Positions 1 to 64,000 of a stretch of 64,000 bases of DNA are shown here, piece after piece. The notes beneath the pieces are model-generated. The model saw only the letters and a list, made by a program, of their open reading frames with translations, ran no database searches and was not told where the DNA came from. The position numbers were made by a program, and so were the translations under genes. The stretch is from IMG/VR virus record IMGVR_UViG_3300037502_002993, positions 156,599 to 220,598 of that record. One strand, written 5' to 3'. Source of the stretch: a virus. Positions within the stretch are counted from its first letter, which is position 1, and the number at the start of each line of letters is the position of its first letter.

Positions 1-3000
1 CCCCAAACAGTGCCCCAAACTCTTCAAAGAAGTGGCGTGGGGAAACGCTGTAGGTCGCCTTTCCATCCTCCCAAGTAAAACGTGAGTAGAGTTCGTCTTC
101 GATGGTGAGGATCGCCCGGGTCAAACTACTTTCCAGGTTTTCCACCCCGTAGGTCCGAAGTCTCAACTGCTGTAGACGGGTATACCCCGTATCCCGCGTT
201 GGGAGCGCTACCCCACCACGTCCTTGGACGGTGAGAAGATCCCGTGGGTTAATCGCTCGTGATGCTTCAATGGTTGCAGTTGATACCGTGGGGGTATCGC
301 GTCTTGATGCAGCGCGCTGGCGCTGTTCCCGTTCACGTTCCTCCTGTGTCAGTCCAGCCTGTGCAGCCACCACGGGACTCATTGCCGCTGCCTGATGACG
401 ACGACGTTCCTCTCGCAGATTGCCCCGAATGCGCTCAAGGTAAGTCTGGACAAGATCCCTACCGGTAAGGTCATTTCCCCCTCCAAAGGGATCGACTGTG
501 AAGGTGTACGGCTCCTCCCCAACGGCTCTTACCATGTCGTCCAGATAGTCCCGCATGGTCTCATCGTCCAATTGGGTATCTAGCTCATGGAAATCACTAT
601 TGGGGGAGTGGGTCTTCCAGGCATTGAGGTGGGCAAGCAGTACGGGATTGAAGCGGTTAATGGCCCAGGTATTCCATTGCTCAAAGTGGGCCTCATCCTC
701 ACTATCCACTGAGAGACCAAATGGCTCCAGCAGGTGTTGGGGGTTAATCGCTCCCGTATTGATGGTAACCTCTCCATCAACTACCCGGACGTGCTCAAGT
801 AGGGCAGCCTCCATGCTCAGGGCAGCCTTGACTTGAGAGTGGCTGTCGGGATCAAAACCGTACTGCACCATTCTCAGCTGCTGCAGATCCCCTTTAGTGC
901 TTTGATAACGCCGCCAAAGATGACGCCCCAGAAAGAAGGCCCCAGTGGCAGCCGCTGCCCCCAATACCACAGGCCAGCCTAAGGTCGCCACTAATCCCTT
1001 ACCGGCGATCAATCCCCCCTTAAGAGCCCAGCCCGCAGGACGCATCAGTAGGTTCCTTGCCCCCCACTTAGCCCCTCGTCCTAGTGCTCTCGCCCCACGC
1101 CCCAGGAGTGACCCACCCGCGGCACCTGCCGCTGCACCCGCAGCCGCACCCCCAGGACCAGTGAAGAGCTCCTTGATCCGGTTCAGGATGCTCCCACCGG
1201 GGATCAGTCCCATTAAATCCTCAAGGAAACTGGTGGTTTTCTCCTTCTCTTGCGGGGCGCCCTCTTTATCGCCTTCCTCCTTATCTCCCTTCTCACGTGA
1301 GAACAGATCCTGCCAAGATCCCCTACGATGCGCCTCAGGTGGGAGTCGACGATCTAGCTTATCCAACATCCGTGACAACAGGCCTTCAGTTGGATTGGAA
1401 AAACTCTCCTCATCGATCTCCTTCTTCGGGTCTCTTAACCACCGCATCGTTCTTGGTAGTACGCCCTCTTTCTTTGGTTCCTTATCGCGGTCAATATTGA
1501 AGAAGGTCTTGGCCGCCCCCAATGCCTTACCGCCCAACCAACCATAGTAACGTTTCGTCAGGTTCCAATACCCACGCGCCGCGCGGCGACTCCACCGGGA
1601 GAGGAAACTGCGATTCTTACGGATGGGGTGTGGGGTACCTTCCGCGGTAATGGTTTTCTCAATCTCCTCAAAGGAGAGGACTTCATTGCCCTCTTCCGTG
1701 ACCAGAGACCCCTTAATGTCCTCGGGGTTGGTGACAGGCTCCCCCGACTCCCGATCAAAAAATCGTCCTTTAAGGAGATCTGCCATCCTGACACGCGGTC
1801 TTTCTTCCCCTTCAACAAAGATATCCTTTCTCAGGTTATTGAAGGTGTCAACGACCTTATTCTTCACCCGAGTGGCCAGCGGAGCAATGCGCGCTTTCAC
1901 AGCCGTAACTTGAGGCGTTTCAGCAAACTGCTCGATATGACGACGAAGTGAACTTACCGTACGGCCTTCATTATCGACCAATCCGTCCTTCCACTCTTGT
2001 GCGGTGATGACGGTATTACCAAACCGGTCTACCACCCGTCCTTTGATATCACCAAACGACTCAATGAGTTTTCCTGTCTCGGCATCAAAATAATGCCCTT
2101 CCTTGAGACGGTGATAGAGGAGTCGGGGATTGCGCAGGTTGTCCTTGGTGAAAAGGTCAGTCTTAAGACGCTCCCACTCCTCACGTCGCTTAGCCCGATC
2201 GGCCCGCCGTTGCATCTCCTGCATGATGCGCTCACGCGCATCATCACTACGGTCTCCCGCTAAATGACCCAAATGGTCAGAGGTACGGTCTGTCCATTTC
2301 TCTTTGAGTCGATCAATTTGAGATTCAGCCTGCTCACGCACTTCTGCCAGCTGCGACTTGACGCCGGATCTTTCCAGCTCGTCATTAATGCGTGCTTTGG
2401 TTTCGTTGACGCGTTGCTGGGCCTTCTCCTTAAACGCGTTGAACCGCTCGACATCCTGAGGACGGTTTTCTTTAAACCATGTCTTAAGGCGATCAGTTTC
2501 TTCCTTGATGTAGTCACTCGTGGTGGGACCCACCTCTTCCGCGTCCTGCTGTGGCGCCCGGTCACCTGCCCCACGGTACATTTCCCAGATGGAGGGGTGG
2601 TTAACAAAGTCCTGACCAATTTCATCACGCACCAAGCCGAGCCCGCGCAGAAGCTCTTGACTGCCAGTTCCGTAGATGCGCTGAATGGCTGCCCTGGAAT
2701 CAGGCACCACATCACGCAAACGCAAGAACTCTGAGGAGCTCTCCTGAAGACGACGCATGTTGTCCACATTACGGACCAGCTTGTCCCCTTCATCGAACTC
2801 AAAGCGTTCACGGAAGAACTGCTCCAGTTCATTGAGCGTGTCATCGGGGGTGTCTTTATCGTAACCCCCCCACTGCAGGTACTGCTCAGGATCAAAGCGT
2901 CCACCCGTGGCACTGTCGCGCATCAAGCGCTCACGCAGGGCGGTACGGGCTTCATCGGAAAGGACGTTCTCAGGATCGTACTGCTGGACAACCCGATCCA

Positions 3001-4645
3001 GTTCCCGTCCTACGTTCTCACGCATAGCAGGAGAGAACAGGGTATCTCTCAAGGCATTGCGGGCAGCCCCCTCCCCGGTAAAGCGTCCTGAGGTGATGTC
3101 ATATACCTCACGCTCCACCGATACATCCCCAGTACGCAGGATGCGCATCTCATGAAGAATGCGTGAGAGGTACCCAGGGATGATCTCCACGATACTGCGT
3201 TGGGTCAGGTGATTAAAAGCACTCTCTTGATCAATCGTGTGGAAGCCCCCATCGGTCAGTTTGCCTTCCAGACCGAAGGTGGGGAATATGTTACGCGCGG
3301 CATTCTGCAGGATACCCCGCCAGCCATAGCTCTGTTCAGGATCATTGACGTAGTCCTGAATCAGTGAGGGGGCATTGGCAAGGCCGTACGCCAGGAGGTG
3401 GTTACGTCCCCCTAGGCGCTCATTGAGGCGATCAGTATGGGGACGTAGACGATCTCCAAGCTTAGGTGCCAGACGTGACATCGCCCAACTGCTGGCGCCG
3501 CTCCCAGCGAGCATCCCAGCGGTGTTGACCCTATCGCCCATTCCTGCCATGTCTGCCATCATTTCGGCAGAGCTGGCGGAGCTGTCCAGGCCCTGCAGGC
3601 CGCGGGTCATGGCATCGACTAGATTACGGCGTACCTGGGGCCCATAGGTCCTTAAATGGGAGTGCAGGCTCTCACTGGCCATCTGCGAGGCCTGGAGTGT
3701 TAAGGCATGCCCCAAGTGCTCTCTCTTAAAGATCGCATTGCGTCCCGCATTCGGGTCAAAACCACTGCTGCCGATCAGGTCATTAAACTGCTGGGAATCC
3801 AGCACGGTAACGGCATGCTTGCGCTTGGCATGTTCTGGCAGTGATGAGTTATGAATCAGTGATTCAAACGCATTGCGACTCAGTGCTAGTTGAGCGCCGG
3901 CTAGACGACGCATATCCCGCAACATAAACAGGGAGCGGAACTGAAGCTCCAACCCCTTCTTGCCGATCTGGTGACCTACGGTATCCTGATAGGCCACCTG
4001 ACGGTGTTGTGCATTGCGAATGTCGGTAAGGATCTCATGGGTCAGCTCAAAACGACCCGCCTCTACCCGGTCACGAATTCCCTCTTCGACCTTCTCCTGG
4101 CTATCGCGCTCTTCTTCACGTCTCTCCTGTTGCACTGACGAAGAGGCATGGAGACTCGCCATCATCTCCGCGAGTTCACTGTTCTCGCGATCTCGCTCTG
4201 ATCCGGTTTGACTGCGGTTGCGATCAATCTGGTACTGGAGGCTCTCCTTACGCCGAGCAATGGCCTGTTCCAACTGGTCATAACGCTTACTGGAGAGTCG
4301 ATCCTTTAGACGGGGAAGCTGGCGTTCAGCCTGCTCTGTGATATTGAGTAAGGATGATGCATTCTCCCGAACGACCTGATCACGAGCCTCTCGCGCAAAG
4401 CTAATGCCCCGACGCCCTTCATCGATTAGGGCATTATACCCATCGGGCAAGGCGCGATCCAGTACCAGGTTCAGAGAGGTCTGTGATTTCACCCCACCTA
4501 AGAATCCACGCTTGAACCCAGCAGTAAACCGCTTCAGTTTAGATTGTTGGGTTTCCCCTCCATCAATATCGAACAGGGCATCGAGATCATCCAGTTCAGG
4601 AAGATCCCAATCATCATTATCCAGCTTATGGTGTTTCTTTGCCAT
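1..4645 (-). CDS. Giant virion protein, tape-measure-like (partial, runs off left edge)
   Basis: One frame stays open on the minus strand from ATG at 4645 to the window edge, at least 1548 codons, so the C-terminus is missing. The start follows a GAGG ribosome site and begins MAKKHHKLDN. Most of the protein is charged and helical, rich in Glu, Arg and Gln. Around residues 1155-1250 it turns Gly/Ala-rich and hydrophobic, with one or two membrane-like stretches (for example TLGWPVVLGAAAAATGAFFL). Long helical proteins with such segments are typical of tape measure or internal virion proteins. It is divergent from the RNA polymerase beta' gene, which matches the phiKZ gp181/gp180 arrangement. 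The tape-measure role is inferred from size, composition and position. An injected internal protein is the main alternative. Confidence 0.75.
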   Translation of the reverse strand, partial: MAKKHHKLDNDDWDLPELDDLDALFDIDGGETQQSKLKRFTAGFKRGFLGGVKSQTSLNLVLDRALPDGYNALIDEGRRGISFAREARDQVVRENASSLLNITEQAERQLPRLKDRLSSKRYDQLEQAIARRKESLQYQIDRNRSQTGSERDRENSELAEMMASLHASSSVQQERREEERDSQEKVEEGIRDRVEAGRFELTHEILTDIRNAQHRQVAYQDTVGHQIGKKGLELQFRSLFMLRDMRRLAGAQLALSRNAFESLIHNSSLPEHAKRKHAVTVLDSQQFNDLIGSSGFDPNAGRNAIFKREHLGHALTLQASQMASESLHSHLRTYGPQVRRNLVDAMTRGLQGLDSSASSAEMMADMAGMGDRVNTAGMLAGSGASSWAMSRLAPKLGDRLRPHTDRLNERLGGRNHLLAYGLANAPSLIQDYVNDPEQSYGWRGILQNAARNIFPTFGLEGKLTDGGFHTIDQESAFNHLTQRSIVEIIPGYLSRILHEMRILRTGDVSVEREVYDITSGRFTGEGAARNALRDTLFSPAMRENVGRELDRVVQQYDPENVLSDEARTALRERLMRDSATGGRFDPEQYLQWGGYDKDTPDDTLNELEQFFRERFEFDEGDKLVRNVDNMRRLQESSSEFLRLRDVVPDSRAAIQRIYGTGSQELLRGLGLVRDEIGQDFVNHPSIWEMYRGAGDRAPQQDAEEVGPTTSDYIKEETDRLKTWFKENRPQDVERFNAFKEKAQQRVNETKARINDELERSGVKSQLAEVREQAESQIDRLKEKWTDRTSDHLGHLAGDRSDDARERIMQEMQRRADRAKRREEWERLKTDLFTKDNLRNPRLLYHRLKEGHYFDAETGKLIESFGDIKGRVVDRFGNTVITAQEWKDGLVDNEGRTVSSLRRHIEQFAETPQVTAVKARIAPLATRVKNKVVDTFNNLRKDIFVEGEERPRVRMADLLKGRFFDRESGEPVTNPEDIKGSLVTEEGNEVLSFEEIEKTITAEGTPHPIRKNRSFLSRWSRRAARGYWNLTKRYYGWLGGKALGAAKTFFNIDRDKEPKKEGVLPRTMRWLRDPKKEIDEESFSNPTEGLLSRMLDKLDRRLPPEAHRRGSWQDLFSREKGDKEEGDKEGAPQEKEKTTSFLEDLMGLIPGGSILNRIKELFTGPGGAAAGAAAGAAGGSLLGRGARALGRGAKWGARNLLMRPAGWALKGGLIAGKGLVATLGWPVVLGAAAATGAFFLGRHLWRRYQSTKGDLQQLRMVQYGFDPDSHSQVKAALSMEAALLEHVRVVDGEVTINTGAINPQHLLEPFGLSVDSEDEAHFEQWNTWAINRFNPVLLAHLNAWKTHSPNSDFHELDTQLDDETMRDYLDDMVRAVGEEPYTFTVDPFGGGNDLTGRDLVQTYLERIRGNLREERRRHQAAAMSPVVAAQAGLTQEEREREQRQRAASRRDTPTVSTATIEASRAINPRDLLTVQGRGGVALPTRDTGYTRLQQLRLRTYGVENLESSLTRAILTIEDELYSRFTWEDGKATYSVSPRHFFEEFGALFG

Positions 4646-4724
4646 CACACACCTCGTTATCTCACATCGGGGCTTGGTCGGAAACCCCTGAAATCATAGC
4701 ATCCAGCGAATCCGGAGTCACCTT

Positions 4725-6395
4725 ATGTCGTCGGTACTTCCTAAGCGAGCAGAAATCCCCTTAAACCTCTCTCTGTTGATCCCCACAAAGGAGCAGCTTC
4801 GAACCATTCGTGAAGTGAAAGTGACGGATGTCTTTGATGGCCCTGGAGGGAACTTTCACGACGAGGGTCTCTACTCTACCCTAATCTTCGGTAAGGTGGG
4901 GGATGACCTTCGTGATAAACGCTTTGGGTATATCCGCTTAAAGCTGCCCATTCTTCATCCGGTGATCTATTCTCAATTGATCAAGCTCAGGGGCTTCTAC
5001 AAGGAGATCCTCTCGGGAACCGGCTACGCCACCTGGGATGAAAAACAAAAGGACTTCGTCTTAAGTGATGCCCTCTCTGGCCAGACGGGCTATCACTTCT
5101 TTATGTCTCACTGGAAGGATCTGGTGTTTAAGCGTTCAGGCTCTGATATTCGGGATGTGCGTATTAAGTCCATTGAGACCTATCGGGATCGAGCTCAGTT
5201 GACGGAACTGCTGGTATTGCCAGCCGGACTTCGTGACATTGATCTTGAAGCGGATGGTCGGGCTAAAAGTGATGCGATTAATGAGCTCTACCATTCCGTA
5301 CTGTCCCTGGCACGAACCATTCCCGACCCCCCACCGAGAGGGAACGATGTTGAGATCTACGATCGGGTACGGTTTAACCTTACTCTGAAGGTGGGTGAGA
5401 TCTACACCTACATCGAGAATCTGGTCAGTGGTAAGCGGGGACTGATTCAGAACTACTGGGCCAGTCGGCGTGTGTTCAATGGCACCCGGAATGTCATCTC
5501 CTCACTCAACACCGCAGCCAACGACCTAGGGGCGCCCAATCGTCCTTCCTTTAAGGACGTGGTCATCGGGACCTATCAAGCCGCCAAGTGTGTGCTCCCC
5601 CATACCAAGTTCTTTATGACTCAGTGGTTACTTGGGGATGTCTTTGACACTACCTCCAATCGGGTTCAGTTGGTAGACCCCAAGACCAAGAAGTTGGTCT
5701 GGGTAGAGGTAGGTAATGAGGAGGTGGATCGTTTTACTACATCAGAAGGCCTTGAAGGTCTGATCAATGAACTCTCGGTAGTGGAGAAGCGCCATCGTCC
5801 GATCGTGGTTAAAGGTCACTATCTGGCTCTGATGTATCTGGATGAGGCTCAGGGATTTAAACTGATCCGTGATATTGACGAGCTCCCCGATGGGGCAGAC
5901 CCGGATAGAGCACAGCCGTTAACCTATATCGAGTTGGTTTACCTCTCAGGTATACATCGCTGGCGGGACTTCCCTTGTTTTGTAACGCGTTATCCCGTGG
6001 AGAATTTTAACTCCTCCATTCCGATGATGATGTACGTCAAAACCACCACTCGGGGAGAGTTACGTTATCCCATCAATGACGATTGGACAGGATACGACGA
6101 AGGACCCATTGCCTTGGAATACCCGAAGCTCCGTGACGGGAGAGTGCCAGACTACCATGACAGCACCAGCGTGAGTCCCTCTACCCTGGATGCCTTCGGA
6201 GGGGACTTTGATGGCGACATGGTAAGTGTTATTGCAGCTTATGCTGATAACAGTATCGAAGAGGCAAAGGCGTATTTCAAGCGACGTGAAGCGCACATTC
6301 AAGCAGGGGGTGGGTTGGCGTTCTCAACCAATATCCACACCTTGAAACTGACCATGGCTTTCTTAACAGGCGAGCCGGTGGACGAGGTCACTTAA
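4725..6395 (+). CDS. Phage RNA polymerase beta' subunit, N-terminal half (phiKZ gp180-like)
   Basis: 556 aa. The protein carries the universal multisubunit RNA polymerase catalytic motif as GGDFDGDMVSV (D494, D496, D498), whose three aspartates bind the active-site magnesium. N-terminal to this are beta'-like stretches such as GKRGLIQNYWASRRVFNGTRNVIS, corresponding to the region where cellular beta' has its GKRVD/SGRSV motif. The protein ends about 60 residues after the DFDGD motif, so it is only the front half of beta'. The trigger-loop half is a separate gene at 61216-62526. In phiKZ the virion polymerase is split the same way (gp180 and gp80). GGAG lies 7 nt before the ATG. The beta gene follows 2 nt downstream, which suggests co-transcription. 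Confidence 0.93.
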   Translation: MSSVLPKRAEIPLNLSLLIPTKEQLRTIREVKVTDVFDGPGGNFHDEGLYSTLIFGKVGDDLRDKRFGYIRLKLPILHPVIYSQLIKLRGFYKEILSGTGYATWDEKQKDFVLSDALSGQTGYHFFMSHWKDLVFKRSGSDIRDVRIKSIETYRDRAQLTELLVLPAGLRDIDLEADGRAKSDAINELYHSVLSLARTIPDPPPRGNDVEIYDRVRFNLTLKVGEIYTYIENLVSGKRGLIQNYWASRRVFNGTRNVISSLNTAANDLGAPNRPSFKDVVIGTYQAAKCVLPHTKFFMTQWLLGDVFDTTSNRVQLVDPKTKKLVWVEVGNEEVDRFTTSEGLEGLINELSVVEKRHRPIVVKGHYLALMYLDEAQGFKLIRDIDELPDGADPDRAQPLTYIELVYLSGIHRWRDFPCFVTRYPVENFNSSIPMMMYVKTTTRGELRYPINDDWTGYDEGPIALEYPKLRDGRVPDYHDSTSVSPSTLDAFGGDFDGDMVSVIAAYADNSIEEAKAYFKRREAHIQAGGGLAFSTNIHTLKLTMAFLTGEPVDEVT

Positions 6396-6397
6396 TC

Positions 6398-8158
6398 ATG
6401 GCACAGCAGAAGTTTGATATCTTTTTTCGACGTGTGGGGATTCGTGATCGGGCCCACCTTGCCCGACCGCGTCTGTTCCCATTTGGGGAGTTCGCCTTCC
6501 CGTTTGAGAGTATCTATCACTTTAACCAGAGCAATGTGCACAATGGACCGACCCGAAACGACCCTGTACTGCAGAGCGTGGCCGGTCGTGTGTTCATTGA
6601 ACACGTCACTGAACTCTCCGCTACCGAGGGGAACCCCCGTAAGACTTCGATCAACGTTAGAATGTTGGAGAATGACTTCCGGCGCCGTAGTCGGGGCCTT
6701 CGCCCCTTGCGTCGTGATGAGGCACTGGCGATCAACCCCCGTAATCTGCTTGTTGTGAACTATGCCATGCTTTATCCGACCTACCGCTATACGGTGTCGT
6801 TTAAGGCGGAGTACTATCGCTGGGTTAACATCGCCAGTACCTTCTGGCAGCGGGTAGCGGATCTCCATCAGCGTTTCCGCTGGCATCAGTTCGTGGAGGT
6901 GGGTGTCCCTGAGCGGGTGCCTGGGTATGAGGATTTTCTTCGTATCAGTAATGGCATCACGGCAAAGTCGCTCGATGCCTTTGCCGAACCCGGTGCCTTA
7001 GACCTAGTGGATCTGTGGCAGTGGATGGGGGAGTCCCGTGAGGCGTCAAACCTCGCCAAGGTGAAAGACCCCAGTCTGGTGAACCTGATCTTCCGGGTAC
7101 GGGGTCATTTCTGTCTCATGAACCTGGGACTGATCGACCAGTGGCGCAAAGCCCCAGAGGGGGAGTTGGCCCTTGAAGGGTTTGGATTGGAAGAGTGGGA
7201 GGAGGTTGGTCAGGAGATCGCCTCACTGGAGAGTGTGCAAAGTGATATCTTAGCGCCCACTCAACTGCAACGGCTGTTTCTCGCCCTGCTAAGGCGTCTT
7301 GGGAAGGTACAGAGTGGAGAAGAGGGGGTAGCGGACCCTGAAGAGGAAGCGCCCGTAGAGCGCGCCCAGGAGGCACCTAAGCGCATTACCGTCGATCAGG
7401 GGGATGACGATCCTGAAGGTGCAACTTCATCAAGCGGTACTGTAGGGGAGGTCAGTTCGAAAAAAGAGGACGATGTTCTCTCACTGCCACCTTTAGACGA
7501 TGCGCTTAAGTTCCCTGATTTCGATCAGGAACCCGAACCCCCTGCTGAGCCTGACCCGAAAAGTGTGACCTACCGACCAGAGCGAGTCACACCCCCGCGA
7601 GAAGAGCGCCCGGTAGTGGAGAGTGATGACACTGAGGGCGATTACAGTACGGCACTTAAGGCGTATGCCGATCAGCAACTAGAAGCGGGACTGATCACGG
7701 CAGGTGCGCATAAACGGATACTGGCCGAGGCAGAACACTACAAGACGCTACCCAACCCATACGGGGATGAAGGGACCTTAGGGGAGAGTCTTGAGATCAC
7801 TCAAGAAGACCTCTCACTTGAGGATCGTGAGACCTTCCCTGACCGCGATACCATCATTGACAAATCCATGCTGAAGAGCTCTCCACGGGAAATGACCCGG
7901 AAGTACGTGGAAAAGACCCTTAAGAAAGACGTCATGAATGCCGTGTTGGCAGCGACTCAGCACCAACAGGTGGTGATCAAGCGGTATAACGTGGAAGTGG
8001 TTCATGACAACATGAATCACTTTGAGGTCCACACGCTAACCTTGAAGCCCATTCATGGTCGGCAGTCCACTGTGCGGTTTCGTCTCCCCGTGGTAGATAA
8101 AGACGGGCGTTTCATGGCAAATGGCCAGCGAAATCGGCTTCGTTTCCAGCGTGCGGAT
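6398..8158 (+). CDS. Phage RNA polymerase beta subunit, exon 1
   Basis: The first 587 codons of the beta gene, to be joined as 6398-8158, 9707-11145 and 11606-12734 (about 1442 aa). The reading frame meets TAA right after GAT at 8158, which is where a group I intron begins. The last exon residues (VDKDGRFMANGQRNRLRFQRAD) align with the lobe of bacterial beta where E. coli has GTFVINGTERVIV. The spliced junction reads QRAD-LPIRKISP, a sequence that makes sense for phiKZ-type beta proteins. An acidic, proline-rich insert occupies roughly residues 305-410. Without splicing the product would be a 587-aa truncated beta. The start is set by ATG at 6398, 2 nt after the beta' stop. Confidence 0.88.
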
Positions 8159-9706
8159 TAAAACTCTACCCTACTGTATAGTTTTTTCAGTAGAGGTAAG
8201 TGATAATGGGACAACCACTTAAGTATACAACTGAAGATTTTATTGACACAGCTACCATGATGTTCGGTGACCACCTTAGCTACGAGAAAGCCGTTTATAG
8301 GGGTAAACGTCAGCGCCTTATTGTAACATGTACGCACCACGGGGAGTTCGATGTAAACCCACTGGTGTTTCTGATGAGTACCCACGGCTGCGCCAATTGT
8401 GCTAGGGATGAAACAAAAGAACGCTTCATACGTCGTTCTTTGGAACTTCATGGTGATCGTTACGACTATAGTCTCGTTGAAGTGGACGGATATACAGACC
8501 CTGTTACGGTTGTCTGTAAAACCCACGGTGCATTCGAAACATCTATTTACGGACATTCTGTAAGGGGCAATCAGTGTCCTAAATGTTCACGAGAACGCGA
8601 CCGTACCTGCCCTAACGAGTGGATTAAAAAAGTTAAGAAGATCCACAAGGGTAAGTACGACTATAGTAAGGCAGTCTACATTCACGGTAAGTTGCCAGTT
8701 ACGATTATCTGTCCGCACCACGGGGAGTTCACCCAGCCAGCACGCTCCCACTACGCGGGACATGGATGTAAGCAGTGTCATATTCAGTTTGTTGCTAGGT
8801 CGAATAAAGAGAGATTTGTTAGGCAGGCCAAAGAAAAACATGGTGTTCAGTATGATTACAGCCGCGTAGTGTTTTTGACGACAAAGGAAAAGGTTGAGAT
8901 ACTCTGTCGTAAACACGGACCGTTCTGGGTAACCCCGAACGCGCACGCATCTAGTGGCGCGGGCTGTCCACGCTGCATTGAGTCAAAGGGTGAACGAAGA
9001 ATTAGATTATTCCTAGGGAACCATAAAGTTCGGTTTATTCAGGAATATCGGATCGAACCCTTCAGGTATAGATACGATTTCTTCTTACCTGATTACAACT
9101 GCGTAATAGAACACCATGGTGGTCAGCACTACATGCCTGTTAAACGTTTTGGAGGGGAAAAAGCCTTTAAGCAATGTGTGCAGCGAGATAAGAACAAAAA
9201 ACACATCGCAAAAAGGAAAGGGATTACTTATCGAGTCACTAACTACAAAATGATGAACAACAGCAAACTCGAAAAGAATTTAACCCGCATCCTTCTAGAA
9301 CTCGGTCACTCTCTCGACCACTAACCCATTATTACCTATGGTCCGCTTAAAACCCCCCTAACTGCGGGAACCTGCTAATGATGCTGTTACTACCACTTGT
9401 CGGGGGAAACCCACGGCAACACCCACTCCAGTAATGGAAGTAGTGGGCAGGGTAAAAACGTAACAGCTAGGCACAACCGACGCAACGAAGTCCCTACGTT
9501 GGTCAATCGACCAATATGGGATGTGTTCAGAGGCCATCGAAAACTACAGCTTGTTTAATGCAAGCCTAATGACACAGGTATAGAACCCTGTGGTCTCCAC
9601 GGAGATTAAAGTGAGTAGAGTAGCTGATTTCTATATCGGCGAAACGGGGGGCTTCTGTTTGCTATTCACGAACCAGAAGAAGATATGGTCCAATTTGAAT
9701 TGATTG
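8159..9706 (+). ncRNA. Group I intron 1 in RNA polymerase beta, carrying a homing endonuclease
   Basis: 1548 nt. The upstream exon ends GCGGAT, and the intron contains GTCCGC at 9341-9346, which pairs with all six exon bases and leaves the usual U-G wobble at the splice site. This is the P1 helix, so the endonuclease gene sits in the P1 loop. Core elements follow: a P/J element CTGCGGGAACC near 9363, a Q-like GCAACGAAGTCCC near 9482, an R-like GTTCAGAGGCCATCG near 9526 and an S element AAGATATGGTCC at 9680-9691. The intron ends in G at 9706, after a small CAATT/AATTG hairpin. It shares GAGTAGAGTAG and CGAAACGGGG blocks with the other two introns. P10 pairing with the 3' exon is weak here, so the exact 3' junction rests on frame and protein continuity. 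Confidence 0.88.
8206..9324 (+). CDS. Intron-encoded homing endonuclease with zinc-knuckle repeats and a Vsr-like nuclease domain
   Basis: 372 aa. Four tandem modules of about 65 residues each run through residues 1-260, with the pattern F...A...HG.KYDYS...Y......V.I.C..HG.F......H....GC..C. The paired Cys/His positions suggest DNA-binding zinc knuckles. The last 110 residues (ESKGERRIRLFLGNHKV, then RYDFFLPDYNCVIEHHGGQH, then RDKNKKHIAKRKGITYRV) resemble the Vsr/EDxHD nuclease fold, as in the intron-borne enzyme I-Bth0305I. It would cut intronless beta alleles to spread the intron. ATG at 8206 is preceded by GAGGTAAG; a GTG six bases earlier is a less likely start. The gene lies wholly inside the P1 loop of the intron. 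Confidence 0.85.
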   Translation: MGQPLKYTTEDFIDTATMMFGDHLSYEKAVYRGKRQRLIVTCTHHGEFDVNPLVFLMSTHGCANCARDETKERFIRRSLELHGDRYDYSLVEVDGYTDPVTVVCKTHGAFETSIYGHSVRGNQCPKCSRERDRTCPNEWIKKVKKIHKGKYDYSKAVYIHGKLPVTIICPHHGEFTQPARSHYAGHGCKQCHIQFVARSNKERFVRQAKEKHGVQYDYSRVVFLTTKEKVEILCRKHGPFWVTPNAHASSGAGCPRCIESKGERRIRLFLGNHKVRFIQEYRIEPFRYRYDFFLPDYNCVIEHHGGQHYMPVKRFGGEKAFKQCVQRDKNKKHIAKRKGITYRVTNYKMMNNSKLEKNLTRILLELGHSLDH

Positions 9707-11145
9707 CTTCCAATTCGTAAGATCTCTCCAAGCAGGGTTGCTCTCACCTCTTACTATAATAAAACGTTTGTCGACCGCTCTTCTCGCTCTACGAATAACT
9801 TTGCTCAATGGGTCACACGCCAAATGACCCAGATCGGACTTGATCCGGATAACGACCAGATCACTAACCTGAAGTTAGGTAATGCGTTTGATCAGTCCAT
9901 TGAAGTGCCAAGGGTTTACTCCTTGCTCTCAGCGCGCTTTACGCAATTTGCCGTAGGGCCACTACAGTTCTACTTGAGCTACCATAAACGAGCTGCTCAT
10001 TTTGAACAACATGGGATACGGGTAGAACAGGTAGAGAAAGAAGGGCGAACGGTAATCGGGATGGATCGTGAGTCATTAAGTCCCATCACGGTAGATGCCA
10101 GTGACACTTTCTATCTGGGCGATGAGCCCTTAGGTACTCTGTGTCAGGTAGTGGGACTTCCCGAAGCCAAAGCACCGCTGGATATCGCGGAGGTAGGGGT
10201 TTCCAATAAGGTCATCCCGGTGGGGTTGGTGCTGGCTTACCAGATGGGGCTGTCTAAACTCATCGAGAAACTTAATTGTGATGTGGCCAGACACCGACGG
10301 GGCAGTCGGTTTGAAATGGCCGATGATGAGTACAGTGTGGTCTTTCAGGATGAGGTGCTTGTCTTCTCGCGGTTGGATCGACGGGCCTCACTGGTGTTGG
10401 CGGGACTGAATCGCTATCACCGCGCCCTACGGCAATTCAGTGTCTGGGACTTTGATCGTAAAGACGTCTACCACAACGTCCTTCTGGATCAGGGCCTTGG
10501 GGTGCGCTACCTGCGGGAAATCGATACCCTCTTTAATGTCTGGGTTGATCCCATCACAAAAGGACTCCTGGAGGAGATGGGGGAACCCACTGACTTTGGA
10601 GGACTGCTCCTCAGAAGTGCTGACCTACTGCTACACGACCACGCTCCCAATGAGGTAGAAGGGGAGTACATGCGCTATCGGGGGTATGAGCGCATGGCAG
10701 GGATGGTCTATGGGGAGCTGGCGAGGGCCTGCAAAGCCTATCACGCGCGCAGTCACTACGGTGATGCTGCAGTGGATCTAAATCCCCACCAGGTGTGGCA
10801 GCGCATTGTGGGTGACCCCTCATCCATGATCGTGGAGGAAGCCAACCCCTTTACGGTGGTCAATGAACAGGAAATCATGACCTATCGTGGAGATGGCGGT
10901 CGTAGTGGTAAGTCCATGGTGAAGCGGACGCGTATCTACTCTGACACTGATGTCGGGGTAGTGAGTGAATCCACCCTAGATTCGGGAGATGTCGGGGTAG
11001 TGGCGTACCTGGCCCCTGATGCGAACTTCACCTCCACTCGGGGATTGACCCGACGTTACGATAAAAGTAAGGATGGCGCAGCAACCCTCCTATCCACTGC
11101 TGCACTCAATGCCCCTTGTGCGGACAGAGATGACGCCAAGAGAAT
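9707..11145 (+). CDS. Phage RNA polymerase beta subunit, exon 2
   Basis: Continues the beta protein with LPIRKISPSRVALTSYYNKT and runs to DRDDAKRI. DDAKR (residues 1062-1066 of the spliced protein) is the counterpart of the highly conserved beta motif DDANRALMGANMQRQA near the active centre. The frame hits a stop eight bases after the exon end, so a second splice is needed. The exon ends AGAAT at 11145, in the middle of an isoleucine codon. It has no start signal of its own: the first possible start is a TTG at 9704 inside the intron with no ribosome site. It should be read as an internal exon, not an independent gene. Confidence 0.88.
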
Positions 11146-11605
11146 CCGATAAGTTGGTTCCCCCAGCAGGTAACTGTTGGGTAAACACTCCTCTAATTGC
11201 TGGGACCTCTCGTAAGACCTTAGGTACGATCCCGTTCCGAAAGGAAGCCATGGATAGCCGGGCCTGTAAGAATCCTAAGGATAGAGACAACCATGCAGCG
11301 AAGTCCCTAAGCCTACTCAACGAGTAGGGATGGGATGTGTTCATCGACTATCGAAAGGCGCCCATTAGGGCGAACTGAGTAGAGTAGGGCCAAGCGGTAG
11401 GCCGCTAACGTGGAATGGCGTTAGTTATAAGTCCTTTAAACCGAAACGGGGAGCTTCCTACTTGTTAAGAGAGGAAGAAGATATAGTCAGTCCTTTAGCG
11501 AGAGTTAAAGGTAACCATGGAGTGGTTAGCTCGATCTAGCGAATCGGGTTTGGAAAGGGAAGGAGGATTTCACCCAATTAGGGTGATCTTCATCTGTGTA
11601 CAGCG
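11146..11605 (+). ncRNA. Group I intron 2 in RNA polymerase beta (no endonuclease gene)
   Basis: 460 nt. The 5' exon end GAAT pairs with GTTC in the intron (P1, with U-G at the splice site). The intron bases just before this, AAGTTG, pair perfectly with the first six bases of the 3' exon, CAACTT (P10), so both junctions are fixed independently. Core elements are AATTGCTGGGACC (P), CATGCAGCGAAGTCC (Q), GTTCATCGACTATC (R) and AAGATATAGTC (S, 11480-11490), followed by P9-type hairpins such as TAACCA/TGGTTA. The intron ends in G at 11605. Splicing completes the isoleucine codon and gives DDAKR-I-NFISVQARQG. A translated frame running through its 3' end (from 11517) is not a separate gene. Confidence 0.92.
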
Positions 11606-12734
11606 CAACTTTATCTCAGTGCAAGCAAGACAGGGCATTTGGGCGGAAGGGTATACGGTCACGCCACTAAGGACGGGGTATGAACAGGTACTGGCCTCAC
11701 GGGTAACAGATCTGTTCGCGACCATGGCACAGCAAGATGGGAAGGTTACGTCAGTGGAAGAGAATTCCATTGTGGTGACCTATAAGGATGGGACGCAGGA
11801 GAAGGTCCTTCTTGGGAAGCGCTACGGTAAAGCCGCTGGGTATACCTACCCACAGACCTTGGTAACGGATCTAAAGGTAGGGGATAAGGTTAAGTCAGGT
11901 GGGGTGATTGCGTATAATCGTAACTATTTCATGCCTGATACCTTTAATCCCGGTCATGTGGTATTGAAAGCGGGGGTAATGTGTAAGGTGGCCCTGATGG
12001 ACCCCATCGATGCTTTGGAAGATGGGTCTGTTATCTCTGAGGAGATCGCCAAGCAGTTCACCACGCAAACCAGTGAGGTCAGGACCCTGCAAGCGCGTTT
12101 TGATCAGTCTGTCAGGGACCTAGTGAAAGTCGGCGATCATGTGGACTTGGATTCCATTCTATGCATTATTGAAGACCCGGAGATCCGCGATAATCCCCTG
12201 TTCAATGACATTGCCATGGATACCTTAAGAAAGCTCTCTTCCCACACCCCACGAGCAAAAGTGACAGGGGTGGTGAGCCGAGTTGAGGTGTTCTATCATG
12301 GTGAGTTTGAGGACATGTCAGAGTCCCTTCAAGGTGTGGCGGGTCAATCCAATCGTCGTCGCCGTCAAGAGGCCAAGGCCTCAGGGCAGCCCGCTTTCGA
12401 TGGTCAGGTGGATACGGGCTTTCGTATCCGTGGGGCCGCCCTTGATCCGGATAGCGTGGCCATTCAGGTGACCATTGATCATGACGTGGGGGTAACTGCG
12501 GGGGATAAGTTGGTGTACGCCAGCCAGCTGAAGTCCGTCATTTCTCGTGTCATGACGGGTCGTAATGAAACCGAAAGCGGTGAAGCCATCGATGCCCTCT
12601 TTGGTAACACCTCTGTGGAGGATCGGATGGTGTTGTCCCCCAAACTCATGGGCACCACCAATACCCTACTCCGGGTCCTTTCCCAACATATCGCATCTGT
12701 CTATCGAGGACGTAGTGATGTCAAGAGACCGTAA
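11606..12734 (+). CDS. Phage RNA polymerase beta subunit, exon 3
   Basis: The C-terminal exon begins at the third base of a split Ile codon and continues NFISVQARQGIWAEGYTVTP, then RTGYEQVLAS, matching the beta segment after DDANR (cellular NMQRQAVP...VGTGME). Further on, TAGDKLVYASQLKSVISRVM corresponds to the cellular GDKMAGRHGNKGVISKI motif. The protein ends about 70 residues later and lacks the cellular RPB2_7-like clamp segment (SMRIGEMEVWALEAYG in bacteria). This suggests that the beta C-terminus is encoded elsewhere, as in phiKZ where gp149 supplies it. The stop overlaps the start of the next small gene by 17 nt. Confidence 0.88.
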
Positions 12735-12927
12735 GAAGATCAGTCCCGATCTCCTCTACACGCAAAACCTGGCCGTGGTCAGTGCCGCCCTTGAATTGGG
12801 CGGCTGTGTCCTGTGTGAGGTCGCCGGTGGCGAAGAGCTCTCCAATCGCCTCAATGATAAAACCCATGAGAAGAAGGACTTCCAGGAACTCCTGGCAGCC
12901 CGCCTGATGGTCAAACTGGGAGTCTGA
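12718..12927 (+). CDS. Small conserved-looking protein of unknown function
   Basis: 69 aa, starting MSRDRKKISPDLLYTQNLAV. The ATG lies inside the end of the beta gene (17-nt overlap), so translation is probably coupled. The following gene begins 3 nt after its stop. Basic N-terminus, then a predicted helical body with two cysteines (GGCVLCEV). No known motif is visible. Its tight placement in the beta-to-structural operon argues that it is real. It may be a small virion or polymerase-associated protein, but nothing in the sequence decides this. Confidence 0.65.
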   Translation: MSRDRKKISPDLLYTQNLAVVSAALELGGCVLCEVAGGEELSNRLNDKTHEKKDFQELLAARLMVKLGV

Positions 12928-12930
12928 ATC

Positions 12931-14403
12931 ATGCTGTCACCCTGTACTATCCATAATGCCCGTCAGGTAGCCACCTCACTGACGGAAGCCAAACGTGAAG
13001 CCCGCGCTAAATCCAGCCACTACCCACTAGGGCAGTTGACCGACCGCCTTGAAGTCGGGGCCCCGATGCTCAAGCGCAGTGTGAACTATGAGGGGTATGA
13101 AAAACTCACCCAGCGTTTTAAAGAAGTCAATGAGGTGACCAGTGCGCAGAGCGAAGAGTTCTTTCGTGATCTGGTGAAGGTGACCAGTGACGGGGTGAAC
13201 AACATGCTCCACCTGTCGCGTAATGTGGTGGTTCCGCTGATCAAGCGCTGCGCGCAAGATGTTCAGTACTACTTTGAGGACCGCCATCCGGAACTCAAAA
13301 TCCAGCCGGTCTCACTGACCCCCTTGTTGCAGTCTGACGTCCTGCTGCAGCACCTTCAGGATTATCCAAAACAATACGGGGTTAAGGAAGAGTACAAGAC
13401 CTTTATCCTGGCACCCCCCACCATTGAGCAACTGCGCGAATGGGCCGCCCAGACCCCGCACATTGAGAGTGATCTCATCAAGCGCTGGCTTGGGAAGGTG
13501 GAGGATGAGGATCTGCTTGGGGTATTCAGTACCCTCTTCAATGACAAACGCGTACTGAATGTGGACGACCTTTACTTTGCGCGTCCCCACACTCTGGTAT
13601 GGCATGCCGATCTCCTGCTCTTTGCCTACTTCCTGACCAGCTACCTGCGGGATAACCCCCAGGACACCGTTGATGATGGAGCCAGTCTTGCAGAGTGGGA
13701 AACCGCACTGGGAGACCTTCACGGTTATATGGGTCTGCGCCTGATTGAGCTTAATGAGCGCCGGGCTCGTCTGAAACGCGAAGGGCGCCTGGTCCTGAAT
13801 TATGATGATCGGGTAGCGGGTGATGGCATGCATGTGTACATCAACCCCGATCTGGTGGATGAGTGGCAGGCCAAAGGGGGCACCGCTGGCATGTTGCTGG
13901 CGGCGGGTTACGTCGACCCCATGCTGACCCGCATCGATGCACTCATGGCAGAGAAGGACGCCCTGGAGGCCTTTTGGGCACGCAAACACAAAGCCCTGAA
14001 GATGCATTCCAACGCCGCCAATAAAGCCAATCGTCGTGGTCACTATCGCATGATCATGGAAACCACGTCAGGTGATGGGGAAGACGGTCTCCCTAAGGTG
14101 GGGCATGACGTGTGGAAGGAGCGTCTTAACGACTCCCTGGCAGCGCTCTCTGAAGATGACATGGAGAAGCCCTATTACGCCATCACGGAGTTGGTGTGTG
14201 ACTGCTACTTTCCTGGAACGGCCATTAAGGACTTCCTGAGGACCATGGAACGTTGTGGGGTGGATATCCATGCCCGTGAAGCAGCTACATTCGCTACCGT
14301 TGAGGTACTCGCCTCCTGGATGGCAGAGCAGATCAAGGTGGAGGCGGTTGAGCTTGACCTTGCAGGGGAAGAGAACGGCAAGCAAGTGCTCGCCAACGCT
14401 TAA
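12931..14403 (+). CDS. Virion protein of unknown function (phiKZ gp177 position)
   Basis: 490 aa, soluble and mostly helical, with no signal peptide or membrane segment. It begins MLSPCTIHNARQVATSL, 3 nt after the preceding stop. No catalytic motif is recognised. Its place between RNA polymerase beta and the prohead protease matches the position of structural genes gp176-gp177 in phiKZ. The virion role is inferred from that order alone. The coding run is uninterrupted. Long open frames on the opposite strand at 13312-14043 are shadows produced by codon bias. Confidence 0.75.
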   Translation: MLSPCTIHNARQVATSLTEAKREARAKSSHYPLGQLTDRLEVGAPMLKRSVNYEGYEKLTQRFKEVNEVTSAQSEEFFRDLVKVTSDGVNNMLHLSRNVVVPLIKRCAQDVQYYFEDRHPELKIQPVSLTPLLQSDVLLQHLQDYPKQYGVKEEYKTFILAPPTIEQLREWAAQTPHIESDLIKRWLGKVEDEDLLGVFSTLFNDKRVLNVDDLYFARPHTLVWHADLLLFAYFLTSYLRDNPQDTVDDGASLAEWETALGDLHGYMGLRLIELNERRARLKREGRLVLNYDDRVAGDGMHVYINPDLVDEWQAKGGTAGMLLAAGYVDPMLTRIDALMAEKDALEAFWARKHKALKMHSNAANKANRRGHYRMIMETTSGDGEDGLPKVGHDVWKERLNDSLAALSEDDMEKPYYAITELVCDCYFPGTAIKDFLRTMERCGVDIHAREAATFATVEVLASWMAEQIKVEAVELDLAGEENGKQVLANA

Positions 14404-14417
14404 TGGGAGTGTGACCG

Positions 14418-15140
14418 ATGGATGTGACCACCCTAGTGCGTGATCCGGATTATATCACACGCCACCTGGTCGTAACTGATGGGGGTGGGGTGGTCACTCG
14501 CCGCCCCACCAAGATCATGATTCCTGAACGCTACGCTGAACGCCATCTCGCCTCCCTAGGGGGCGAGACGTATATTCTCGGACTGTTTGGGATCATTATG
14601 GATGAGAAGTACTATGGGGTTTCCTTTGTGAACGCCATGGTGCGCATTACCCCAAGCTCCACCACCACAGTAGATGTTGGCGGAGATGCCTATTTGGAGT
14701 TTTCATTTGAACCAGGGGACCAGGTCATCTATAGTTTAGACCTGGTGAAGAACGACATTCTGACCTTTTACATCTACGATGAACATGTGGCGAAGGGCAG
14801 AATCCCTTGGTACATGAATTACCTAGATCTGGCCTATCTGTTTGACAGCGCCAAAGAGCATGCTGGGATGAACTTGGGTAACCGTGCTGTATTGGAGCTG
14901 ATGCTCTCCACCATTGCCCGCGACTCCAATAATGTCGGGGCGTTGTATCGCCACATCATGCAGGGTCTCACTTACGTTTACCAAATCCCCCCGAAATGGA
15001 TACCATTTAGAAGCGTGATCTGGAACACCAGTGATACCACGAGTAAATTGATCGGGGGGTATTTCAGTGATGCCGTAACGTCAGCCCTGGTCAACCCTAG
15101 TGAGCGGGTAGAGCGGATTGAGGGACTTTTGAGGACGTGA
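14418..15140 (+). CDS. Virion protein of unknown function (phiKZ gp176 position)
   Basis: 240 aa, starting MDVTTLVRDPDYITRHLVVT after a GGGAG ribosome site. The N-terminal half looks beta-rich and the C-terminal half helical, with several aromatic patches (FYIYDEH, YVYQIPPKW). No signal peptide or known motif. The next gene starts 1 nt after its stop, so the two are probably translated together. Structural function is inferred from position in the beta-to-protease gene run. Confidence 0.72.
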   Translation: MDVTTLVRDPDYITRHLVVTDGGGVVTRRPTKIMIPERYAERHLASLGGETYILGLFGIIMDEKYYGVSFVNAMVRITPSSTTTVDVGGDAYLEFSFEPGDQVIYSLDLVKNDILTFYIYDEHVAKGRIPWYMNYLDLAYLFDSAKEHAGMNLGNRAVLELMLSTIARDSNNVGALYRHIMQGLTYVYQIPPKWIPFRSVIWNTSDTTSKLIGGYFSDAVTSALVNPSERVERIEGLLRT

Positions 15141-15141
15141 T

Positions 15142-15963
15142 ATGAAAACACGCTATTTGAGGGGCACTCGTGCACAGTTAAATGCCCTAAATCTCCCTGA
15201 GGGGAATTTAGCTATTGATGTAGAAACCAAGGCTTTACGGTTCTTTGATGGAGAAACCCAAGGCGGCTTTGAGGTCCTGGGAACACGGGCCTATGAGCCC
15301 TCACCTCCTGGACCCACTGAGTTAATTGCGGGTGATTTAACCACTGGTTTTTATGGCGAGGTGGGGCCTGAGGAGTTCATCACCTACGGTGCCCTGAGTA
15401 CCTTGGTTGGGTTGAGTGCGGGGACCCTCCAGCATGATGCTGAATCCCTCTGGCTGAAGTTCTCCCTCGATGGGTCCCCGCTGTACGTCATGAAGAAGCC
15501 TGCACGACACACGGTGTCGTGGGATCAGCTGCACGCAGCGGGCCTGGTCTTTGGGACCAACACGGTGGAGGTCCAAGGACTCACCTACCAGGTCCGCCTG
15601 CTGCGCGGTGCTGCCTCCGACCCCACCACCGATGACATCGGCTTCGACATCCCCACCAGTCATGGGTCGGAGTGGAACCGGTTACTGTACCCCATCCACA
15701 GTGGGGTCCACACCAACACCAATAACCCCACGGTGCACACTGACCCCACTGCTGCGCCTTTTGGGAGCTGGGCACAGTACAGTGACAGTGATTTGGTATT
15801 ACGTGATACCGACAATGGTCGCCTCACCTGGTGTCAAGAAACCGCCGCCACCAGCACCCAGCGCGTGTATCGTGGTAATCCTGGTGTTACGACCTTGTTT
15901 CGCAATACCTCTTCGACTACGCGTTCGGATGTCGGTTGGAGAGCAGTCCTCGTGCCGGTATAA
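15142..15963 (+). CDS. Tail fibre or tail appendage-like protein
   Basis: 273 aa. The N-terminus (LRGTRAQLNALNLPEGNLAI, then DVETKALRFFDGETQGG) matches the short module found at the start of many phage tail fibre and receptor-binding proteins, where a peptide of the type RGTTAQW...EGEIGVDTDT..FKIGDG precedes a beta-rich shaft. The C-terminus ends RSDVGWRAVLVPV, resembling the conserved final strand GFRPVL found in such proteins. The middle is rich in Thr, Ser, Asn and Pro. A role in host attachment or virion decoration is likely. Its position inside the polymerase and protease operon is unusual for a main receptor-binding protein, so it may be an accessory decoration. Confidence 0.7.
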   Translation: MKTRYLRGTRAQLNALNLPEGNLAIDVETKALRFFDGETQGGFEVLGTRAYEPSPPGPTELIAGDLTTGFYGEVGPEEFITYGALSTLVGLSAGTLQHDAESLWLKFSLDGSPLYVMKKPARHTVSWDQLHAAGLVFGTNTVEVQGLTYQVRLLRGAASDPTTDDIGFDIPTSHGSEWNRLLYPIHSGVHTNTNNPTVHTDPTAAPFGSWAQYSDSDLVLRDTDNGRLTWCQETAATSTQRVYRGNPGVTTLFRNTSSTTRSDVGWRAVLVPV

Positions 15964-16005
15964 CGTCACCGTCACACGGACCACTCACCAGTCCGGGAGA
16001 GCGGC

Positions 16006-16119
16006 GTGAGTGCCCATCAGTTATCTAAGATGGGGACGAGTGCCGCTCACCAGTGGGGGCGTGCCGCATCGGGTCACTGGCGTGCCCCGCGTAAGCGTGG
16101 GGTCCCTGTGACCTGTTAA
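16006..16119 (+). CDS. Possible very small protein
   Basis: 37 codons from GTG at 16006 after GGGAGAG, starting MSAHQLSKMGTSAAHQWGRA and ending in TAA. It is basic and rich in His, Trp and Arg. It fills most of the 237-nt gap between the tail-appendage gene and the prohead protease. The rest of that gap (16120-16200) shows no gene. The start codon is not ATG and the composition could arise by chance, so this is a weak call. Confidence 0.3.
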   Translation: MSAHQLSKMGTSAAHQWGRAASGHWRAPRKRGVPVTC

Positions 16120-16200
16120 CATCAACAACCACCGTAGGGGGTGGTCGAGGACTCAAGTGACGCCTTGATCCGGCCACCCTGCTCTTTGGGAGACTTGGTA

Positions 16201-16968
16201 ATGTCTATTCAGAAAAGCCCAGTGATGGGCTGTACGATGTTAGTGGGGACGACCAAGAAAGGTATCCTCGCTCCAGATGCCGACGGTTATTACCGTGTGG
16301 TACTCGGCGCTTATGGTGCGTATAACAGCGTTAACATGTTTTACGATCTCGATTCCGCCAAGCTTCTTTTCCAGTCCGGTTCCCCTTTGATGCGGATGTT
16401 GGAGAAAGGGGTATTGCGTGGAGAGTACAAGCACCCCGAGATGGAACGGGGGATGACAGAAGCTGAGTACATTCGCCGCATTCGTCAGATCGATGCGGAT
16501 CGTGTCTCCCACCATATCCGTAAGGTGTGGTTGGAGGGGGGACATAGCGATGAGAAGGGTCGTCCGGTGACGCTGGTCATGGGAGAGGTCAAACCCGATA
16601 CCGAGTGCGAACACGGACGTAGACTGAAGGCCGCACTGGACAACCCCCATGAGAACGTCTACTTCTCAGTGCGTTCACTGACTATGGACGACATGATGCG
16701 GGGAATTAAGTACACCCGTGAGATTGTCACTTGGGACTACGTCAACGAGGGGGGTATCTACAGTGCCAACAAGTACAACAGTCCGTCACTGGAAAGCTTC
16801 ACTGAAGTCCGTCTGACGCAAGAGATGGTTTATCAAGCAGTGGCGATGGAACCCAAGGCCGTTGGTATGGAGAGCGCTGACACCACCTGGAGGGGGTTGA
16901 TCCAGGAGATGGGGTGGGAGTTATCTCCCTGTAATGCCCCTGAGGTGCCGAACTATACGCAATGGTAA
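16201..16968 (+). CDS. Prohead protease (phiKZ gp175-like, herpesvirus/T4 gp21-type serine protease)
   Basis: 255 aa from ATG at 16201 (MSIQKSPVMGCTMLVG). An in-frame GTG at 16141 would add 20 residues without a better ribosome site. The core fits the assemblin/T4 gp21 fold: a candidate catalytic His in GEYKHPE (H78) and a candidate catalytic Ser in VYFSVRS (S156, with S159 next to it), separated by the usual stretch of about 80 residues. In phiKZ, gp175 processes the major capsid and internal head proteins after [AGSTD]-X-E motifs. Matching motifs occur in the capsid protein and internal head proteins of this window. It is the last gene of the rightward block and is followed by a terminator hairpin. 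Confidence 0.82.
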   Translation: MSIQKSPVMGCTMLVGTTKKGILAPDADGYYRVVLGAYGAYNSVNMFYDLDSAKLLFQSGSPLMRMLEKGVLRGEYKHPEMERGMTEAEYIRRIRQIDADRVSHHIRKVWLEGGHSDEKGRPVTLVMGEVKPDTECEHGRRLKAALDNPHENVYFSVRSLTMDDMMRGIKYTREIVTWDYVNEGGIYSANKYNSPSLESFTEVRLTQEMVYQAVAMEPKAVGMESADTTWRGLIQEMGWELSPCNAPEVPNYTQW

Positions 16969-16991
16969 ACAAAAAAGAAAGCGACATAGTT

Positions 16992-17012
16992 GCCCTCCCG
17001 TAATGGGAGGGC
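16992..17012. terminator. Bidirectional terminator hairpin
   Basis: GCCCTCCC and GGGAGGGC pair around the loop GTAAT, between the convergent prohead protease and secreted-protein genes. It is followed by GGTTATGCC on the right, the tail shared by many terminators here. AAACAAAAAAGAA at 16967-16979 supplies a U-tract for leftward transcripts. Confidence 0.8.
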
Positions 17013-17032
17013 GGTTATGCCGGAGTTTGCAG

Positions 17033-17503
17033 TTAATGGAAGGTAAAGGTCCACTCACCACGGTTAGAGTTCACATCCACTTCCAAGATGTCCGTAGGAC
17101 GACACCCGGTATTGACTCCCACCTTCTGGCCGAAGTTAAGAGAGATACCGCCGTTGATGGGGACTGTTTCACAGTTACCGCGATTAACCACCACGCCAGT
17201 AACGACCAGATCATCCGTGGCGGATTGGATGTTCACCGTAGCAAAGTTCATGGAGACGGGGTGGTGGGTCAGTTCTATCCGAAACCCAGGGGAGTCGTAA
17301 ACCTGTGGGATGGGCTCAGCTCCTCCCAGTTCCGCCTCACACTCTTCTTGGGTCATGCGCCAATCCATCATGGCAGCGGTATCGGGGTCAATGCCCCGGG
17401 CATCAAACTTATCGGCCACACAGTCCATCACGGTGGAGGCGTGGGTGGTAACTGAGAACAGCGAGAGCAGAGCCACAGATGCGAGCGTAATGAATGTTTT
17501 CAT
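17033..17503 (-). CDS. Secreted (periplasmic) protein of unknown function
   Basis: 156 aa with a clear Sec signal peptide: MKTFITLASVALLSLFSVTT, with probable cleavage after HA at residues 21-22. The mature part has four cysteines (near VMDC, EEC, GNC and TGC) that could form two disulfides, and a beta-rich C-terminal half ending GEWTFTFH. A phage protein exported to the host periplasm could take part in superinfection exclusion, lysis control or envelope modification, but no family is recognised. The ATG at 17503 follows AAAGGAT. It is transcribed alone at the left end of the leftward block. Confidence 0.72.
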   Translation of the reverse strand: MKTFITLASVALLSLFSVTTHASTVMDCVADKFDARGIDPDTAAMMDWRMTQEECEAELGGAEPIPQVYDSPGFRIELTHHPVSMNFATVNIQSATDDLVVTGVVVNRGNCETVPINGGISLNFGQKVGVNTGCRPTDILEVDVNSNRGEWTFTFH

Positions 17504-17623
17504 AAGAGGATATCCTTTAAATGCACGTGGTGGTTAAAACGCCTTATAGACCTCTGTAAGCGCTTTTGTGTAGTGGGGGTAGGGCTATGTACCCCCTAAC
17601 GTTTTAAAAAGCGTAGAAGTGCC

Positions 17624-18193
17624 TTACAGGCTCTTCTCGGTACGGAGTTTCAGCAGGAACTCCTTTAGTCGATCACGATCCTCCTCTACGGCGATATTGT
17701 AGCACGGTACACTGTTTTGCTTGGCGAGTTGCCAGGCAGTATTGGTTCCCCCTTTTACCGAACCATCGGCATTAGGAGGGGCATAACAAACCAGTAAGTC
17801 AGACGGTCGGTCTAATGCCGATCCAAGTACCTGATAGGCGTTTCGGGTGTGGGCCCTTAACGCGAAATCACTCCTGCTGTTAACCACTGCGTTCCAGTTG
17901 GGATGAACACTCGCTGCTAGGGCCTGTGCCTCTGGCCAGTTGGGAAACTGGGTGGCGTCAAAGAACTCTACTTCATCAGCGAGCTGTTCGTTGAGGAACA
18001 CCCCAGGAAGAAAGCTTTCGATACGCCCCCCGCCTCGTTTTGTTCCTTGTTCAAAGGCACAGTCGCTGTTCGGGGCGTGCCCACTGCGACAGGTGGCCCC
18101 CAACTGCCCGAAGCGCACGCCGATTTGATAGCAGTCTTTTAAGTAGTGGTGTGGAATATCACGACTTCCTACTCCAGTAAAAATGAGGTCCAT
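17624..18193 (-). CDS. DprA/SLOG-family nucleotide-binding protein
   Basis: 189 aa. The Rossmann-like SLOG pattern is visible: FTGVGSRDIP at the N-terminus, then RSGHAPNSDCAFEQGTKRGG, then a LPGVFLNE stretch, with LLVCYAPPNADGSVKGGT later. In DprA and related phage proteins, similar G-S-R and S-G-xA-xGSD motifs form a nucleotide- or DNA-binding pocket. Possible roles are loading of recombinase on single-stranded DNA or binding of a nucleotide-derived signal. ATG at 18193 was chosen because AAGGACC precedes it; longer in-frame starts up to 18310 overlap a terminator. Confidence 0.78.
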   Translation of the reverse strand: MDLIFTGVGSRDIPHHYLKDCYQIGVRFGQLGATCRSGHAPNSDCAFEQGTKRGGGRIESFLPGVFLNEQLADEVEFFDATQFPNWPEAQALAASVHPNWNAVVNSRSDFALRAHTRNAYQVLGSALDRPSDLLVCYAPPNADGSVKGGTNTAWQLAKQNSVPCYNIAVEEDRDRLKEFLLKLRTEKSL

Positions 18194-18217
18194 GGTTGGG
18201 TCCTTACGGCATAAAAG

Positions 18218-18235
18218 GCCCTCCCGAAGGAGGGC
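18218..18235 (-). terminator. Intrinsic terminator
   Basis: GCCCTCC and GGAGGGC pair around a CGAA loop. On the minus strand the hairpin is followed by CTTTTATGCC, giving the U-tract. It ends the leftward transcript of the gene at 18271-20295. Confidence 0.85.
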
Positions 18236-18270
18236 AAGGCAACACACCAGCCTGGTGTTGGGGGTGCGGA

Positions 18271-20295
18271 TCAGGCCCGCTTGATCAAAAGGGCGTTGTC
18301 GACAAGCCACCCTTTGAAGATCTCATAGTAGACGCCGTCAAGACTGATCAGACGAACGTTACGCCCCTCCAGGGTACCGGCATCCTGATGACGATCCAGC
18401 AGACCGCGCACCAACTTGTGGAGTTTCGGGTGGTAGGTCTGACTGATCAGTACTGGCTCTTCATCCATGACCACGGATTCGAGCTGCTCACTGCGCCAAT
18501 TCACCTGTACGTTGAGGAACACATCAACGAGGTCACACGCCTCGATCACAGTGTTGTCTTCGTTCCACTCCACCTCCATCATGAAGGGGCGCTTTAGGAT
18601 CTGGTGGCTGCGGGACTTGATCACCGTCACCACGTCCGCTTTCCCTTTCCCCTGTAAGTAAGTGTACAACTCCTTGATGTCTTCGCAGAAGTCATCAACC
18701 TGCACTGACATGGAGAGGTTGTCCTTCAAGATGCGGTTAAGCTCTCGCGTCAGGCGCTGATTGAGGACCCGGTAATGCCGCAGTGACAAGATGCCATCAC
18801 TCAGGGCTTCTTTCAGTCCTCGGGCAACCGCTGGGAGACTATCGGCCGTGGCCAGCATCTCAATGCGCTCCACGCACTCCTTGTTGGTGCAGAACGGATA
18901 CGCTTTGACGCTCTGGTACTCATGAGCGGGTAGGGGGGCATCAGCCGACAAGGTCAGGGCTTCACGGATCAACTCCCGAGCACGCTCCTCATTTTCCTCA
19001 TCTGTACTTCCCAGTAGGATCTCCTCGATCAATACCGGAGTCTCATCACTGAGCTTACCGTCTTTACTCAGGTCGATGACCTCCCCCAACCCCACTGTCT
19101 CATCGGCGTCGTAGTTGAGCACTTTGATATTATTTGCCACTAACTTATCTGTGGACTTCAGTTTCACACGACGCAGCTTCTCATCGATTTCATGTTTCAG
19201 GTAATCCATCCCCAGACTCCAGGCAACGGGGTGTTCTTCCACCCAACCATCGGGCCATTTGACGTGGTACAGGCAATACTGCATCGGGTCATAAGACTCA
19301 CTCCACGGGTGTTCGTCATTACGCACGCTCTTCCACCCGGACAGATGGGCAGGTCTGCACTCCACACCGCCCGGTGCATAGATCACATCCCAAGGCCGCT
19401 CCTCGTTGATCTCTACCCCAAACGGCTGGAAGTGATCCGGATCAAACTCGATGTCCTCGATACTGCGTGGGGTGTTCTCATCGTACGTGGGTTGAGTCGC
19501 CATGTGAGCACTCTCCTGTCCCTGTTGAACGGGTTGTGTGTGGGTGGAGTGTTGTGTGCTCCAACTCTCCTGGTGGGGCGGCTCTTCAGCGGGGGTCTCA
19601 TGATATCGACCCGAAGAGCCCTGGAAAGAACCACCGCCTCCAGGGGCTGACTGACCACCCATGGACGGTTGAGCTACCTGAGCCTGACCGTGGACATTAT
19701 ACCCGTGGAAGCTCTGATTAACTACGGTGTTCTGGGGCTGCTGCTGGAACTGCGGCGGGTTGCGGCCATTGCGCAGAAAGGCCTCCACGTCAATGTGAAT
19801 GGCTTCGAGGTCTTGACTGGCTTTCACCAAGCCCTGCATCAGTTGTTGATTACCGGATACCATCTGAGCCACAGCGGGGTATTGGGCGGCCATAGAGGCC
19901 ACCAGTCCGGCATAGCACATCCCAACGGCTTTATCCGCTGCAACCTGAGGTGGGTTGCTGTTGCCCTGACAGACCACTAGGTAATCTGCAAAATCCACCG
20001 CCAGCTGTACCCACTGGGTAAAGAGCGGGTTGGCAAACCAGTTATTGGAGACCAGGTTATAGGTGAATATGTGCAGCGGTGATCCTGGACGCTCTGCCCG
20101 GTCCTGGAGCAGTTGACGAAACGTGGTGGTGATGTAGTCGGTCAGATTCCCCGGCAGTCCCCGCGGGGGGGTGAGGCGTGGCCAGACGTTGTTCTGACCG
20201 GGGGCCATGAACGTGGAGCGCTCCGGCACATCCGTCCGTGCGGGAAGTGGCTGGCCGTACCCACCATGTGGCTGGCCTTGCTGGTAGTGTTGCAT
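18271..20295 (-). CDS. Large protein of unknown function with a Gln/Gly/Pro-rich linker
   Basis: 674 aa, start MQHYQQGQPHGGYGQPLPAR after AGGAAC. Three parts are visible: a disordered N-terminus, a helical domain (residues about 45-200, with LTDYITTTFRQLLQDRAERP), a long low-complexity linker rich in Gln, Gly, Ser, His and Pro (about 205-280), and a folded acidic C-terminal part of about 390 residues. There is no signal peptide or known catalytic motif. It lies upstream of a terminator in a leftward operon with a beta-like polymerase subunit. Its role (virion component or transcription-associated factor) cannot be decided from the sequence. Confidence 0.72.
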   Translation of the reverse strand: MQHYQQGQPHGGYGQPLPARTDVPERSTFMAPGQNNVWPRLTPPRGLPGNLTDYITTTFRQLLQDRAERPGSPLHIFTYNLVSNNWFANPLFTQWVQLAVDFADYLVVCQGNSNPPQVAADKAVGMCYAGLVASMAAQYPAVAQMVSGNQQLMQGLVKASQDLEAIHIDVEAFLRNGRNPPQFQQQPQNTVVNQSFHGYNVHGQAQVAQPSMGGQSAPGGGGSFQGSSGRYHETPAEEPPHQESWSTQHSTHTQPVQQGQESAHMATQPTYDENTPRSIEDIEFDPDHFQPFGVEINEERPWDVIYAPGGVECRPAHLSGWKSVRNDEHPWSESYDPMQYCLYHVKWPDGWVEEHPVAWSLGMDYLKHEIDEKLRRVKLKSTDKLVANNIKVLNYDADETVGLGEVIDLSKDGKLSDETPVLIEEILLGSTDEENEERARELIREALTLSADAPLPAHEYQSVKAYPFCTNKECVERIEMLATADSLPAVARGLKEALSDGILSLRHYRVLNQRLTRELNRILKDNLSMSVQVDDFCEDIKELYTYLQGKGKADVVTVIKSRSHQILKRPFMMEVEWNEDNTVIEACDLVDVFLNVQVNWRSEQLESVVMDEEPVLISQTYHPKLHKLVRGLLDRHQDAGTLEGRNVRLISLDGVYYEIFKGWLVDNALLIKRA

Positions 20296-20322
20296 GGTGC
20301 AGTTCCTATTGTAGCGGGGTGA

Positions 20323-21948
20323 TTAGTCGATCAACTCTTGAACGCCATCAATGAGTTCTTGTAGTTCTGGACGACGCTCTACCACGCCGTTGGCTTTCAA
20401 GCGCAAATAGGGATTCACGCGTGTCCGTCCATCGGGATGGGTCTTGGGTTGATTGTTAAACTGGCCAACTTCTGCAATGCTGGCATGCAGGCGTTTGGTG
20501 GGGTCGGTGATAAACCCTTTGTCGCTGTTGGGACTCTTCTTGGACTTCTCCTGGGGCACCGCCATGCAAGTGATGCGAAAGCACTTGTTATCCCCAGGGT
20601 AGGCGACGGTGTTGATCTCCCCGTGTTTACGAGTGAGATAACGCATCGCCGTTTTGGGTTTGATGTGTTTATTGAGCTCTTTATTGAGCTCCTCAAGCGT
20701 CCACTGTTTATCCCTTTGCGATTGAAACCGAAACGCAAAGTAGTTGATTGCGGCATTGAGCTCCTCTAGGACATAGCGCAGCACCGTATAGCGCTTGTTG
20801 TACATGGAGGCCTCTTCGCTGGACCGATGGAAGAAGTGCGGGGCCAGATCCGTCATGATCTTAAACAGCAACTCCCAGAAGTCCTTCACGTCGACATTAG
20901 CGTCCCGGAGCTCCTTACGAGTCAGGGAGTCCAGCATGTGCGACACACTGTCCAGGTGAACCGCAACGTTCTCAAGTGCTCGACCGCGGTGTTCAAAGTC
21001 ACCGGAGATCAAACGCCCAAGGAGCCACTGCCACAGTTCCACATTGTCAACGTCTTGCGGGTGACGAAAGTCACTGGGGAAGGTATCCACCACGTAGAAG
21101 AAACCTGCCACGAAACGTCGCACGGCTTCTGAATCGTCATCGCGCTTTACCATCAACACGATATCGCCCGTGGGGTGTTTCCCACTCAATACCAGGGATT
21201 CGTAAACCACCCAGCGTTCCCTAGGATATTTCTTACTGTCGAAGTCCTTGGCATAGCCCACCTTGACGTCGACCTTCAACCACTCCTTAAAGGTCTTCTT
21301 CACTCCCGACATGCAGTAGAAGTAATGCGGCAGGCAGGAGTTGATCTTACGTCGATTGTCAATTTGTGAGCTCTTGACATTTTTCATCTGGTAGTGGATA
21401 AGACTCCAGAAGACGTGTGAGATCTCGCGCTTGCCGTTGACAAAGAAGTGGTAGTCCTCTCGACGGAAGGTGAGTTTGGTGCGCTGGAAGCGTACGAACA
21501 AACTTCCCTGTGCCACAGAGTACCCCACATCGGCCATTACGGGAGCGATGTTGTACAGTGCCCCATTCAGCCAAAGTATACCCCCTGGTCTGACAAACGG
21601 CAAGATGATGCGCTTGTCATAAAGGTCTTGTCCCTTATAGCGAAACCGCAGCTTGATCATAAACTCATCACTTTGAGCGATGTTGGCTTTGCGTTTGGAC
21701 TTGTACTCCTTGGTGACTTCTTCAAACTGTTCCTGGGGACTGCAGGGTGCTGACCCCACATACTCAAATCCTTCAGGAAAGAAGTCGGTGTTGATACGAA
21801 CCAGTTCATCAATGTACTTGATCATCGAGAGGGTAAAGTCATCGTCAGATGCCTTTCCCATCATGTGCTCGACAGCGAGGCCATTGGTGATTGTCCGGTT
21901 AAAGTCTGGGGTAAGTCGATCGATCTGTTCGAGTAGATAGCGATCCAC
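20323..21948 (-). CDS. RNA polymerase beta N-terminal-like subunit (candidate non-virion polymerase, phiKZ gp123-like)
   Basis: 541 aa from GTG at 21948, which follows AGGAGAG. The segment RIILPFVRPGGILWLNGALY, then NIAPVMADVGYSV, then LFVRFQRTKLTFRREDY parallels the beta lobe of cellular polymerases (E. coli [28 protein letters not shown]...LFVRIDRRRKLPATI). phiKZ-type phages encode a second, early-expressed polymerase with a separate beta N-terminal subunit, and this gene fits that role. It is not part of the main beta gene, which has its own complete N-terminus at 6398. The assignment rests on this local similarity. A structural protein remains possible. Confidence 0.55.
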   Translation of the reverse strand: MDRYLLEQIDRLTPDFNRTITNGLAVEHMMGKASDDDFTLSMIKYIDELVRINTDFFPEGFEYVGSAPCSPQEQFEEVTKEYKSKRKANIAQSDEFMIKLRFRYKGQDLYDKRIILPFVRPGGILWLNGALYNIAPVMADVGYSVAQGSLFVRFQRTKLTFRREDYHFFVNGKREISHVFWSLIHYQMKNVKSSQIDNRRKINSCLPHYFYCMSGVKKTFKEWLKVDVKVGYAKDFDSKKYPRERWVVYESLVLSGKHPTGDIVLMVKRDDDSEAVRRFVAGFFYVVDTFPSDFRHPQDVDNVELWQWLLGRLISGDFEHRGRALENVAVHLDSVSHMLDSLTRKELRDANVDVKDFWELLFKIMTDLAPHFFHRSSEEASMYNKRYTVLRYVLEELNAAINYFAFRFQSQRDKQWTLEELNKELNKHIKPKTAMRYLTRKHGEINTVAYPGDNKCFRITCMAVPQEKSKKSPNSDKGFITDPTKRLHASIAEVGQFNNQPKTHPDGRTRVNPYLRLKANGVVERRPELQELIDGVQELID

Positions 21949-21971
21949 GAAGCTCTCCTGCGATTCTTGGG

Positions 21972-23219
21972 TTACGCCTGTCGTCCCCGTAGGTATTTGA
22001 TGGCACTGGCGACCAGTCCACTGACGATGATGATGCCTGCAATCAACTCCTTGGAGTTTTTCAGGAACTCCCCGACCTGACGCCATCTGGCATTGCGTTG
22101 GTCGCGTTCCATTTGTAATAATCGAAACTGACGATCCTTCTCTTTCAATTCCTCTTCCTTCTCCCGCATGCGCTCTTTGAACTCGCGTTCGCGCTCCTTC
22201 TCCTGGTATTCACTTTCCCGCCGCTTGTCTTCAAGATCCCGTCGCTCTAACTCCCACTCCCGCTTGTCTTTCTCATACTGGATTTTTCGTTCCAGTTCTT
22301 CGCGTTCCAAGCGTTTGAGGCGCTGTTTCAGCTCAAGCTCTTCAATCTTCTCGCGGCGTTTCATCACCTCATCGGGACTGCCCAGGGTCTCCGCTTGTGC
22401 CTTGGTGGCATAGAACCCGTTATCAGGTGTGATCTCACGAAAGTGTACCGTGTGGTTACGTTTCGGGTTAACCCCGCCATCTGTTACCGTACGGTATACC
22501 CCATCCTCAAGAGTGGGGTCTGCCGTGGGGATGAGTTCTCGCACCTCTCGACCATCATGCAGCCACACACTGCCGCACATACCACGATTGTCCACGTAGT
22601 AGTACTGTGTCGTGACTTCATTGTAGCGTTTGGTGATATCCAGAAGTCGTTTTGCCTGACCCTCACGTGAATAGGGATGCGGTACCTCATGGAGGAGCTC
22701 AGAAACCCCCACGATCAAGTCCAGGTCTTTCAGATAGATCACGCCATCGGCTTCCAGTATCATGGCCAGTGGGACAAAGAGTTCGTACTCAAATCCCGCT
22801 GACGCACTCACCCTCCGGGCATTGGGGTGATTGGGGTACCCCCCGTACTCGCTTGGGGCTCCGATGGTGTATACCGTTCCAATGATGCGATTGATCTCTG
22901 ACTTGAGGCGTTTGTTCTCCTCATTGGTTCTGAAGTGTTTAGTGCGGTCTATCTCATTCAGTAGTCCCTCAGGGTGAACTACCGCATGGGAGGCGAAGCT
23001 ATAGCTGACTCGAATGACGATTCCCTCGTCACCAAAACAGCCTGCGACGCCGTCCATCATAACGGCCATACCTAAAGCATTCTTCCAGAACAGCTGTCGT
23101 CTTGCGGTGCTCCAGATAGAAAGGGTGTGTCCGCATTGGTTCCAAGTTCCCCTTGCCGTCTCCCCCCCAATGCGGGGGGGGACCGATACCGTCGGGAAGC
23201 GATGGTTGATGTTACGCAT
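21972..23219 (-). CDS. Coiled-coil protein with C-terminal membrane anchor
   Basis: 415 aa, ATG at 23219 after CAGGAG. The first 260 residues form a globular domain without a recognised motif. Residues about 275-375 are an extreme Glu/Arg/Lys coiled coil (repeats such as KRLEREELERKIQYEKDKRE). The last 25 residues hold one membrane span (IAGIIIVSGLVASAIKYL) and a basic tail. This tail-anchored layout suggests an envelope-associated or membrane-docking protein. It lies 23 nt upstream of the beta-like subunit, so the two may be co-expressed. Confidence 0.75.
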   Translation of the reverse strand: MRNINHRFPTVSVPPRIGGETARGTWNQCGHTLSIWSTARRQLFWKNALGMAVMMDGVAGCFGDEGIVIRVSYSFASHAVVHPEGLLNEIDRTKHFRTNEENKRLKSEINRIIGTVYTIGAPSEYGGYPNHPNARRVSASAGFEYELFVPLAMILEADGVIYLKDLDLIVGVSELLHEVPHPYSREGQAKRLLDITKRYNEVTTQYYYVDNRGMCGSVWLHDGREVRELIPTADPTLEDGVYRTVTDGGVNPKRNHTVHFREITPDNGFYATKAQAETLGSPDEVMKRREKIEELELKQRLKRLEREELERKIQYEKDKREWELERRDLEDKRRESEYQEKEREREFKERMREKEEELKEKDRQFRLLQMERDQRNARWRQVGEFLKNSKELIAGIIIVSGLVASAIKYLRGRQA

Positions 23220-23240
23220 GACGTCGCTCCTGACGGTCAG

Positions 23241-24194
23241 TTAGTAAAAGAGACTCTCTCCGTTATAGCGGACATTGAGGAGGTGGAGTTCGTCGAGGCC
23301 AACCGTTTGAATCGCCCGGCGTTTCTTCTTGCGCTTTTGGCTTTTTGAAACTGGCGACTGAACACCGCCTTTGGAGTGTCCTCCAGCCGGTCCGACCTTG
23401 GGTCGAGTGGGGCGGCTGGTATTATCCCCTCCCGACCGGGGGCTTTTTTGCTGATCTTCCCCGGACGGAGATACGGGGCTTGACTGCGTTCCGCTCTCCA
23501 GCGCATGCACGTCTCCGGTAGTAACTGGCTGGGGGGAGGGTTGGCTCTCCTGGGAGTCGGTCCGCACACTGTGGATGGTAGCGTGGGACCGATCGACAAA
23601 AGGGCCAACATCGTCCGTGTAGACGATCTCAGGGGTGATCTCGGCCACCTTGGCGTGAGCACAGTAGGCCCAGGTGGCGTAGTGGACCTTAAGGGTCTCT
23701 CCAGTAGCCAAGCTGCGGCACTTGCGCTTCCATTCCTTGATGACGACCTTAGGGATACCAAAGGCCTTACCTAACTCGTCCCCCAGTACCGCAATGTCAC
23801 GCCGGGTGGTCTTTGCTTTGGTAGTGAGTGTCCAGGTAACCCCTTTAAGGATGGTGATGGAGCGGCGGGCATCATCCACCTTACGGAAAGGCTCTCGCTG
23901 GATGTGCCAATCCAAATGGGCCAGAAGCTCCTCATCCCGCACCGCTTTCTTTTCACACTCCTGCGCCTGCGGGACTTCCTCTTCCTTAGGGGACTCTTCA
24001 GCCGGTGTCACCTCCCCATCACCCGCCGTTGGGGTAGATGGAGGTGGCGTAGGGCCCTGACCTCCATCCTCGTTGTCATCCCGACGGTAGGTGCCAATGG
24101 CAATGCCATCCGGTCCCTGGGGGCGTTTTATATACCCCACTGCCAGGGTACCCAGCGCTACTGCACCTAATGCGAGTTTTGCATAGAGGTTCAT
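23241..24194 (-). CDS. Membrane-anchored protein with proline-rich linkers, unknown function
   Basis: 317 aa. One N-terminal membrane segment (LALGAVALGTLAVGYI, residues 7-22), then an acidic Pro/Thr/Glu linker (about 40-80), a folded domain of about 110 residues with several cysteines, and a disordered Ser/Pro/Gly tail ending in a basic patch (KSQKRKKKRRAIQ) plus a short hydrophobic end. It has no known motif. It is the first gene of the 18-24 kb leftward run. An IS605-like remnant ends about 20 bases before its ATG, so its expression may start inside that remnant. Confidence 0.7.
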   Translation of the reverse strand: MNLYAKLALGAVALGTLAVGYIKRPQGPDGIAIGTYRRDDNEDGGQGPTPPPSTPTAGDGEVTPAEESPKEEEVPQAQECEKKAVRDEELLAHLDWHIQREPFRKVDDARRSITILKGVTWTLTTKAKTTRRDIAVLGDELGKAFGIPKVVIKEWKRKCRSLATGETLKVHYATWAYCAHAKVAEITPEIVYTDDVGPFVDRSHATIHSVRTDSQESQPSPQPVTTGDVHALESGTQSSPVSPSGEDQQKSPRSGGDNTSRPTRPKVGPAGGHSKGGVQSPVSKSQKRKKKRRAIQTVGLDELHLLNVRYNGESLFY

Positions 24195-24214
24195 GGTCTA
24201 CATCTCCAAGACAT

Positions 24215-24385
24215 ATTGATTGACACTCCCCCTACTTTAGGAGGGGGTTTTACGGCCACAACTGATAAAGGGAACTGATCAGGTTCCCATAGCTCCTGGA
24301 TGATGTAGATGTGAAATCTGTTTCCATGCATAGGGCATAATACCAGCCCTTTAGAGGCTGGCTTCTATTGGTTTGCTTCTATTCA
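24215..24385 (-). mobile_element. tnpB-less IS200/IS605-like remnant with an omega-RNA-like end
   Basis: About 170 bp. Read on the minus strand, the right end finishes GGGGGAGTGTCAA after a CCCCC/GGGGG hairpin, closely matching the right end of the TnpB element at 33602 (GGGGAGTGTCAA). The other end has CCAGCC/GGCTGG followed by GGCTTCTATT, comparable to the hairpin and GGCTTTATG at the TnpB element's left end. Between them is a GGGAAC/GTTCCC stem. No transposase or tnpB frame remains. It sits just before the start codon of the gene at 23241-24194. It could be a miniature element or a free-standing guide-RNA locus. Confidence 0.45.
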
Positions 24386-24442
24386 GTAAAATACTGCTAT
24401 GTTTCCATCATAAGAGGGGGGTTTATTTATAAAAGAATAAAA

Positions 24443-24461
24443 GGGGGCCCTCCAGGCCCCC
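24443..24461 (-). terminator. Strong leftward intrinsic terminator
   Basis: GGGGGCC and GGCCCCC pair around a five-base loop. On the minus strand it is followed by TTTTATTCTTTTATAAAT, an excellent U-tract. It closes a leftward transcript that covers the structured, nearly gene-free stretch 24462-24680. Confidence 0.8.
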
Positions 24462-24558
24462 CGAAACAGGGCTCTCCTTCGCTTTCGCTCAGTCGGCTTT
24501 TATCCAAATTATAAATATTTTCAGTATTTTTCTACATCAAAAGAAAAACGAATAAGGA

Positions 24559-24580
24559 GGATTGAGCATAAAGCTCAATC
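24559..24580. repeat. Hairpin after the small minus-strand peptide gene
   Basis: GATTGAGC and GCTCAATC pair perfectly around a five-base loop at 24561-24581. A T-rich run follows on the minus strand (CGTTTTTCTTTTG, about 10 nt later). It may be a second terminator or part of a structured RNA. Confidence 0.5.
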
Positions 24581-24584
24581 GAAT

Positions 24585-24677
24585 CTAGAAGGTCAAAAGC
24601 CTGTACGGTGTCTTCAACAACGGATTGTCCTCAAAGATGGGATCAACCCAATGAGGACAATCCGATTGTTTATTCAT
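24585..24677 (-). CDS. Candidate 30-residue peptide
   Basis: Starts MNKQSDCPHWVDPIFED and ends in TAG. The ribosome site is excellent: AAGGGG five bases before the ATG. The gene contains a perfect 13-bp inverted repeat (CGGATTGTCCTCA with its complement at 24622-24663), so its mRNA would fold into a strong hairpin over the coding region. It is too short for function prediction. Alternatively the locus is a structured non-coding RNA and the frame is incidental. Confidence 0.45.
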   Translation of the reverse strand: MNKQSDCPHWVDPIFEDNPLLKTPYRLLTF

Positions 24678-24817
24678 CGAAACCCCTTAGTTGTGCTAAC
24701 GCACCTTACCAAGGGCTGGGAGTGACGCCGCGGCCCGGCGCGCGGATTTTCAGGCTAAAGTAAGGACAGTGCTATAGTCCAATGATATCCCCCCTGACTG
24801 ATAAGGATTATGTTGTT
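24678..24817. promoter_or_regulatory. Divergent intergenic region between two tiny genes
   Basis: Lies between the minus-strand 30-residue frame and the plus-strand 25-residue frame. It holds a very GC-rich stretch (CGCCGCGGCCCGGCGCGCGG) and an imperfect dyad GGACAGTGCTATAGTCC at about 24765, whose CTATAG core could be a -10 box. Promoter function is inferred. Confidence 0.35.
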
Positions 24818-24895
24818 ATGAATGAGAGCGGGTTGACGTTTGCCACTATTGAAGATCTGGCTAAGGCACTCGATGAGGCCTTACGGGAGTATTAA
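24818..24895 (+). CDS. Candidate 25-residue acidic peptide
   Basis: Starts MNESGLTFATIEDLAKALDE and ends REY before TAA. A weak AAGGAT lies upstream, and a CTATAGT box stands about 45 nt before the ATG. The sequence is a clean amphipathic acidic helix. A hairpin terminator follows at 24948. Small and uncertain, but the box-gene-terminator layout argues for a real transcript. Confidence 0.4.
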   Translation: MNESGLTFATIEDLAKALDEALREY

Positions 24896-24947
24896 GACAC
24901 TGTTGGCTCAGTAGCTGTTATAGTAAACAAAAAAGAATAGCAAGCAT

Positions 24948-24970
24948 CAGGGGACCCCGAAGGGTCCCTG
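24948..24970. terminator. Hairpin terminator
   Basis: CAGGGGACCC and GGGTCCCTG pair with one bulge around CGAA. TTTATGTCG follows on the right, and AAACAAAAAAGAA at 24924-24936 gives a U-tract for leftward transcripts of the two small membrane-protein genes. Confidence 0.7.
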
Positions 24971-24988
24971 TTTATGTCGTCGATGTGA

Positions 24989-25207
24989 TCACTCTTCTGA
25001 CTGGATTGCCTCGCTAAAACAGACGCCAGCTAAGGCTACACCCACCACCCCACTTACCCCTGTCAGGACATAACCTTTAATCGCTTCTGTGCGAGTGATG
25101 AGGCCAGCCTTTTGCATTTTGTGGATGCGCTTGGCAGCCATGCCGGACATACCAACCAAACCCAGGCTACCGATACCGGTTGCCGCATTCGTGATACGAT
25201 TCAACAT
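24989..25207 (-). CDS. Small membrane protein, paralogue of its upstream neighbour
   Basis: 72 aa, two hydrophobic stretches (ATGIGSLGLVGMSGMA and GVSGVVGVALAGVCF) around a basic hinge KRIHKMQKAGLITRTEA. The hinge matches that of the 71-aa protein encoded at 25254-25469 (RRTRKLRKAGVISRTEG), so the two are tandem duplicates. The mRNA leader holds the AAAAATCAAAAG element followed by GGAAGGAGA and the ATG at 25207. Likely an inner-membrane protein. Whether it acts in lysis, exclusion or the virion is unknown. Confidence 0.7.
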   Translation of the reverse strand: MLNRITNAATGIGSLGLVGMSGMAAKRIHKMQKAGLITRTEAIKGYVLTGVSGVVGVALAGVCFSEAIQSEE

Positions 25208-25220
25208 GATACTCTCCTTC

Positions 25221-25234
25221 CTTTTGATTTTTCG
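25221..25234 (-). promoter_or_regulatory. AAAAATCAAAAG leader element, copy 1
   Basis: On the minus strand CGAAAAATCAAAAG precedes the ribosome site and ATG of the 24989-25207 gene. One of four near-identical copies located 14-27 nt upstream of start codons in this window. It could be a transcript 5' end, a translation enhancer or part of a late promoter. Confidence 0.5.
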
Positions 25235-25253
25235 AAAGTGTTCAGGGGATGGA

Positions 25254-25469
25254 TCAATCCCCGTTCACCATGTCCTTAATGGACACCACCACACCTGTCG
25301 CATTGGCCACGGTCAGTGAGCCAAAGGTGGCGTAGAGAAGGACCCCCTCCGTCCGACTGATCACGCCTGCTTTACGCAACTTGCGGGTGCGGCGTACACC
25401 GTCGACAGACAGTGCAGTGCAGACAGAACCGATGGTGATGCCGATGGCATTTCCGATGACGTTGTTCAT
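25254..25469 (-). CDS. Small membrane protein, paralogue of its downstream neighbour
   Basis: 71 aa (MNNVIGNAIGITIGSVCTAL), with two hydrophobic segments flanking RRTRKLRKAGVISRTEG. It resembles the next gene over its full length, and both have the same leader element, so this is a tandem gene duplication. It is the first gene of a short leftward unit. An inverted repeat TTTCACAT...ATGTGAAA lies about 40 nt upstream of the ATG, where a promoter or operator would be expected. Confidence 0.7.
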   Translation of the reverse strand: MNNVIGNAIGITIGSVCTALSVDGVRRTRKLRKAGVISRTEGVLLYATFGSLTVANATGVVVSIKDMVNGD

Positions 25470-25484
25470 GGTAACTCTCCAGGA

Positions 25485-25499
25485 CTTTTTGATTTTTCG
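25485..25499 (-). promoter_or_regulatory. AAAAATCAAAAAG leader element, copy 2
   Basis: Minus-strand CGAAAAATCAAAAAG lies 16 nt before the ATG of the gene at 25254-25469, between the upstream inverted repeat and the CTGGAGAG ribosome site. Confidence 0.5.
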
Positions 25500-25507
25500 T
25501 GGTGGGA

Positions 25508-25534
25508 TTTCACATTCAGGATATAGATGTGAAA
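25508..25534. promoter_or_regulatory. Perfect inverted repeat, operator- or promoter-like
   Basis: TTTCACAT and ATGTGAAA form a perfect 8-bp dyad separated by 11 bases that include CTATATCCTGA on the minus strand. The same CTATATCCTGA core, flanked by similar TTCAC/GTG half-sites, lies upstream of the leftward gene at 35065-35283. Position and recurrence suggest a shared leftward promoter or regulator site. The stretch 25535-25702 to its right shows no gene. Confidence 0.5.
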
Positions 25535-25702
25535 AACGTTTGGATTAAGCTAATAAAGGGAAATGTATCCTACACTACCCTCTATATCGCTCTATACGCC
25601 GTTTTGAGACGTTTTAATGGGGTTACCTGAACCAAGGTACTGGGTTGGGTAAATGAAGGCTTAGGAGCGAGTATACGAGGTATTTGATAAGTACGGCATA
25701 AA

Positions 25703-25719
25703 AGCCCCCAGAGGGGGCT
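25703..25719 (-). terminator. Intrinsic terminator
   Basis: AGCCCCC and GGGGGCT pair around AGA. On the minus strand TTTTATGCC follows. It ends the leftward transcript of the holin-like gene. Confidence 0.85.
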
Positions 25720-25766
25720 AACTTGGGTTGTATAGCGACTTTAACAGATTATAGTGTCATGAGATC

Positions 25767-26210
25767 TCACTGCGAAGCTTTCTCTTCATGTCGTCCACCT
25801 GTTCCTGTGACGTTGGGTGTCCTCACCCGCTCGACAATACCTTCCACTACCCCACCGCCAAAGTACAGTGACAGCACAAGAATGGCAGGCCACTCTAAGG
25901 TATCGCGGTTGAGGTTTGCAATCTCAACAGCCACCTCACGAATAGTGTCACCAAGCTCACTCCCCATAAAGAAAACAGAGCTCACCATCAACATGGCACA
26001 GATAGCCCACACCCCTACATAGGTGAGGCTTACCAGCAGTGCGAGGAAACGTTGGATGAGCTTAAAGGGTTCATAGCTTCTAAACAAAGCTCTGGCACTT
26101 TCGGCCCTTTCGGTGGTCGTAAAGTGTTCTGCTTTACTGCCCGCGAGTTTCTCATACACCTCACGCACTATCTCTTCATGACCGAAGAGACGTTTTAGTA
26201 ACGTCCTCAT
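25767..26210 (-). CDS. Two-span membrane protein, possible holin
   Basis: 147 aa from ATG at 26210 (MRTLLKRLFGHEEIVREVYE), after GGAG. The N-terminal 60 residues are charged and helical. Membrane spans follow at about residues 63-90 (FLALLVSLTYVGVWAICAML) and 115-130 (WPAILVLSLYFGGG), with a charged tail. The RFLAL...LYFGGGVVE pattern resembles the 3TM holin family, common in large phages and gene transfer agents. No endolysin is seen nearby, so the lysis role is tentative. The ATG is only 3 nt beyond the HNH gene's stop. Confidence 0.5.
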   Translation of the reverse strand: MRTLLKRLFGHEEIVREVYEKLAGSKAEHFTTTERAESARALFRSYEPFKLIQRFLALLVSLTYVGVWAICAMLMVSSVFFMGSELGDTIREVAVEIANLNRDTLEWPAILVLSLYFGGGVVEGIVERVRTPNVTGTGGRHEEKASQ

Positions 26211-26212
26211 AT

Positions 26213-26611
26213 CTACCACTCCACCCAATTGGGGTTAGAATAACCCTCCTTACCGGTAGTGGGCTGACGAAGTCCCCGAACGTAGGTGTCTTTAATGTTC
26301 TTGGATTGCGTTTCCCACTTGAGGTTACTCTTGGCATTATTCAACCGATCGTCATCTTGATGACATCCTACCTCGCCCGCTTTAGGGGGACCATAGAACG
26401 CACGACAGACTAAATCATGCACATAGCAGAGTTTCCTTCCTTCCCCTACCTTCACACTCACACGACGATACTGCCCCGCAACTCCCCCCAATGTAATCTT
26501 CTCACTCTCCTTAAGAAACACCTCTCCCTTTTTATTGACCAGTACCTGGGGATAGCCCGGCACTGTGTAAAACCCTTTGGGCTTCTCTACCGCCTTGGGT
26601 GTGAAGGCCAT
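26213..26611 (-). CDS. HNH homing endonuclease (free-standing)
   Basis: 132 aa. The HNH_3-type core is visible: VHDLVCRAFYG, then CHQDDDRLNNAKSNLKWETQ and SKNIKD, where the His and paired Asn positions form the beta-beta-alpha metal site. The N-terminal 40 residues (YTVPGYPQVLVNKKGEVF) resemble the short NUMOD4-like strand module that precedes HNH in phage homing enzymes. It lies directly downstream of the major capsid operon and is not inside an intron, so it is a free-standing mobile endonuclease that would target a related phage's allele of this region. Confidence 0.85.
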   Translation of the reverse strand: MAFTPKAVEKPKGFYTVPGYPQVLVNKKGEVFLKESEKITLGGVAGQYRRVSVKVGEGRKLCYVHDLVCRAFYGPPKAGEVGCHQDDDRLNNAKSNLKWETQSKNIKDTYVRGLRQPTTGKEGYSNPNWVEW

Positions 26612-26635
26612 GTCTCCCCCTTGTTCTTAACGGCA

Positions 26636-26663
26636 GAATGGCCGCCCCGGAGGGCGGCCATTC
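26636..26663. terminator. Long hairpin after the capsid and Ig-like reading frame
   Basis: GAATGGCCGCCC and GGGCGGCCATTC pair perfectly (12 bp) around CGGA. It stands 16 nt beyond the stop of the Ig-like frame, not after the capsid stop, which indicates that the capsid transcript includes the Ig-like sequence. It has no U-tract, so it may also stabilise the mRNA 3' end. Confidence 0.65.
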
Positions 26664-26679
26664 CATGGCACCACTCATC

Positions 26680-26967
26680 TTAGAGTTCCGAATACCGAGG
26701 AGTGCCGTCTTCCGTTGTTCGCATCTCCCCGTCTTCGGTTAACCGAAGCTCTACCACAGTCACCTCGGCTTCCAGTCCAGCCACCCGCAGCGTAACACTA
26801 CCAGGCGCCAGTGCAGTGACCACCCCACTGGAGTCGACAATGGCGGTACCATCATCAGGTTCCAACATCCAAGTAACATCACTCGGAGTGTTTCCCACCT
26901 CATCGGTAAGGGAGAACGCTTGGCTCTCCCCAACGGTCAATGTTACTGCTGTGGGCTCTAAGGTGAG
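26680..26967 (-). CDS. In-frame Ig-like (Big_2) extension behind the capsid stop codon
   Basis: After the capsid stop TAA (26970-26968) the same frame stays open for 95 codons, starting LTLEPTAVTLTVGESQAF. The pattern of V-T-L-T-V-G-E-S, W at the core, D-S-S-G-V-V-T-A-L-A-P-G and S-V-T-L-R-V-A-G is a textbook bacterial Ig-like group 2 domain. The tail (MRTTEDGTPRYSEL) is charged. There is no ATG and no ribosome site before the domain; the first possible start, TTG at 26940, would cut off its first strand. The capsid protein ends in a Pro/Glu-rich linker, as expected before an appended domain. The likeliest reading is stop readthrough giving a minor extended capsid protein. A recently interrupted fusion is the alternative. 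Confidence 0.75.
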   Translation of the reverse strand, partial: LTLEPTAVTLTVGESQAFSLTDEVGNTPSDVTWMLEPDDGTAIVDSSGVVTALAPGSVTLRVAGLEAEVTVVELRLTEDGEMRTTEDGTPRYSEL

Positions 26968-29229
26968 TTAACCCGCAGGCGGCTCTTCTACCGGCTCTTC
27001 CGGAGTGGTCGGAGCTGCGCTGCCACCGCCGATACGGGCGTTGAACTGCGACAGGCTCATGACCTCTTCCAGACCTTCCACGTCGATCTCCAGCGCGAAC
27101 GGGATGTTGTTGACGTGCAGGTTGAAGGGCACGGCGGCGATCTCACGAGAGATCTGACCATGACGAGAGATCGGCAGGTCGGCCACGATGGTCGGCACGT
27201 AGTAGAAGGTACCCCAGTTCAGGATATCGTTCTCCACGGGCTTCTCACGGGTCAGGATGACCACGATCTTACCGTCCATCCGCTCGTTGTTGGTGGCAAC
27301 GATGTCGTACTTCAGGTAGGCACCGAGGGCACGGTCGTCACCAGAGTGCATCAGGTAGTTGGCGATATCAGAAGAGGTCAGGATGACCGCCTTCGGACGC
27401 TCGTCAGCATTGCCGGTGATGGTCTGGAACGCCGCCTGGATGTTCGAGTCGCGATAAGCGGTGAACATCATGGAGCGGATCACGTTCAGGATGGACTCAC
27501 AGACATCCTTGAAGCGGTCTTGGCTCTTGATGGAGTCGACTGCATCACGCAGATCCAGAGACGCATGACGGTAGGTCGGACGCATCACGGCGGACAGAGC
27601 CCCTTCCACCTGACCGAACTTCGGACGGGTGAAACCAGCACCTACGTACTCACGCAGCTGGGCACAGTAGTTCAGCAGGCGAGTCACGGCGTTGGCGGAG
27701 TTGCGCACGTTGGTGGCGGCGGTCAGGAACTTGACCACATCGCCCGGACCGGCTTCGTCCATGGTGGACATCGGCAGGGTGATCGGCGCATGCATCGGGA
27801 TCGGGTAGCGGAACTGCAGGGCACGGGTCTGCAGCAGCTGACCGCGGTTACGACGGTTGGTGTTGGTGAAACGGGCGTCGAGCTCGTAGCCCACCACAGC
27901 CATGTCACCGAGGGCAGTGATCATAGCGGCAACCGCACCGCCGGTCAGGGCCAGAGAGGTACCTTCCTCGTCGTACACGCGGCTGACTTCCACCGGGCTC
28001 GGGGAGAGGTACAGGCTGCCCTTGGACAGGGACACAGTACCGGACATCTGCACGGACACACGAACGCTCCAACCAGCCGGAACGTTTGCCAGGGCAGTGC
28101 CTTCCACGGTGGTGGTGTCGGCAGTGATCAGCAGGTCGTCTGACATGAACGCCAGGTTGGCGTTACGGGTATCAGACTGCAGGGCCGGTTGGAAGACAGC
28201 GGTCGGCATACGGCGCACGTTGAAGCGCACCACGCCATCGCCAGTCTGCACATACAGGCTCTTCAGCCACATGGCGCTGTCCAGGGTATCGGAGATATCC
28301 AGGTAGTGGCCATTCAGCAGCTGCTGCTGGTTGGAGATACCGATCAGGTTCAGCTTGGTGTTCGGACGCAGCGGAGCAGTGCGCACCGGGCCGGTGTTGG
28401 GGTGCTCGACTTCGATCGGCGCGACCAGGCCTGCCGGGATGAAGTACTGGGTGTTGTCATCCTGCTCGTTGACCACCGGGATACAGGCAGTGCTGAAGTC
28501 TTCCAGAATGGACGGATCACGGAAGGCTTCGACCAGGTTGACTTCCTGGGTGTCGAACAGCGCGCCAGTGGTCTGGTGATAGACATCACGCATCACGGCG
28601 ACGTAGGTCAGGTTCTGGGTCACACCACCTTCGGTCGGGTTCACGACCACGGTCGGGTAGGCGGCTTCACCGAAGGCATCCTGACGGGCGGCGGTCAGGC
28701 TGTAGCCGACAGAGACCACACGGAAGTCACGCTGGGACTTCTCGTTGTAGTTCTCCATGGCGGCTTTGGCATCGGAAACGGTCATCAGAGAACCAGCCGG
28801 GCCATCCAGCATCGGACGCACGTTGATCACGTTCGGATCAGCGGATTCCACAGCCACGGCCATCTTGGCCATGTTGTTGCGCCACTGGCGGGCGTTGGTC
28901 AGCGCCGCTTGGGTCAGCAGGGCGGCAGTGATCTGGTTGGAGGCCACGCGATCGGCATCAGCACCACGACCCTGGTTGTAGTGCTCAAAGCCCACGCTCG
29001 GATCACCGAGGATGTCTTCCAGCGCACGGTACATACCCTGGATCTCTTCACCCAGGTGACCATCGACGTCGCCGAAACCTTCCAGGGCGGCGGAGAAGTG
29101 CTCAGCGCCAACGCTCAGTTGACCGGCTTGGGTGCCGTCGATCTGCTCGTAGGACTTGGCGAAGGCGCTCAGGTTAAAGTGGGCAGACGTGCGATCCCGC
29201 TTGCCCATCAGGAAGTTCTTGATGCTCAT
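26968..29229 (-). CDS. Major capsid protein (phiKZ gp120-like)
   Basis: 753 aa from ATG at 29229 (MSIKNFLMGKRDRTSAHFNL), close to the size of phiKZ gp120. The codon usage is the most biased in the window (GC-rich third positions, very long antisense open frames), as expected of the most abundant protein. A helical, acidic N-terminal region ends at AVAVE (residues 124-128), a plausible prohead-protease site of the [AGS]-V-E type. The remainder is the capsid fold with its decorated loops. The C-terminus is a linker, APTTPEEPVEEPPAG, followed by TAA and an in-frame Ig-like domain. Identification rests on size, bias and family resemblance. Confidence 0.88.
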   Translation of the reverse strand: MSIKNFLMGKRDRTSAHFNLSAFAKSYEQIDGTQAGQLSVGAEHFSAALEGFGDVDGHLGEEIQGMYRALEDILGDPSVGFEHYNQGRGADADRVASNQITAALLTQAALTNARQWRNNMAKMAVAVESADPNVINVRPMLDGPAGSLMTVSDAKAAMENYNEKSQRDFRVVSVGYSLTAARQDAFGEAAYPTVVVNPTEGGVTQNLTYVAVMRDVYHQTTGALFDTQEVNLVEAFRDPSILEDFSTACIPVVNEQDDNTQYFIPAGLVAPIEVEHPNTGPVRTAPLRPNTKLNLIGISNQQQLLNGHYLDISDTLDSAMWLKSLYVQTGDGVVRFNVRRMPTAVFQPALQSDTRNANLAFMSDDLLITADTTTVEGTALANVPAGWSVRVSVQMSGTVSLSKGSLYLSPSPVEVSRVYDEEGTSLALTGGAVAAMITALGDMAVVGYELDARFTNTNRRNRGQLLQTRALQFRYPIPMHAPITLPMSTMDEAGPGDVVKFLTAATNVRNSANAVTRLLNYCAQLREYVGAGFTRPKFGQVEGALSAVMRPTYRHASLDLRDAVDSIKSQDRFKDVCESILNVIRSMMFTAYRDSNIQAAFQTITGNADERPKAVILTSSDIANYLMHSGDDRALGAYLKYDIVATNNERMDGKIVVILTREKPVENDILNWGTFYYVPTIVADLPISRHGQISREIAAVPFNLHVNNIPFALEIDVEGLEEVMSLSQFNARIGGGSAAPTTPEEPVEEPPAG

Positions 29230-29331
29230 GTGGTATACCTTTTGCAAAAGGATTGGTATGTTGAAGAAACGTTTGAGTTTGCTTACCGTTCTCTGTAATC
29301 ACCACCTTTATGTCAGTATCAAGGAATGACC

Positions 29332-29931
29332 TCAATCCAACGGCAGGGATTTCAGATAATAGGAAAACAAATTGGTCTTGCTCATTCGTTCAAAGGAGAA
29401 CGTGTGCAGGACCTGAGCGATCATCGCATCGAAGAACGCTCGATTGTACGAGAGCTGCATGCTGTCAGGATCGCCTTCTTCATGGCGTGACCTCTGCCAC
29501 ACCACGACCCAGAACGTCTCGTCTACCACATCCAGGGAGTATACAGGAATGGTTACCGCATCTCCCATTTGGAAATCTGTTTCATACCGTAGTTGCAGGG
29601 TTTCTACCCGCTGTTGAACACGATCCTTAAGCGGCTCGTCATCCAGCAGTTGTTTCAGTGGTGAGGGCACCAACTGAATGTCCAGTTCTCGATCAAACGA
29701 GAAGGGGAAGTAACGCATCCCGAGTTCAATATCCGCTAGATCATCCGCACTGAGGACCTTGGTCATGCGGTTGATGGAGCGGAGTTCTTGGAGTGACACC
29801 CCTTCGTCTTTAAGACTTCGGTAGGTGTCATCAGAAATCACCAAGACCTGTGGCATGGCCAAGACTCCCATCGGGGCACCTGCCCCAGTGCATGAAAAAC
29901 AACAGTTGTCATCATACAGTAAGGATTTCAC
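29332..29931 (-). CDS. Protein of unknown function upstream of the capsid gene
   Basis: 199 aa from GTG at 29931. The N-terminus has an odd CFSCTGAGAP stretch; an internal ATG giving MPQVLVISDDTYRSLKDEGV would be a shorter start. It has an acidic, mixed alpha/beta composition with a Trp-rich strand (FWVVVWQRSRH) and no known motif. It is divergent from the helicase gene and lies about 100 nt upstream of the capsid start, so it may share the capsid transcript. A head-assembly role is only a guess. Confidence 0.65.
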   Translation of the reverse strand: MKSLLYDDNCCFSCTGAGAPMGVLAMPQVLVISDDTYRSLKDEGVSLQELRSINRMTKVLSADDLADIELGMRYFPFSFDRELDIQLVPSPLKQLLDDEPLKDRVQQRVETLQLRYETDFQMGDAVTIPVYSLDVVDETFWVVVWQRSRHEEGDPDSMQLSYNRAFFDAMIAQVLHTFSFERMSKTNLFSYYLKSLPLD

Positions 29932-30022
29932 CCATGGTAGTTTCCTGCGCTTTGGATAAAATACGCTCTGCTGTGATAGTCTGCTAAAGGGGTCCGTCTA
30001 TTGCATAAGGAGAGTCCACTTG

Positions 30023-31558
30023 ATGTTTTCCCCCAAACAATTGCTGGTTCACTGCATTACACTGGCATGCTTTGAACACCGGGAAGGGGTATCGACCTCT
30101 CCCTCGAAAGAACTCGTTGAAAATGTGATTGCCTCACTCCCCATTCCTGAGGCCACCGTAGACCACGATCATGGACGCCAGACCTTTTTGGAGCTACGTG
30201 GGTATGTAATGTGGCTAAACGCGAGAGGGAAAGGGGACTTCCCCACTGAACAGGAGGTGTTACAAAACGTTCAGATTGCCTGTCGTGAAGAGACCTACCT
30301 GTACGAGGCCATTGCCTCTCCGTTGCTTGAGAAACACAAGAACGTCAAAGAAACCGTTAAGATCATCCAGAGTTACCGTAATAAGCTTAGCCAATACCTG
30401 AATGAAGAGAAGATCCGTCAACTGATCAAAGAGTACCAAGGGAAGCTGCTCTTTAAACGCGACCAGTATGACGTAACAGAAACCGTCAGAGAACTCCAAG
30501 AGAAGCTAGAGCCACTGATTGCCATTCGCGGTAAGCAGTCTCACCCCTCACTGATGGGGGAGATCGACTTTGGGAACGGAGAGTCTCTTACAGAAGGGTT
30601 TAATGAAGTCAAGGTCGCGGTATCCCCTGAAGGCGCCTTTAAGACCGGGTGGAAAGCACTCAATCGGATGCTGGGGCCCACTGGCGCAATCAAGCGGGGT
30701 GAGTGTGTGGTAGTGGGGGCGCTACAGCACAACTTCAAGTCCGGCTTTATGATGCTAATGTTCATCTTCTTTGCGATGTTCAATAAACCCTACATGCGCG
30801 ATAAGACCAAAAAACCCCTGTTATACTTTATTTCCTTTGAGAACTCGATCTCTGAGAACCTGTTAACCATCTATAAGTACCTCAAAGAGAATGAGACAGG
30901 GGTGGCGGTGGTGGATAGCCAAGTCAACCCCGATGAAGCAGCAAAGTACGTAGCGGAACAGTTGCGTAAGACGGGGTATGAGCTACGCATGGATCGGTTT
31001 GATCCCACTGAGTTTACCTGCAGTTCATTGATCGCGACACTGGATGGTCTGTCGGCTGATGGGTATGAGATCCACGCGCTCTTTATTGATTACTTGAACA
31101 TGATCAATAAGGCAGGCCTTGAAGCCAAAACCATCGGGGAAGATATCCGTCTGGCATTTCGTCGCGTCAGAAACTTTTGTGCGCCTAGAGGCATCACCTT
31201 TATTTCTCCTCACCAGCTCAGTACAGAGGCACTTCAGCTCACCCGTGAGAATGTGGAAGACTTCGTTAAGGTGGTAGCCAACAAGGGGTATTACGACGGC
31301 TCTAAACGCTTGACACAGGAACCAGATCTGGAGATTTTCCTCCACATCGTCGAAGTCAACGGAGAGAAGTTCTTAACCGTTGCACGGGGTAAACACCGTG
31401 GGACGTCTATCACACCGATGAAAGACCTTTATTTCGTTCTTCCATTCCGTCCCATCGGCACCATCCCTTGGGATGTGGATAAGGAAGATGAAATCACCCT
31501 CAGCGTACCGGGGGGAGGTCCTGTCGGTAGTGGGCAGGAAGAACCCTGGTGGATGTAA
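30023..31558 (+). CDS. DnaB-like replicative helicase
   Basis: 511 aa from ATG at 30023, with AAGGAGAG 8 nt upstream. Residues 1-180 are a helical N-terminal domain. The RecA-like core begins FKTGWKALNRMLGPTGAIKR, then GECVVVGALQHNFKSGF at about 228-243, which stands where DnaB has the Walker A loop but with QHNFKSG instead of GxxxxGKT/S. Walker B is HALFIDYLNMI (about 352-362), and FISPHQLS fits helicase motif H3 (sensor Gln). A disordered Gly/Pro tail ends the protein. It should unwind DNA at the phage fork. The altered Walker A keeps the lysine and is shared by some phage DnaB homologues. Confidence 0.8.
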   Translation: MFSPKQLLVHCITLACFEHREGVSTSPSKELVENVIASLPIPEATVDHDHGRQTFLELRGYVMWLNARGKGDFPTEQEVLQNVQIACREETYLYEAIASPLLEKHKNVKETVKIIQSYRNKLSQYLNEEKIRQLIKEYQGKLLFKRDQYDVTETVRELQEKLEPLIAIRGKQSHPSLMGEIDFGNGESLTEGFNEVKVAVSPEGAFKTGWKALNRMLGPTGAIKRGECVVVGALQHNFKSGFMMLMFIFFAMFNKPYMRDKTKKPLLYFISFENSISENLLTIYKYLKENETGVAVVDSQVNPDEAAKYVAEQLRKTGYELRMDRFDPTEFTCSSLIATLDGLSADGYEIHALFIDYLNMINKAGLEAKTIGEDIRLAFRRVRNFCAPRGITFISPHQLSTEALQLTRENVEDFVKVVANKGYYDGSKRLTQEPDLEIFLHIVEVNGEKFLTVARGKHRGTSITPMKDLYFVLPFRPIGTIPWDVDKEDEITLSVPGGGPVGSGQEEPWWM

Positions 31559-31585
31559 TCCCTCCTTTTGTAAGAGGATCGAATA

Positions 31586-31954
31586 ATGAAGACCCATCAA
31601 GAACCCCTAGTGATCATGGCAGAAAGCCGAGTGACTATGGTGCGAGATATCGTCTCTCGTGTCATGCAGGTTCCGTCTCAGGACCCGCCTCAGCATATTG
31701 AGATATTCACCTCAGGAGACTACAGCTACTTGCTGATGCTGTTGGTGTTTGAACTGGAGATTGCGCTTCAGGTGGAAACACCCACCAATGGGTTCAATAA
31801 TGCGGCTGAAGCCATGGCGCAACTACAACACCTCATCCAACATCACCACGGTGGTATCACCATTGATATCGCGGAGAAGGAACTACTGACCGTGAACCGC
31901 CGTTATCGGACGTTCCACACCGTAGGGCCTACTCTACTCTTTGTTGAACAGTAA
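31586..31954 (+). CDS. Protein of unknown function after the helicase
   Basis: 122 aa (MKTHQEPLVIMAESRVTMVR), 27 nt downstream of the helicase stop and probably on the same transcript. Mixed alpha/beta, with a hydrophobic helix (YSYLLMLLVFELEIAL) and His-rich LQHLIQHHHGG. No signal peptide or known motif. It may be a helicase partner given its position, which is not testable from sequence alone. Confidence 0.65.
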   Translation: MKTHQEPLVIMAESRVTMVRDIVSRVMQVPSQDPPQHIEIFTSGDYSYLLMLLVFELEIALQVETPTNGFNNAAEAMAQLQHLIQHHHGGITIDIAEKELLTVNRRYRTFHTVGPTLLFVEQ

Positions 31955-31970
31955 GGCATGCACCATACTA

Positions 31971-31992
31971 CCGGGGGCCTTTGGGTCCCCGG
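31971..31992 (+). terminator. Rightward terminator
   Basis: CCGGGG and CCCCGG pair around an imperfect inner stem, followed by TTATGCCC. It ends the helicase transcript. Confidence 0.7.
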
Positions 31993-32036
31993 TTATGCCC
32001 TCGGCAACAAAAAAAAAGAAGACAGCGGCATAAAAG

Positions 32037-32056
32037 GCCCTCCCCGAAGGGAGGGC
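32037..32056 (-). terminator. Leftward terminator
   Basis: GCCCTCCC and GGGAGGGC pair around CGAA, with TTTTATGCCG following on the minus strand. A further A-rich run (AACAAAAAAAAAGAA) lies beyond it. The 90 nt from here to 32147 show no gene. Confidence 0.85.
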
Positions 32057-32146
32057 AAAACGAGTCACCACCCAAGAAGAAGGGAGACGTGCTTGCGATG
32101 AAGGTGTAACAACCTGCCAAAGGTGAAGCAAACACGCTCCATACTA

Positions 32147-32452
32147 TCATTTCTTGCCAAGTAGTGAGGTTTCGATAAAGGCCCTTAAGTTATACTCCCT
32201 TAAGGTGGGGTTTTGGTACATGGGGTCGAACAGTTCTGCTTGATGGAGATAACTGGCTACAGCATGGAGTTGTCGGTCAGTGAGTCGGTACTCACTCACC
32301 ACACGCTGGGCGGTATCACTGCTGGATTCTGCAGGACTTGGCCAGATCAGCCAACTCACAGCAATTGCGAGGAAGAAGATCAAATAGCACGCCATCAACT
32401 CCTTGCGAATGGCTTTACGTTCCAGGGCATTCTGGTAGTTAGTTTTTCTCAT
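32147..32452 (-). CDS. Single-span membrane protein, unknown function
   Basis: 101 aa. A basic N-terminus (MRKTNYQNALERKAIRKE) precedes one membrane span (CYLIFFLAIAVSWLIW, about residues 22-37). A charged, mostly helical domain of about 60 residues follows, predicted outside the cytoplasm by the positive-inside rule. No known motif. It is the last gene of a three-gene leftward run with 32467 and 33053. Confidence 0.65.
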   Translation of the reverse strand: MRKTNYQNALERKAIRKELMACYLIFFLAIAVSWLIWPSPAESSSDTAQRVVSEYRLTDRQLHAVASYLHQAELFDPMYQNPTLREYNLRAFIETSLLGKK

Positions 32453-32466
32453 GAGGAAGTTCCTTA

Positions 32467-33030
32467 TTAGCTAACAGCGTGATGATTGCGCCGACTCTGG
32501 CGCAGGTACTTGGTTTTATTGCGAGTGGTGGATGCTTTGAACTTCAGGCTTTTTGTGGTGATCTGGTTCGTTGCGGTATCAATCTGTAGGAACTCATCAG
32601 AGAATCCCCGTTGATGGAGCGCCATGGCGATTTTGTACCAGGCTTCTTTTCCAGCATCAGTGATGATTACCTCACCGAGCTGGTAGGGAGTGGCATCACC
32701 ATAGCGGTAACGAAACCCCCCCTCTAGCAAAGGGACATGGATATCGGCACCTTGAAAATCCGTCAGGGTGTAGGAGACCTCCAAACGTTCAGGTTTATGG
32801 CGATAAGCCACCTCCAGAACATGCAGAGAATCATCCGGGATAAAGTCCGTGGTAATAGTGCCCATCCCCCCACAATACCGAGAGACGTCACTAGACGACC
32901 CTCTCGCAATGCGAAAGATATCCCGCTTGGGGCAGTAACCCGCACCAATAGAAAGGTTCGGTTGGCGAGGTTGGGCCACCGTAACGTGGAATGGCGTAAT
33001 GGTGATATTATCGAAGTGGTGCAGTTCCAT
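32467..33030 (-). CDS. Protein of unknown function
   Basis: 187 aa (MELHHFDNITITPFHVTVAQ). Beta-rich first 120 residues, a short helical segment (AGKEAWYKIAMALHQRGF) and a strongly basic C-terminal tail (STTRNKTKYLRQSRRNHH) that could bind nucleic acid. Its leader carries the AAAAATCAAAAAAG element, which overlaps the stop of the upstream gene. No family is recognised. Confidence 0.62.
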   Translation of the reverse strand: MELHHFDNITITPFHVTVAQPRQPNLSIGAGYCPKRDIFRIARGSSSDVSRYCGGMGTITTDFIPDDSLHVLEVAYRHKPERLEVSYTLTDFQGADIHVPLLEGGFRYRYGDATPYQLGEVIITDAGKEAWYKIAMALHQRGFSDEFLQIDTATNQITTKSLKFKASTTRNKTKYLRQSRRNHHAVS

Positions 33031-33040
33031 AAGGACGGTC

Positions 33041-33058
33041 CTTTTTTGATTTTTAACG
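33041..33058 (-). promoter_or_regulatory. AAAAATCAAAAAAG leader element, copy 3
   Basis: Lies 11 nt before the ATG of the gene at 32467-33030 and just upstream of GGACC. The element overlaps the stop codon of the preceding gene, so it acts at the transcript or translation level, not as a distant promoter. Confidence 0.45.
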
Positions 33059-33553
33059 AGTCGGGCTGTAGTGGAAGGGAATGGCGTAGTCCGGTGTCAA
33101 CAGCACGTAGGGATTAGTTAGTTCCCAATCCCTTTTCAACGCTTCGGCCCACTTTTTATCGGGATAGCGCACTCGCAGGCGATAATGGTGGAGGCGATAC
33201 AGATCCCCACTGCGGTTGATCAGGACTCCTACCATTTCTGACAGCAGTCGATCTTCCACACGGGTAAGCTTGTCTTCTGGGCGGTTTACCGCCCCCATCA
33301 TGCCGTTTGCCGAGAGAAAGCGGACTAATTCCTCCAGGTGTTCATCCTTAATGGACTCAGATGGCTCTGTAAGCTCGTCTGAGGAACGTTCGGTGGCGTC
33401 CCTGGGGGTATGTACCGGGGTGGGGTCATAAAGGCGCTCAGCGCCAATACAGGGGGATTTACGGGACAGGGTGCGCTTGGCCGTGGTGTTGACCGCAGTG
33501 ATACCCGCCCAACCAATAACCAGCAAGACAAAGAAAGCGATTAAGAAAGGCAT
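33053..33553 (-). CDS. Membrane-anchored protein, unknown function
   Basis: 166 aa. An N-terminal hydrophobic segment (IAFFVLLVIGWAGITAV, residues 4-20) could be an uncleaved signal anchor. A disordered acidic stretch (about 45-75) is followed by a folded helical domain ending AIPFHYSPTR. No known motif. The TnpB element ends about 50 nt upstream of the ATG, so the native promoter region of this gene may have been displaced. Confidence 0.62.
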   Translation of the reverse strand: MPFLIAFFVLLVIGWAGITAVNTTAKRTLSRKSPCIGAERLYDPTPVHTPRDATERSSDELTEPSESIKDEHLEELVRFLSANGMMGAVNRPEDKLTRVEDRLLSEMVGVLINRSGDLYRLHHYRLRVRYPDKKWAEALKRDWELTNPYVLLTPDYAIPFHYSPTR

Positions 33554-33563
33554 GGGAAAACTC

Positions 33564-33578
33564 CTTTTTGATTTTTAG
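33564..33578 (-). promoter_or_regulatory. AAAAATCAAAAAG leader element, copy 4
   Basis: Minus-strand CTAAAAATCAAAAAG runs directly into the GGAG ribosome site of the gene at 33053-33553. It lies between the right end of the TnpB element and the start codon. Confidence 0.5.
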
Positions 33579-33601
33579 TGAGGTACTACCACCTTTAGGA
33601 T

Positions 33602-33736
33602 TTGACACTCCCCTAACTTCAGGGATTCCTGCTTCATCGAGCTGACTTACTCCCACTATTGCTGGAAGCAGAGGTCAATCTCCCCACAAGCATTTTAAGA
33701 GTCCGTATGCCCTACGGCCTCTGCTAAAGCCACTGT
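33602..33736 (-). ncRNA. Putative omega-RNA scaffold at the right end of the TnpB element
   Basis: Sequence 3' of tnpB is GC-rich and structured, and ends AATCCCTGAAGTTAGGGGAG followed by TGTCAA on the minus strand. In characterised IS605 elements the omega-RNA covers the 3' end of tnpB and this right end, and the next 16-20 nt outside the element act as guide. Here these would be the bases just below 33602, beginning near TCCTAAAGGTGG. The exact 5' end of the RNA and the guide boundary cannot be fixed by eye. Confidence 0.55.
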
Positions 33737-34954
33737 TCAAGCAGTGATGTGGTGTTCTTGGATGAACACCGCAGTCAGTGTGTTCCTCAGATGACTCGCT
33801 GGTGGGAGCATGTCGAGCGCCATGTTCCGCAGGTTGATGGCGGCATTGTGGTCTCGATCATGCTGAGTCCCACAACTGGGGCACACCCACCAACGTTGGT
33901 GTAGCTTGAGCTTGTGTTCTTTCTCTAGTCTGTGGTTACACACACTGCATGTTTGACTGCTCGGGAAGAATCTCTCTGCGATGACCACCTTGCAGTGCTG
34001 CGACTCATCGGCCTTGTAGAGCAACATGGACAGGAACTGTCGCCATCCACAGTCAGCAATGTGTTTAGCGAGTCTCCTGTTCCTGACCATGCCCTCAATA
34101 TTGAGGTCCTCAATAGCAATAGTCATGCACTGGTCTACAAGGCTTCTAGAAAGCTTGTGCTGAAAGTCCATTCGACACTGCTTGGTTTTCGCGTATGTCT
34201 TAGCGACTTTCAGCTTTTGCTTTCTGTAGTTAACACTACCTTTCTTTTTCCTAGAAAGAGAGCGTTGCGCCCTCGCCAGTCTCCTGGCATACTGCTCTTG
34301 GTATTTGGGATTGGCATACTCCTTCCCTTCTGAGTCTACCGCAAAGGTCTTGATCCCTAAGTCCAACCCCAAATGTATCTGTCCATTCGTGAGTCGGGGT
34401 TCTACTTCACAAATGAAACAAGCATAATACTTACCATCAGACTCACGAATGATACTACAGGAAGAAGGTTGGGTGGGGAGCACCCCACCCCACTTTTCGT
34501 TCTTGTAACTCCATTTAGTTTTGATAGGGGAATGCATGACTTTAGCCATGCGGAATTCCCCACTCTCCAAATCTAAGGAAAAGGCATCACCTACTAACCG
34601 AATGGATTGACGACTCTGTTTCTTTTTGAATTTAGGAAACCCAACTCTTCCTTTTCCTTTGAAAAAGGATTGGAAAGCTACCCCGAGGTCTCGTAGGGAC
34701 TGTTGCAGTGCGACCGCTGAAACATCATAGAGAAACCCATGTTCTTTCTTTAACTCGGGGAGTCTTACGACGAGTGAATTCGCACTCAGTTTGGGTTTCT
34801 CTAATGTTGGGTTTGTCTGGTAGGCTTTGTATTCCTCTTGTACCCTGTTGAGAACCTGATTCCAGACAAACCGTTTACAACCAAACGACCTCACCAGGAG
34901 GTCTTTCTGCACGACATTCGGATAGATCCGAAAACGAAATGTTTTCGTCGCCAT
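33737..34954 (-). CDS. tnpB: TnpB RNA-guided nuclease
   Basis: 405 aa from ATG at 34954 (MATKTFRFRIYPNVVQKDLL). The full TnpB layout is present: N-terminal wedge/helical domain, then the split RuvC nuclease with D198 in HLGLDLGIK, E282 in IAIEDLNIEGM and a final Asp in HDRDHNAAINL (D368), plus the zinc finger CSVCNH...CPSCG (C336, C339, C358, C361). All catalytic residues are intact, so it should be an active RNA-guided DNA nuclease promoting retention of its element. Length is typical for the family. Confidence 0.93.
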   Translation of the reverse strand: MATKTFRFRIYPNVVQKDLLVRSFGCKRFVWNQVLNRVQEEYKAYQTNPTLEKPKLSANSLVVRLPELKKEHGFLYDVSAVALQQSLRDLGVAFQSFFKGKGRVGFPKFKKKQSRQSIRLVGDAFSLDLESGEFRMAKVMHSPIKTKWSYKNEKWGGVLPTQPSSCSIIRESDGKYYACFICEVEPRLTNGQIHLGLDLGIKTFAVDSEGKEYANPKYQEQYARRLARAQRSLSRKKKGSVNYRKQKLKVAKTYAKTKQCRMDFQHKLSRSLVDQCMTIAIEDLNIEGMVRNRRLAKHIADCGWRQFLSMLLYKADESQHCKVVIAERFFPSSQTCSVCNHRLEKEHKLKLHQRWWVCPSCGTQHDRDHNAAINLRNMALDMLPPASHLRNTLTAVFIQEHHITA

Positions 34955-35064
34955 GGCTGGCCTCCTGGGGAAATGAGTTAGTCTATACATGTGGAGTCTG
35001 GCGATGCAAATCATCCTCTACCTGAAGGAGGAGGCTTTATGACCACTCCTGAACAAAGACCATG

Positions 35065-35283
35065 TCACTTACTCCGCGTTGGACAGGTGGGTAACCGTTG
35101 AACCTCGTTATAGGCCATCATGAAGTCACCGACACTCTGCGGGATACGTGTATTGAGGACGCGCTCACAGAGCCTGCGAACGCGGAGAATGTCTTCCGCC
35201 AGCTGCGGGGATGTGAGGTTTCCAGGCTTACCCACCTGATCGGTAGCCTCCATAAACTCACCAATAGTCATATCACGATTCAT
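35065..35283 (-). CDS. Small protein of unknown function
   Basis: 72 aa (MNRDMTIGEFMEATDQVGKP), soluble, helical, with a basic end. ATG at 35283 follows GGGAGAG. Upstream at 35316-35345 lies the CTATATCCTGA box also found before the small membrane-protein gene at 25254. The TnpB element lies 25 nt beyond its stop. No motif is recognised. Confidence 0.6.
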   Translation of the reverse strand: MNRDMTIGEFMEATDQVGKPGNLTSPQLAEDILRVRRLCERVLNTRIPQSVGDFMMAYNEVQRLPTCPTRSK

Positions 35284-35315
35284 GTTTACTCTCCCAGAAT
35301 AGTCCGATGGTGTAC

Positions 35316-35345
35316 CGGATTCACTCTCAGGATATAGGTGTCAAG
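35316..35345 (-). promoter_or_regulatory. Recurring CTATATCCTGA box with flanking half-sites
   Basis: Minus-strand GACACCTATATCCTGAGAGT, then GAATCC, lies about 40 nt upstream of the 35065-35283 ATG. It matches the 25508-25534 site at the core and at the TTCAC/GTG flanks. Probably the same leftward promoter or operator. Confidence 0.45.
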
Positions 35346-35393
35346 ACCTGTGGATTGAACGACTCTGTTATATCGCGAGGTACGACATAACAC

Positions 35394-35411
35394 CCCTCCC
35401 CAAAGGGAGGG
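35394..35411 (-). terminator. Leftward terminator
   Basis: CCCTCCC and GGGAGGG pair around CAAA, followed on the minus strand by TGTTATGTCG. It closes the structural operon at 35435-38791. Confidence 0.75.
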
Positions 35412-35434
35412 AGTTACTCGGTTCCTTAAGAAAG

Positions 35435-36793
35435 TCACGTAGTTAGGTGCTCAGGGTCCTCTCGGGTGAGGAACACCTTCAATGTGGTTGATGCGGGAAA
35501 GTTCTGTGTAACAACACCGGGGGTATCGGGCGTGCGATCTTCTTTCACCCCTAGAAGCACCCCATCGTACTGTTGTAACTCATCGTCCCCCGCGACATAA
35601 TATTTTACCGGCATTCCTGGGTAGAGCAGATTGATGTCTCCACGCTGCCATTCAATGGCCAGGTATCTCCCCCGTTTTCGGGCAAGGTCACTGTAGTGCT
35701 TAAAGGGATTTGACGTAGCGCGCTCGCGACTCCAACGCGCGTGGGTCTTCTCAGACTTCAATTGATCGCCTTCAAACTCATACAAATTCTCCTGGCGATT
35801 CAAACGCGTGCGGTTTCCTTCGCTCTTACCAAAAGACATCATGCCATCGGCATTGGTGAAGCGTCTGGCGTTACCTTCATTCAACTGCTGGTACAGTGCC
35901 CCTTCATCCACTTGGACGTCACTGTTTGCCACCACGATGATTTGCTGATCGGTAACGCGATAGGTCCTCTCTGCTCCGTAATACCGATTGGGGGGAACGC
36001 GGATAATGGTGAGAGTCCTTGGTTCTTCTCGGGTACGGGTGGGGTTGTATAGAGGGTAGACGTACCAGAGACCTCCCTGTAGGAAACAGCCAAGTCCCGC
36101 GCTGTAGATTCCCCCTTCCTCGTTCTGTAGGTAATGGGGTACGTCCTCCAGTGGCGTGCCATGGGGAATGACAATCTGCTCTTTGACTGTCTGGGAGAAC
36201 CCTCCGATCACATCCACCCCTGTGATGCGCTCTTCTTCACTTAGCGTGAGTGTCCCGGATGCTTCCGTTAATATCCCCCTCAATACATCCATGGGGGTAT
36301 TACGGCGAAAGATATCTCCCACCGACACCATCCGACACTGATAGAGGGCCTCATCGAGGAGTTGGAACTGCACGGTTTTCATGCCCGTCTTGTTCATGTC
36401 TTCTCGATTTGAGGAGTGTGGACTTAAGGCCTCCATGTTGGGCTGATCCTGGGTGAGGAGGACTGCTCGATAGCGCCGTTGGCGAATCTCCCCGTCTTCA
36501 TTCACCTCACGGCTCTCCCGCAGGGGCTCAATGAACAGGTCGATCAAAAGATTCTCTCGATGTGGTAGGATCAGATAGGTGTAGTCTCCGTTCCCCATCA
36601 GGCAGCTCAGCTGACTGTTCTCCCCAAACCCTACCTCGTAGTCCCGCTCAATCCCCACGTAGTCTAGTTTGACCGGAGAGAACCACTGACCCCCTGCCTT
36701 GATCATGCAGGAGAGGCGGTAGTGCCCAATCCCCTCCCCACTCTCAATGATGGCACCGACCTCCTCTAACAGGAGGGTTGCATCAACGGCCAT
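35435..36793 (-). CDS. Virion protein, baseplate-hub-like candidate
   Basis: 452 aa, beta-rich throughout (MAVDATLLLEEVGAIIESGE), with many short strands and a central region (YVYPLYNPTRTREEPRTLTI) followed by a long loop and a C-terminal barrel-like segment (YLAIEWQRGDINLLYPGMPV). The distribution of strands and the last gene position in a structural operon recall phage hub/gp27-like proteins, but no diagnostic motif was found. The start at 36793 follows AGGAGTG and lies 7 nt from the preceding stop. Confidence 0.6.
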   Translation of the reverse strand: MAVDATLLLEEVGAIIESGEGIGHYRLSCMIKAGGQWFSPVKLDYVGIERDYEVGFGENSQLSCLMGNGDYTYLILPHRENLLIDLFIEPLRESREVNEDGEIRQRRYRAVLLTQDQPNMEALSPHSSNREDMNKTGMKTVQFQLLDEALYQCRMVSVGDIFRRNTPMDVLRGILTEASGTLTLSEEERITGVDVIGGFSQTVKEQIVIPHGTPLEDVPHYLQNEEGGIYSAGLGCFLQGGLWYVYPLYNPTRTREEPRTLTIIRVPPNRYYGAERTYRVTDQQIIVVANSDVQVDEGALYQQLNEGNARRFTNADGMMSFGKSEGNRTRLNRQENLYEFEGDQLKSEKTHARWSRERATSNPFKHYSDLARKRGRYLAIEWQRGDINLLYPGMPVKYYVAGDDELQQYDGVLLGVKEDRTPDTPGVVTQNFPASTTLKVFLTREDPEHLTT

Positions 36794-36799
36794 GAGACA

Positions 36800-37363
36800 T
36801 CACTCCTGTAGACGACGTTCAATTCGATCCACGATGGACACGTAGGGTTTCTCGTGGGCTTTCTCTTCCTTCTGCTTAGCAGTGATGTAACTGCTCACAC
36901 TACTGCGCCGCATGTTCATGGCGTGAATGCGTTCACGCACCAAGTTGCGACTCGTTTCTCGTGGTTGAAAATACTTCGCTATGGAGTGAATGGCAATGGC
37001 CACATCCTCCAGCATACGAAACTCCTCAATAGGCGGGACGTCGTCGATATGACACCCCGCGACCACCATCGCTTCCCAGTCCCGTAGGTGCTCTTGGATG
37101 TCTTCATAAACATCGACCGTATCGCGGGGATTAACGAAGTCCACCACTGCCCCCTGGGCATGTAGCATGGCAAGGCCTGCAGGGGTCTGACGCATAACCT
37201 CAACGGTCGATAGGCGCTCACGGTCAAGCTTCCCATCTCCCGTGACGGGATACCCCACTTTCTCAATGTACTTTTCCCCGTACATGAAGATAGGGGGTAG
37301 GCGCACCGGGTAGCGAAAGTGAAACAAGCGATATGCTGCCGTTTTGATCTTAGGACGACTCAT
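36800..37363 (-). CDS. Virion-operon protein of unknown function
   Basis: 187 aa (MSRPKIKTAAYRLFHFRYPV). N-terminal Pro/Tyr-rich stretch, an acidic middle and a basic helical C-terminus (RNLVRERIHAMNMRRSSVSS). The ATG at 37363 lies 9 nt beyond the stop of the upstream gene with GAGG before it, so it belongs to the 35.4-40.6 kb structural operon. It may be a small baseplate or tail component. No motif is recognised. Confidence 0.62.
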   Translation of the reverse strand: MSRPKIKTAAYRLFHFRYPVRLPPIFMYGEKYIEKVGYPVTGDGKLDRERLSTVEVMRQTPAGLAMLHAQGAVVDFVNPRDTVDVYEDIQEHLRDWEAMVVAGCHIDDVPPIEEFRMLEDVAIAIHSIAKYFQPRETSRNLVRERIHAMNMRRSSVSSYITAKQKEEKAHEKPYVSIVDRIERRLQE

Positions 37364-37372
37364 GGCAATACC

Positions 37373-38791
37373 TCACGCACTGCGAGTGCCGACATGGAGG
37401 AGGGCCCAGACCAGCGGATAGAAATAGAACCGCTCCAGGTTATCCCAGTCCCAAAGGGAGTCTAATAAGGCATCGAGCTGTTCCATGTTCAGGGCCTTGG
37501 CTTGAACCATCTGCCATACCAGTAGCTCCAGCTTTGACATCCCAGCGGGGTCCTCCTGATAAAACGCCTCACTGAGAACGTAGTAATCATCCTTGACCAC
37601 GGGGTGGATATCCGCCGGTACCTTCCAGGGGGGGATCTCCTCGACCTCGTCACGGCGCATAAAGAACAGATGGCCACGTTCCATTTGCGGGGGCAGGGGA
37701 TAGTTGGGCAACCGCCTTGGCTTCCCTTCGGTGTAGTTCATCCCGATGATGCTGCGTTGGGCCTTGCCGTTGTACCACGCATCAATGTCGGTCGGCGCAT
37801 CACTTGGAAAGACCACACAACGAATGCCGGTAAACCCAAGCGCCTGCAGGGTCACACGTCCTTTGAATGCCGTTGTGGTGAATAGCTGAACTCGCTGTGT
37901 GCACCCATAGAGCTTACTTACGTCGCGCCTGACGATAGCGTCCCACAGGGTGGGTTGTTTCATCACCGGTTCTGCACTGACATTAAGCTCTCGCACCTTA
38001 CGTACATCAGGGTGGTCGGCATGGCTGACCATCTTCAGAAAAGCCTTGACCACAAAGTGATCGTAGGTAGTGACCCCCTGATCAGGCACCAGTAACGTCT
38101 GGAACTGATTGGAGTAGAAATCCGTCAGGTAACGACTGAGCAGTTCTCGCTGGATACCCCTGTAGCGTTCGGCTCGTGTGTATTGGGTTTCGGTAACAAA
38201 GGGACCACACCCCCGCACTAAGCTGTTACGGGAGTAGCGATACTCCTTGATGGTCTTGCGCTCCAGGTCAGTCAATCGCTCAGGACTTAACCGAGAGACC
38301 ATCAGGTAGTCGATGTTGTACACGCTATCGCGTAGGATGGTTGCGCGCTCTGCACGCGTGATGGTGAACACCCCTGCGGTTCCATCCCCCACATCCGCAA
38401 TGAACATATCCCCTTTGTTCGGTACCAAAAAGGGATAGGCGATACCACTGCCGGTAGCGGACATGGTTAACACCTCTTCGTTCTGACTGAACGAGAGGGG
38501 GGTGGTCACCTTAAGGTCCATGCCCCGGATTCGGCGGTACTGTTGATAGATCGGATCGCGGTCCAAGTTCTGTGGCGTGGGTTCGTTATCCTGATGGAGC
38601 ACTTGACTGAAATAGTCAACTGTCCAGTTGGACCCTGCAATCCAGATCAGTAGAGCAGAGCTCGGTGTATACTGGGTGTCAATGGTGATACCACGAAACC
38701 CCTTGTCCTCAATACGTGAAGGAGGAGCCTTCACCTTAATGGGATTCTCCGGTGGAGGCATTGATTCCTGCTCTTCGTCAAAGAGTGCCAT
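37373..38791 (-). CDS. Virion structural protein, unknown function
   Basis: 472 aa (MALFDEEQESMPPPENPIKV). Beta-rich N-terminal half (ITIDTQYTPSSALLIWIAGS; ATGSGIAYPFLVPNKGDMFI) and a helical, aromatic-rich C-terminal half (DALLDSLWDWDNLERFYFYP). No catalytic motif or signal peptide. It is flanked on both sides by genes within 12 nt in the same direction. The structural role comes from gene order and composition. Confidence 0.65.
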   Translation of the reverse strand: MALFDEEQESMPPPENPIKVKAPPSRIEDKGFRGITIDTQYTPSSALLIWIAGSNWTVDYFSQVLHQDNEPTPQNLDRDPIYQQYRRIRGMDLKVTTPLSFSQNEEVLTMSATGSGIAYPFLVPNKGDMFIADVGDGTAGVFTITRAERATILRDSVYNIDYLMVSRLSPERLTDLERKTIKEYRYSRNSLVRGCGPFVTETQYTRAERYRGIQRELLSRYLTDFYSNQFQTLLVPDQGVTTYDHFVVKAFLKMVSHADHPDVRKVRELNVSAEPVMKQPTLWDAIVRRDVSKLYGCTQRVQLFTTTAFKGRVTLQALGFTGIRCVVFPSDAPTDIDAWYNGKAQRSIIGMNYTEGKPRRLPNYPLPPQMERGHLFFMRRDEVEEIPPWKVPADIHPVVKDDYYVLSEAFYQEDPAGMSKLELLVWQMVQAKALNMEQLDALLDSLWDWDNLERFYFYPLVWALLHVGTRSA

Positions 38792-38802
38792 AACACCCTC
38801 CC

Positions 38803-40563
38803 TTAGGGTTTATAGGTCAGTATGCTGAGATACAGCACCCGTGGATTGATACGCTCGGGCTGTCGGCTATTACGCATTGTCTCATCCACCGCGTCCTTAA
38901 TGTCCCGGTCTCGGATGATACCTTCTTCGTTGGGATTTCCACCACACCGCGTGTACCAGGCGGGAAGTGTAGGGACTAGCTCCGGTTGAAGATTCCCTGG
39001 CCACCCCGGACCTTCCCAGCCGCAACCAGGCCAAGGCGTCATGTCCCACTCTTCCCCAAGCCATGGCCATGGCCACGTGCCGCCATGTTCAGGAGGACCG
39101 ATCAAACTCCCCTCCCCCGGACACTGCTCGGTAGTGAGGCGAGTACTGCCCACCCCAAGGCGCTTCAGGTCTTCCAGACTACCTCCACCCAGATACACCC
39201 CAAGAGCAAGCAGTGCTGTGTAAGCCACTGTGGGGTAGCGTCTGAGGCACTGGATGGTTTCCTGATCGATAAAGCTCCAGTCCCGAATCAGTGAGATCTG
39301 GATATGGTAATACTTGGTCAGGTCTAAATCTCGCTGTGCCTCGATAGTGACGGTCCCCGACTCGAAACCTAACTGGATGTCGTTTGCCAGTCGATTGTTC
39401 TCATACAGCCGGAATTCAAAGATTGATTTTCCGGGCGTGAAGAACCGCTCCCCTTGCTGGAAGGCATACTCCAGAAAATACGGCGTAAAGGCAAACGGTC
39501 CCATGTCAGCAAGGTTTAGCAGACGGCGTGGATTGTCGGGATTGATTACCAGCAGTCCAGTGAAGAATGTCAAGCGTCCTTGGGGAATGTCCTTGGGTGA
39601 CCAATCATCGATCTCAGGGTGGTGGATGTAAGGGAGTCCTTGGAACGTAAAGTCATCCAGGAACTTTTCAAAGTTTCCTTTTGTTAAACTCACCTTCCTA
39701 GGGAGTCGCTTAAAGGTCGAGTAGGCTTCGGTGGGTCGAAAGACGCGATCGATAGTGCGGTTGTGGATGAGCATGGGCCACCGACACCAAAGTTGTGTAG
39801 GCCTGGCGTAATGAAGGGTGTAGGAGAAAGAGGCCAGATAAGTACCTGCCTCATTACCTTCCTTCTCCGGTTGGTCAGGGCTATCGGTGAAGTCAAACCA
39901 CCCCAACACTTCATGCTGGTGCTCCTTTACCACACGGCGCCCTTCCGTTCCAATCAACGTAGTGGCGGTGGTAGTGGGTTGTAAGCTGTAGCGGTCCAGG
40001 TACTCCTCGAACGTCTCACCCACAGGAACGGTTGAATCCTCTTTCAATGCGTGAAGGTGTGAGAGAAGTGCCATGATGGGTTCTGGTACAGCGTAATGGT
40101 ACTCCACGTCGTGGTAGAGTTCAGCACGAAGTGCGGAGATTCGGTTTCGCATCTCATCAACCCATCGCTGGGCCTGGGTTTTATTCTCCACTTTGTAATC
40201 AAACGACATCACCATGCGTACCCGACGATACACGGGGGTGAGGAGGATATCACGGCCCGAGTCATGGAAGATCGGGTTGTGCTCTGCCCGATTGACGATG
40301 GTCGTGAGGGTGTCCTGTTCATCAGTCTCTTCAGTAAACCGTACTGTTAACCGCCCTGAGGTGCCTGGAAAGATAATACCGGTATTGTCACAAGGACCAA
40401 AGGTCCCGTTATTCATGGGAATGGTACCGGTGTCCCCAGGTAAGCGAATGGGAGTGTCGACGGGCAGACGCATGGCCTCACCGAGTTGACGCGTCATGGC
40501 AATGGCCACGCGACGAATAACCGACTCGTAGACATCAGGCAGTGGAACAAGGGCATGTGGCAT
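38803..40563 (-). CDS. Virion structural protein, unknown function
   Basis: 586 aa (MPHALVPLPDVYESVIRRVA). The N-terminal 90 residues are barrel-like. Residues about 110-330 contain repeated aromatic beta strands and tail-like features. A Trp/Pro/Gly-rich stretch (EHGGTWPWPWLGEEWDMTPW) at about 485-510 is an unusual low-complexity loop. It is the first gene of the 35.4-40.6 kb leftward operon, following a strong terminator. Probably a baseplate or tail component. Confidence 0.65.
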   Translation of the reverse strand: MPHALVPLPDVYESVIRRVAIAMTRQLGEAMRLPVDTPIRLPGDTGTIPMNNGTFGPCDNTGIIFPGTSGRLTVRFTEETDEQDTLTTIVNRAEHNPIFHDSGRDILLTPVYRRVRMVMSFDYKVENKTQAQRWVDEMRNRISALRAELYHDVEYHYAVPEPIMALLSHLHALKEDSTVPVGETFEEYLDRYSLQPTTTATTLIGTEGRRVVKEHQHEVLGWFDFTDSPDQPEKEGNEAGTYLASFSYTLHYARPTQLWCRWPMLIHNRTIDRVFRPTEAYSTFKRLPRKVSLTKGNFEKFLDDFTFQGLPYIHHPEIDDWSPKDIPQGRLTFFTGLLVINPDNPRRLLNLADMGPFAFTPYFLEYAFQQGERFFTPGKSIFEFRLYENNRLANDIQLGFESGTVTIEAQRDLDLTKYYHIQISLIRDWSFIDQETIQCLRRYPTVAYTALLALGVYLGGGSLEDLKRLGVGSTRLTTEQCPGEGSLIGPPEHGGTWPWPWLGEEWDMTPWPGCGWEGPGWPGNLQPELVPTLPAWYTRCGGNPNEEGIIRDRDIKDAVDETMRNSRQPERINPRVLYLSILTYKP

Positions 40564-40631
40564 GGGAGACTCCCTAAGGGGGCGGTGGTAATTGTCATTG
40601 GATTAGCCCAACGCGTCTCCCTGAGACGGCA

Positions 40632-40661
40632 TATTGGCACTCCCAAGCGGGAGTGCCAATA
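40632..40661 (-). terminator. Strong leftward terminator
   Basis: TATTGGCACTCCC and GGGAGTGCCAATA form a perfect 13-bp stem around AAGC, the longest of the terminator stems here. It separates the internal-head-protein operon (40680 onward, minus) from the next operon. Confidence 0.85.
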
Positions 40662-40679
40662 ACAGCTGCGACGAAGACG

Positions 40680-42023
40680 TTAGCTTTCCTGCTTCTTCAG
40701 TTGAGTGACGCCCTTCTTGGCGAACTTCACCAGACTCTTCTGAGAGGAGAGGCTACGGATGGCCATCTCGTTGACAAACGGGATAAATACCCAGGCGTAG
40801 GTGTGGGCCCAGTTCAGCAGACGAGCTCGCTGGCGAGCCGCCAGGAAGAACCACCCCACATTACCGCCGCGTTGAACCTCAGGACGGGAGTTGACGATGA
40901 CGGTGTTCAGCTCCTTGCCGGTTTTCTTGGTTTGCTCGGCCATGAAGATGGCATTGCTCTTCACCTCCTGGAGCAACTTCACCAGCATGCCTTTATCGAC
41001 CTTGACCGCCTTCTCACCTCCCTTGACCTCTACCTTCTCACGCACTGGCAGATGGGCCAGGACGGCGCCAGTGGGATCAAGTACATCTACACGCGGATCG
41101 GAATCGGTCCGCACCTTGTACTTGACGTTACCGAACAGACCCGTACCTTTGAGGATGGTGTCGCCCATCGCGGCTTCGGGAGTCTTGGCCGGTATCTTCT
41201 GATGAATCAACTTCTTGAGTTCATCTACCGAAGAGATCTTACGGGACTCTTCGATGGTATTGAAGATAGCCGTGTGATAGCTGACCGCCGACTTCAGGTA
41301 GGTACCGAATACCCAGTTCATGGTGGCGCGTTCTTTCTTGACGCCATCGACCAGGTTCGAGGGGATATCACCCCCCATTGAGAGCGCTTTGCGCATACCG
41401 CCGCTCAGTTTGACCTCAACACTGCCCGACGGAAGGGCGTTGAGCTCACTGATCATGACGTCGCACTGCGTGACTACGGCTTGGAACTTCTTCACGCGAG
41501 AATTGTCTACCAGCTTCCCAACAAACTCACTGAGTTTACGGGAAACCACACCTGACTGACGGTTGGTGGTGTCGCTTACGTAATCCTCAAGTGCTGCGAC
41601 CACCTTACCGTAGTACACCTCCAGGTCATCACTGGAATAGTCCTCGAACGACGGTACCTCTTGAGCACCCAGTACCTCGCCGTACTGTTTGATGGCCTGG
41701 TCAGCAAATGCAGCCAGTTGCGGGGAGAACTGATGATTCTCCAGGCCAAACCGGAAGACAGCGAGCATGCGGTCAAAACTCTCAACCGCAACGCCCACCT
41801 CCTCGTTGAAGCGCTCTACCTCCTCAACGGCGCGCTCTTGCTCAACCTCACTGGTGTTGAGGTCCTCAAGAAGTTCTTCGGCTTCCTCCAGTTCGTCTTC
41901 GGTCACATCCCGCACTTCCGGGACTTCCACTTCCGGTACAGGAAGCTCATCAGGAGAAACGTCATTGCTGGTTACGGACTCGTGGTAATCTTCCAGTGAA
42001 AGGTAGCGTTCGAGCAGGCTCAT
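40680..42023 (-). CDS. Internal head protein family member
   Basis: 447 aa from ATG at 42023 (MSLLERYLSLEDYHESVTSN). A very acidic N-terminal region of about 80 residues ends at AVESF, with a probable prohead-protease site after AVE (residues 79-81 from this ATG). The mature part is helical and basic (for example LVKFAKKGVTQLKKQES at the end), suited to packing near DNA. This acidic-propeptide/basic-body design, and the neighbours of similar build, match the internal head (inner body) proteins of phiKZ-like phages. Confidence 0.72.
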   Translation of the reverse strand: MSLLERYLSLEDYHESVTSNDVSPDELPVPEVEVPEVRDVTEDELEEAEELLEDLNTSEVEQERAVEEVERFNEEVGVAVESFDRMLAVFRFGLENHQFSPQLAAFADQAIKQYGEVLGAQEVPSFEDYSSDDLEVYYGKVVAALEDYVSDTTNRQSGVVSRKLSEFVGKLVDNSRVKKFQAVVTQCDVMISELNALPSGSVEVKLSGGMRKALSMGGDIPSNLVDGVKKERATMNWVFGTYLKSAVSYHTAIFNTIEESRKISSVDELKKLIHQKIPAKTPEAAMGDTILKGTGLFGNVKYKVRTDSDPRVDVLDPTGAVLAHLPVREKVEVKGGEKAVKVDKGMLVKLLQEVKSNAIFMAEQTKKTGKELNTVIVNSRPEVQRGGNVGWFFLAARQRARLLNWAHTYAWVFIPFVNEMAIRSLSSQKSLVKFAKKGVTQLKKQES

Positions 42024-42095
42024 TGTCACATTCCTTTTAACGATAGACAGTCATGGGGATTTTCATGGCCATGAAAACCATACGATTATCAGATA

Positions 42096-43286
42096 TCACC
42101 GACGCCAGTTTTCAAGACACAGTCGCACACAGCCTCGGTTCATGGTCAGAAGACTACCGTAGAAACCATGGTAGGGGGTACTGATCCAATTGACCGCCGT
42201 ACGTACTACTGACGCAATCTCCGTCAGGTGCTTCTCCTCATCAGGCGCTACACTCACCGTAGCAAGTTGTTGCGCGACCTTCTCAAGAGCCTTAATGAGA
42301 TCTTCAACTTCGCTGTTCTTGGTGTTACCGGCAAGCTTTGCGGTATTGTCGCAGAAGCTCCCCACGTCTTTCAGTAACCGCTCTGCGGTGGTGAAACCAA
42401 ACCGATTGAAATTGACCTGACTTGGGATTTTACTGAATCGCTGGGTTTCTCTTACCATCTTCACCCGAGTATGGGAGAAGGAGGCCAGTTCACCCGTCTC
42501 ACGGGTGGTAAGCTGTAACGTAAGGCTTGACAGGAGGGGATCTGAGGTGTAGGTGGTCTCACTGCCCTGTGTGCCCTTCAGGATGGATCGGTTCAGCTGA
42601 GCGGGGGTGGCGGCCGCTAGGATACTACTCACCCGTTCCACTTGAGTGGGCTGTCGCACAACGGCCTGTAGGACTGACACCAAGCGTCTCATCTCAGGAA
42701 GCAGCGTCTTGTAATAATACTCAAAGAATTTATGGGCAACGGAACTGGTCAGTTGGTAGTGATTGATCAGAATGGGAAGGTCGGTGATCGGACGGTTTCG
42801 GTGGGACAGAGCACGAACATGGGTCTTCAGCAGGAACGTATTGCCCTCAGGGGGTGGGACCCCCCGCAGCGAGGCGCGCACGCGGTTGGCCTCAAACGAA
42901 AGGACCTGAAGTTGACGCATGCTTTGAGATTCAAAGACCTGGTAGAGCCATTTCAATACCTTAGCCACCCAGGAGGCCAGTCCTTTTACCCCACTCCATG
43001 CCACGCTGCCGATGCCCTCACTGCCAATGGCGGGAAAGGTCTGATCAGGAAGATCAAACGCCGGCATGGGAGGGTAAGTCTCTAGCGTGATATCATCAAA
43101 CAATGAGGCCAATCCTACACCCCTGGGCTCGCGAGGTTGAAGGGCAATCGGCTCTCCGTGTTGATCTTTCTCCACCTTAACGGACCACGGGTCCAGCTTC
43201 GGGATGTAAAAGGCATCCAACTCTTCCTGCTTGGGAATCCGCAACTCCCCGTTCTCATCCTCAAGCCAGTGCTTAATTCGGGACAT
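42096..43286 (-). CDS. Internal head protein family member (candidate)
   Basis: 396 aa from ATG at 43286 (MSRIKHWLEDENGELRIPKQ), with GGAGGG nearby. An in-frame upstream extension of 56 residues has no ribosome site and is rejected. The central part begins WSGVKGLASWVAKVLKWLYQ, a helix-rich W/K pattern also seen at the same relative place in its neighbours (WEGLKRLLAFIAEK; IKAWFKKIMEFIKS). A long helical, basic C-terminal domain follows. No clear [AGS]-V-E site was found, so processing is uncertain. Confidence 0.65.
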   Translation of the reverse strand: MSRIKHWLEDENGELRIPKQEELDAFYIPKLDPWSVKVEKDQHGEPIALQPREPRGVGLASLFDDITLETYPPMPAFDLPDQTFPAIGSEGIGSVAWSGVKGLASWVAKVLKWLYQVFESQSMRQLQVLSFEANRVRASLRGVPPPEGNTFLLKTHVRALSHRNRPITDLPILINHYQLTSSVAHKFFEYYYKTLLPEMRRLVSVLQAVVRQPTQVERVSSILAAATPAQLNRSILKGTQGSETTYTSDPLLSSLTLQLTTRETGELASFSHTRVKMVRETQRFSKIPSQVNFNRFGFTTAERLLKDVGSFCDNTAKLAGNTKNSEVEDLIKALEKVAQQLATVSVAPDEEKHLTEIASVVRTAVNWISTPYHGFYGSLLTMNRGCVRLCLENWRR

Positions 43287-43374
43287 GGTATCCCTCCTTG
43301 TGACAAAAGCGGAATAACAGTCGCCCCGAAGGGCGACTGCCAGTACTGACACGTACTGCCGTAAATACGGAAGA

Positions 43375-44769
43375 TTATGCCTGAGGAGCCGGAAGGGCGC
43401 CAGCTGTACCCTCTTCCTTCTTCTCGCCGTCACCGCCTTTACCGTAGGCAGCAAGCTGTTGCTCGACCAGACGCAGTTGAGCCGCCATGGTGGAGGTGGC
43501 CAGTGCCAGACCCTTGTGGGACGGACCGTGCAGGATCTTCTTGGTGTGGGTCAGGGCCTTGATGACCAGGGACGCTGCACTGTTGGCGGCGGTGTCTTCA
43601 CCGGCACCACGGCTGGTGATGGCCTCGCCTGCGGTCTTGAGAGCACCCAGGGCTTCTTTCATGTCCGCCTTGTTGGACATGTCAGAGATCTGCTTGGAGA
43701 AGTTGGCGATCTTACTGGCGGTGCTGGCCAGTGCGGTGGGTGCCTGAATGCCCACGGGCTTCTTACCGCTCTCCACGGCCTTGGCACCGGTTACCGGATA
43801 GACACCGGTGTGGACCTTACCGATCACCCCCAGGATGGACTTGCCCTTCTCGTCCTTTTGGATCAGGGCCTTGGAGGGCAGCACCACATAGAAGGCTTTG
43901 TTGCCCGGCATGATTTGCTTGGTGCGGTAAGCCACGCTGTCTTTCCAGCGCTTACCAACTTCGTCACCAGAGACGGATTCGAACTGAGCACCCGGAGAGT
44001 AGTTGCCCAGACGCTCCACCACCTTGGCCAGGCCGTCGTAGAAAGACTCGGACTTGGGATCGAGACCGGCAGCCGCTTGTGCCAGCTCCTTGACGTAGGC
44101 GTTAGTGGCACGCACCTGATCCTGACCCACCGCGCGGGCAAAGTTCATGGCATCATCGATATCGACACCCTTGCCATCTGCGGTAATGCCGGCGGTGTCC
44201 ACCTCGATGCTGTTCTTGCTGGCAGTGCCTTTGGTTGCAGCGGCTTTCGCGGCGACTTTGGTGGCACGCTGGTGCAGGCGGAAGGCACCGTCAGTGATGG
44301 TCTTGGCAATCTCTTTGGCCTTCTCGGCGATAAAGGCGAGCAGACGCTTGAGTCCTTCCCACAGTTTGGTCAGGGTATTGCCGCCCTCTTCGAGGGACAC
44401 CTGAGTGGCGTGCAGCTGAGAAGAGGTACCGCCGAAGGATTCGACAGAGGCGACGATGGGCTTCTCCAGACCGAGCTTCTGCTCCCAGGACTCGATACCC
44501 ACTCGGATGGCAGCAGCGGTCATCGGGGTGATGCCGCCGTTCTCGGCACCCAGCTGCATCAGCTCAACGTAGCCTTCGATGGCGGCGTGGGCTTCCACCA
44601 GGTCGTTGTAGTCACGATCGGCCTCGTCCAGAGACTCGACGGCGGCATGGATCGGCGCCATGATGTCGCCAATGTTCTCAGACTCAATGGAGACGTTCTC
44701 CAGGTCAGCGTCGGTGAAACCCTCAAGAGAGCCGGTTTCGAGGTACTTGCGAGTTGCTTGGGTCAGCAT
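43375..44769 (-). CDS. Internal head protein (phiKZ gp93/94-like)
   Basis: 464 aa from ATG at 44769 (MLTQATRKYLETGSLEGFTD) after GGAGT. An acidic first 110 residues end KPIVASVE-SFGG, an ideal prohead-protease site (SVE at 108-110). After it comes KLWEGLKRLLAFIAEKAKEI, the amphipathic helix shared by this family, then an Ala/Lys-rich, basic helical body. Codon bias rivals that of the capsid gene, and antisense frames up to 459 codons arise, implying very high expression. It is probably one of the most abundant inner-head components. Confidence 0.78.
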   Translation of the reverse strand: MLTQATRKYLETGSLEGFTDADLENVSIESENIGDIMAPIHAAVESLDEADRDYNDLVEAHAAIEGYVELMQLGAENGGITPMTAAAIRVGIESWEQKLGLEKPIVASVESFGGTSSQLHATQVSLEEGGNTLTKLWEGLKRLLAFIAEKAKEIAKTITDGAFRLHQRATKVAAKAAATKGTASKNSIEVDTAGITADGKGVDIDDAMNFARAVGQDQVRATNAYVKELAQAAAGLDPKSESFYDGLAKVVERLGNYSPGAQFESVSGDEVGKRWKDSVAYRTKQIMPGNKAFYVVLPSKALIQKDEKGKSILGVIGKVHTGVYPVTGAKAVESGKKPVGIQAPTALASTASKIANFSKQISDMSNKADMKEALGALKTAGEAITSRGAGEDTAANSAASLVIKALTHTKKILHGPSHKGLALATSTMAAQLRLVEQQLAAYGKGGDGEKKEEGTAGALPAPQA

Positions 44770-44818
44770 GGAATATACTCCAGTTCAGTTTTGCAAAACG
44801 AGGTCGCGCTCTCCGGAG

Positions 44819-45334
44819 CTACCGGACAGTTTTTGTGACGTCCCCAAAGATAACGTTGAGACTAACCATCATATCGTCAACCCCGCCGGGATGACTGCAC
44901 CACTTTTGGATCATCTCATCAAACGACATGTCCAGAAGATCGTGTTGCTTCAGATAATCGCGAATGCCAGAGCGCTCTGAAACATCCATAGCTTTCGCGG
45001 GTTGGTGGTTCACCAGCTGCAGCCAGGAAAACACCCCAATATGACGACGCCCTTCCACGATAAAACGTAAGGTATCAATCAGGAAATCGTAGTTATAATC
45101 CTGAAGCTCTTCATTACGATCTTGCTTCAGGAAAAACCCCCGCATGTACTTACGCGCAACCGCTAACACCTTACGACGAAATACCCAGGTTTGAGAACGG
45201 ATCTCTTGACCGGTGTACTCGCTCCAAAGAGCCACCACCTCAGGAACCCCCTCGACTACCTGGGTGTCATATTGAGTGGGGGATTGTCCCCCGCTGTACT
45301 CTCGGGGAAACTGCTTCACTACATTCGGCATCAT
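44819..45334 (-). CDS. Virion-operon protein of unknown function
   Basis: 171 aa from ATG at 45334 (MMPNVVKQFPREYSGGQSPT). Mostly helical after a flexible N-terminus, with no motif. It ends 50 nt before the internal head gene and starts 14 nt after the preceding gene, in the same leftward operon. Probably a minor structural or assembly protein. Confidence 0.65.
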   Translation of the reverse strand: MMPNVVKQFPREYSGGQSPTQYDTQVVEGVPEVVALWSEYTGQEIRSQTWVFRRKVLAVARKYMRGFFLKQDRNEELQDYNYDFLIDTLRFIVEGRRHIGVFSWLQLVNHQPAKAMDVSERSGIRDYLKQHDLLDMSFDEMIQKWCSHPGGVDDMMVSLNVIFGDVTKTVR

Positions 45335-45348
45335 AACACCAGTCTCCC

Positions 45349-46284
45349 TTAGTAAGCGTAGTCGTCGTCAGAATAGGCATTCTCTTCTTCGAACTTAAGA
45401 ATCTGGTAATCCAGTTTCTCAATACGCTTTTCGGTGTGGTCGATCAGCTTCTGCAGTCGGGGAGAGGCCTTACCGGTGTCGTTCAGTTCTCTCCACTCCT
45501 GAAGGCGCAGCTGGAGCGCTTCAAGCGTCTCCTTACGCTCCTTATGCTTCTTCACCTGGCGCTCCGCCGCTACACGCCCAAGCGCGTAGATGGGATTACG
45601 CAGCCGGATGGTCGCGGAGTGCTCAAGGCCCACCGCACCAAAGAGCTCAGCTGGATCGGTTCCAGCACGCCCGAGGGACTTCACTGCCACGTCGTAGGTA
45701 TCTTCCGACACCTCGGCACTGCTTATCCCACTGAGGACCTTCTGGAACTCATTAACCGTAAGCGACATGACCCGATACAGGCGGATGTAGTCTGCCTGGT
45801 TCTCCTGGAGCCAGCTGACCTGCCCTTTGGAGAAGCCATTCGGCGCGGCATTGCCCTTAGCGGCATTCTCACTGTAGAGCAGAAAGTGAAGGAGCTTGAA
45901 GGAGTAGTCGGCATAGAACTCAGCCGCTTCCACGAAACGCAGCAGTGCCGCTCGGTCAAAGGTTACCGTGCGGTTGGTGATCTGCATACCGAACTTGCGC
46001 TTGATCTCCTTCTCTGCGGTATTAAGATGGCCCTCCAGGTGCTCCAGGGATTCCAGGATCAACTGGACTGGACTGCCGTCATAACGCACATGGCGATCAA
46101 ACGCCTTGGCGATGGCATTGCCATAGTCAGAGGCGAAGGGTCGGTAGTTCAGCACCGAGGCAATCAGTCTGACATTCTCAAGGCCGCCGCCCTGAAGGCC
46201 CTCACGCACCTGATACAGTACGGAGAGAACCTCCCGGCGCTCAAACACCGCCGGGAGTCGTTTGGTGTACTGAAAGATCTTCAT
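45349..46284 (-). CDS. Helical virion protein of unknown function
   Basis: 311 aa (MKIFQYTKRLPAVFERREVL), almost all helix, with a coiled-coil C-terminal third rich in Arg, Glu and Gln (KKHKERKETLEALQLRLQEW; EKRIEKLDYQILKFEEENAY) and an acidic end. No known motif. Place and composition match structural genes neighbouring the internal head cluster of phiKZ-like phages. Confidence 0.65.
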   Translation of the reverse strand: MKIFQYTKRLPAVFERREVLSVLYQVREGLQGGGLENVRLIASVLNYRPFASDYGNAIAKAFDRHVRYDGSPVQLILESLEHLEGHLNTAEKEIKRKFGMQITNRTVTFDRAALLRFVEAAEFYADYSFKLLHFLLYSENAAKGNAAPNGFSKGQVSWLQENQADYIRLYRVMSLTVNEFQKVLSGISSAEVSEDTYDVAVKSLGRAGTDPAELFGAVGLEHSATIRLRNPIYALGRVAAERQVKKHKERKETLEALQLRLQEWRELNDTGKASPRLQKLIDHTEKRIEKLDYQILKFEEENAYSDDDYAY

Positions 46285-46297
46285 TGAAAACTCCCGG

Positions 46298-47497
46298 TTA
46301 GATGGAAACTGAAGCGCCCTGCATGTACGCTTTCAGAAACTCGGTAATGTCCGGACCTTTGCCCTTTTCCGAGACCTTCAGTTCACGGAAGGAAGCTTCG
46401 GTGGGTTGTTCCAGACCGCGGTGATAAATGGTCACCCGCTCCCAACGCTCGTCGACCACCACCATCAGCAGAAGGTAGGACTCATCGAACAGGCGCTTGC
46501 GCGTACGACTGGAGGAGAGTTTACCGCCCATCTCACGCTCGACAGCACGAGCGGTCTCGGTGGAGATCACCGCCACATTAGAGGCATCTGCCATGGAAGG
46601 GGTACCTGAGGCATAAGCACTGCTCAGGTTGCGCTTACGGCGCTCCGTCATGGTCAGGTAAACGTTGGAGGTGTCATTGACCAGAGCCTTACGGTGCTGA
46701 TCGATCAGATCAGAGGCAAAGATCAGGTCTTTGACAAACGAGATCTGCCCGGCACGCCACAGGTGGTAGCGCTCCTTTACTCCTTGATTCTTGGCGGTTG
46801 CCGTCAAGATATGAACCAGGGTGGGGGAAGGAATGCGGGTCGGCAGTAGCCGGAACTGCACCGGAATGCGTCCTTTATTTTTTCCATCAGTTAGTTCGAC
46901 AGAGATCAGCTTTCCAAGCGTAAGACTTGGAATCTCATAGAACTTACTGACGTCCCCACTGTCCACACCCACGGATGTGCCCTTAGGGGCCTCTTCCTCA
47001 CTCTCCTGCGACACTACCTCACCACCCACTTCCACGACGAGGTTGTGTTCCATGGGTTGGTTAAAGCTTTCAAGGGACGGAAGACCGAAAGCATAACTCT
47101 CTTTTGAGAACACCGCATCCTTGACGTTACTGCCGACCGTATTACTGCGATTCGGATTCAGAGCATCCAGAAGTCGCAGGGTGTCCAGACGGCCGACATT
47201 GGTGCCCAGCATAGTCGCTGCTTGCATCCAATAGCCGATAAAGATCGACAGGGTGGTTTTCATGACATCCGTCATGTGTTCCGGGGTCGGCCCGGGCGGC
47301 ACCAGTGATTGATCCACCAATACCAGGGGTTCGACACGAGCTGGACGACCGACATCAGCCAGTGAGCTTACGCTCTGTCCGCTCAGTATCAGAGATGCCG
47401 CTTTGGCAAGCGTCGGCATGGCGGCGGTTTTGGCATCGCCTCCCATTTCCTTCGCCAGCCCTTTGGCGTCTGTATACACAGCAGCACTTAGGGACAT
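46298..47497 (-). CDS. Virion protein of unknown function
   Basis: 399 aa from ATG at 47497 (MSLSAAVYTDAKGLAKEMGG) after AAGGAAA. Hydrophobic, Ala-rich N-terminal half; a Ser/Glu-rich region with VVSQESEEEAPKGTSVGVD; a beta/alpha C-terminal half with ESYLLLMVVVDERWERVTIY. It is divergent from the 47535 gene, with only 37 nt between their starts, so that gap must hold promoters for both directions or the two are read from farther upstream. No enzymatic motif. Confidence 0.65.
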   Translation of the reverse strand: MSLSAAVYTDAKGLAKEMGGDAKTAAMPTLAKAASLILSGQSVSSLADVGRPARVEPLVLVDQSLVPPGPTPEHMTDVMKTTLSIFIGYWMQAATMLGTNVGRLDTLRLLDALNPNRSNTVGSNVKDAVFSKESYAFGLPSLESFNQPMEHNLVVEVGGEVVSQESEEEAPKGTSVGVDSGDVSKFYEIPSLTLGKLISVELTDGKNKGRIPVQFRLLPTRIPSPTLVHILTATAKNQGVKERYHLWRAGQISFVKDLIFASDLIDQHRKALVNDTSNVYLTMTERRKRNLSSAYASGTPSMADASNVAVISTETARAVEREMGGKLSSSRTRKRLFDESYLLLMVVVDERWERVTIYHRGLEQPTEASFRELKVSEKGKGPDITEFLKAYMQGASVSI

Positions 47498-47534
47498 AAT
47501 TAAGTTTCCTTTTTAACCGTTCAGGAGTTGTTCA

Positions 47535-48602
47535 ATGGACACACCCAGAGACGTCGATGCGTATCTCAACGCGATTCGGCGCAATGTCGGTCAGGCCAAT
47601 CTCAATAAGCAAGCCTCGGATACCCTCTTTGGGCTTAACATCACCCAGCGAAATGCATCACTACCCGCCAATACCGAGAACCACGGGTATACCTTCTTTA
47701 CCCGGCCATTGATGAATATGTCATACGATAACCTGGCCGTAGATCGCGTGCTATCGAGTTTGCTGGCCAGTGAAGAAGACAGTATCCAACGTACCATCCG
47801 GGGGTACTTCGATCCACGTCATGTAAAATCGCAATACAGCAACTTCACTACCAAAGGGGTGGACAACAAACTGGCCTTTATTCCCTTACTGTCGAACAAC
47901 CTCATCAGTCTATCCGGTTGGCCGGATTTCACCCTGAACACTAAGACCGACTCCCCTGGGATTTATCGTGAAGCGTACTCGTACGTTGATGACATTCCTT
48001 ACAACTACGAGACCAATGACGTTGTCGCAACCTTTCGTAATTTAACAGGGGACCCCATCTCATTTATGATGTTGATGTGGGGATGGTACATTGGCCTGGC
48101 TTATGAAGGGCGGATTATGCCCTATCCTGACCTTGTGATGCTCAACGAGATTGACTATCACACCCGTATTTACCGGTTGGTCATGGACCGAACCCGTACC
48201 TACGTTTCGCGCATTGCGGCCTGCGGGGCCGCCTTCCCGATCACTGCCCCGATTGGGAACATCTTTAACTTTGAAGGCGATGGGTCACAATCCCCGTTCG
48301 GTACCGTGGATGATCAGATCAGCGTCAACTTCCGCTATATGGGCTTTACCTATTACGATAACATTCTGATCCATGAATTCAATACCACGGTGTCTAATTT
48401 TAATCCCGACATGCGAGACTCATTGCGCAGTGGGAACATGGTAAAACTCAAGCACTTTGAAAAGAACTATTTCCAACGCTACGCCTATCCGCATATCAAC
48501 GAAGAGACCCTTGAACTGGAGTGGTGGGTCGATAAAGACTATTATACCTTCCAGATCCAAGGACTTACCCGAGACACCGTCACTGGGGAGCCGATGTCAT
48601 GA
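47535..48602 (+). CDS. Virion or tail protein of unknown function
   Basis: 355 aa (MDTPRDVDAYLNAIRRNVGQ), beta-rich with many aromatic residues (SISMM/GWYIGLAYEGRIMPYP; YFQRYAYPHINEETLELEWW). AGGAG lies 7 nt before the ATG. Its last codons overlap the next start (ATGA), so the two products are translationally coupled and likely interact. The position before a long baseplate-like protein suggests a baseplate or tail role. Confidence 0.65.
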   Translation: MDTPRDVDAYLNAIRRNVGQANLNKQASDTLFGLNITQRNASLPANTENHGYTFFTRPLMNMSYDNLAVDRVLSSLLASEEDSIQRTIRGYFDPRHVKSQYSNFTTKGVDNKLAFIPLLSNNLISLSGWPDFTLNTKTDSPGIYREAYSYVDDIPYNYETNDVVATFRNLTGDPISFMMLMWGWYIGLAYEGRIMPYPDLVMLNEIDYHTRIYRLVMDRTRTYVSRIAACGAAFPITAPIGNIFNFEGDGSQSPFGTVDDQISVNFRYMGFTYYDNILIHEFNTTVSNFNPDMRDSLRSGNMVKLKHFEKNYFQRYAYPHINEETLELEWWVDKDYYTFQIQGLTRDTVTGEPMS

Positions 48603-51490
48603 GTACCTTTAAAGACCGCATGGACGCCGTTCGTTTCAATCCGGGCCTGATGCAGCAACTTGCACTGGAAGAGCTGCGAGAGCAGTTGAGCCAGCGGGGA
48701 AACTTTGATGTCCCTGACCCAACTAACCCCTTCGTCTATATGTTAGAGTGTGCCACCACCATGTCCGCCCACGCCATGGGGGAGGGGGAGAGCCTACTGG
48801 GTAAGGTCTACCCGAGTCTTGCCGTAGAGCGTGAAGACCTCTATCGCCATATGTCGGACTGGGATTACCTAGGTCGGTTTGCTGCACCCGCCTGGACGAC
48901 TTTCGACCTATACCTGAGTCGTGATGAGGTCATGGCCAAGACCAGACCCGTTGGTAATGAGGGGGTGCGTCAGCTGACCATTCCCCGATTAACGGAGTTT
49001 ACGGTGGCCGATACCACCTTTACCATGCAGTTCCCCATCCACATTCGCTTAATGGCACATGGGGGCCTTCAGGTAGTGTATGACAGTGACGTCACCTCTC
49101 CGATCCAGCAACTGACCACGAACCTGGTGGATTGGGACAGTGTGCGCCTTGGGGGTGAGGAGTTATTGGTTCTCCATATCCCGGTTGGTCAATTTAAGAT
49201 CAGAACCTTCACTGAAACCCTAAACCAAGCGGCTGGGTATCGTAACGCTTACGGTTTCTCCGACAGCTTCTACACCGCCCGGGTATTTGTGTCGCGTAAT
49301 GGTCAATGGGAAGAGATTCTGACCACCCATTCTGAGTGGGTCTTTGATCCCACTCGTTTGACGGCGGTATTGAAGGTACTTGAGGGGCAGGTGGAAGTTA
49401 GGATTCCACAGATCTACTTCAGTCAGGGCATGGTACCAGGTGAGGTGAGGGTAGACGTGTACAGCACCAAAGGTGAGCTTGAGCTCGACCTTGGGTCTTA
49501 CGCCCCCGATCAATTCGAATACCGCTTAAATGCCATTGATGACGACCCAACCTATACCGCTCCCTTCAAGGCCTTCCAGCGCCTGCAGGCGATCAGTCCC
49601 CTGCGGGTCAGTGGCGGCAGTGACGCCATGCCTTTTGTGGACCTGCGTGATCAGGTGATTCAAAATGCACTGGGGTCCTCTACGGTGCCGATTACCAGTG
49701 CCCAGGTGAGTGCAGAGTTGCAGCGTCGTGGCTACAGCATTGTTACCAATATCGACAATATCACCAACCGTCAGTTCCTGGCCACTCGACAACTCCCCTC
49801 TCCAGGACGGGGGATGACATCAGCAGGGCTTGGTTGTCTGATGGGTGAGTTGATGGCAACTTTTGATGAGTTGGCCGCATCAACCCACGCAGTGCACCAC
49901 GGAGAGCACATTACGCTTCTTCCCTCGATGCTCTACGAGTACCGTAACGGTCGAGTGGTGCCCCTACTGGATGGGGAGATTGAGCGCATCATTGGACTCA
50001 ATAATGACGGTAAGGTCACTGAGGTGAACAATCGTCAACTCCTGTACACCCCGCTTCACTATGTGCTCGATGGACGCAATCAGCGTTTCTCCGTAAGGCC
50101 CTACTACCTGGATCAGCCGGAAATCATCCGTAAGACCCTAGTGGGGGATAACAACAGCACGCAGATGCTAATCTCTGTCGATCAGTACCAGATCGAACGT
50201 ACGCCCTGGGGGTATCAAATCACCGTGTCATTGGTTACCGATGAACGGGTGGATGAGCTCGATGAAGAGGACGTTCATGTACAACTCTCCTATCAGCCAG
50301 TAGGAGAACGCACCTACGCCTCAGTGATGGGTACGCTTATCGAGCATGAGGGGGATGAGCGTATCTACCGGTTTGAGATTCGCACCAACTACGACATTGA
50401 TGCTAATCATCGACTGAGAACTACCAACCTCTCGATGTTCGATGAATTCCAGGTTAACCATTTTGTTCCGTTGGAGCATGACTTTGATCTGAGCTTTATT
50501 GTCACCGGCCAGGACATGTTGTTCTATCGGCGTACTGAGCTTGATGACATGGTCAGCCAACACTTCTTTGATGGGGAGGTAATGGTGGTGGGTCGTGAGC
50601 GACTGCGTATTCGTCTTGGGAGTGCCCTAACAGGACTCTGGGATCGAAGTCGTACGGTCGTCACGGAACTCTCCTATAAGCGCTATCCAGCTAATGTGCC
50701 CTATATCCATGAACGCACGGTGCTTAGGACTGACGAAGATGGTCAAACCATCATCACCATGGACGATGAAGGTAATGTTCAGTATGAGGTACTCTTTGAG
50801 GCGGGAGAGCCCGTCCTTGATGAAGAAGGGAATGTCAGGATTCGTCACTTCCAAGGAGACGCCATCCTAGATGCCAATGGGGAGCCTGAGTTAGTGGAAC
50901 CGCGAAAGCTACTGCGTGAATTCACCATGCTCTTCTTTGACGGAGTCTACTATGTCGTTGATAACCAGGACGCTCTGAACTACCGTCAGGAGATCCCGAG
51001 CAATCTGGTCAGGTGGTTGGAGAATGACATTGGACAGATGCAAGAGCAACTCCTTGAACAGTCAGAGATTAAACTCCACCCCACAAAAACCCTTGGAGAG
51101 ACCAATGCGGTAGTTGCACAAGGACTGCGCAGTACGCTACAGATCAACCAGCATCTCTTTGTGAACTACTATCTGACCAACACGGCTTATGAGGACATGG
51201 GACTGCGTCAGTCATTGCTAAGTGCCACACGGCGTACGGTCGCTGAAATGGTATCCCGGCGTACGGTATCGATTTCAGATATCACGACACGCCTGAAGGC
51301 ACTGGGGGGCGATAGTGTTATCAACCTGGATGTCGGGGGATTGGGAGGGGATAACAATTTCTCAATCGTCAGTGTGGATGACGATGTGGTTAGGCTCTCA
51401 CTTGGTGCGCGAGCTGCCCTACTCCCCGACCAAACTATCACCGTTCAGGATGACATTGATATCAACTTCCTGAAACATCAGGTATCTTAA
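48599..51490 (+). CDS. Large baseplate-wedge-like virion protein
   Basis: 963 aa (MSTFKDRMDAVRFNPGLMQQ). The first 200 residues (VDLYRHMSDWDYLGRFAAPA; FDLYLSRDEVMAK, LTIPRLTEFTVADTTFTMQF) resemble the start of T4 gp6/gpJ-type wedge proteins, where a helical start leads into a repeated beta domain. The remaining 750 residues are beta-rich with a few helices near the C-terminus. Translational coupling to the preceding gene fits a wedge subcomplex. This assignment is by general resemblance. A long tail or fibre protein is the alternative. Confidence 0.6.
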   Translation: MSTFKDRMDAVRFNPGLMQQLALEELREQLSQRGNFDVPDPTNPFVYMLECATTMSAHAMGEGESLLGKVYPSLAVEREDLYRHMSDWDYLGRFAAPAWTTFDLYLSRDEVMAKTRPVGNEGVRQLTIPRLTEFTVADTTFTMQFPIHIRLMAHGGLQVVYDSDVTSPIQQLTTNLVDWDSVRLGGEELLVLHIPVGQFKIRTFTETLNQAAGYRNAYGFSDSFYTARVFVSRNGQWEEILTTHSEWVFDPTRLTAVLKVLEGQVEVRIPQIYFSQGMVPGEVRVDVYSTKGELELDLGSYAPDQFEYRLNAIDDDPTYTAPFKAFQRLQAISPLRVSGGSDAMPFVDLRDQVIQNALGSSTVPITSAQVSAELQRRGYSIVTNIDNITNRQFLATRQLPSPGRGMTSAGLGCLMGELMATFDELAASTHAVHHGEHITLLPSMLYEYRNGRVVPLLDGEIERIIGLNNDGKVTEVNNRQLLYTPLHYVLDGRNQRFSVRPYYLDQPEIIRKTLVGDNNSTQMLISVDQYQIERTPWGYQITVSLVTDERVDELDEEDVHVQLSYQPVGERTYASVMGTLIEHEGDERIYRFEIRTNYDIDANHRLRTTNLSMFDEFQVNHFVPLEHDFDLSFIVTGQDMLFYRRTELDDMVSQHFFDGEVMVVGRERLRIRLGSALTGLWDRSRTVVTELSYKRYPANVPYIHERTVLRTDEDGQTIITMDDEGNVQYEVLFEAGEPVLDEEGNVRIRHFQGDAILDANGEPELVEPRKLLREFTMLFFDGVYYVVDNQDALNYRQEIPSNLVRWLENDIGQMQEQLLEQSEIKLHPTKTLGETNAVVAQGLRSTLQINQHLFVNYYLTNTAYEDMGLRQSLLSATRRTVAEMVSRRTVSISDITTRLKALGGDSVINLDVGGLGGDNNFSIVSVDDDVVRLSLGARAALLPDQTITVQDDIDINFLKHQVS

Positions 51491-51504
51491 CCTAAGGACA
51501 TAAC

Positions 51505-51526
51505 GCCCTCCCCACTTGGGGAGGGC
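51505..51526. terminator. Bidirectional terminator
   Basis: GCCCTCCCC and GGGGAGGGC pair around ACTT, with CATAAC on the left and ACTTATGCCGG on the right, so it serves both convergent operons. Confidence 0.9.
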
Positions 51527-51537
51527 ACTTATGCCGG

Positions 51538-52893
51538 TTACCGCATGGTACGAAGCTTTTCAATGGTAGTTTTCACCAGACTTTCTGCTTTTTCCTTCGT
51601 ACGCTCACTGGCGGCCGTTTCCATGACCCCCTTGTAATGGTACTGCATGGCCTGCTCAAGCAGACCGTAATAGTACTTCATGAAGTGAAGACGTAACTGA
51701 CAGGCTTTCTCTAATGCCTTACAGACCGACACCAGGGCATGAATGGATTGGTTATACCCCCTCAACGCATCCACGATGGCATCGGCATCCGCTTGAGTGG
51801 AAGCAGTGGATAGGTGTTTAATCCCGCGTTCAAACCCTGCCAGGTTCTTCTCTACCCGAGAGAGCAGTTTCAGTGGGGTCTCGTAAGCATACCCACTTGA
51901 CAGAAGCTTACTCGGACGCGTGGTAAGCAGATTGGTCTTGACATTATCCGTCAGGAATGTAGAGGCTTGAGACACGTCCAGTAGCAGGACAATCGTCTCA
52001 TTGGCTTGGCGCAGTTTCTCCATCGGTCGCTTAAGTGCCGCAAACGCCGACATGCCATCGCCCCCCTCCACCAGGATGTCAATGGCGGTCTCTGACTCCC
52101 GCAGCAGATGCTCCACGGTGGGAGTCAAATCCTCAGTGAGCGTCTGTAGCGTGGTGGCGTGCTTCCCCTCCCCCATGACCACCAACGTAAGTTCCGTCTG
52201 AGGTAACTGCTTGAGCATGGCCTCTTGATGGCGCTTTGACCAGTCAGGAAAACCAGCACCACCCATGTGATTAAGGCGCACCATCTCCATGTAAGCATCA
52301 AACACCAGTGTGAGCTTACGGTAATAGAGATCGATTTGGTGGTTGACCTGAAGCTGAGGTAGAAGGTGTTTCTTCAAGAACCGATAAGAGCTCTTGATAA
52401 ACTCCATAATCTTCTTGAACCACGCCTTGATGGTATCGAGTACCGTACGGGTGAAGGATTCCTGGGCAATATCCAGTGACAGAGAAGAGCGCTCTTGTGT
52501 GAAGAAGCCGAAACCTTCAACACCAAGATCCAGTTGGCTCAGGTGGCGTTCACGAATGGCCATCAGGGTCGCCATATCGGCCTCAGAGACGCCCTCACGC
52601 GACACCGTGCGGTGAAGCTGATGTAGGATACCCAGATCACGCTCAAAGCCCTCTAAGGACAGCTGTAGGGCCTTCAGAGACTCCTGACTGACTGTTTCAT
52701 CGTCATCTTCTCCTGACGTCTCTCTGTCCTCCGCTTCAACTTCCTCGGATTGCGCTTCTTCGGGCGAGTCTTCACCTTCTCCGTCACCAGCATCCTGACC
52801 TCCTTCATCGAGTACGGCGTCTACCTCGTCGAAATGGGCTTCTTCCTGCTGATTATCGTTTTCCAGTGCTGGAGTCCCGTCTAGATTAAACAT
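51538..52893 (-). CDS. Internal head protein family member with a long acidic propeptide
   Basis: 451 aa from ATG at 52893 (MFNLDGTPALENDNQQEEAH). The first 75 residues are extremely acidic (about half Asp/Glu). LDLGVE-GFGFF at residues 121-131 is a probable prohead-protease site (GVE, 124-126). A family-type amphipathic helix (LDTIKAWFKKIMEFIKSSYR) follows, then a helical body with a basic C-terminus (TKEKAESLVKTTIEKLRTMR). The ATG follows GAGG, which overlaps the stop of the upstream gene. Confidence 0.74.
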   Translation of the reverse strand: MFNLDGTPALENDNQQEEAHFDEVDAVLDEGGQDAGDGEGEDSPEEAQSEEVEAEDRETSGEDDDETVSQESLKALQLSLEGFERDLGILHQLHRTVSREGVSEADMATLMAIRERHLSQLDLGVEGFGFFTQERSSLSLDIAQESFTRTVLDTIKAWFKKIMEFIKSSYRFLKKHLLPQLQVNHQIDLYYRKLTLVFDAYMEMVRLNHMGGAGFPDWSKRHQEAMLKQLPQTELTLVVMGEGKHATTLQTLTEDLTPTVEHLLRESETAIDILVEGGDGMSAFAALKRPMEKLRQANETIVLLLDVSQASTFLTDNVKTNLLTTRPSKLLSSGYAYETPLKLLSRVEKNLAGFERGIKHLSTASTQADADAIVDALRGYNQSIHALVSVCKALEKACQLRLHFMKYYYGLLEQAMQYHYKGVMETAASERTKEKAESLVKTTIEKLRTMR

Positions 52894-52901
52894 GGCTAAC
52901 C

Positions 52902-53411
52902 TCACTGCTCGTCAGGGAGGGTGTCGGAAACAGCCTCATCACCCGCCTCTTGGGGCGGTGTTTCCTTTTGAGCCTTACCCAGTACCCCTGAGGTTATCGC
53001 CGCGACATCACGCTGATAGTTGGCAAAGCCACGATCTGAGACGAATGACTTGAACAGCTGTGCTTCGTCGTCGGTCAGGTGTTCGGCCTGAAGCTCGGAT
53101 TTGATCAGGAACTTGATCAGGGTAGCATTCTCCACCCCCGTCAGAAGCTCGTAGCGGACAGACACCAGGTTGTGGAAGTAGGAGCGGCACAGACGCAGGT
53201 CCAGCGGGGTGCGTTCGTTAATGGCGCCGACCAATTCCTTCAGATCGCGACTGTACTGGTCGCACAGTTCCTCGCAGGTGAGCTCTGGGTCAATAGGGAT
53301 CGAATAGGCCAGGGCCTGCGCCACAGCCAGGGCCTTCACCTCCCGTTGGTGGGAGGGGGGGAAGTTGAGGTGTTGAAAAGCGTCAACCAGTTCGTATGCC
53401 ATGCGTTTCAT
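52902..53411 (-). CDS. Protein of unknown function coupled to an internal head protein
   Basis: 169 aa (MKRMAYELVDAFQHLNFPPS). Helical, with an acidic C-terminus (QEAGDEAVSDTLPDEQ). No motif is seen. It ends 8 nt before the start of the internal head gene and begins 3 nt after the metallopeptidase stop, so the three are one operon. Confidence 0.65.
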   Translation of the reverse strand: MKRMAYELVDAFQHLNFPPSHQREVKALAVAQALAYSIPIDPELTCEELCDQYSRDLKELVGAINERTPLDLRLCRSYFHNLVSVRYELLTGVENATLIKFLIKSELQAEHLTDDEAQLFKSFVSDRGFANYQRDVAAITSGVLGKAQKETPPQEAGDEAVSDTLPDEQ

Positions 53412-53414
53412 GGG

Positions 53415-54746
53415 TTAGCTCCGGGCGGTGGTTTTCAGGCGTTCGGCATGAGCGAAGAGATCACTTCTGAACAACCGCTCTAACAGTTGCTCGGCTTGAA
53501 CGCGATGGTAGGTACGGCGTACCAAGGGATTGGTGAGAATACCGATAGACTCGATCAGGGTCAGCTCATCGGTCATCTTATCAAGAATGGCTTTTACTTG
53601 GGCGATCTCAGCAAGGACCATTTCCTTGCCCACGTTATCGGTTGCGCGAAGAACTGAGATCAACTCGCGGTGGATCTTTTCAAACCGCTCTTTCGGGTTA
53701 TCGTAGGGACTGTGTTCAGTATTAACTCCCCACATATTGGTAAGGAGAACAGCAGATACCACGATTCCGAGTACGGGGGCAGTAACCAGAAGACCAACGG
53801 TGGCGGGGAGTGCCAGCAGAGAGAGGAGGTTATGGAACGCTCTCGCTGACCGGGTGTGGTAGAAGCGACCCCCGCCAAAGAGAGCACTCATCTTGTTAAG
53901 GCTTGTGGTGACGTGAACTCCATAGCCCATACGGGTGGCGAACATATCAGCGAGCTGCTCTGAGCGCAACTCCCCCGTCATGGTACCCTTACTCCACAAG
54001 TGGTTTCGGTTACTCGTTGCTGCAGTTAACAGCACGGCTTTACGAACGTTCGCCTCGTTATCAGGGGACTGGATCAGTTCCTCCCGAACGGTCTTATTCG
54101 GTACGTTCTTCTCAAGCCAGGTACGGGAGAGCAGTTCGATCCGGTATGTATTGGGTTTCTTCCCCAGAACCACATCGATTCCATCGGTCAGGAAGTAGTT
54201 CATCCACACCATCTCACCGATGGTAGCGAGGTTGAAGAACGCGTGGCCGATTTCATGAAGGATGATGGCAGTGAGTTCTTCATCAGTGAAGAAATCCTGC
54301 TGTCCTTTAAGAAAATGTGCTGGGGGGAGCATCAAGTCGAAGGGGATCTCTTGGAAACTTCCTGTTACCGTTACTTTCTTAAGATCAATGGTGGATTTCA
54401 TGTGGTGTTTGGTGTACTCCTTGTGGAGTACCTCCTCCATCCACTTAGAAAACGCACCTAGCTTTCCAGCATCCCCCTGATACCCAATAACGGGGGCGGT
54501 CATGATGGCAAAGTCAAAAGGGTTGTCCATTAACGTTACGGTGAGTTTAAGCCCAGTCAGCTTGGTGATACCTCCGATAAGTGTGGAGAAATCTGCCTTT
54601 TTGAGCTTTTTGGCGTTCAGTGCTCGAATGCGTTTGACCTCGCCAAGGACCAACTCCGCCAGGTTAGACGTGTGATTCAGGTTAATAAACTCTTGAGAGA
54701 CGTTGTGCTGAAACGCCTTATCGGTGTACTTAGCAATACGTGACAT
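53415..54746 (-). CDS. Membrane-associated zinc metallopeptidase
   Basis: 443 aa. HEIGH at residues 164-168 is the HExxH zinc site, and ELRSEQLADMFATRMGYG (E263) supplies the third ligand region as in M48-type peptidases. One or two hydrophobic spans lie at about 300-335 (LLALPATVGLLVTAPVLGIV), after the catalytic domain. The rest is helical and partly basic. The protein could process phage or host membrane proteins, or act during assembly or entry. It opens the leftward operon with an internal head protein, suggesting a virion-linked role. ATG at 54746 after GAGGAAA. Confidence 0.8.
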   Translation of the reverse strand: MSRIAKYTDKAFQHNVSQEFINLNHTSNLAELVLGEVKRIRALNAKKLKKADFSTLIGGITKLTGLKLTVTLMDNPFDFAIMTAPVIGYQGDAGKLGAFSKWMEEVLHKEYTKHHMKSTIDLKKVTVTGSFQEIPFDLMLPPAHFLKGQQDFFTDEELTAIILHEIGHAFFNLATIGEMVWMNYFLTDGIDVVLGKKPNTYRIELLSRTWLEKNVPNKTVREELIQSPDNEANVRKAVLLTAATSNRNHLWSKGTMTGELRSEQLADMFATRMGYGVHVTTSLNKMSALFGGGRFYHTRSARAFHNLLSLLALPATVGLLVTAPVLGIVVSAVLLTNMWGVNTEHSPYDNPKERFEKIHRELISVLRATDNVGKEMVLAEIAQVKAILDKMTDELTLIESIGILTNPLVRRTYHRVQAEQLLERLFRSDLFAHAERLKTTARS

Positions 54747-54848
54747 GTGGTTTCCTCAGCGGGTGGGTGAAAGCTCATACCTTTTCCAATTCAAGAAATG
54801 GTCCAATACTCACTGCAAGCATCCTGTAGGCAAACAGGAGAGGTTGTC

Positions 54849-56306
54849 ATGCAAAAAATCGATCCCGAGCAGGTGTTGGGTCGCGAAGCCAAACACATCA
54901 CGTATGTCCGTGATCAATTCGGTAAGTCCCATGATGCGCTCTTCGTCAAGGAGTGGATTCACCTAAAGGATGGCACCCGCATACCGAGACTCCATTGTGT
55001 CGAAGACTACCGCCGGCCGTTTTGGCTAGTGCACGAAGGACAGCGGACCTATAAGGACCGCAAAGATTTCATGCCGCTCAACAAGCTCCAGAAATACCAT
55101 TCTACCCAGATTGATCTATCCCGTAACATCGCTACCCTCTTACGGGACTTTAGTTTTGGTCCTAACCCACCCCTGAAAAAACTTGCCCGTAATCCTTACC
55201 TCTTTGGGACTGACGTCACCACCCCTTGCCTACTTAAGGCACAGTACCGCAAACGTTATCCTGACTTATCGTCACCGAACCTGGTTGCAGGGGGTGACGT
55301 TGAGACTGATGTGGTCCATCACACCAATGACATTATCTGCATGTCAGTGACCTGTAAGCAAAACGCCATCTTGGTCTACTTAAAGCGTTGGATCGAGGAC
55401 ATTCCCAACATCATCGAAGAAACCAAAGAGGCTGCCGATAAGTACATTGGAGAGGACCTTAAGAAGCGTGGCATCACGCTTGAGGTGGTCGTATGCGATA
55501 CCCCAGGTCAAATCGTCATGACGTGTCTCAATAAGCTCCATGAGTGGAAACCGGACTTCTTCTCGTTCTGGAACATGGACTTCGATATGGGGCGGATGCT
55601 AAAAGCCCTAGAGGATGATGGTATCGACCCTAAGGATATCTTCTCTGATCCCTCCGTCCCACCGAACTATCGCTACTTTGACTGGCGTGAAGGACAAGCG
55701 CAAAAAGTCACCGCCTCAGGAAAGGTCATCTCTATCAACATCGAAGACCGCTGGCCTTGGGTTACCCACCCCGCCACCTGGCAGGTGATCGATGCCATGC
55801 CTGTGTATCGAGGACTAAGACGGGTAGATGGAAAAGACCCTTCTTACAAGCTGGGATATATCCTAGAGAAGGAGAAGGCAGGGAACAAGCTCCAGTTTGA
55901 TGACATGCGACACTTAACCGGACTGCGCTGGCACCAAGAGATGCAAAAGCATCACAAGGTAAAGTATGGGGTGTACAACCTATACGACTCCCTTGATCTG
56001 GAAATCCTTGATGAGAAGACGGAAGATCTATCACGTAAGATCACCATGTTCTCCGTCAACTCCGATTACAAGAACTTCAACTCCAACCCAAAACGACTGT
56101 GTGATGCCTTGCACTTCTGGCACTTGGAAAAAGGGGAGGTCATTGGGGCGTCTTCTGATGAGGCGGATCATGAGTTAGATGTTCACGTCATTGGGGCGGA
56201 TTCCTGGATCGTTACCCTACCTACGTACATGGCCGGGCCGGAGGGGGCTAAGGTCATGGAGGAGCTGCCTGACTACAAAACCCTTTACTTTAACCATGTT
56301 GCGGAT
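54849..56306 (+). CDS. B-family DNA polymerase, exon 1 (3'-5' exonuclease part)
   Basis: 486 codons; the full gene joins 54849-56306 and 56811-57146 (597 aa). The proofreading exonuclease is complete: Exo I AGGDVETD (D150, E152), Exo II WNMDFD (D246) and Exo III YNLYDSLD (Y376, D380). The frame runs seven more residues past GAT at 56306 into a stop, but the exon sequence GCGGAT pairs with the intron guide sequence, so splicing takes place after Asp486. ATG at 54849 follows GAGAGGTT. The gene is divergent from the metallopeptidase. Confidence 0.88.
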
Positions 56307-56810
56307 CAACACTAAATCAAGGTCCCCTCGGGGCGAAATCCCCGTGTGAAACCTCTCTAATTGCTGGAATGCCCTGAAGAGCTGACCTACCACAATGCTG
56401 CCCGAAAGGGCCGGTTAAAAAGCATGACCCCGAAGGGGCTTCGTCTACGGATGAAGGGTTTGACAACAGGTCGGATGTGAATGCGCTATCACAAGGGGTA
56501 ACCGTGGGACCTAAGGTCCCCTTTAGCAGCCAAGGGCCTACCGGTCCCTCCTTGGAGGGACCCATGGTCAAGGTTCATCGACTATCCAAAGGCGCCCATC
56601 AGGGCGAACCGAGTAGAGTAGGGCCAGTGGTCTGGTGGGTTGTCAGTGTGGAATGGCACTGGCGGTAAGTCCCTTAAACCGAAACGGGAGGCACCTTACC
56701 AGGTAAGGCTGGAGGTGAAGATATAGTCAGTCCAGTAAAGAAATTTACTGCAAGTACCTAATCCTAATAACATGTAGTGGTTAATAAACCAGACTACATG
56801 AGGTACCGAG
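56307..56810 (+). ncRNA. Group I intron 3 in the DNA polymerase gene
   Basis: 504 nt, no endonuclease gene. P1: exon GGAT pairs with GTCC at 56323-56326, with U-G at the splice site. P10: the next intron bases TCAAG (56318-56322) pair with the 3' exon start CTTGA, so both junctions are fixed. Core elements are AATTGCTGGAA (P), AGCAGCCAAGG (Q-like), GTTCATCGACTATC (R) and AAGATATAGTCAGTCC (S). P9-type hairpins (AGTAAA/TTTACT and CATGTAGT/ACTACATG) precede the final G at 56810. Long blocks are nearly identical to intron 2, for example around the R element and GGCGCCCATNAGGGCGAAC. Confidence 0.93.
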
Positions 56811-57146
56811 CTTGACCTAGTTAGCGCTTATCCCAGTGCCAGTATGATGCTCAACATTGGGCGTGATACGTGCATTATGGAGTTTTCTCAAATACAGGGA
56901 CTCTCCGAGCACCGTCGTAGAGAGTTGGGAGTGAACTTGACAGGGGGGAGCACAAATGCCCTTGAGATCACTGAAAAGATCTTTGGCATGCCGCCTGTGG
57001 ATCAGGTGTTAAAGGACTTCTGTGAGAAGCACGGCTATCCCCTTCCTGAAGAACTGATAGGGGACGATACCGTGTACGTAGAAACCGATGGGACTTATGT
57101 ACCCCTAGATGAGGAAGCCGTCGATAATGCCATCCCTGATTGGTAA
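56811..57146 (+). CDS. B-family DNA polymerase, exon 2 (motif A, then early end)
   Basis: After splicing the sequence reads VAD-LDLVSAYPSASMMLNIGR, the motif A of B-family polymerases (DxxSLYPS, catalytic Asp488), aligned with T4 gp43 DLTSLYPSIIRQVNI. The protein then stops after about 110 residues, before the fingers, so motif B (KxxxNSxYG) and motif C (DTD) are absent. Either the polymerase is split between two genes, with the palm and fingers encoded elsewhere, or it is truncated. The exon has no own start. Confidence 0.85.
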   Translation, partial: LDLVSAYPSASMMLNIGRDTCIMEFSQIQGLSEHRRRELGVNLTGGSTNALEITEKIFGMPPVDQVLKDFCEKHGYPLPEELIGDDTVYVETDGTYVPLDEEAVDNAIPDW

Positions 57147-57636
57147 GTACAAGAATCTGAAACTCCCTTTGGACACTCATCAACGTGTGATTAGCGGCTT
57201 CCCCGGTGTGGGGAAGTCAACCGCATTTAAATCCCTCAAGGAGCACGGGATTAAAGTGTTGGATTCCGATAGCTCAACTTTTGACAAAGCGCACTTTCCT
57301 GATAACTACCTAAAGCACATCGAAGACCGACTGAATGAAGGATATGTACTGTTGATATCCAGTCACGAGGAGGTGCGCAAAGGGCTGGAAAAACGTGGTA
57401 TTGATTACACGTTGGTCTATCCAGAGGCCGAGGCGAAGGAGGAGTATCTCCAGAGATATCGTGAACGCGGTAGTCCTGACGCCTTTGTAGAGATGATGGA
57501 CAAAAAATGGGAGGAGTTCATCATGTCCTGTGAGGAAAGTGGCGCTAAGACCCATGTACGGCTTTATGAGGGGGTATATCTCGATACCGCACTAGGGTCA
57601 ATGAACTGGTATCCGAAAACAATAAATCAGGATTGA
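57127..57636 (+). CDS. P-loop kinase-like protein
   Basis: 169 aa from ATG at 57127 (MPSLIGKYKNLKLPLDTHQR), overlapping the polymerase end by 20 nt, with GAGGAAG upstream; an in-frame ATG at 57109 is possible. The Walker A motif is clear: SGFPGVGKST (K30). VLDSDSSTF follows, as in small nucleotide/polynucleotide kinases, and a basic alpha-helical region (YLQRYRERGSPDAFVEMM) resembles the lid of phage deoxynucleotide or polynucleotide kinases. Substrate is unknown. Overlap with the polymerase suggests a nucleotide or DNA metabolism role. Confidence 0.78.
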   Translation: MPSLIGKYKNLKLPLDTHQRVISGFPGVGKSTAFKSLKEHGIKVLDSDSSTFDKAHFPDNYLKHIEDRLNEGYVLLISSHEEVRKGLEKRGIDYTLVYPEAEAKEEYLQRYRERGSPDAFVEMMDKKWEEFIMSCEESGAKTHVRLYEGVYLDTALGSMNWYPKTINQD

Positions 57637-57645
57637 TGGCATAAG

Positions 57646-57667
57646 CCCCTCCCGTAATTGGGAGGGG
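57646..57667. terminator. Bidirectional terminator
   Basis: CCCCTCCC and GGGAGGGG pair around GTAATT, with GGCATAAG on the left and GTATGTCG on the right. It ends the polymerase-kinase transcript and the leftward 57.7-60.2 kb transcript. Confidence 0.8.
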
Positions 57668-57682
57668 GGTATGTCGTTGGTC

Positions 57683-58099
57683 TCACTGATCCTCTAAGTC
57701 TAGCTGAAGTTGGCGCTCTAAATTGCGGTGTTCTTTTTCTCCACCAATGGTGTCATACTGGACGATGTCGTACAGCAGATCGCACACGTGGGGTGGTAGG
57801 TCTAAGAACTCGGGAAGACTGACTCCAAAGTGCTTGTGCATTCGATAATGGAAGAACTTTCGAATGTGGGCATAGAGAGCGCTTCCTTCAACGACGTCCT
57901 CCTTATCGTGCTGCTTGACCAGTGCCAGTGGTTGGTCAGGAAACGATTCATGGTCGAAGATACCATATTCCGTCTCATACGCCATCTGTAGGACTTGATC
58001 GGCCACCGTTGATCGCATTGCGGGAAACTCATCCAAGAGCTCATCAATACGCGTTCGGTGGGTCGCATCCACCGTCGACCCAAAACTGGCAAAGCCCAC
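57683..58099 (-). CDS. Protein of unknown function
   Basis: 138 aa if started at GTG 58099 (MGFASFGSTVDATHRTRIDE). The frame is open for about 25 further codons upstream without a good start or ribosome site, so the true N-terminus is uncertain. Helical, acidic, with a repeated pattern of Phe, His and Tyr (IRKFFHYRMHKHFGVSLPEF). No motif is recognised. It is the last gene of the leftward run. Confidence 0.55.
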   Translation of the reverse strand: MGFASFGSTVDATHRTRIDELLDEFPAMRSTVADQVLQMAYETEYGIFDHESFPDQPLALVKQHDKEDVVEGSALYAHIRKFFHYRMHKHFGVSLPEFLDLPPHVCDLLYDIVQYDTIGGEKEHRNLERQLQLDLEDQ

Positions 58100-58167
58100 G
58101 TGCCCGTTAGAAGAGTTCAGATCTAGACTGAGTCTCGAATAACGGGCATCCTCGTTCTTCTGTGGAC

Positions 58168-59706
58168 TTAGCTGAGCTTCCGGTCGACTAGGATAAAAAA
58201 AGTCGACAGGACATCAATGGGTACCAGGTGGTCAAAGCGTTCCTTGAACTTCTTAGCGATAGGGGTATGGCATTTCTCACAGTTGAAGGACGGAATCGCA
58301 ATCATGGCAATCAGCGAGTCGTCCATGAAGGTGTGGACGGCTTTCAGGAAGCGTTCAATAAACTCATTACTTGAGAAGACGTTCTCAAGCAGCGCATCGA
58401 TAACCTCCTGGTCCTCTGACAGCAGTTGCTCTCCCCCCTCCTCATCGTGCTCATAGACACCCGTTACCCAATGAGAGTATTGCCGAGCTGAGGTACTGTA
58501 AGCCAGTGAGGTGATAAAGTCCCGACGATTGGCCCCGTTAGGGGGTTCGTTAAAGGCCCCTTGGGTAAGGGAGATGATGTTATCGATCCAGGCCTTACCC
58601 GCTTCCTCATACTGCTGCATATTAGGGAGACGGAGCTCAAGACCGATGTCATCAAACCACACCTTGCGGTTGGCACCATAGACATGCTCCTCACGGTACG
58701 TCTTAAAGGCCTCAGGGCCCTGTTTGACAAACCCAGTGGCCAGGTGCTTCTTCTGGACCTTAGTGAGGGCATTGTGATCCACCCGGTAAAGCCGGTTGAC
58801 GTTAATGGTCTCACGGGTAATGTGTTGACACGTTTCGATATCAGCCACACAGGGGTGAGCGTAGGGGAACCCTTGAGGGTAGATCGTGTAGGCAAGGCCC
58901 CATAGCAGGATCGGAAAATCAAGGACGTTGAGGTGCTCCTTAAGATCCGAAGGGGACTGGAAGTGTACGTTGGCGTCGATTACAAACCGCAGGGCGAAGT
59001 CTACCGCAAGTGAGGTAGCTGTCTGTGACAGATTGGAGTAGGCCTGTCCCTTGGTTGCACTGCCAATACTCACCTTCATCTGCAGGATCTGAAACTGCAA
59101 GGACGTCAGATCCGCAAGAGACGGACTCTTCAGGCGTACCCAAAGACCGGAATGGGGAAGGGGAACGTCATTGGTGGTTCCCACACCGGACTTCTTGGAG
59201 AGATAAGCAAGTACGTCATCGGCTGACCCACCTGGTGTCATGCGCTGCTTACGTGACCCAGGACGGATCTTACTGCCCTCATGATCGATAACCTGCACCC
59301 ACTCAGATCCGTCACGGGAGAGAGTGGCCTCTCCGTGCCCATTGACCTGAGCGGTTTCACTGGCCTCTCCCAGTGTTCTGACCCAGGGGTTTCCCTCTTC
59401 CGCCGTAGGGCGCGCGCGTCCTTTCTCTCTGAGTTCGCGAAGGAGCTTATCCTCACGTGCCGTCAGGGCTTTCATCAACGTCTCTTGACGCGTCATGATC
59501 TCAGTGACGGTGGAGTAGGACTCACGCAGGATGGCCACTACGTCATCGATTGAGGCTCCCTCAGCCAGCGGGGTGGTAGAAGGGAACTCTTCTGTGAAGT
59601 GATGTTTGGCTTGATTCGGGGTATACCCAACATCCTCATGTTCTTCCCACTCATCCTCTACCGGTGGGAGGGGCTTCTTGTCGTCCGGCTGGTTGGGTTC
59701 ACTCAC
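58168..59706 (-). CDS. Virion-region protein with C-terminal CxxC, unknown function
   Basis: 512 aa from GTG at 59706, overlapping the upstream stop by 4 nt (GTGA). Disordered, acidic first 60 residues (MSEPNQPDDKKPLPPVEDEW); a helical region; then a mixed alpha/beta core with a conserved-looking Trp/Phe/Tyr pattern; and a single C-terminal CEKCHTPIAKKF knuckle (about 485). The tight coupling to the next gene upstream implies a shared complex. Located near the beta' C-half, in the region corresponding to phiKZ gp81-83. Confidence 0.65.
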   Translation of the reverse strand: MSEPNQPDDKKPLPPVEDEWEEHEDVGYTPNQAKHHFTEEFPSTTPLAEGASIDDVVAILRESYSTVTEIMTRQETLMKALTAREDKLLRELREKGRARPTAEEGNPWVRTLGEASETAQVNGHGEATLSRDGSEWVQVIDHEGSKIRPGSRKQRMTPGGSADDVLAYLSKKSGVGTTNDVPLPHSGLWVRLKSPSLADLTSLQFQILQMKVSIGSATKGQAYSNLSQTATSLAVDFALRFVIDANVHFQSPSDLKEHLNVLDFPILLWGLAYTIYPQGFPYAHPCVADIETCQHITRETINVNRLYRVDHNALTKVQKKHLATGFVKQGPEAFKTYREEHVYGANRKVWFDDIGLELRLPNMQQYEEAGKAWIDNIISLTQGAFNEPPNGANRRDFITSLAYSTSARQYSHWVTGVYEHDEEGGEQLLSEDQEVIDALLENVFSSNEFIERFLKAVHTFMDDSLIAMIAIPSFNCEKCHTPIAKKFKERFDHLVPIDVLSTFFILVDRKLS

Positions 59707-60224
59707 GAGTCGCTCTCCTGCATCGGTTGGGTAAAAAGCACGCCGTCGGTTTCCTGCTCAATCGTAGTGAGCATCTGCACCCAGAGGGGGCGTACAGCCA
59801 TTTCAAAATAATCCATAATCTTGGAGTAACTCAAGGACAACTCCATCACCAATGGCAGTTCGTCTTGAGTGGGCTGGCCGGTCTTTCCAGCGTGCTGCTT
59901 GTGGGTGTCCATGATGATGGCATGAAACTCCCCCAGGTCTTTGAGAAAGGTGTGGAAGGTCTTTCTAAAGGCCTTGGGGTCTGTGAGTTCTGCATCGAGT
60001 TTTGGCAGGGAGTTCAACACACTGGTCGTAAAGCCTCGAGTTGAGAGGTGTAGGTCCACACACTGCTTGGCGAGGTCATTGATTACCTCCCATCCAAGTT
60101 CTGATTTCAGAACCGCCTCAGAAACCTGCTCCTGGGCATGGAGGACCTCTTCACGGAGTTTCTCTTCCTGCTCCGGAGTGGCTTCTCCATCGTGTTGCTC
60201 TGCTTGCTTCTCATCTGCCGACAT
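59703..60224 (-). CDS. Helical protein of unknown function
   Basis: 173 aa from ATG at 60224 (MSADEKQAEQHDGEATPEQE) after AAAGGA. Acidic disordered start, then an almost entirely helical protein with a hydrophobic heptad pattern (LPKLDAELTDPKAFRKTFHT). Overlaps the next gene by 4 nt. No motif is recognised. Its divergent neighbour begins 139 nt away. Confidence 0.65.
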   Translation of the reverse strand: MSADEKQAEQHDGEATPEQEEKLREEVLHAQEQVSEAVLKSELGWEVINDLAKQCVDLHLSTRGFTTSVLNSLPKLDAELTDPKAFRKTFHTFLKDLGEFHAIIMDTHKQHAGKTGQPTQDELPLVMELSLSYSKIMDYFEMAVRPLWVQMLTTIEQETDGVLFTQPMQESDS

Positions 60225-60362
60225 CGTCAATATCCTTTACACAACAATAGTGGGTACGTTACACCTTTCCATAGTTTTACACGTATGAGTGTTTTGCCAA
60301 CCGCCGAGAAAACACCCAGACGTCAAATCCTGTGTTACTTACTGTCCTTCAAGGGGTTGGTT

Positions 60363-61223
60363 ATGCGACATGAACTTGAAATCACACTGCGTGATGTAGT
60401 GAACGAACTGCGACTGCGTCACCTCTTGGAGGCGTATGACCTACTGAATGAGATCGGACTTTCCAGTCATGATAGTGAACTGCAGAACATCTTTGGTCTC
60501 CAGGATGGGGTTTCTGATAACGCGCTCTATGTGGACCGCGTGGAGACGGTTCTTATCCTAGCACTCGGGATGGTGGCTCAGCAGTACAGCGTGACCTTGA
60601 GAGAAGATACCCCACTCGACCTAATGACCAAGCTCATCAAAGCCCTGGCCCTGTTTGAGCGTTATATCCAAACTGAGTTCTTTGAGGGTATCCTTACGTC
60701 TGATGAACTTGACGATATCGAGAAGGTCGCAGAGCTCATCCCCCTTGTTGCTGTTGAAATCGACTATCAAGATATCCTCGATTATGTCACTGAGGTAAAG
60801 CCTACAGTGATTGCGCGCATGCTTGAGATCACCCGAGAGAACGCCCTCATGGTCGAGGAGGAAGAAGTTGAGGTGCAGTCCAAGCGTTACCGTACCCAGT
60901 TGATCAACCGCCTCCAGGGGCTGTTTGAGGCCCCCCTATTGATCTACCGCCTGGCCAAGAGCGGGTATCAGCTCGGCACTCCCCTGCACCAGCTGGTGGA
61001 GCCGGTACTGGATGAGCTCGGTGACATCAGTCAAGAAGGACCGGACCGCTATGTGGGAGAGCTGCTAGGCCTTTATCTCTACAGCAACACGCCGGTGGAT
61101 GGGTTGGAGCTCACCCGTAAGCTTTATGAAGACCTGAACGAATTCGATGCCCTCTTCTCCCGTAAGGGGAAAGAAGAGGTAGACACCTTGATGGATGCCT
61201 TAGGGATTACCGTCGATGAATAA
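60363..61223 (+). CDS. Helical protein in the RNA polymerase operon, unknown function
   Basis: 286 aa from ATG at 60363 (MRHELEITLRDVVNELRLRH), chosen for AAGGGG 7 nt upstream; an in-frame ATG at 60285 has no ribosome site. Highly helical and acidic, with repeated Leu/Glu heptads. No known motif. Its end overlaps the beta' C-half start by 8 nt, so the two are made together. It may be a polymerase-associated factor or a virion component. Confidence 0.68.
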   Translation: MRHELEITLRDVVNELRLRHLLEAYDLLNEIGLSSHDSELQNIFGLQDGVSDNALYVDRVETVLILALGMVAQQYSVTLREDTPLDLMTKLIKALALFERYIQTEFFEGILTSDELDDIEKVAELIPLVAVEIDYQDILDYVTEVKPTVIARMLEITRENALMVEEEEVEVQSKRYRTQLINRLQGLFEAPLLIYRLAKSGYQLGTPLHQLVEPVLDELGDISQEGPDRYVGELLGLYLYSNTPVDGLELTRKLYEDLNEFDALFSRKGKEEVDTLMDALGITVDE

Positions 61224-62526
61224 ACGAGACTTTTTCCTGCGTGCTTTGATGGAGGGGCAGCGGGACCTACAAAAAGCATGGGTGGACAATCTCTTCTTTA
61301 TCGTTTTCGATCAAGATGAACCCACTCGACCTTTTGATACCATTCGCAAGGAAGAAGGGTATTACGCACTCCTCCCAGAGAGTGGCCTTACTCTGATCGA
61401 GGGCAGTCGTGGGGACAAGCCCCTCTTTCGCTGGAGAGAGCGCTTTGATCTAGCGCCGGGAGAACTGCCCAACTATTCAGGAAGCGATACCCTGATCACC
61501 ACCTACGGGAACGTGCTGATCAACCACCTCTGTCTGGTGATTCCCTTCGGTAGTGAGATTCCCTTTCAGTCGGGGGTGATTAATATCAAGAAGATCGAGG
61601 CGATGATTGAGGAACGGCTTGCTGATGATCCCGACCACGATGACCCTCCCCCACCAGGTACCCTCTACGTACGGCAGCGGGTCCAGTTCTGTGATCACAT
61701 GCTGTCCTTGGTGGGGTATAATGCCGGTACGGTGCAAAGTGTCACACGCAAGTCGCTCTCAGGTCCCCCAGGGTGGAAAGAGAGACGAGCCCAACTTCTT
61801 GAGCAGTACAAGGATCAATTGACTGATCCTGCCATCATTGCAAAGATCGGCGATGAGTATGAGAAGATGGATCGTGAGTGGTTAGCGGGAGACCCCTCTC
61901 TTGAGTTCTACTCTGTCCATGGGAAGTACTTCTCAAAAGTCAGAAAGAAGCTCTTTGGAATGTTTGGAGGAGAAGCGCCATTCAGTGATGCCGTGGTGAT
62001 GACCCTGATAGAGCGTTCATTGGAGGAGGGGATTGATCCGGAAGACCTACCACTGATGATCAACTCCCTACGCGAGGGGACCTTTAACCGAGGAGCCCAG
62101 ACCCAGCTGGGCGGTGAATCCACCAAGACCATCTACCGCATGGTGGGAACTTCACGGATTGTGGAGGAGGACTGTGGGGTACGGTATGGAGTTCCTTTTA
62201 ACGTGACGGAACTCAACCACAAGGACTTCATCAAGTACTATGCCATTGTCGAGGGTAAGGACATCTTACTCACGGATACCTCCATTAAACCGTTTGTCGG
62301 TAAGACGGTAGAGATCCGCTCTCCCCTTACCTGTCAATCAGGAAAGTCCGATGGGGGACGCAATGTCTGTGAACGGTGTTCAGGTCTTGACCTCTCTGAG
62401 ATCAAAGATGGTATTCCCGCAACAGCCGCACAGATCGGTGGGCGTTTCTTGTCTGCCTTCTTGGCTGCCATGCATGGCAAGTCCCTCAGTACGCATGAGC
62501 TTGATCTCAAACTGAGAATCCGTTAA
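61216..62526 (+). CDS. Phage RNA polymerase beta' subunit, C-terminal half (phiKZ gp80-like)
   Basis: 436 aa. Two beta' landmarks are visible. The trigger-loop region: INSLREGTFNRGAQTQLGGE, then STKTIYRMVGTSRIVEEDCG, matching bacterial [28 protein letters not shown]. Then EIRSPLTCQS...NVCERCSGLDLSEI with CQS and CERC zinc-binding cysteines, and IGGRFLSAFLAAMHGKSLST, matching [20 protein letters not shown]...[22 protein letters not shown]. It therefore complements the N-half at 4725. The pair shares the catalytic DFDGD and trigger loop when combined. As in phiKZ, the two halves are far apart. Confidence 0.9.
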   Translation: MNKRDFFLRALMEGQRDLQKAWVDNLFFIVFDQDEPTRPFDTIRKEEGYYALLPESGLTLIEGSRGDKPLFRWRERFDLAPGELPNYSGSDTLITTYGNVLINHLCLVIPFGSEIPFQSGVINIKKIEAMIEERLADDPDHDDPPPPGTLYVRQRVQFCDHMLSLVGYNAGTVQSVTRKSLSGPPGWKERRAQLLEQYKDQLTDPAIIAKIGDEYEKMDREWLAGDPSLEFYSVHGKYFSKVRKKLFGMFGGEAPFSDAVVMTLIERSLEEGIDPEDLPLMINSLREGTFNRGAQTQLGGESTKTIYRMVGTSRIVEEDCGVRYGVPFNVTELNHKDFIKYYAIVEGKDILLTDTSIKPFVGKTVEIRSPLTCQSGKSDGGRNVCERCSGLDLSEIKDGIPATAAQIGGRFLSAFLAAMHGKSLSTHELDLKLRIR

Positions 62527-62547
62527 ACTACACAGGAGTGTTTGAGC

Positions 62548-63756
62548 ATGTCGGATGATACCCAAAAGCCGGTCGATGAGCAGGATGTATCACACGAGAC
62601 AGTAGAAGAGGAGCAACCCACCCAGGAGGAGGCACCCACCCAGCAGAGTGATGCAGTAGGTGAAGGGGAGACTAATGAAGAAGAGGACGTCGGTGATGCA
62701 GTTGACGGGGATGCGGAAGAGGAAAACCCCATCACTGCCGCGAAGGCTGCCTTTACCTTTCTGAGGGGATGGAAGGATGCGCAGATCGAGGACTGGCTGA
62801 GGCGGTGTCAGAATGACCGCTCGCCTTTTATCTCCACCAACAGTGATGTTCTTGCCTATGACCCCACCAGGCCCAAGCGCAAGCCCAAGGATTGGGGCAC
62901 CGAAGAGATCAAGGCCCTGATCAAAGGTCAGCTCAAGCACATCAACCTCCAGGCCCATCAACTACATCCCTTTGTGGATGAGCTGCGCCGTCGCGTGCCC
63001 ATCGAGAAAGCGTGGTCCACCCAACAGGTACTGGATCACTACACCAAGAACCTCACGCCCCCGAAGACCAGCACAGGTGTTTGGGTCACGGATCGTACCC
63101 GACGTGAGCGCCCGGCCTCCTCCTGGAGCAATGCCGAGCTCGAAGCCTGGGCGATGGGGGAGATCAAACCCGAAGGCAAGGCCAGTAGCGTGCAATTGGC
63201 CCAAACCCTGCGCGAGCGCCTGTCGCTGCCCACTGAAGGCACTGAGGTCGAAGAGATCCTGGCCTCCTACCGCGTCAATCGCAGTCGTGACACCGCCATT
63301 GCCACTGCCAGAGCTGCCCAACCGAGTGGAGAACTCACCAAAATGAACGAGGCGTACATCAGCGATACCCTCCAGCGTTACGTAGAAGCCGTCAAACCCG
63401 GAAAGATGGTCAGTGAGACTTCCGGTGGAAAGGCCCAACGCATCCTGGATGCGGTCTTCGCCTATACCCTGCGCCTGGAGGGTCCTAAGCTCAAAGCGGG
63501 TTTGGATCTGATCAAGCGCACGGTTGCTGAGAACCGCCATGGTGCCTTCTCCCCCTCCTACGCCTTCCGTTTCGTCCATCAGCTGAAAGGGGATACCCGT
63601 CAGCGTCGTCGCCACACCAATTTCATTCGGCTGTTTCAGATCTGCACCGATGAAGACAAGAGTGTGAAGAAGCAAACTGACATCCCCTCCATGCTGGCTG
63701 ATCATCCGGAAACCCTTCGCCCGATGCTGATCGACTACTTCCAGAACCACTGCTGA
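62548..63756 (+). CDS. Acidic-tailed protein with three repeated W-x3-E helical modules
   Basis: 402 aa from ATG at 62548 (MSDDTQKPVDEQDVSHETVE), after AGGAG. The first 60 residues are acidic and disordered. A helical module then recurs three times: GWKDAQIEDWLRRCQ (about 74-88), DWGTEEIKALIKGQL (115-129) and SWSNAELEAWAMGEI (192-206), the last two with similar trailing helices containing QL...L..R and ending in VL/IL..Y. The C-terminal 200 residues are helical and basic. No enzymatic motif. Possibly a nucleic acid-binding or virion protein in the polymerase operon. Confidence 0.65.
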   Translation: MSDDTQKPVDEQDVSHETVEEEQPTQEEAPTQQSDAVGEGETNEEEDVGDAVDGDAEEENPITAAKAAFTFLRGWKDAQIEDWLRRCQNDRSPFISTNSDVLAYDPTRPKRKPKDWGTEEIKALIKGQLKHINLQAHQLHPFVDELRRRVPIEKAWSTQQVLDHYTKNLTPPKTSTGVWVTDRTRRERPASSWSNAELEAWAMGEIKPEGKASSVQLAQTLRERLSLPTEGTEVEEILASYRVNRSRDTAIATARAAQPSGELTKMNEAYISDTLQRYVEAVKPGKMVSETSGGKAQRILDAVFAYTLRLEGPKLKAGLDLIKRTVAENRHGAFSPSYAFRFVHQLKGDTRQRRRHTNFIRLFQICTDEDKSVKKQTDIPSMLADHPETLRPMLIDYFQNHC

Positions 63757-63760
63757 TCGT

Positions 63761-64000
63761 ATGGCGAAGATTCACGGCTCTCTCTTTTCTCATGCCTTGT
63801 CAGTAACCCCTCTTTTAAAAGGAGTCCCTCTTAGGGAATGCTGACCAGACTCTGCCCTACCTTAGGGTGGGGTTCCGTTCATTAGGTGATCTTACCCAGG
63901 GGTGGCCGAACCAGCCCCTGGCTCTAAGGTGCGTCGTTAAAAGTCCTGTGAGGTAGGGGCGGTGCGGCGTGCATGACAAGCCTTTTGAACATTGTCGAGG
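63761..64000 (+). other. Start of a gene interrupted by a candidate group I intron (runs off the window)
   Basis: ATG at 63761 starts MAKIHGS, and the frame then closes at 63844 after 27 codons with no ribosome site but only 4 nt beyond the preceding stop. The exon end GGCTCT at 63781 pairs completely with GGAGTC at 63821-63826, with U-G at the would-be splice site, the P1 rule seen in the three other introns. The rest (63845-64000) is structured (for example CCAGGGG/CCCCTGG near 63897-63922) and has no coding frame. The catalytic core is not reached before the window ends, so intron identity is unproven. Confidence 0.45.

Follow-up and report, generated by a model that had tools for sequence, protein, structure and literature searches.

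The window analyzed here is a stretch of 64,000 bases, bases 156599 to 220598 of a 220,598-base virus record, and it contains a gene for a major capsid protein (MCP) of the phiKZ gp120 type (26971..29229, minus strand). The 753-amino-acid product matches PF25620 (PhiKZ_MCP) with an E value of 7.6e-204 as well as phrog_3231, and it shows 49 to 60% identity with the MCPs of relatives and 49 to 51% with those of known phages. Directly upstream lies a homolog of gp119, the vertex-binding head protein of phiKZ (29335..29931, minus strand; PF25619, E 7.1e-39), in the same order as in phiKZ, and this synteny together with the full-length PF25620 match identifies the protein as a phiKZ-type MCP. Judged only by the phiKZ-type MCP, gp119, and DnaB-like genes, the phage would be a member of the Chimalliviridae. 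The C terminus of the MCP is a Pro/Glu linker, APTTPEEPVEEPPAG, and it is followed by a TAA stop codon (26968..26970, minus strand) with C as the next base; the equivalent codon is TGA in the relatives that bear a tail behind this gene. An HNH_3 homing-type endonuclease gene (26213..26611, minus strand) is found directly behind the hairpin that closes the MCP-Ig region. Broken neighbor genes were considered as a sign of poor assembly, and this was rejected, since what separates the MCP gene from the next core gene is inserted DNA with the HNH endonuclease and small frames and not the remains of a core gene.

The frame of the MCP remains open for 95 codons (26967..26683), starting at the codon right after the TAA, and it closes at a second TAA (26680..26682, minus strand). 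The first 72 of these codons (26752..26967, minus strand) encode a Big_2 immunoglobulin-like (Ig) domain (PF02368), which also resembles the Ig domain of the relative L007 described below. Extension residues 2 to 61 match the Pfam Big_2 model with 30.1 bits (cutoff, 22.8) and an E value of 4.7e-7. The AlphaFold2 model of the extension is a nine-strand beta domain with a mean pLDDT above 90 over residues 1 to 70, in which the first strand begins at extension residue 2, and a Foldseek search with the Ig model returned Big_2 domains. The score above the curated cutoff and the Ig-type beta-sandwich assign the domain to Big_2, and a complete domain entered in frame at the codon behind the linker and TAA is what the earlier note had described from the letters of the sequence. 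The Ig domain is followed by a tail of EDG repeats, LRLTEDGEMRTTEDGTPRYSEL (26683..26748, minus strand), resembling the tail found behind the MCP TGA in phiKZ-like phages. Against a hidden Markov model built from the tails of 20 relatives, the final 22 residues of the extension (LRLTEDGEMRTTEDGTPR) scored 19.7 to 23.2 bits, a value reached by none of 6,000 shuffled sequences (maximum, 12.6), which indicates that the Ig domain sits between the stop codon and the ancestral tail in this phage. The segment bears no mark of decay: it has no internal stop and no frame break, its Big_2 score exceeds the cutoff, and its tail scores above all shuffles. No other copy of the Ig domain was found in phage records or in the rest of the genome.

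The region behind the MCP stop codon was compared among phiKZ-like phages, both known ones and viral contigs. A related in-frame segment is present in 24 of the 24 TGA-ending MCP genes of this clade, consisting of an EDG-repeat tail of 24 to 30 residues in 23 of them and of an Ig domain in 1 (L007). Seven MCP genes end with TAA and carry no segment, no gene has TGA without a segment, and the window MCP is the only one with TAA and a segment. The association of TGA with the segment has a Fisher p value of 2e-6, uncorrected for relatedness; the relatives share ancestry, and the 24 genes are therefore not 24 independent cases. In phiKZ, the TGA is followed by AGKGYRYLENGTIRYLEDGNARKLEE (26 residues), which is absent from the annotation of the record. 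The corresponding segments are TGKGTFRKLENGTTRYLEDGVARRLER in phiHQ, TGKGTFRTLEDGTRRTLQDGQARLLE in Phabio, KGPGNGRRQEDGTYRKLEDGTTQRYLEG in RVTF4, and DGKGNYRYFEDGTRIRYEEDGVARRLER in Viktualia, and in all five phages the tail is followed by a stop codon and a hairpin. L098 and L103, which were fetched once the pattern was known, fit it, with TGA and an EDG tail in both, and L102, which is related to them, ends with TAA and lacks a tail. In Viktualia, CDS0407 (L006 5162-5260), annotated as a hypothetical protein, overlaps the MCP tail but was called in a frame different from the conserved one, which is that of the MCP. At L036 4792-5020, the frame stays open for 75 codons past a TAA, probably by chance, and the encoded residues do not resemble the known tails. 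The earlier note had offered, as the alternative to readthrough, a recent nonsense mutation in a fusion gene; in that case, an ordinary MCP-Ig fusion would have been divided by the new stop codon, and none of these phages would need recoding. The frame and linker are continuous across the stop codon, and fusions of Ig domains to structural proteins are common in phages, as this explanation expects. However, no unbroken fusion of the MCP with the segment was found in any relative, L007 has its stop codon at the same place, and the clade as a whole combines a stop codon with a conserved tail, making a split fusion gene very unlikely. Readthrough, by comparison, is favored by the distribution of stop positions, with a stop codon and a conserved in-frame segment in all 24 TGA relatives, one of them with an Ig domain, and with constraint in that frame only.

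Several lines of evidence show that the tail is constrained as protein in the relatives. Computed from ten disjoint pairs of relatives, the pN/pS of the tail is 0.47 in the MCP frame versus 1.19 and 1.21 in the other frames, with none of 2,000 null replicates as low, and the constraint persists when only ungapped pairs are used (P = 0.007). The last 28 codons of the MCP, used as a positive control, behave like the tail, and the DNA behind the tail, used as a negative control, does not. Insertions and deletions in the tail alignment comprise whole codons. For the window Ig domain, which could be compared with a single distant partner, the third-position excess is 0.72 versus 0.49 and 0.38. In addition, the EDG repeat is the ordinary C terminus of phiKZ gp143 and its homologs (L067, L068, and L073 to L076), a protein classified by PHROG under head and packaging (phrog_2935), and a gp143 homolog with an EDG tail is also encoded by the window phage outside the window (G000:C1, about 117129-117206, minus strand). 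The products of two head genes, the MCP and the small head protein gp143, would share one C-terminal tag.

If ribosomes began anew past the MCP stop, by coupling or reinitiation, and made the Ig domain or tail as a protein of its own, they could use the ATG that L007 has in frame two codons past its TGA and the purine-rich GGAAAGGG or AAGGA found behind many of the TGA codons. Nevertheless, among 21 EDG tails checked, 14 lack any ATG, GTG, or TTG and no start is common to the tails, so independent initiation cannot explain these 14, and the ATG of L007 is spaced only about 1 nucleotide from the purines. In the window, the absence of an ATG and of a Shine-Dalgarno site for a separate Ig start, asserted in the earlier note, was borne out; the first in-frame start-type codon is the TTG at 26940, ten codons into the extension, and it was rejected as a start because it falls inside the second beta strand of the domain. 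A separately initiated protein is accordingly given very little weight.

The extension with its stop codons (26680..26970, minus strand) is predicted to be strongly structured as RNA, with a z score of about -4, the second lowest in a comparison with 101 gene segments of the window. The strongest-folding coding RNA among these 101 segments (z, -5.4) is 34028-34318 (minus strand), within the gene for a TnpB-like protein (OrfB_IS605 with a Cas12f1-like TNB domain; 33740-35014, minus strand). The Ig segment of L007 also folds at about -4. A strong hairpin, GAATGGCCGCCCTCCGGGGCGGCCATTC (26636..26663, minus strand), lies behind the stop codon of the Ig frame at 26682-26680 and not behind the MCP stop, in agreement with the reading of the transcript end in the earlier note, and it occupies the same relative position as the hairpin behind the tail in relatives. 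It was not scored as a terminator because it has no T run. The structure of the extension RNA, compared in two sequences, may represent a 3' element stimulating readthrough or a structure of a 3' untranslated region. A conserved RNA structure behind the stop codon of the relatives was also considered, and the small 5-bp stem found there, with weak covariation, was not convincing. Retention of the segment as RNA, as a 3' untranslated structure or the approach to a terminator, rather than as protein, would suit the strongly folded Ig segments of the window and L007 and the small stem behind the TGA. This explanation is improbable in view of the synonymous excess confined to the MCP frame, the whole-codon indels, the homology with the gp143 C terminus, and the folded Ig domain.

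The stop codon itself separates the window from the rest of the clade. The TGA of the clade is followed by a purine in 23 of the 24 genes, and UGA followed by A is a known leaky stop context in bacteria. TGA is a minority stop codon in phiKZ (10 of 60). The window has neither feature, its stop being TAA followed by C, and TAA is the commonest stop codon of this genome (101 of 193). A recoded genetic code or a phage with a suppressor tRNA was rejected, given that all three stop codons are in ordinary use and that a search of the 220-kb record yielded no suppressor tRNA. ARAGORN called a single tRNA there, a tRNA-His (15658-15734, minus strand) that lies within an ORF of the plus strand. Because UGA is the conserved codon and the other TAA alleles of the clade, seven of seven, have lost the segment, the UAA of the window stands apart and may be read weakly or be switched off. 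Hence, of the suggestion in the earlier note of an ochre readthrough system, the kind of mechanism, in-frame readthrough, stands, and the ochre codon finds no support in the relatives.

The most serious competing explanation accepts the cassette as real in the family and holds that a change from TGA to TAA has only recently switched it off in the window phage, which would then no longer make the Ig domain, or that the A arose from faulty assembly or base calling and the true codon is TGA. In its favor, the segment is missing from all seven other TAA relatives, the sister L033 included, the window alone keeps a segment behind TAA and is one base from the family state, and TAA is the stop codon most used in this genome. 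On the other hand, the Ig domain and tail are undecayed and the RNA that follows the stop codon folds strongly. The MCP copy number of SPN3US, which has the same T number (T=27) as phiKZ, is about 1,560 per shell (PMC5694885), and at that number a readthrough of 1% would yield about 16 extended subunits; even a readthrough of about 0.1% at UAA would still place one or two copies in each shell. A second contig of the window phage, with either the TAA or the TGA allele, was searched for and not found, and a scan of genome contigs found no relative. Taken together, an off-switch or sequence error is a substantial possibility that falls somewhat short of an even chance. As no other TAA allele retains the cassette, readthrough in the window may persist at a very low level, may have disappeared recently, or may be hidden behind a miscalled base; it is probably weaker today than in the relatives or was given up not long ago, and the odds that the TAA allele is still used are about even.

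Based on these comparisons, the Ig frame of the window is, with a probability of roughly three in four, the downstream part of an MCP stop-readthrough cassette that is conserved in phiKZ-like jumbo phages. The composition of the extension, an Ig domain together with the ancestral tail, points to such a cassette rather than to a randomly broken fusion gene. Under the readthrough model, most ribosomes would stop and release the 753-amino-acid MCP. In the family, a minority would pass the leaky UGA and add the short EDG tail, giving a few tailed MCP subunits, and in the window phage readthrough would yield an MCP-linker-Ig-tail fusion on a few subunits. Readthrough as the route, incorporation of the product into the virion, and a role of the Ig domain in surface binding are all predictions from sequence.

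The L007 MCP is 60% identical to that of the window and ends with DTTTP-TGA; an in-frame Big_2 domain (36.7 bits) comes next, and after it about 130 further residues. The two Ig domains are 43% identical and align in a gapless register from the stop codon. In a tree of the MCPs, the closest partner of the window is L033 (TAA, no segment), the two lying next to the phiKZ group, and L007 pairs with L009 and L031 (both TAA, no segment). The Ig domain was either ancestral and often lost or gained twice by exchange, and the HNH endonuclease gene downstream could promote such exchange. A search for further Ig-bearing MCP loci returned only L007 again and L071, a contig of 4.5 kb on which the Ig domain has unrelated surroundings.

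In-frame tails of other kinds occur behind TGA in more distant relatives. Serratia Moabite-like phages have a tail of the form (T/A)L.EAFE..L.GFDPA, Erwinia EaH1 has TPLSQAIVNPQLNGFTKP, L034 and L037 have tails with ...DGFNEFGA and ...GGFSEHGS, and Goslar and SNUABM_54 also have short in-frame tails of another kind. GF-motif tails (SGFDPA, NGFTKP, DGFNEF, and similar) were observed at L034 4777, L037 4786, L041 3376, L043 3250, L044 3355, L077, L078, and L080. The MCP genes of SPN3US, RAY, FLC6, and Vibrio XC32 end with TAA and have no tail. For the GF tails, third codon positions differ most in a comparison limited to three Serratia phages, which is thinner evidence than that for the EDG tails. 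Considering together the EDG tails of the Pseudomonas group, the Ig domain of L007 and the window, and the unrelated GF tails of the Serratia, Erwinia, and Escherichia relatives, it is likely, with slightly less confidence than for the cassette itself, that phiKZ-like jumbo phages in general use programmed readthrough of a UGA at the end of the major capsid gene, an overlooked feature by which each shell would receive a fixed, small number of modified subunits.

If this is true, a fixed, small share of the subunits in giant capsids is modified. The capsid of the model jumbo phage phiKZ has been solved, and the shell gene of this phage seems to encode a longer second product, before the end of which both annotation and structure building stop. 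The phiKZ capsid structure (8y6v) contains the 747-amino-acid MCP without a tail, and a minority extended product would leave that structure unchanged. The window and L007 would provide an example of such a cassette acquiring a new display domain. No report of phiKZ MCP readthrough was found in the literature searched, a claim to novelty limited by the fact that the main phiKZ capsid paper was outside the search, and no description of in-frame UGA recoding for the shell of a tailed double-stranded DNA phage was found there.

A known case is the A1 protein of the RNA phage Q-beta, where the coat gene closes with a leaky UGA and a few subunits receive an extension in the same frame. The present case differs in that it concerns a tailed double-stranded DNA phage with a phiKZ-type MCP, that the extension is an EDG tail or an Ig domain, and that the window has UAA. 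Ig-like C-terminal extensions are produced by programmed frameshifting in the coat protein of T3 and in coat or tail proteins of Lactobacillus phage A2 and Listeria phages A118, A500, and PSA (PMC5009743). As would be the case in the window, a minority of a major structural protein is extended by recoding at the end of the gene, often with an Ig-like domain (PMC5009743); however, the window extension lies in frame 0 behind a stop codon, with no change of frame, and does not belong to the frameshift class. The T7 coat gene likewise gives a minority C-terminal extension of the shell protein by frameshifting (PMC5009743), but that extension, in addition to its different mechanism, is unrelated in sequence and not Ig-like. 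phiKZ gp120 agrees with the window in gene, in position, and in having a related tail, and it differs in having TGA and 26 residues where the window has TAA and an Ig domain plus tail of 95 residues.
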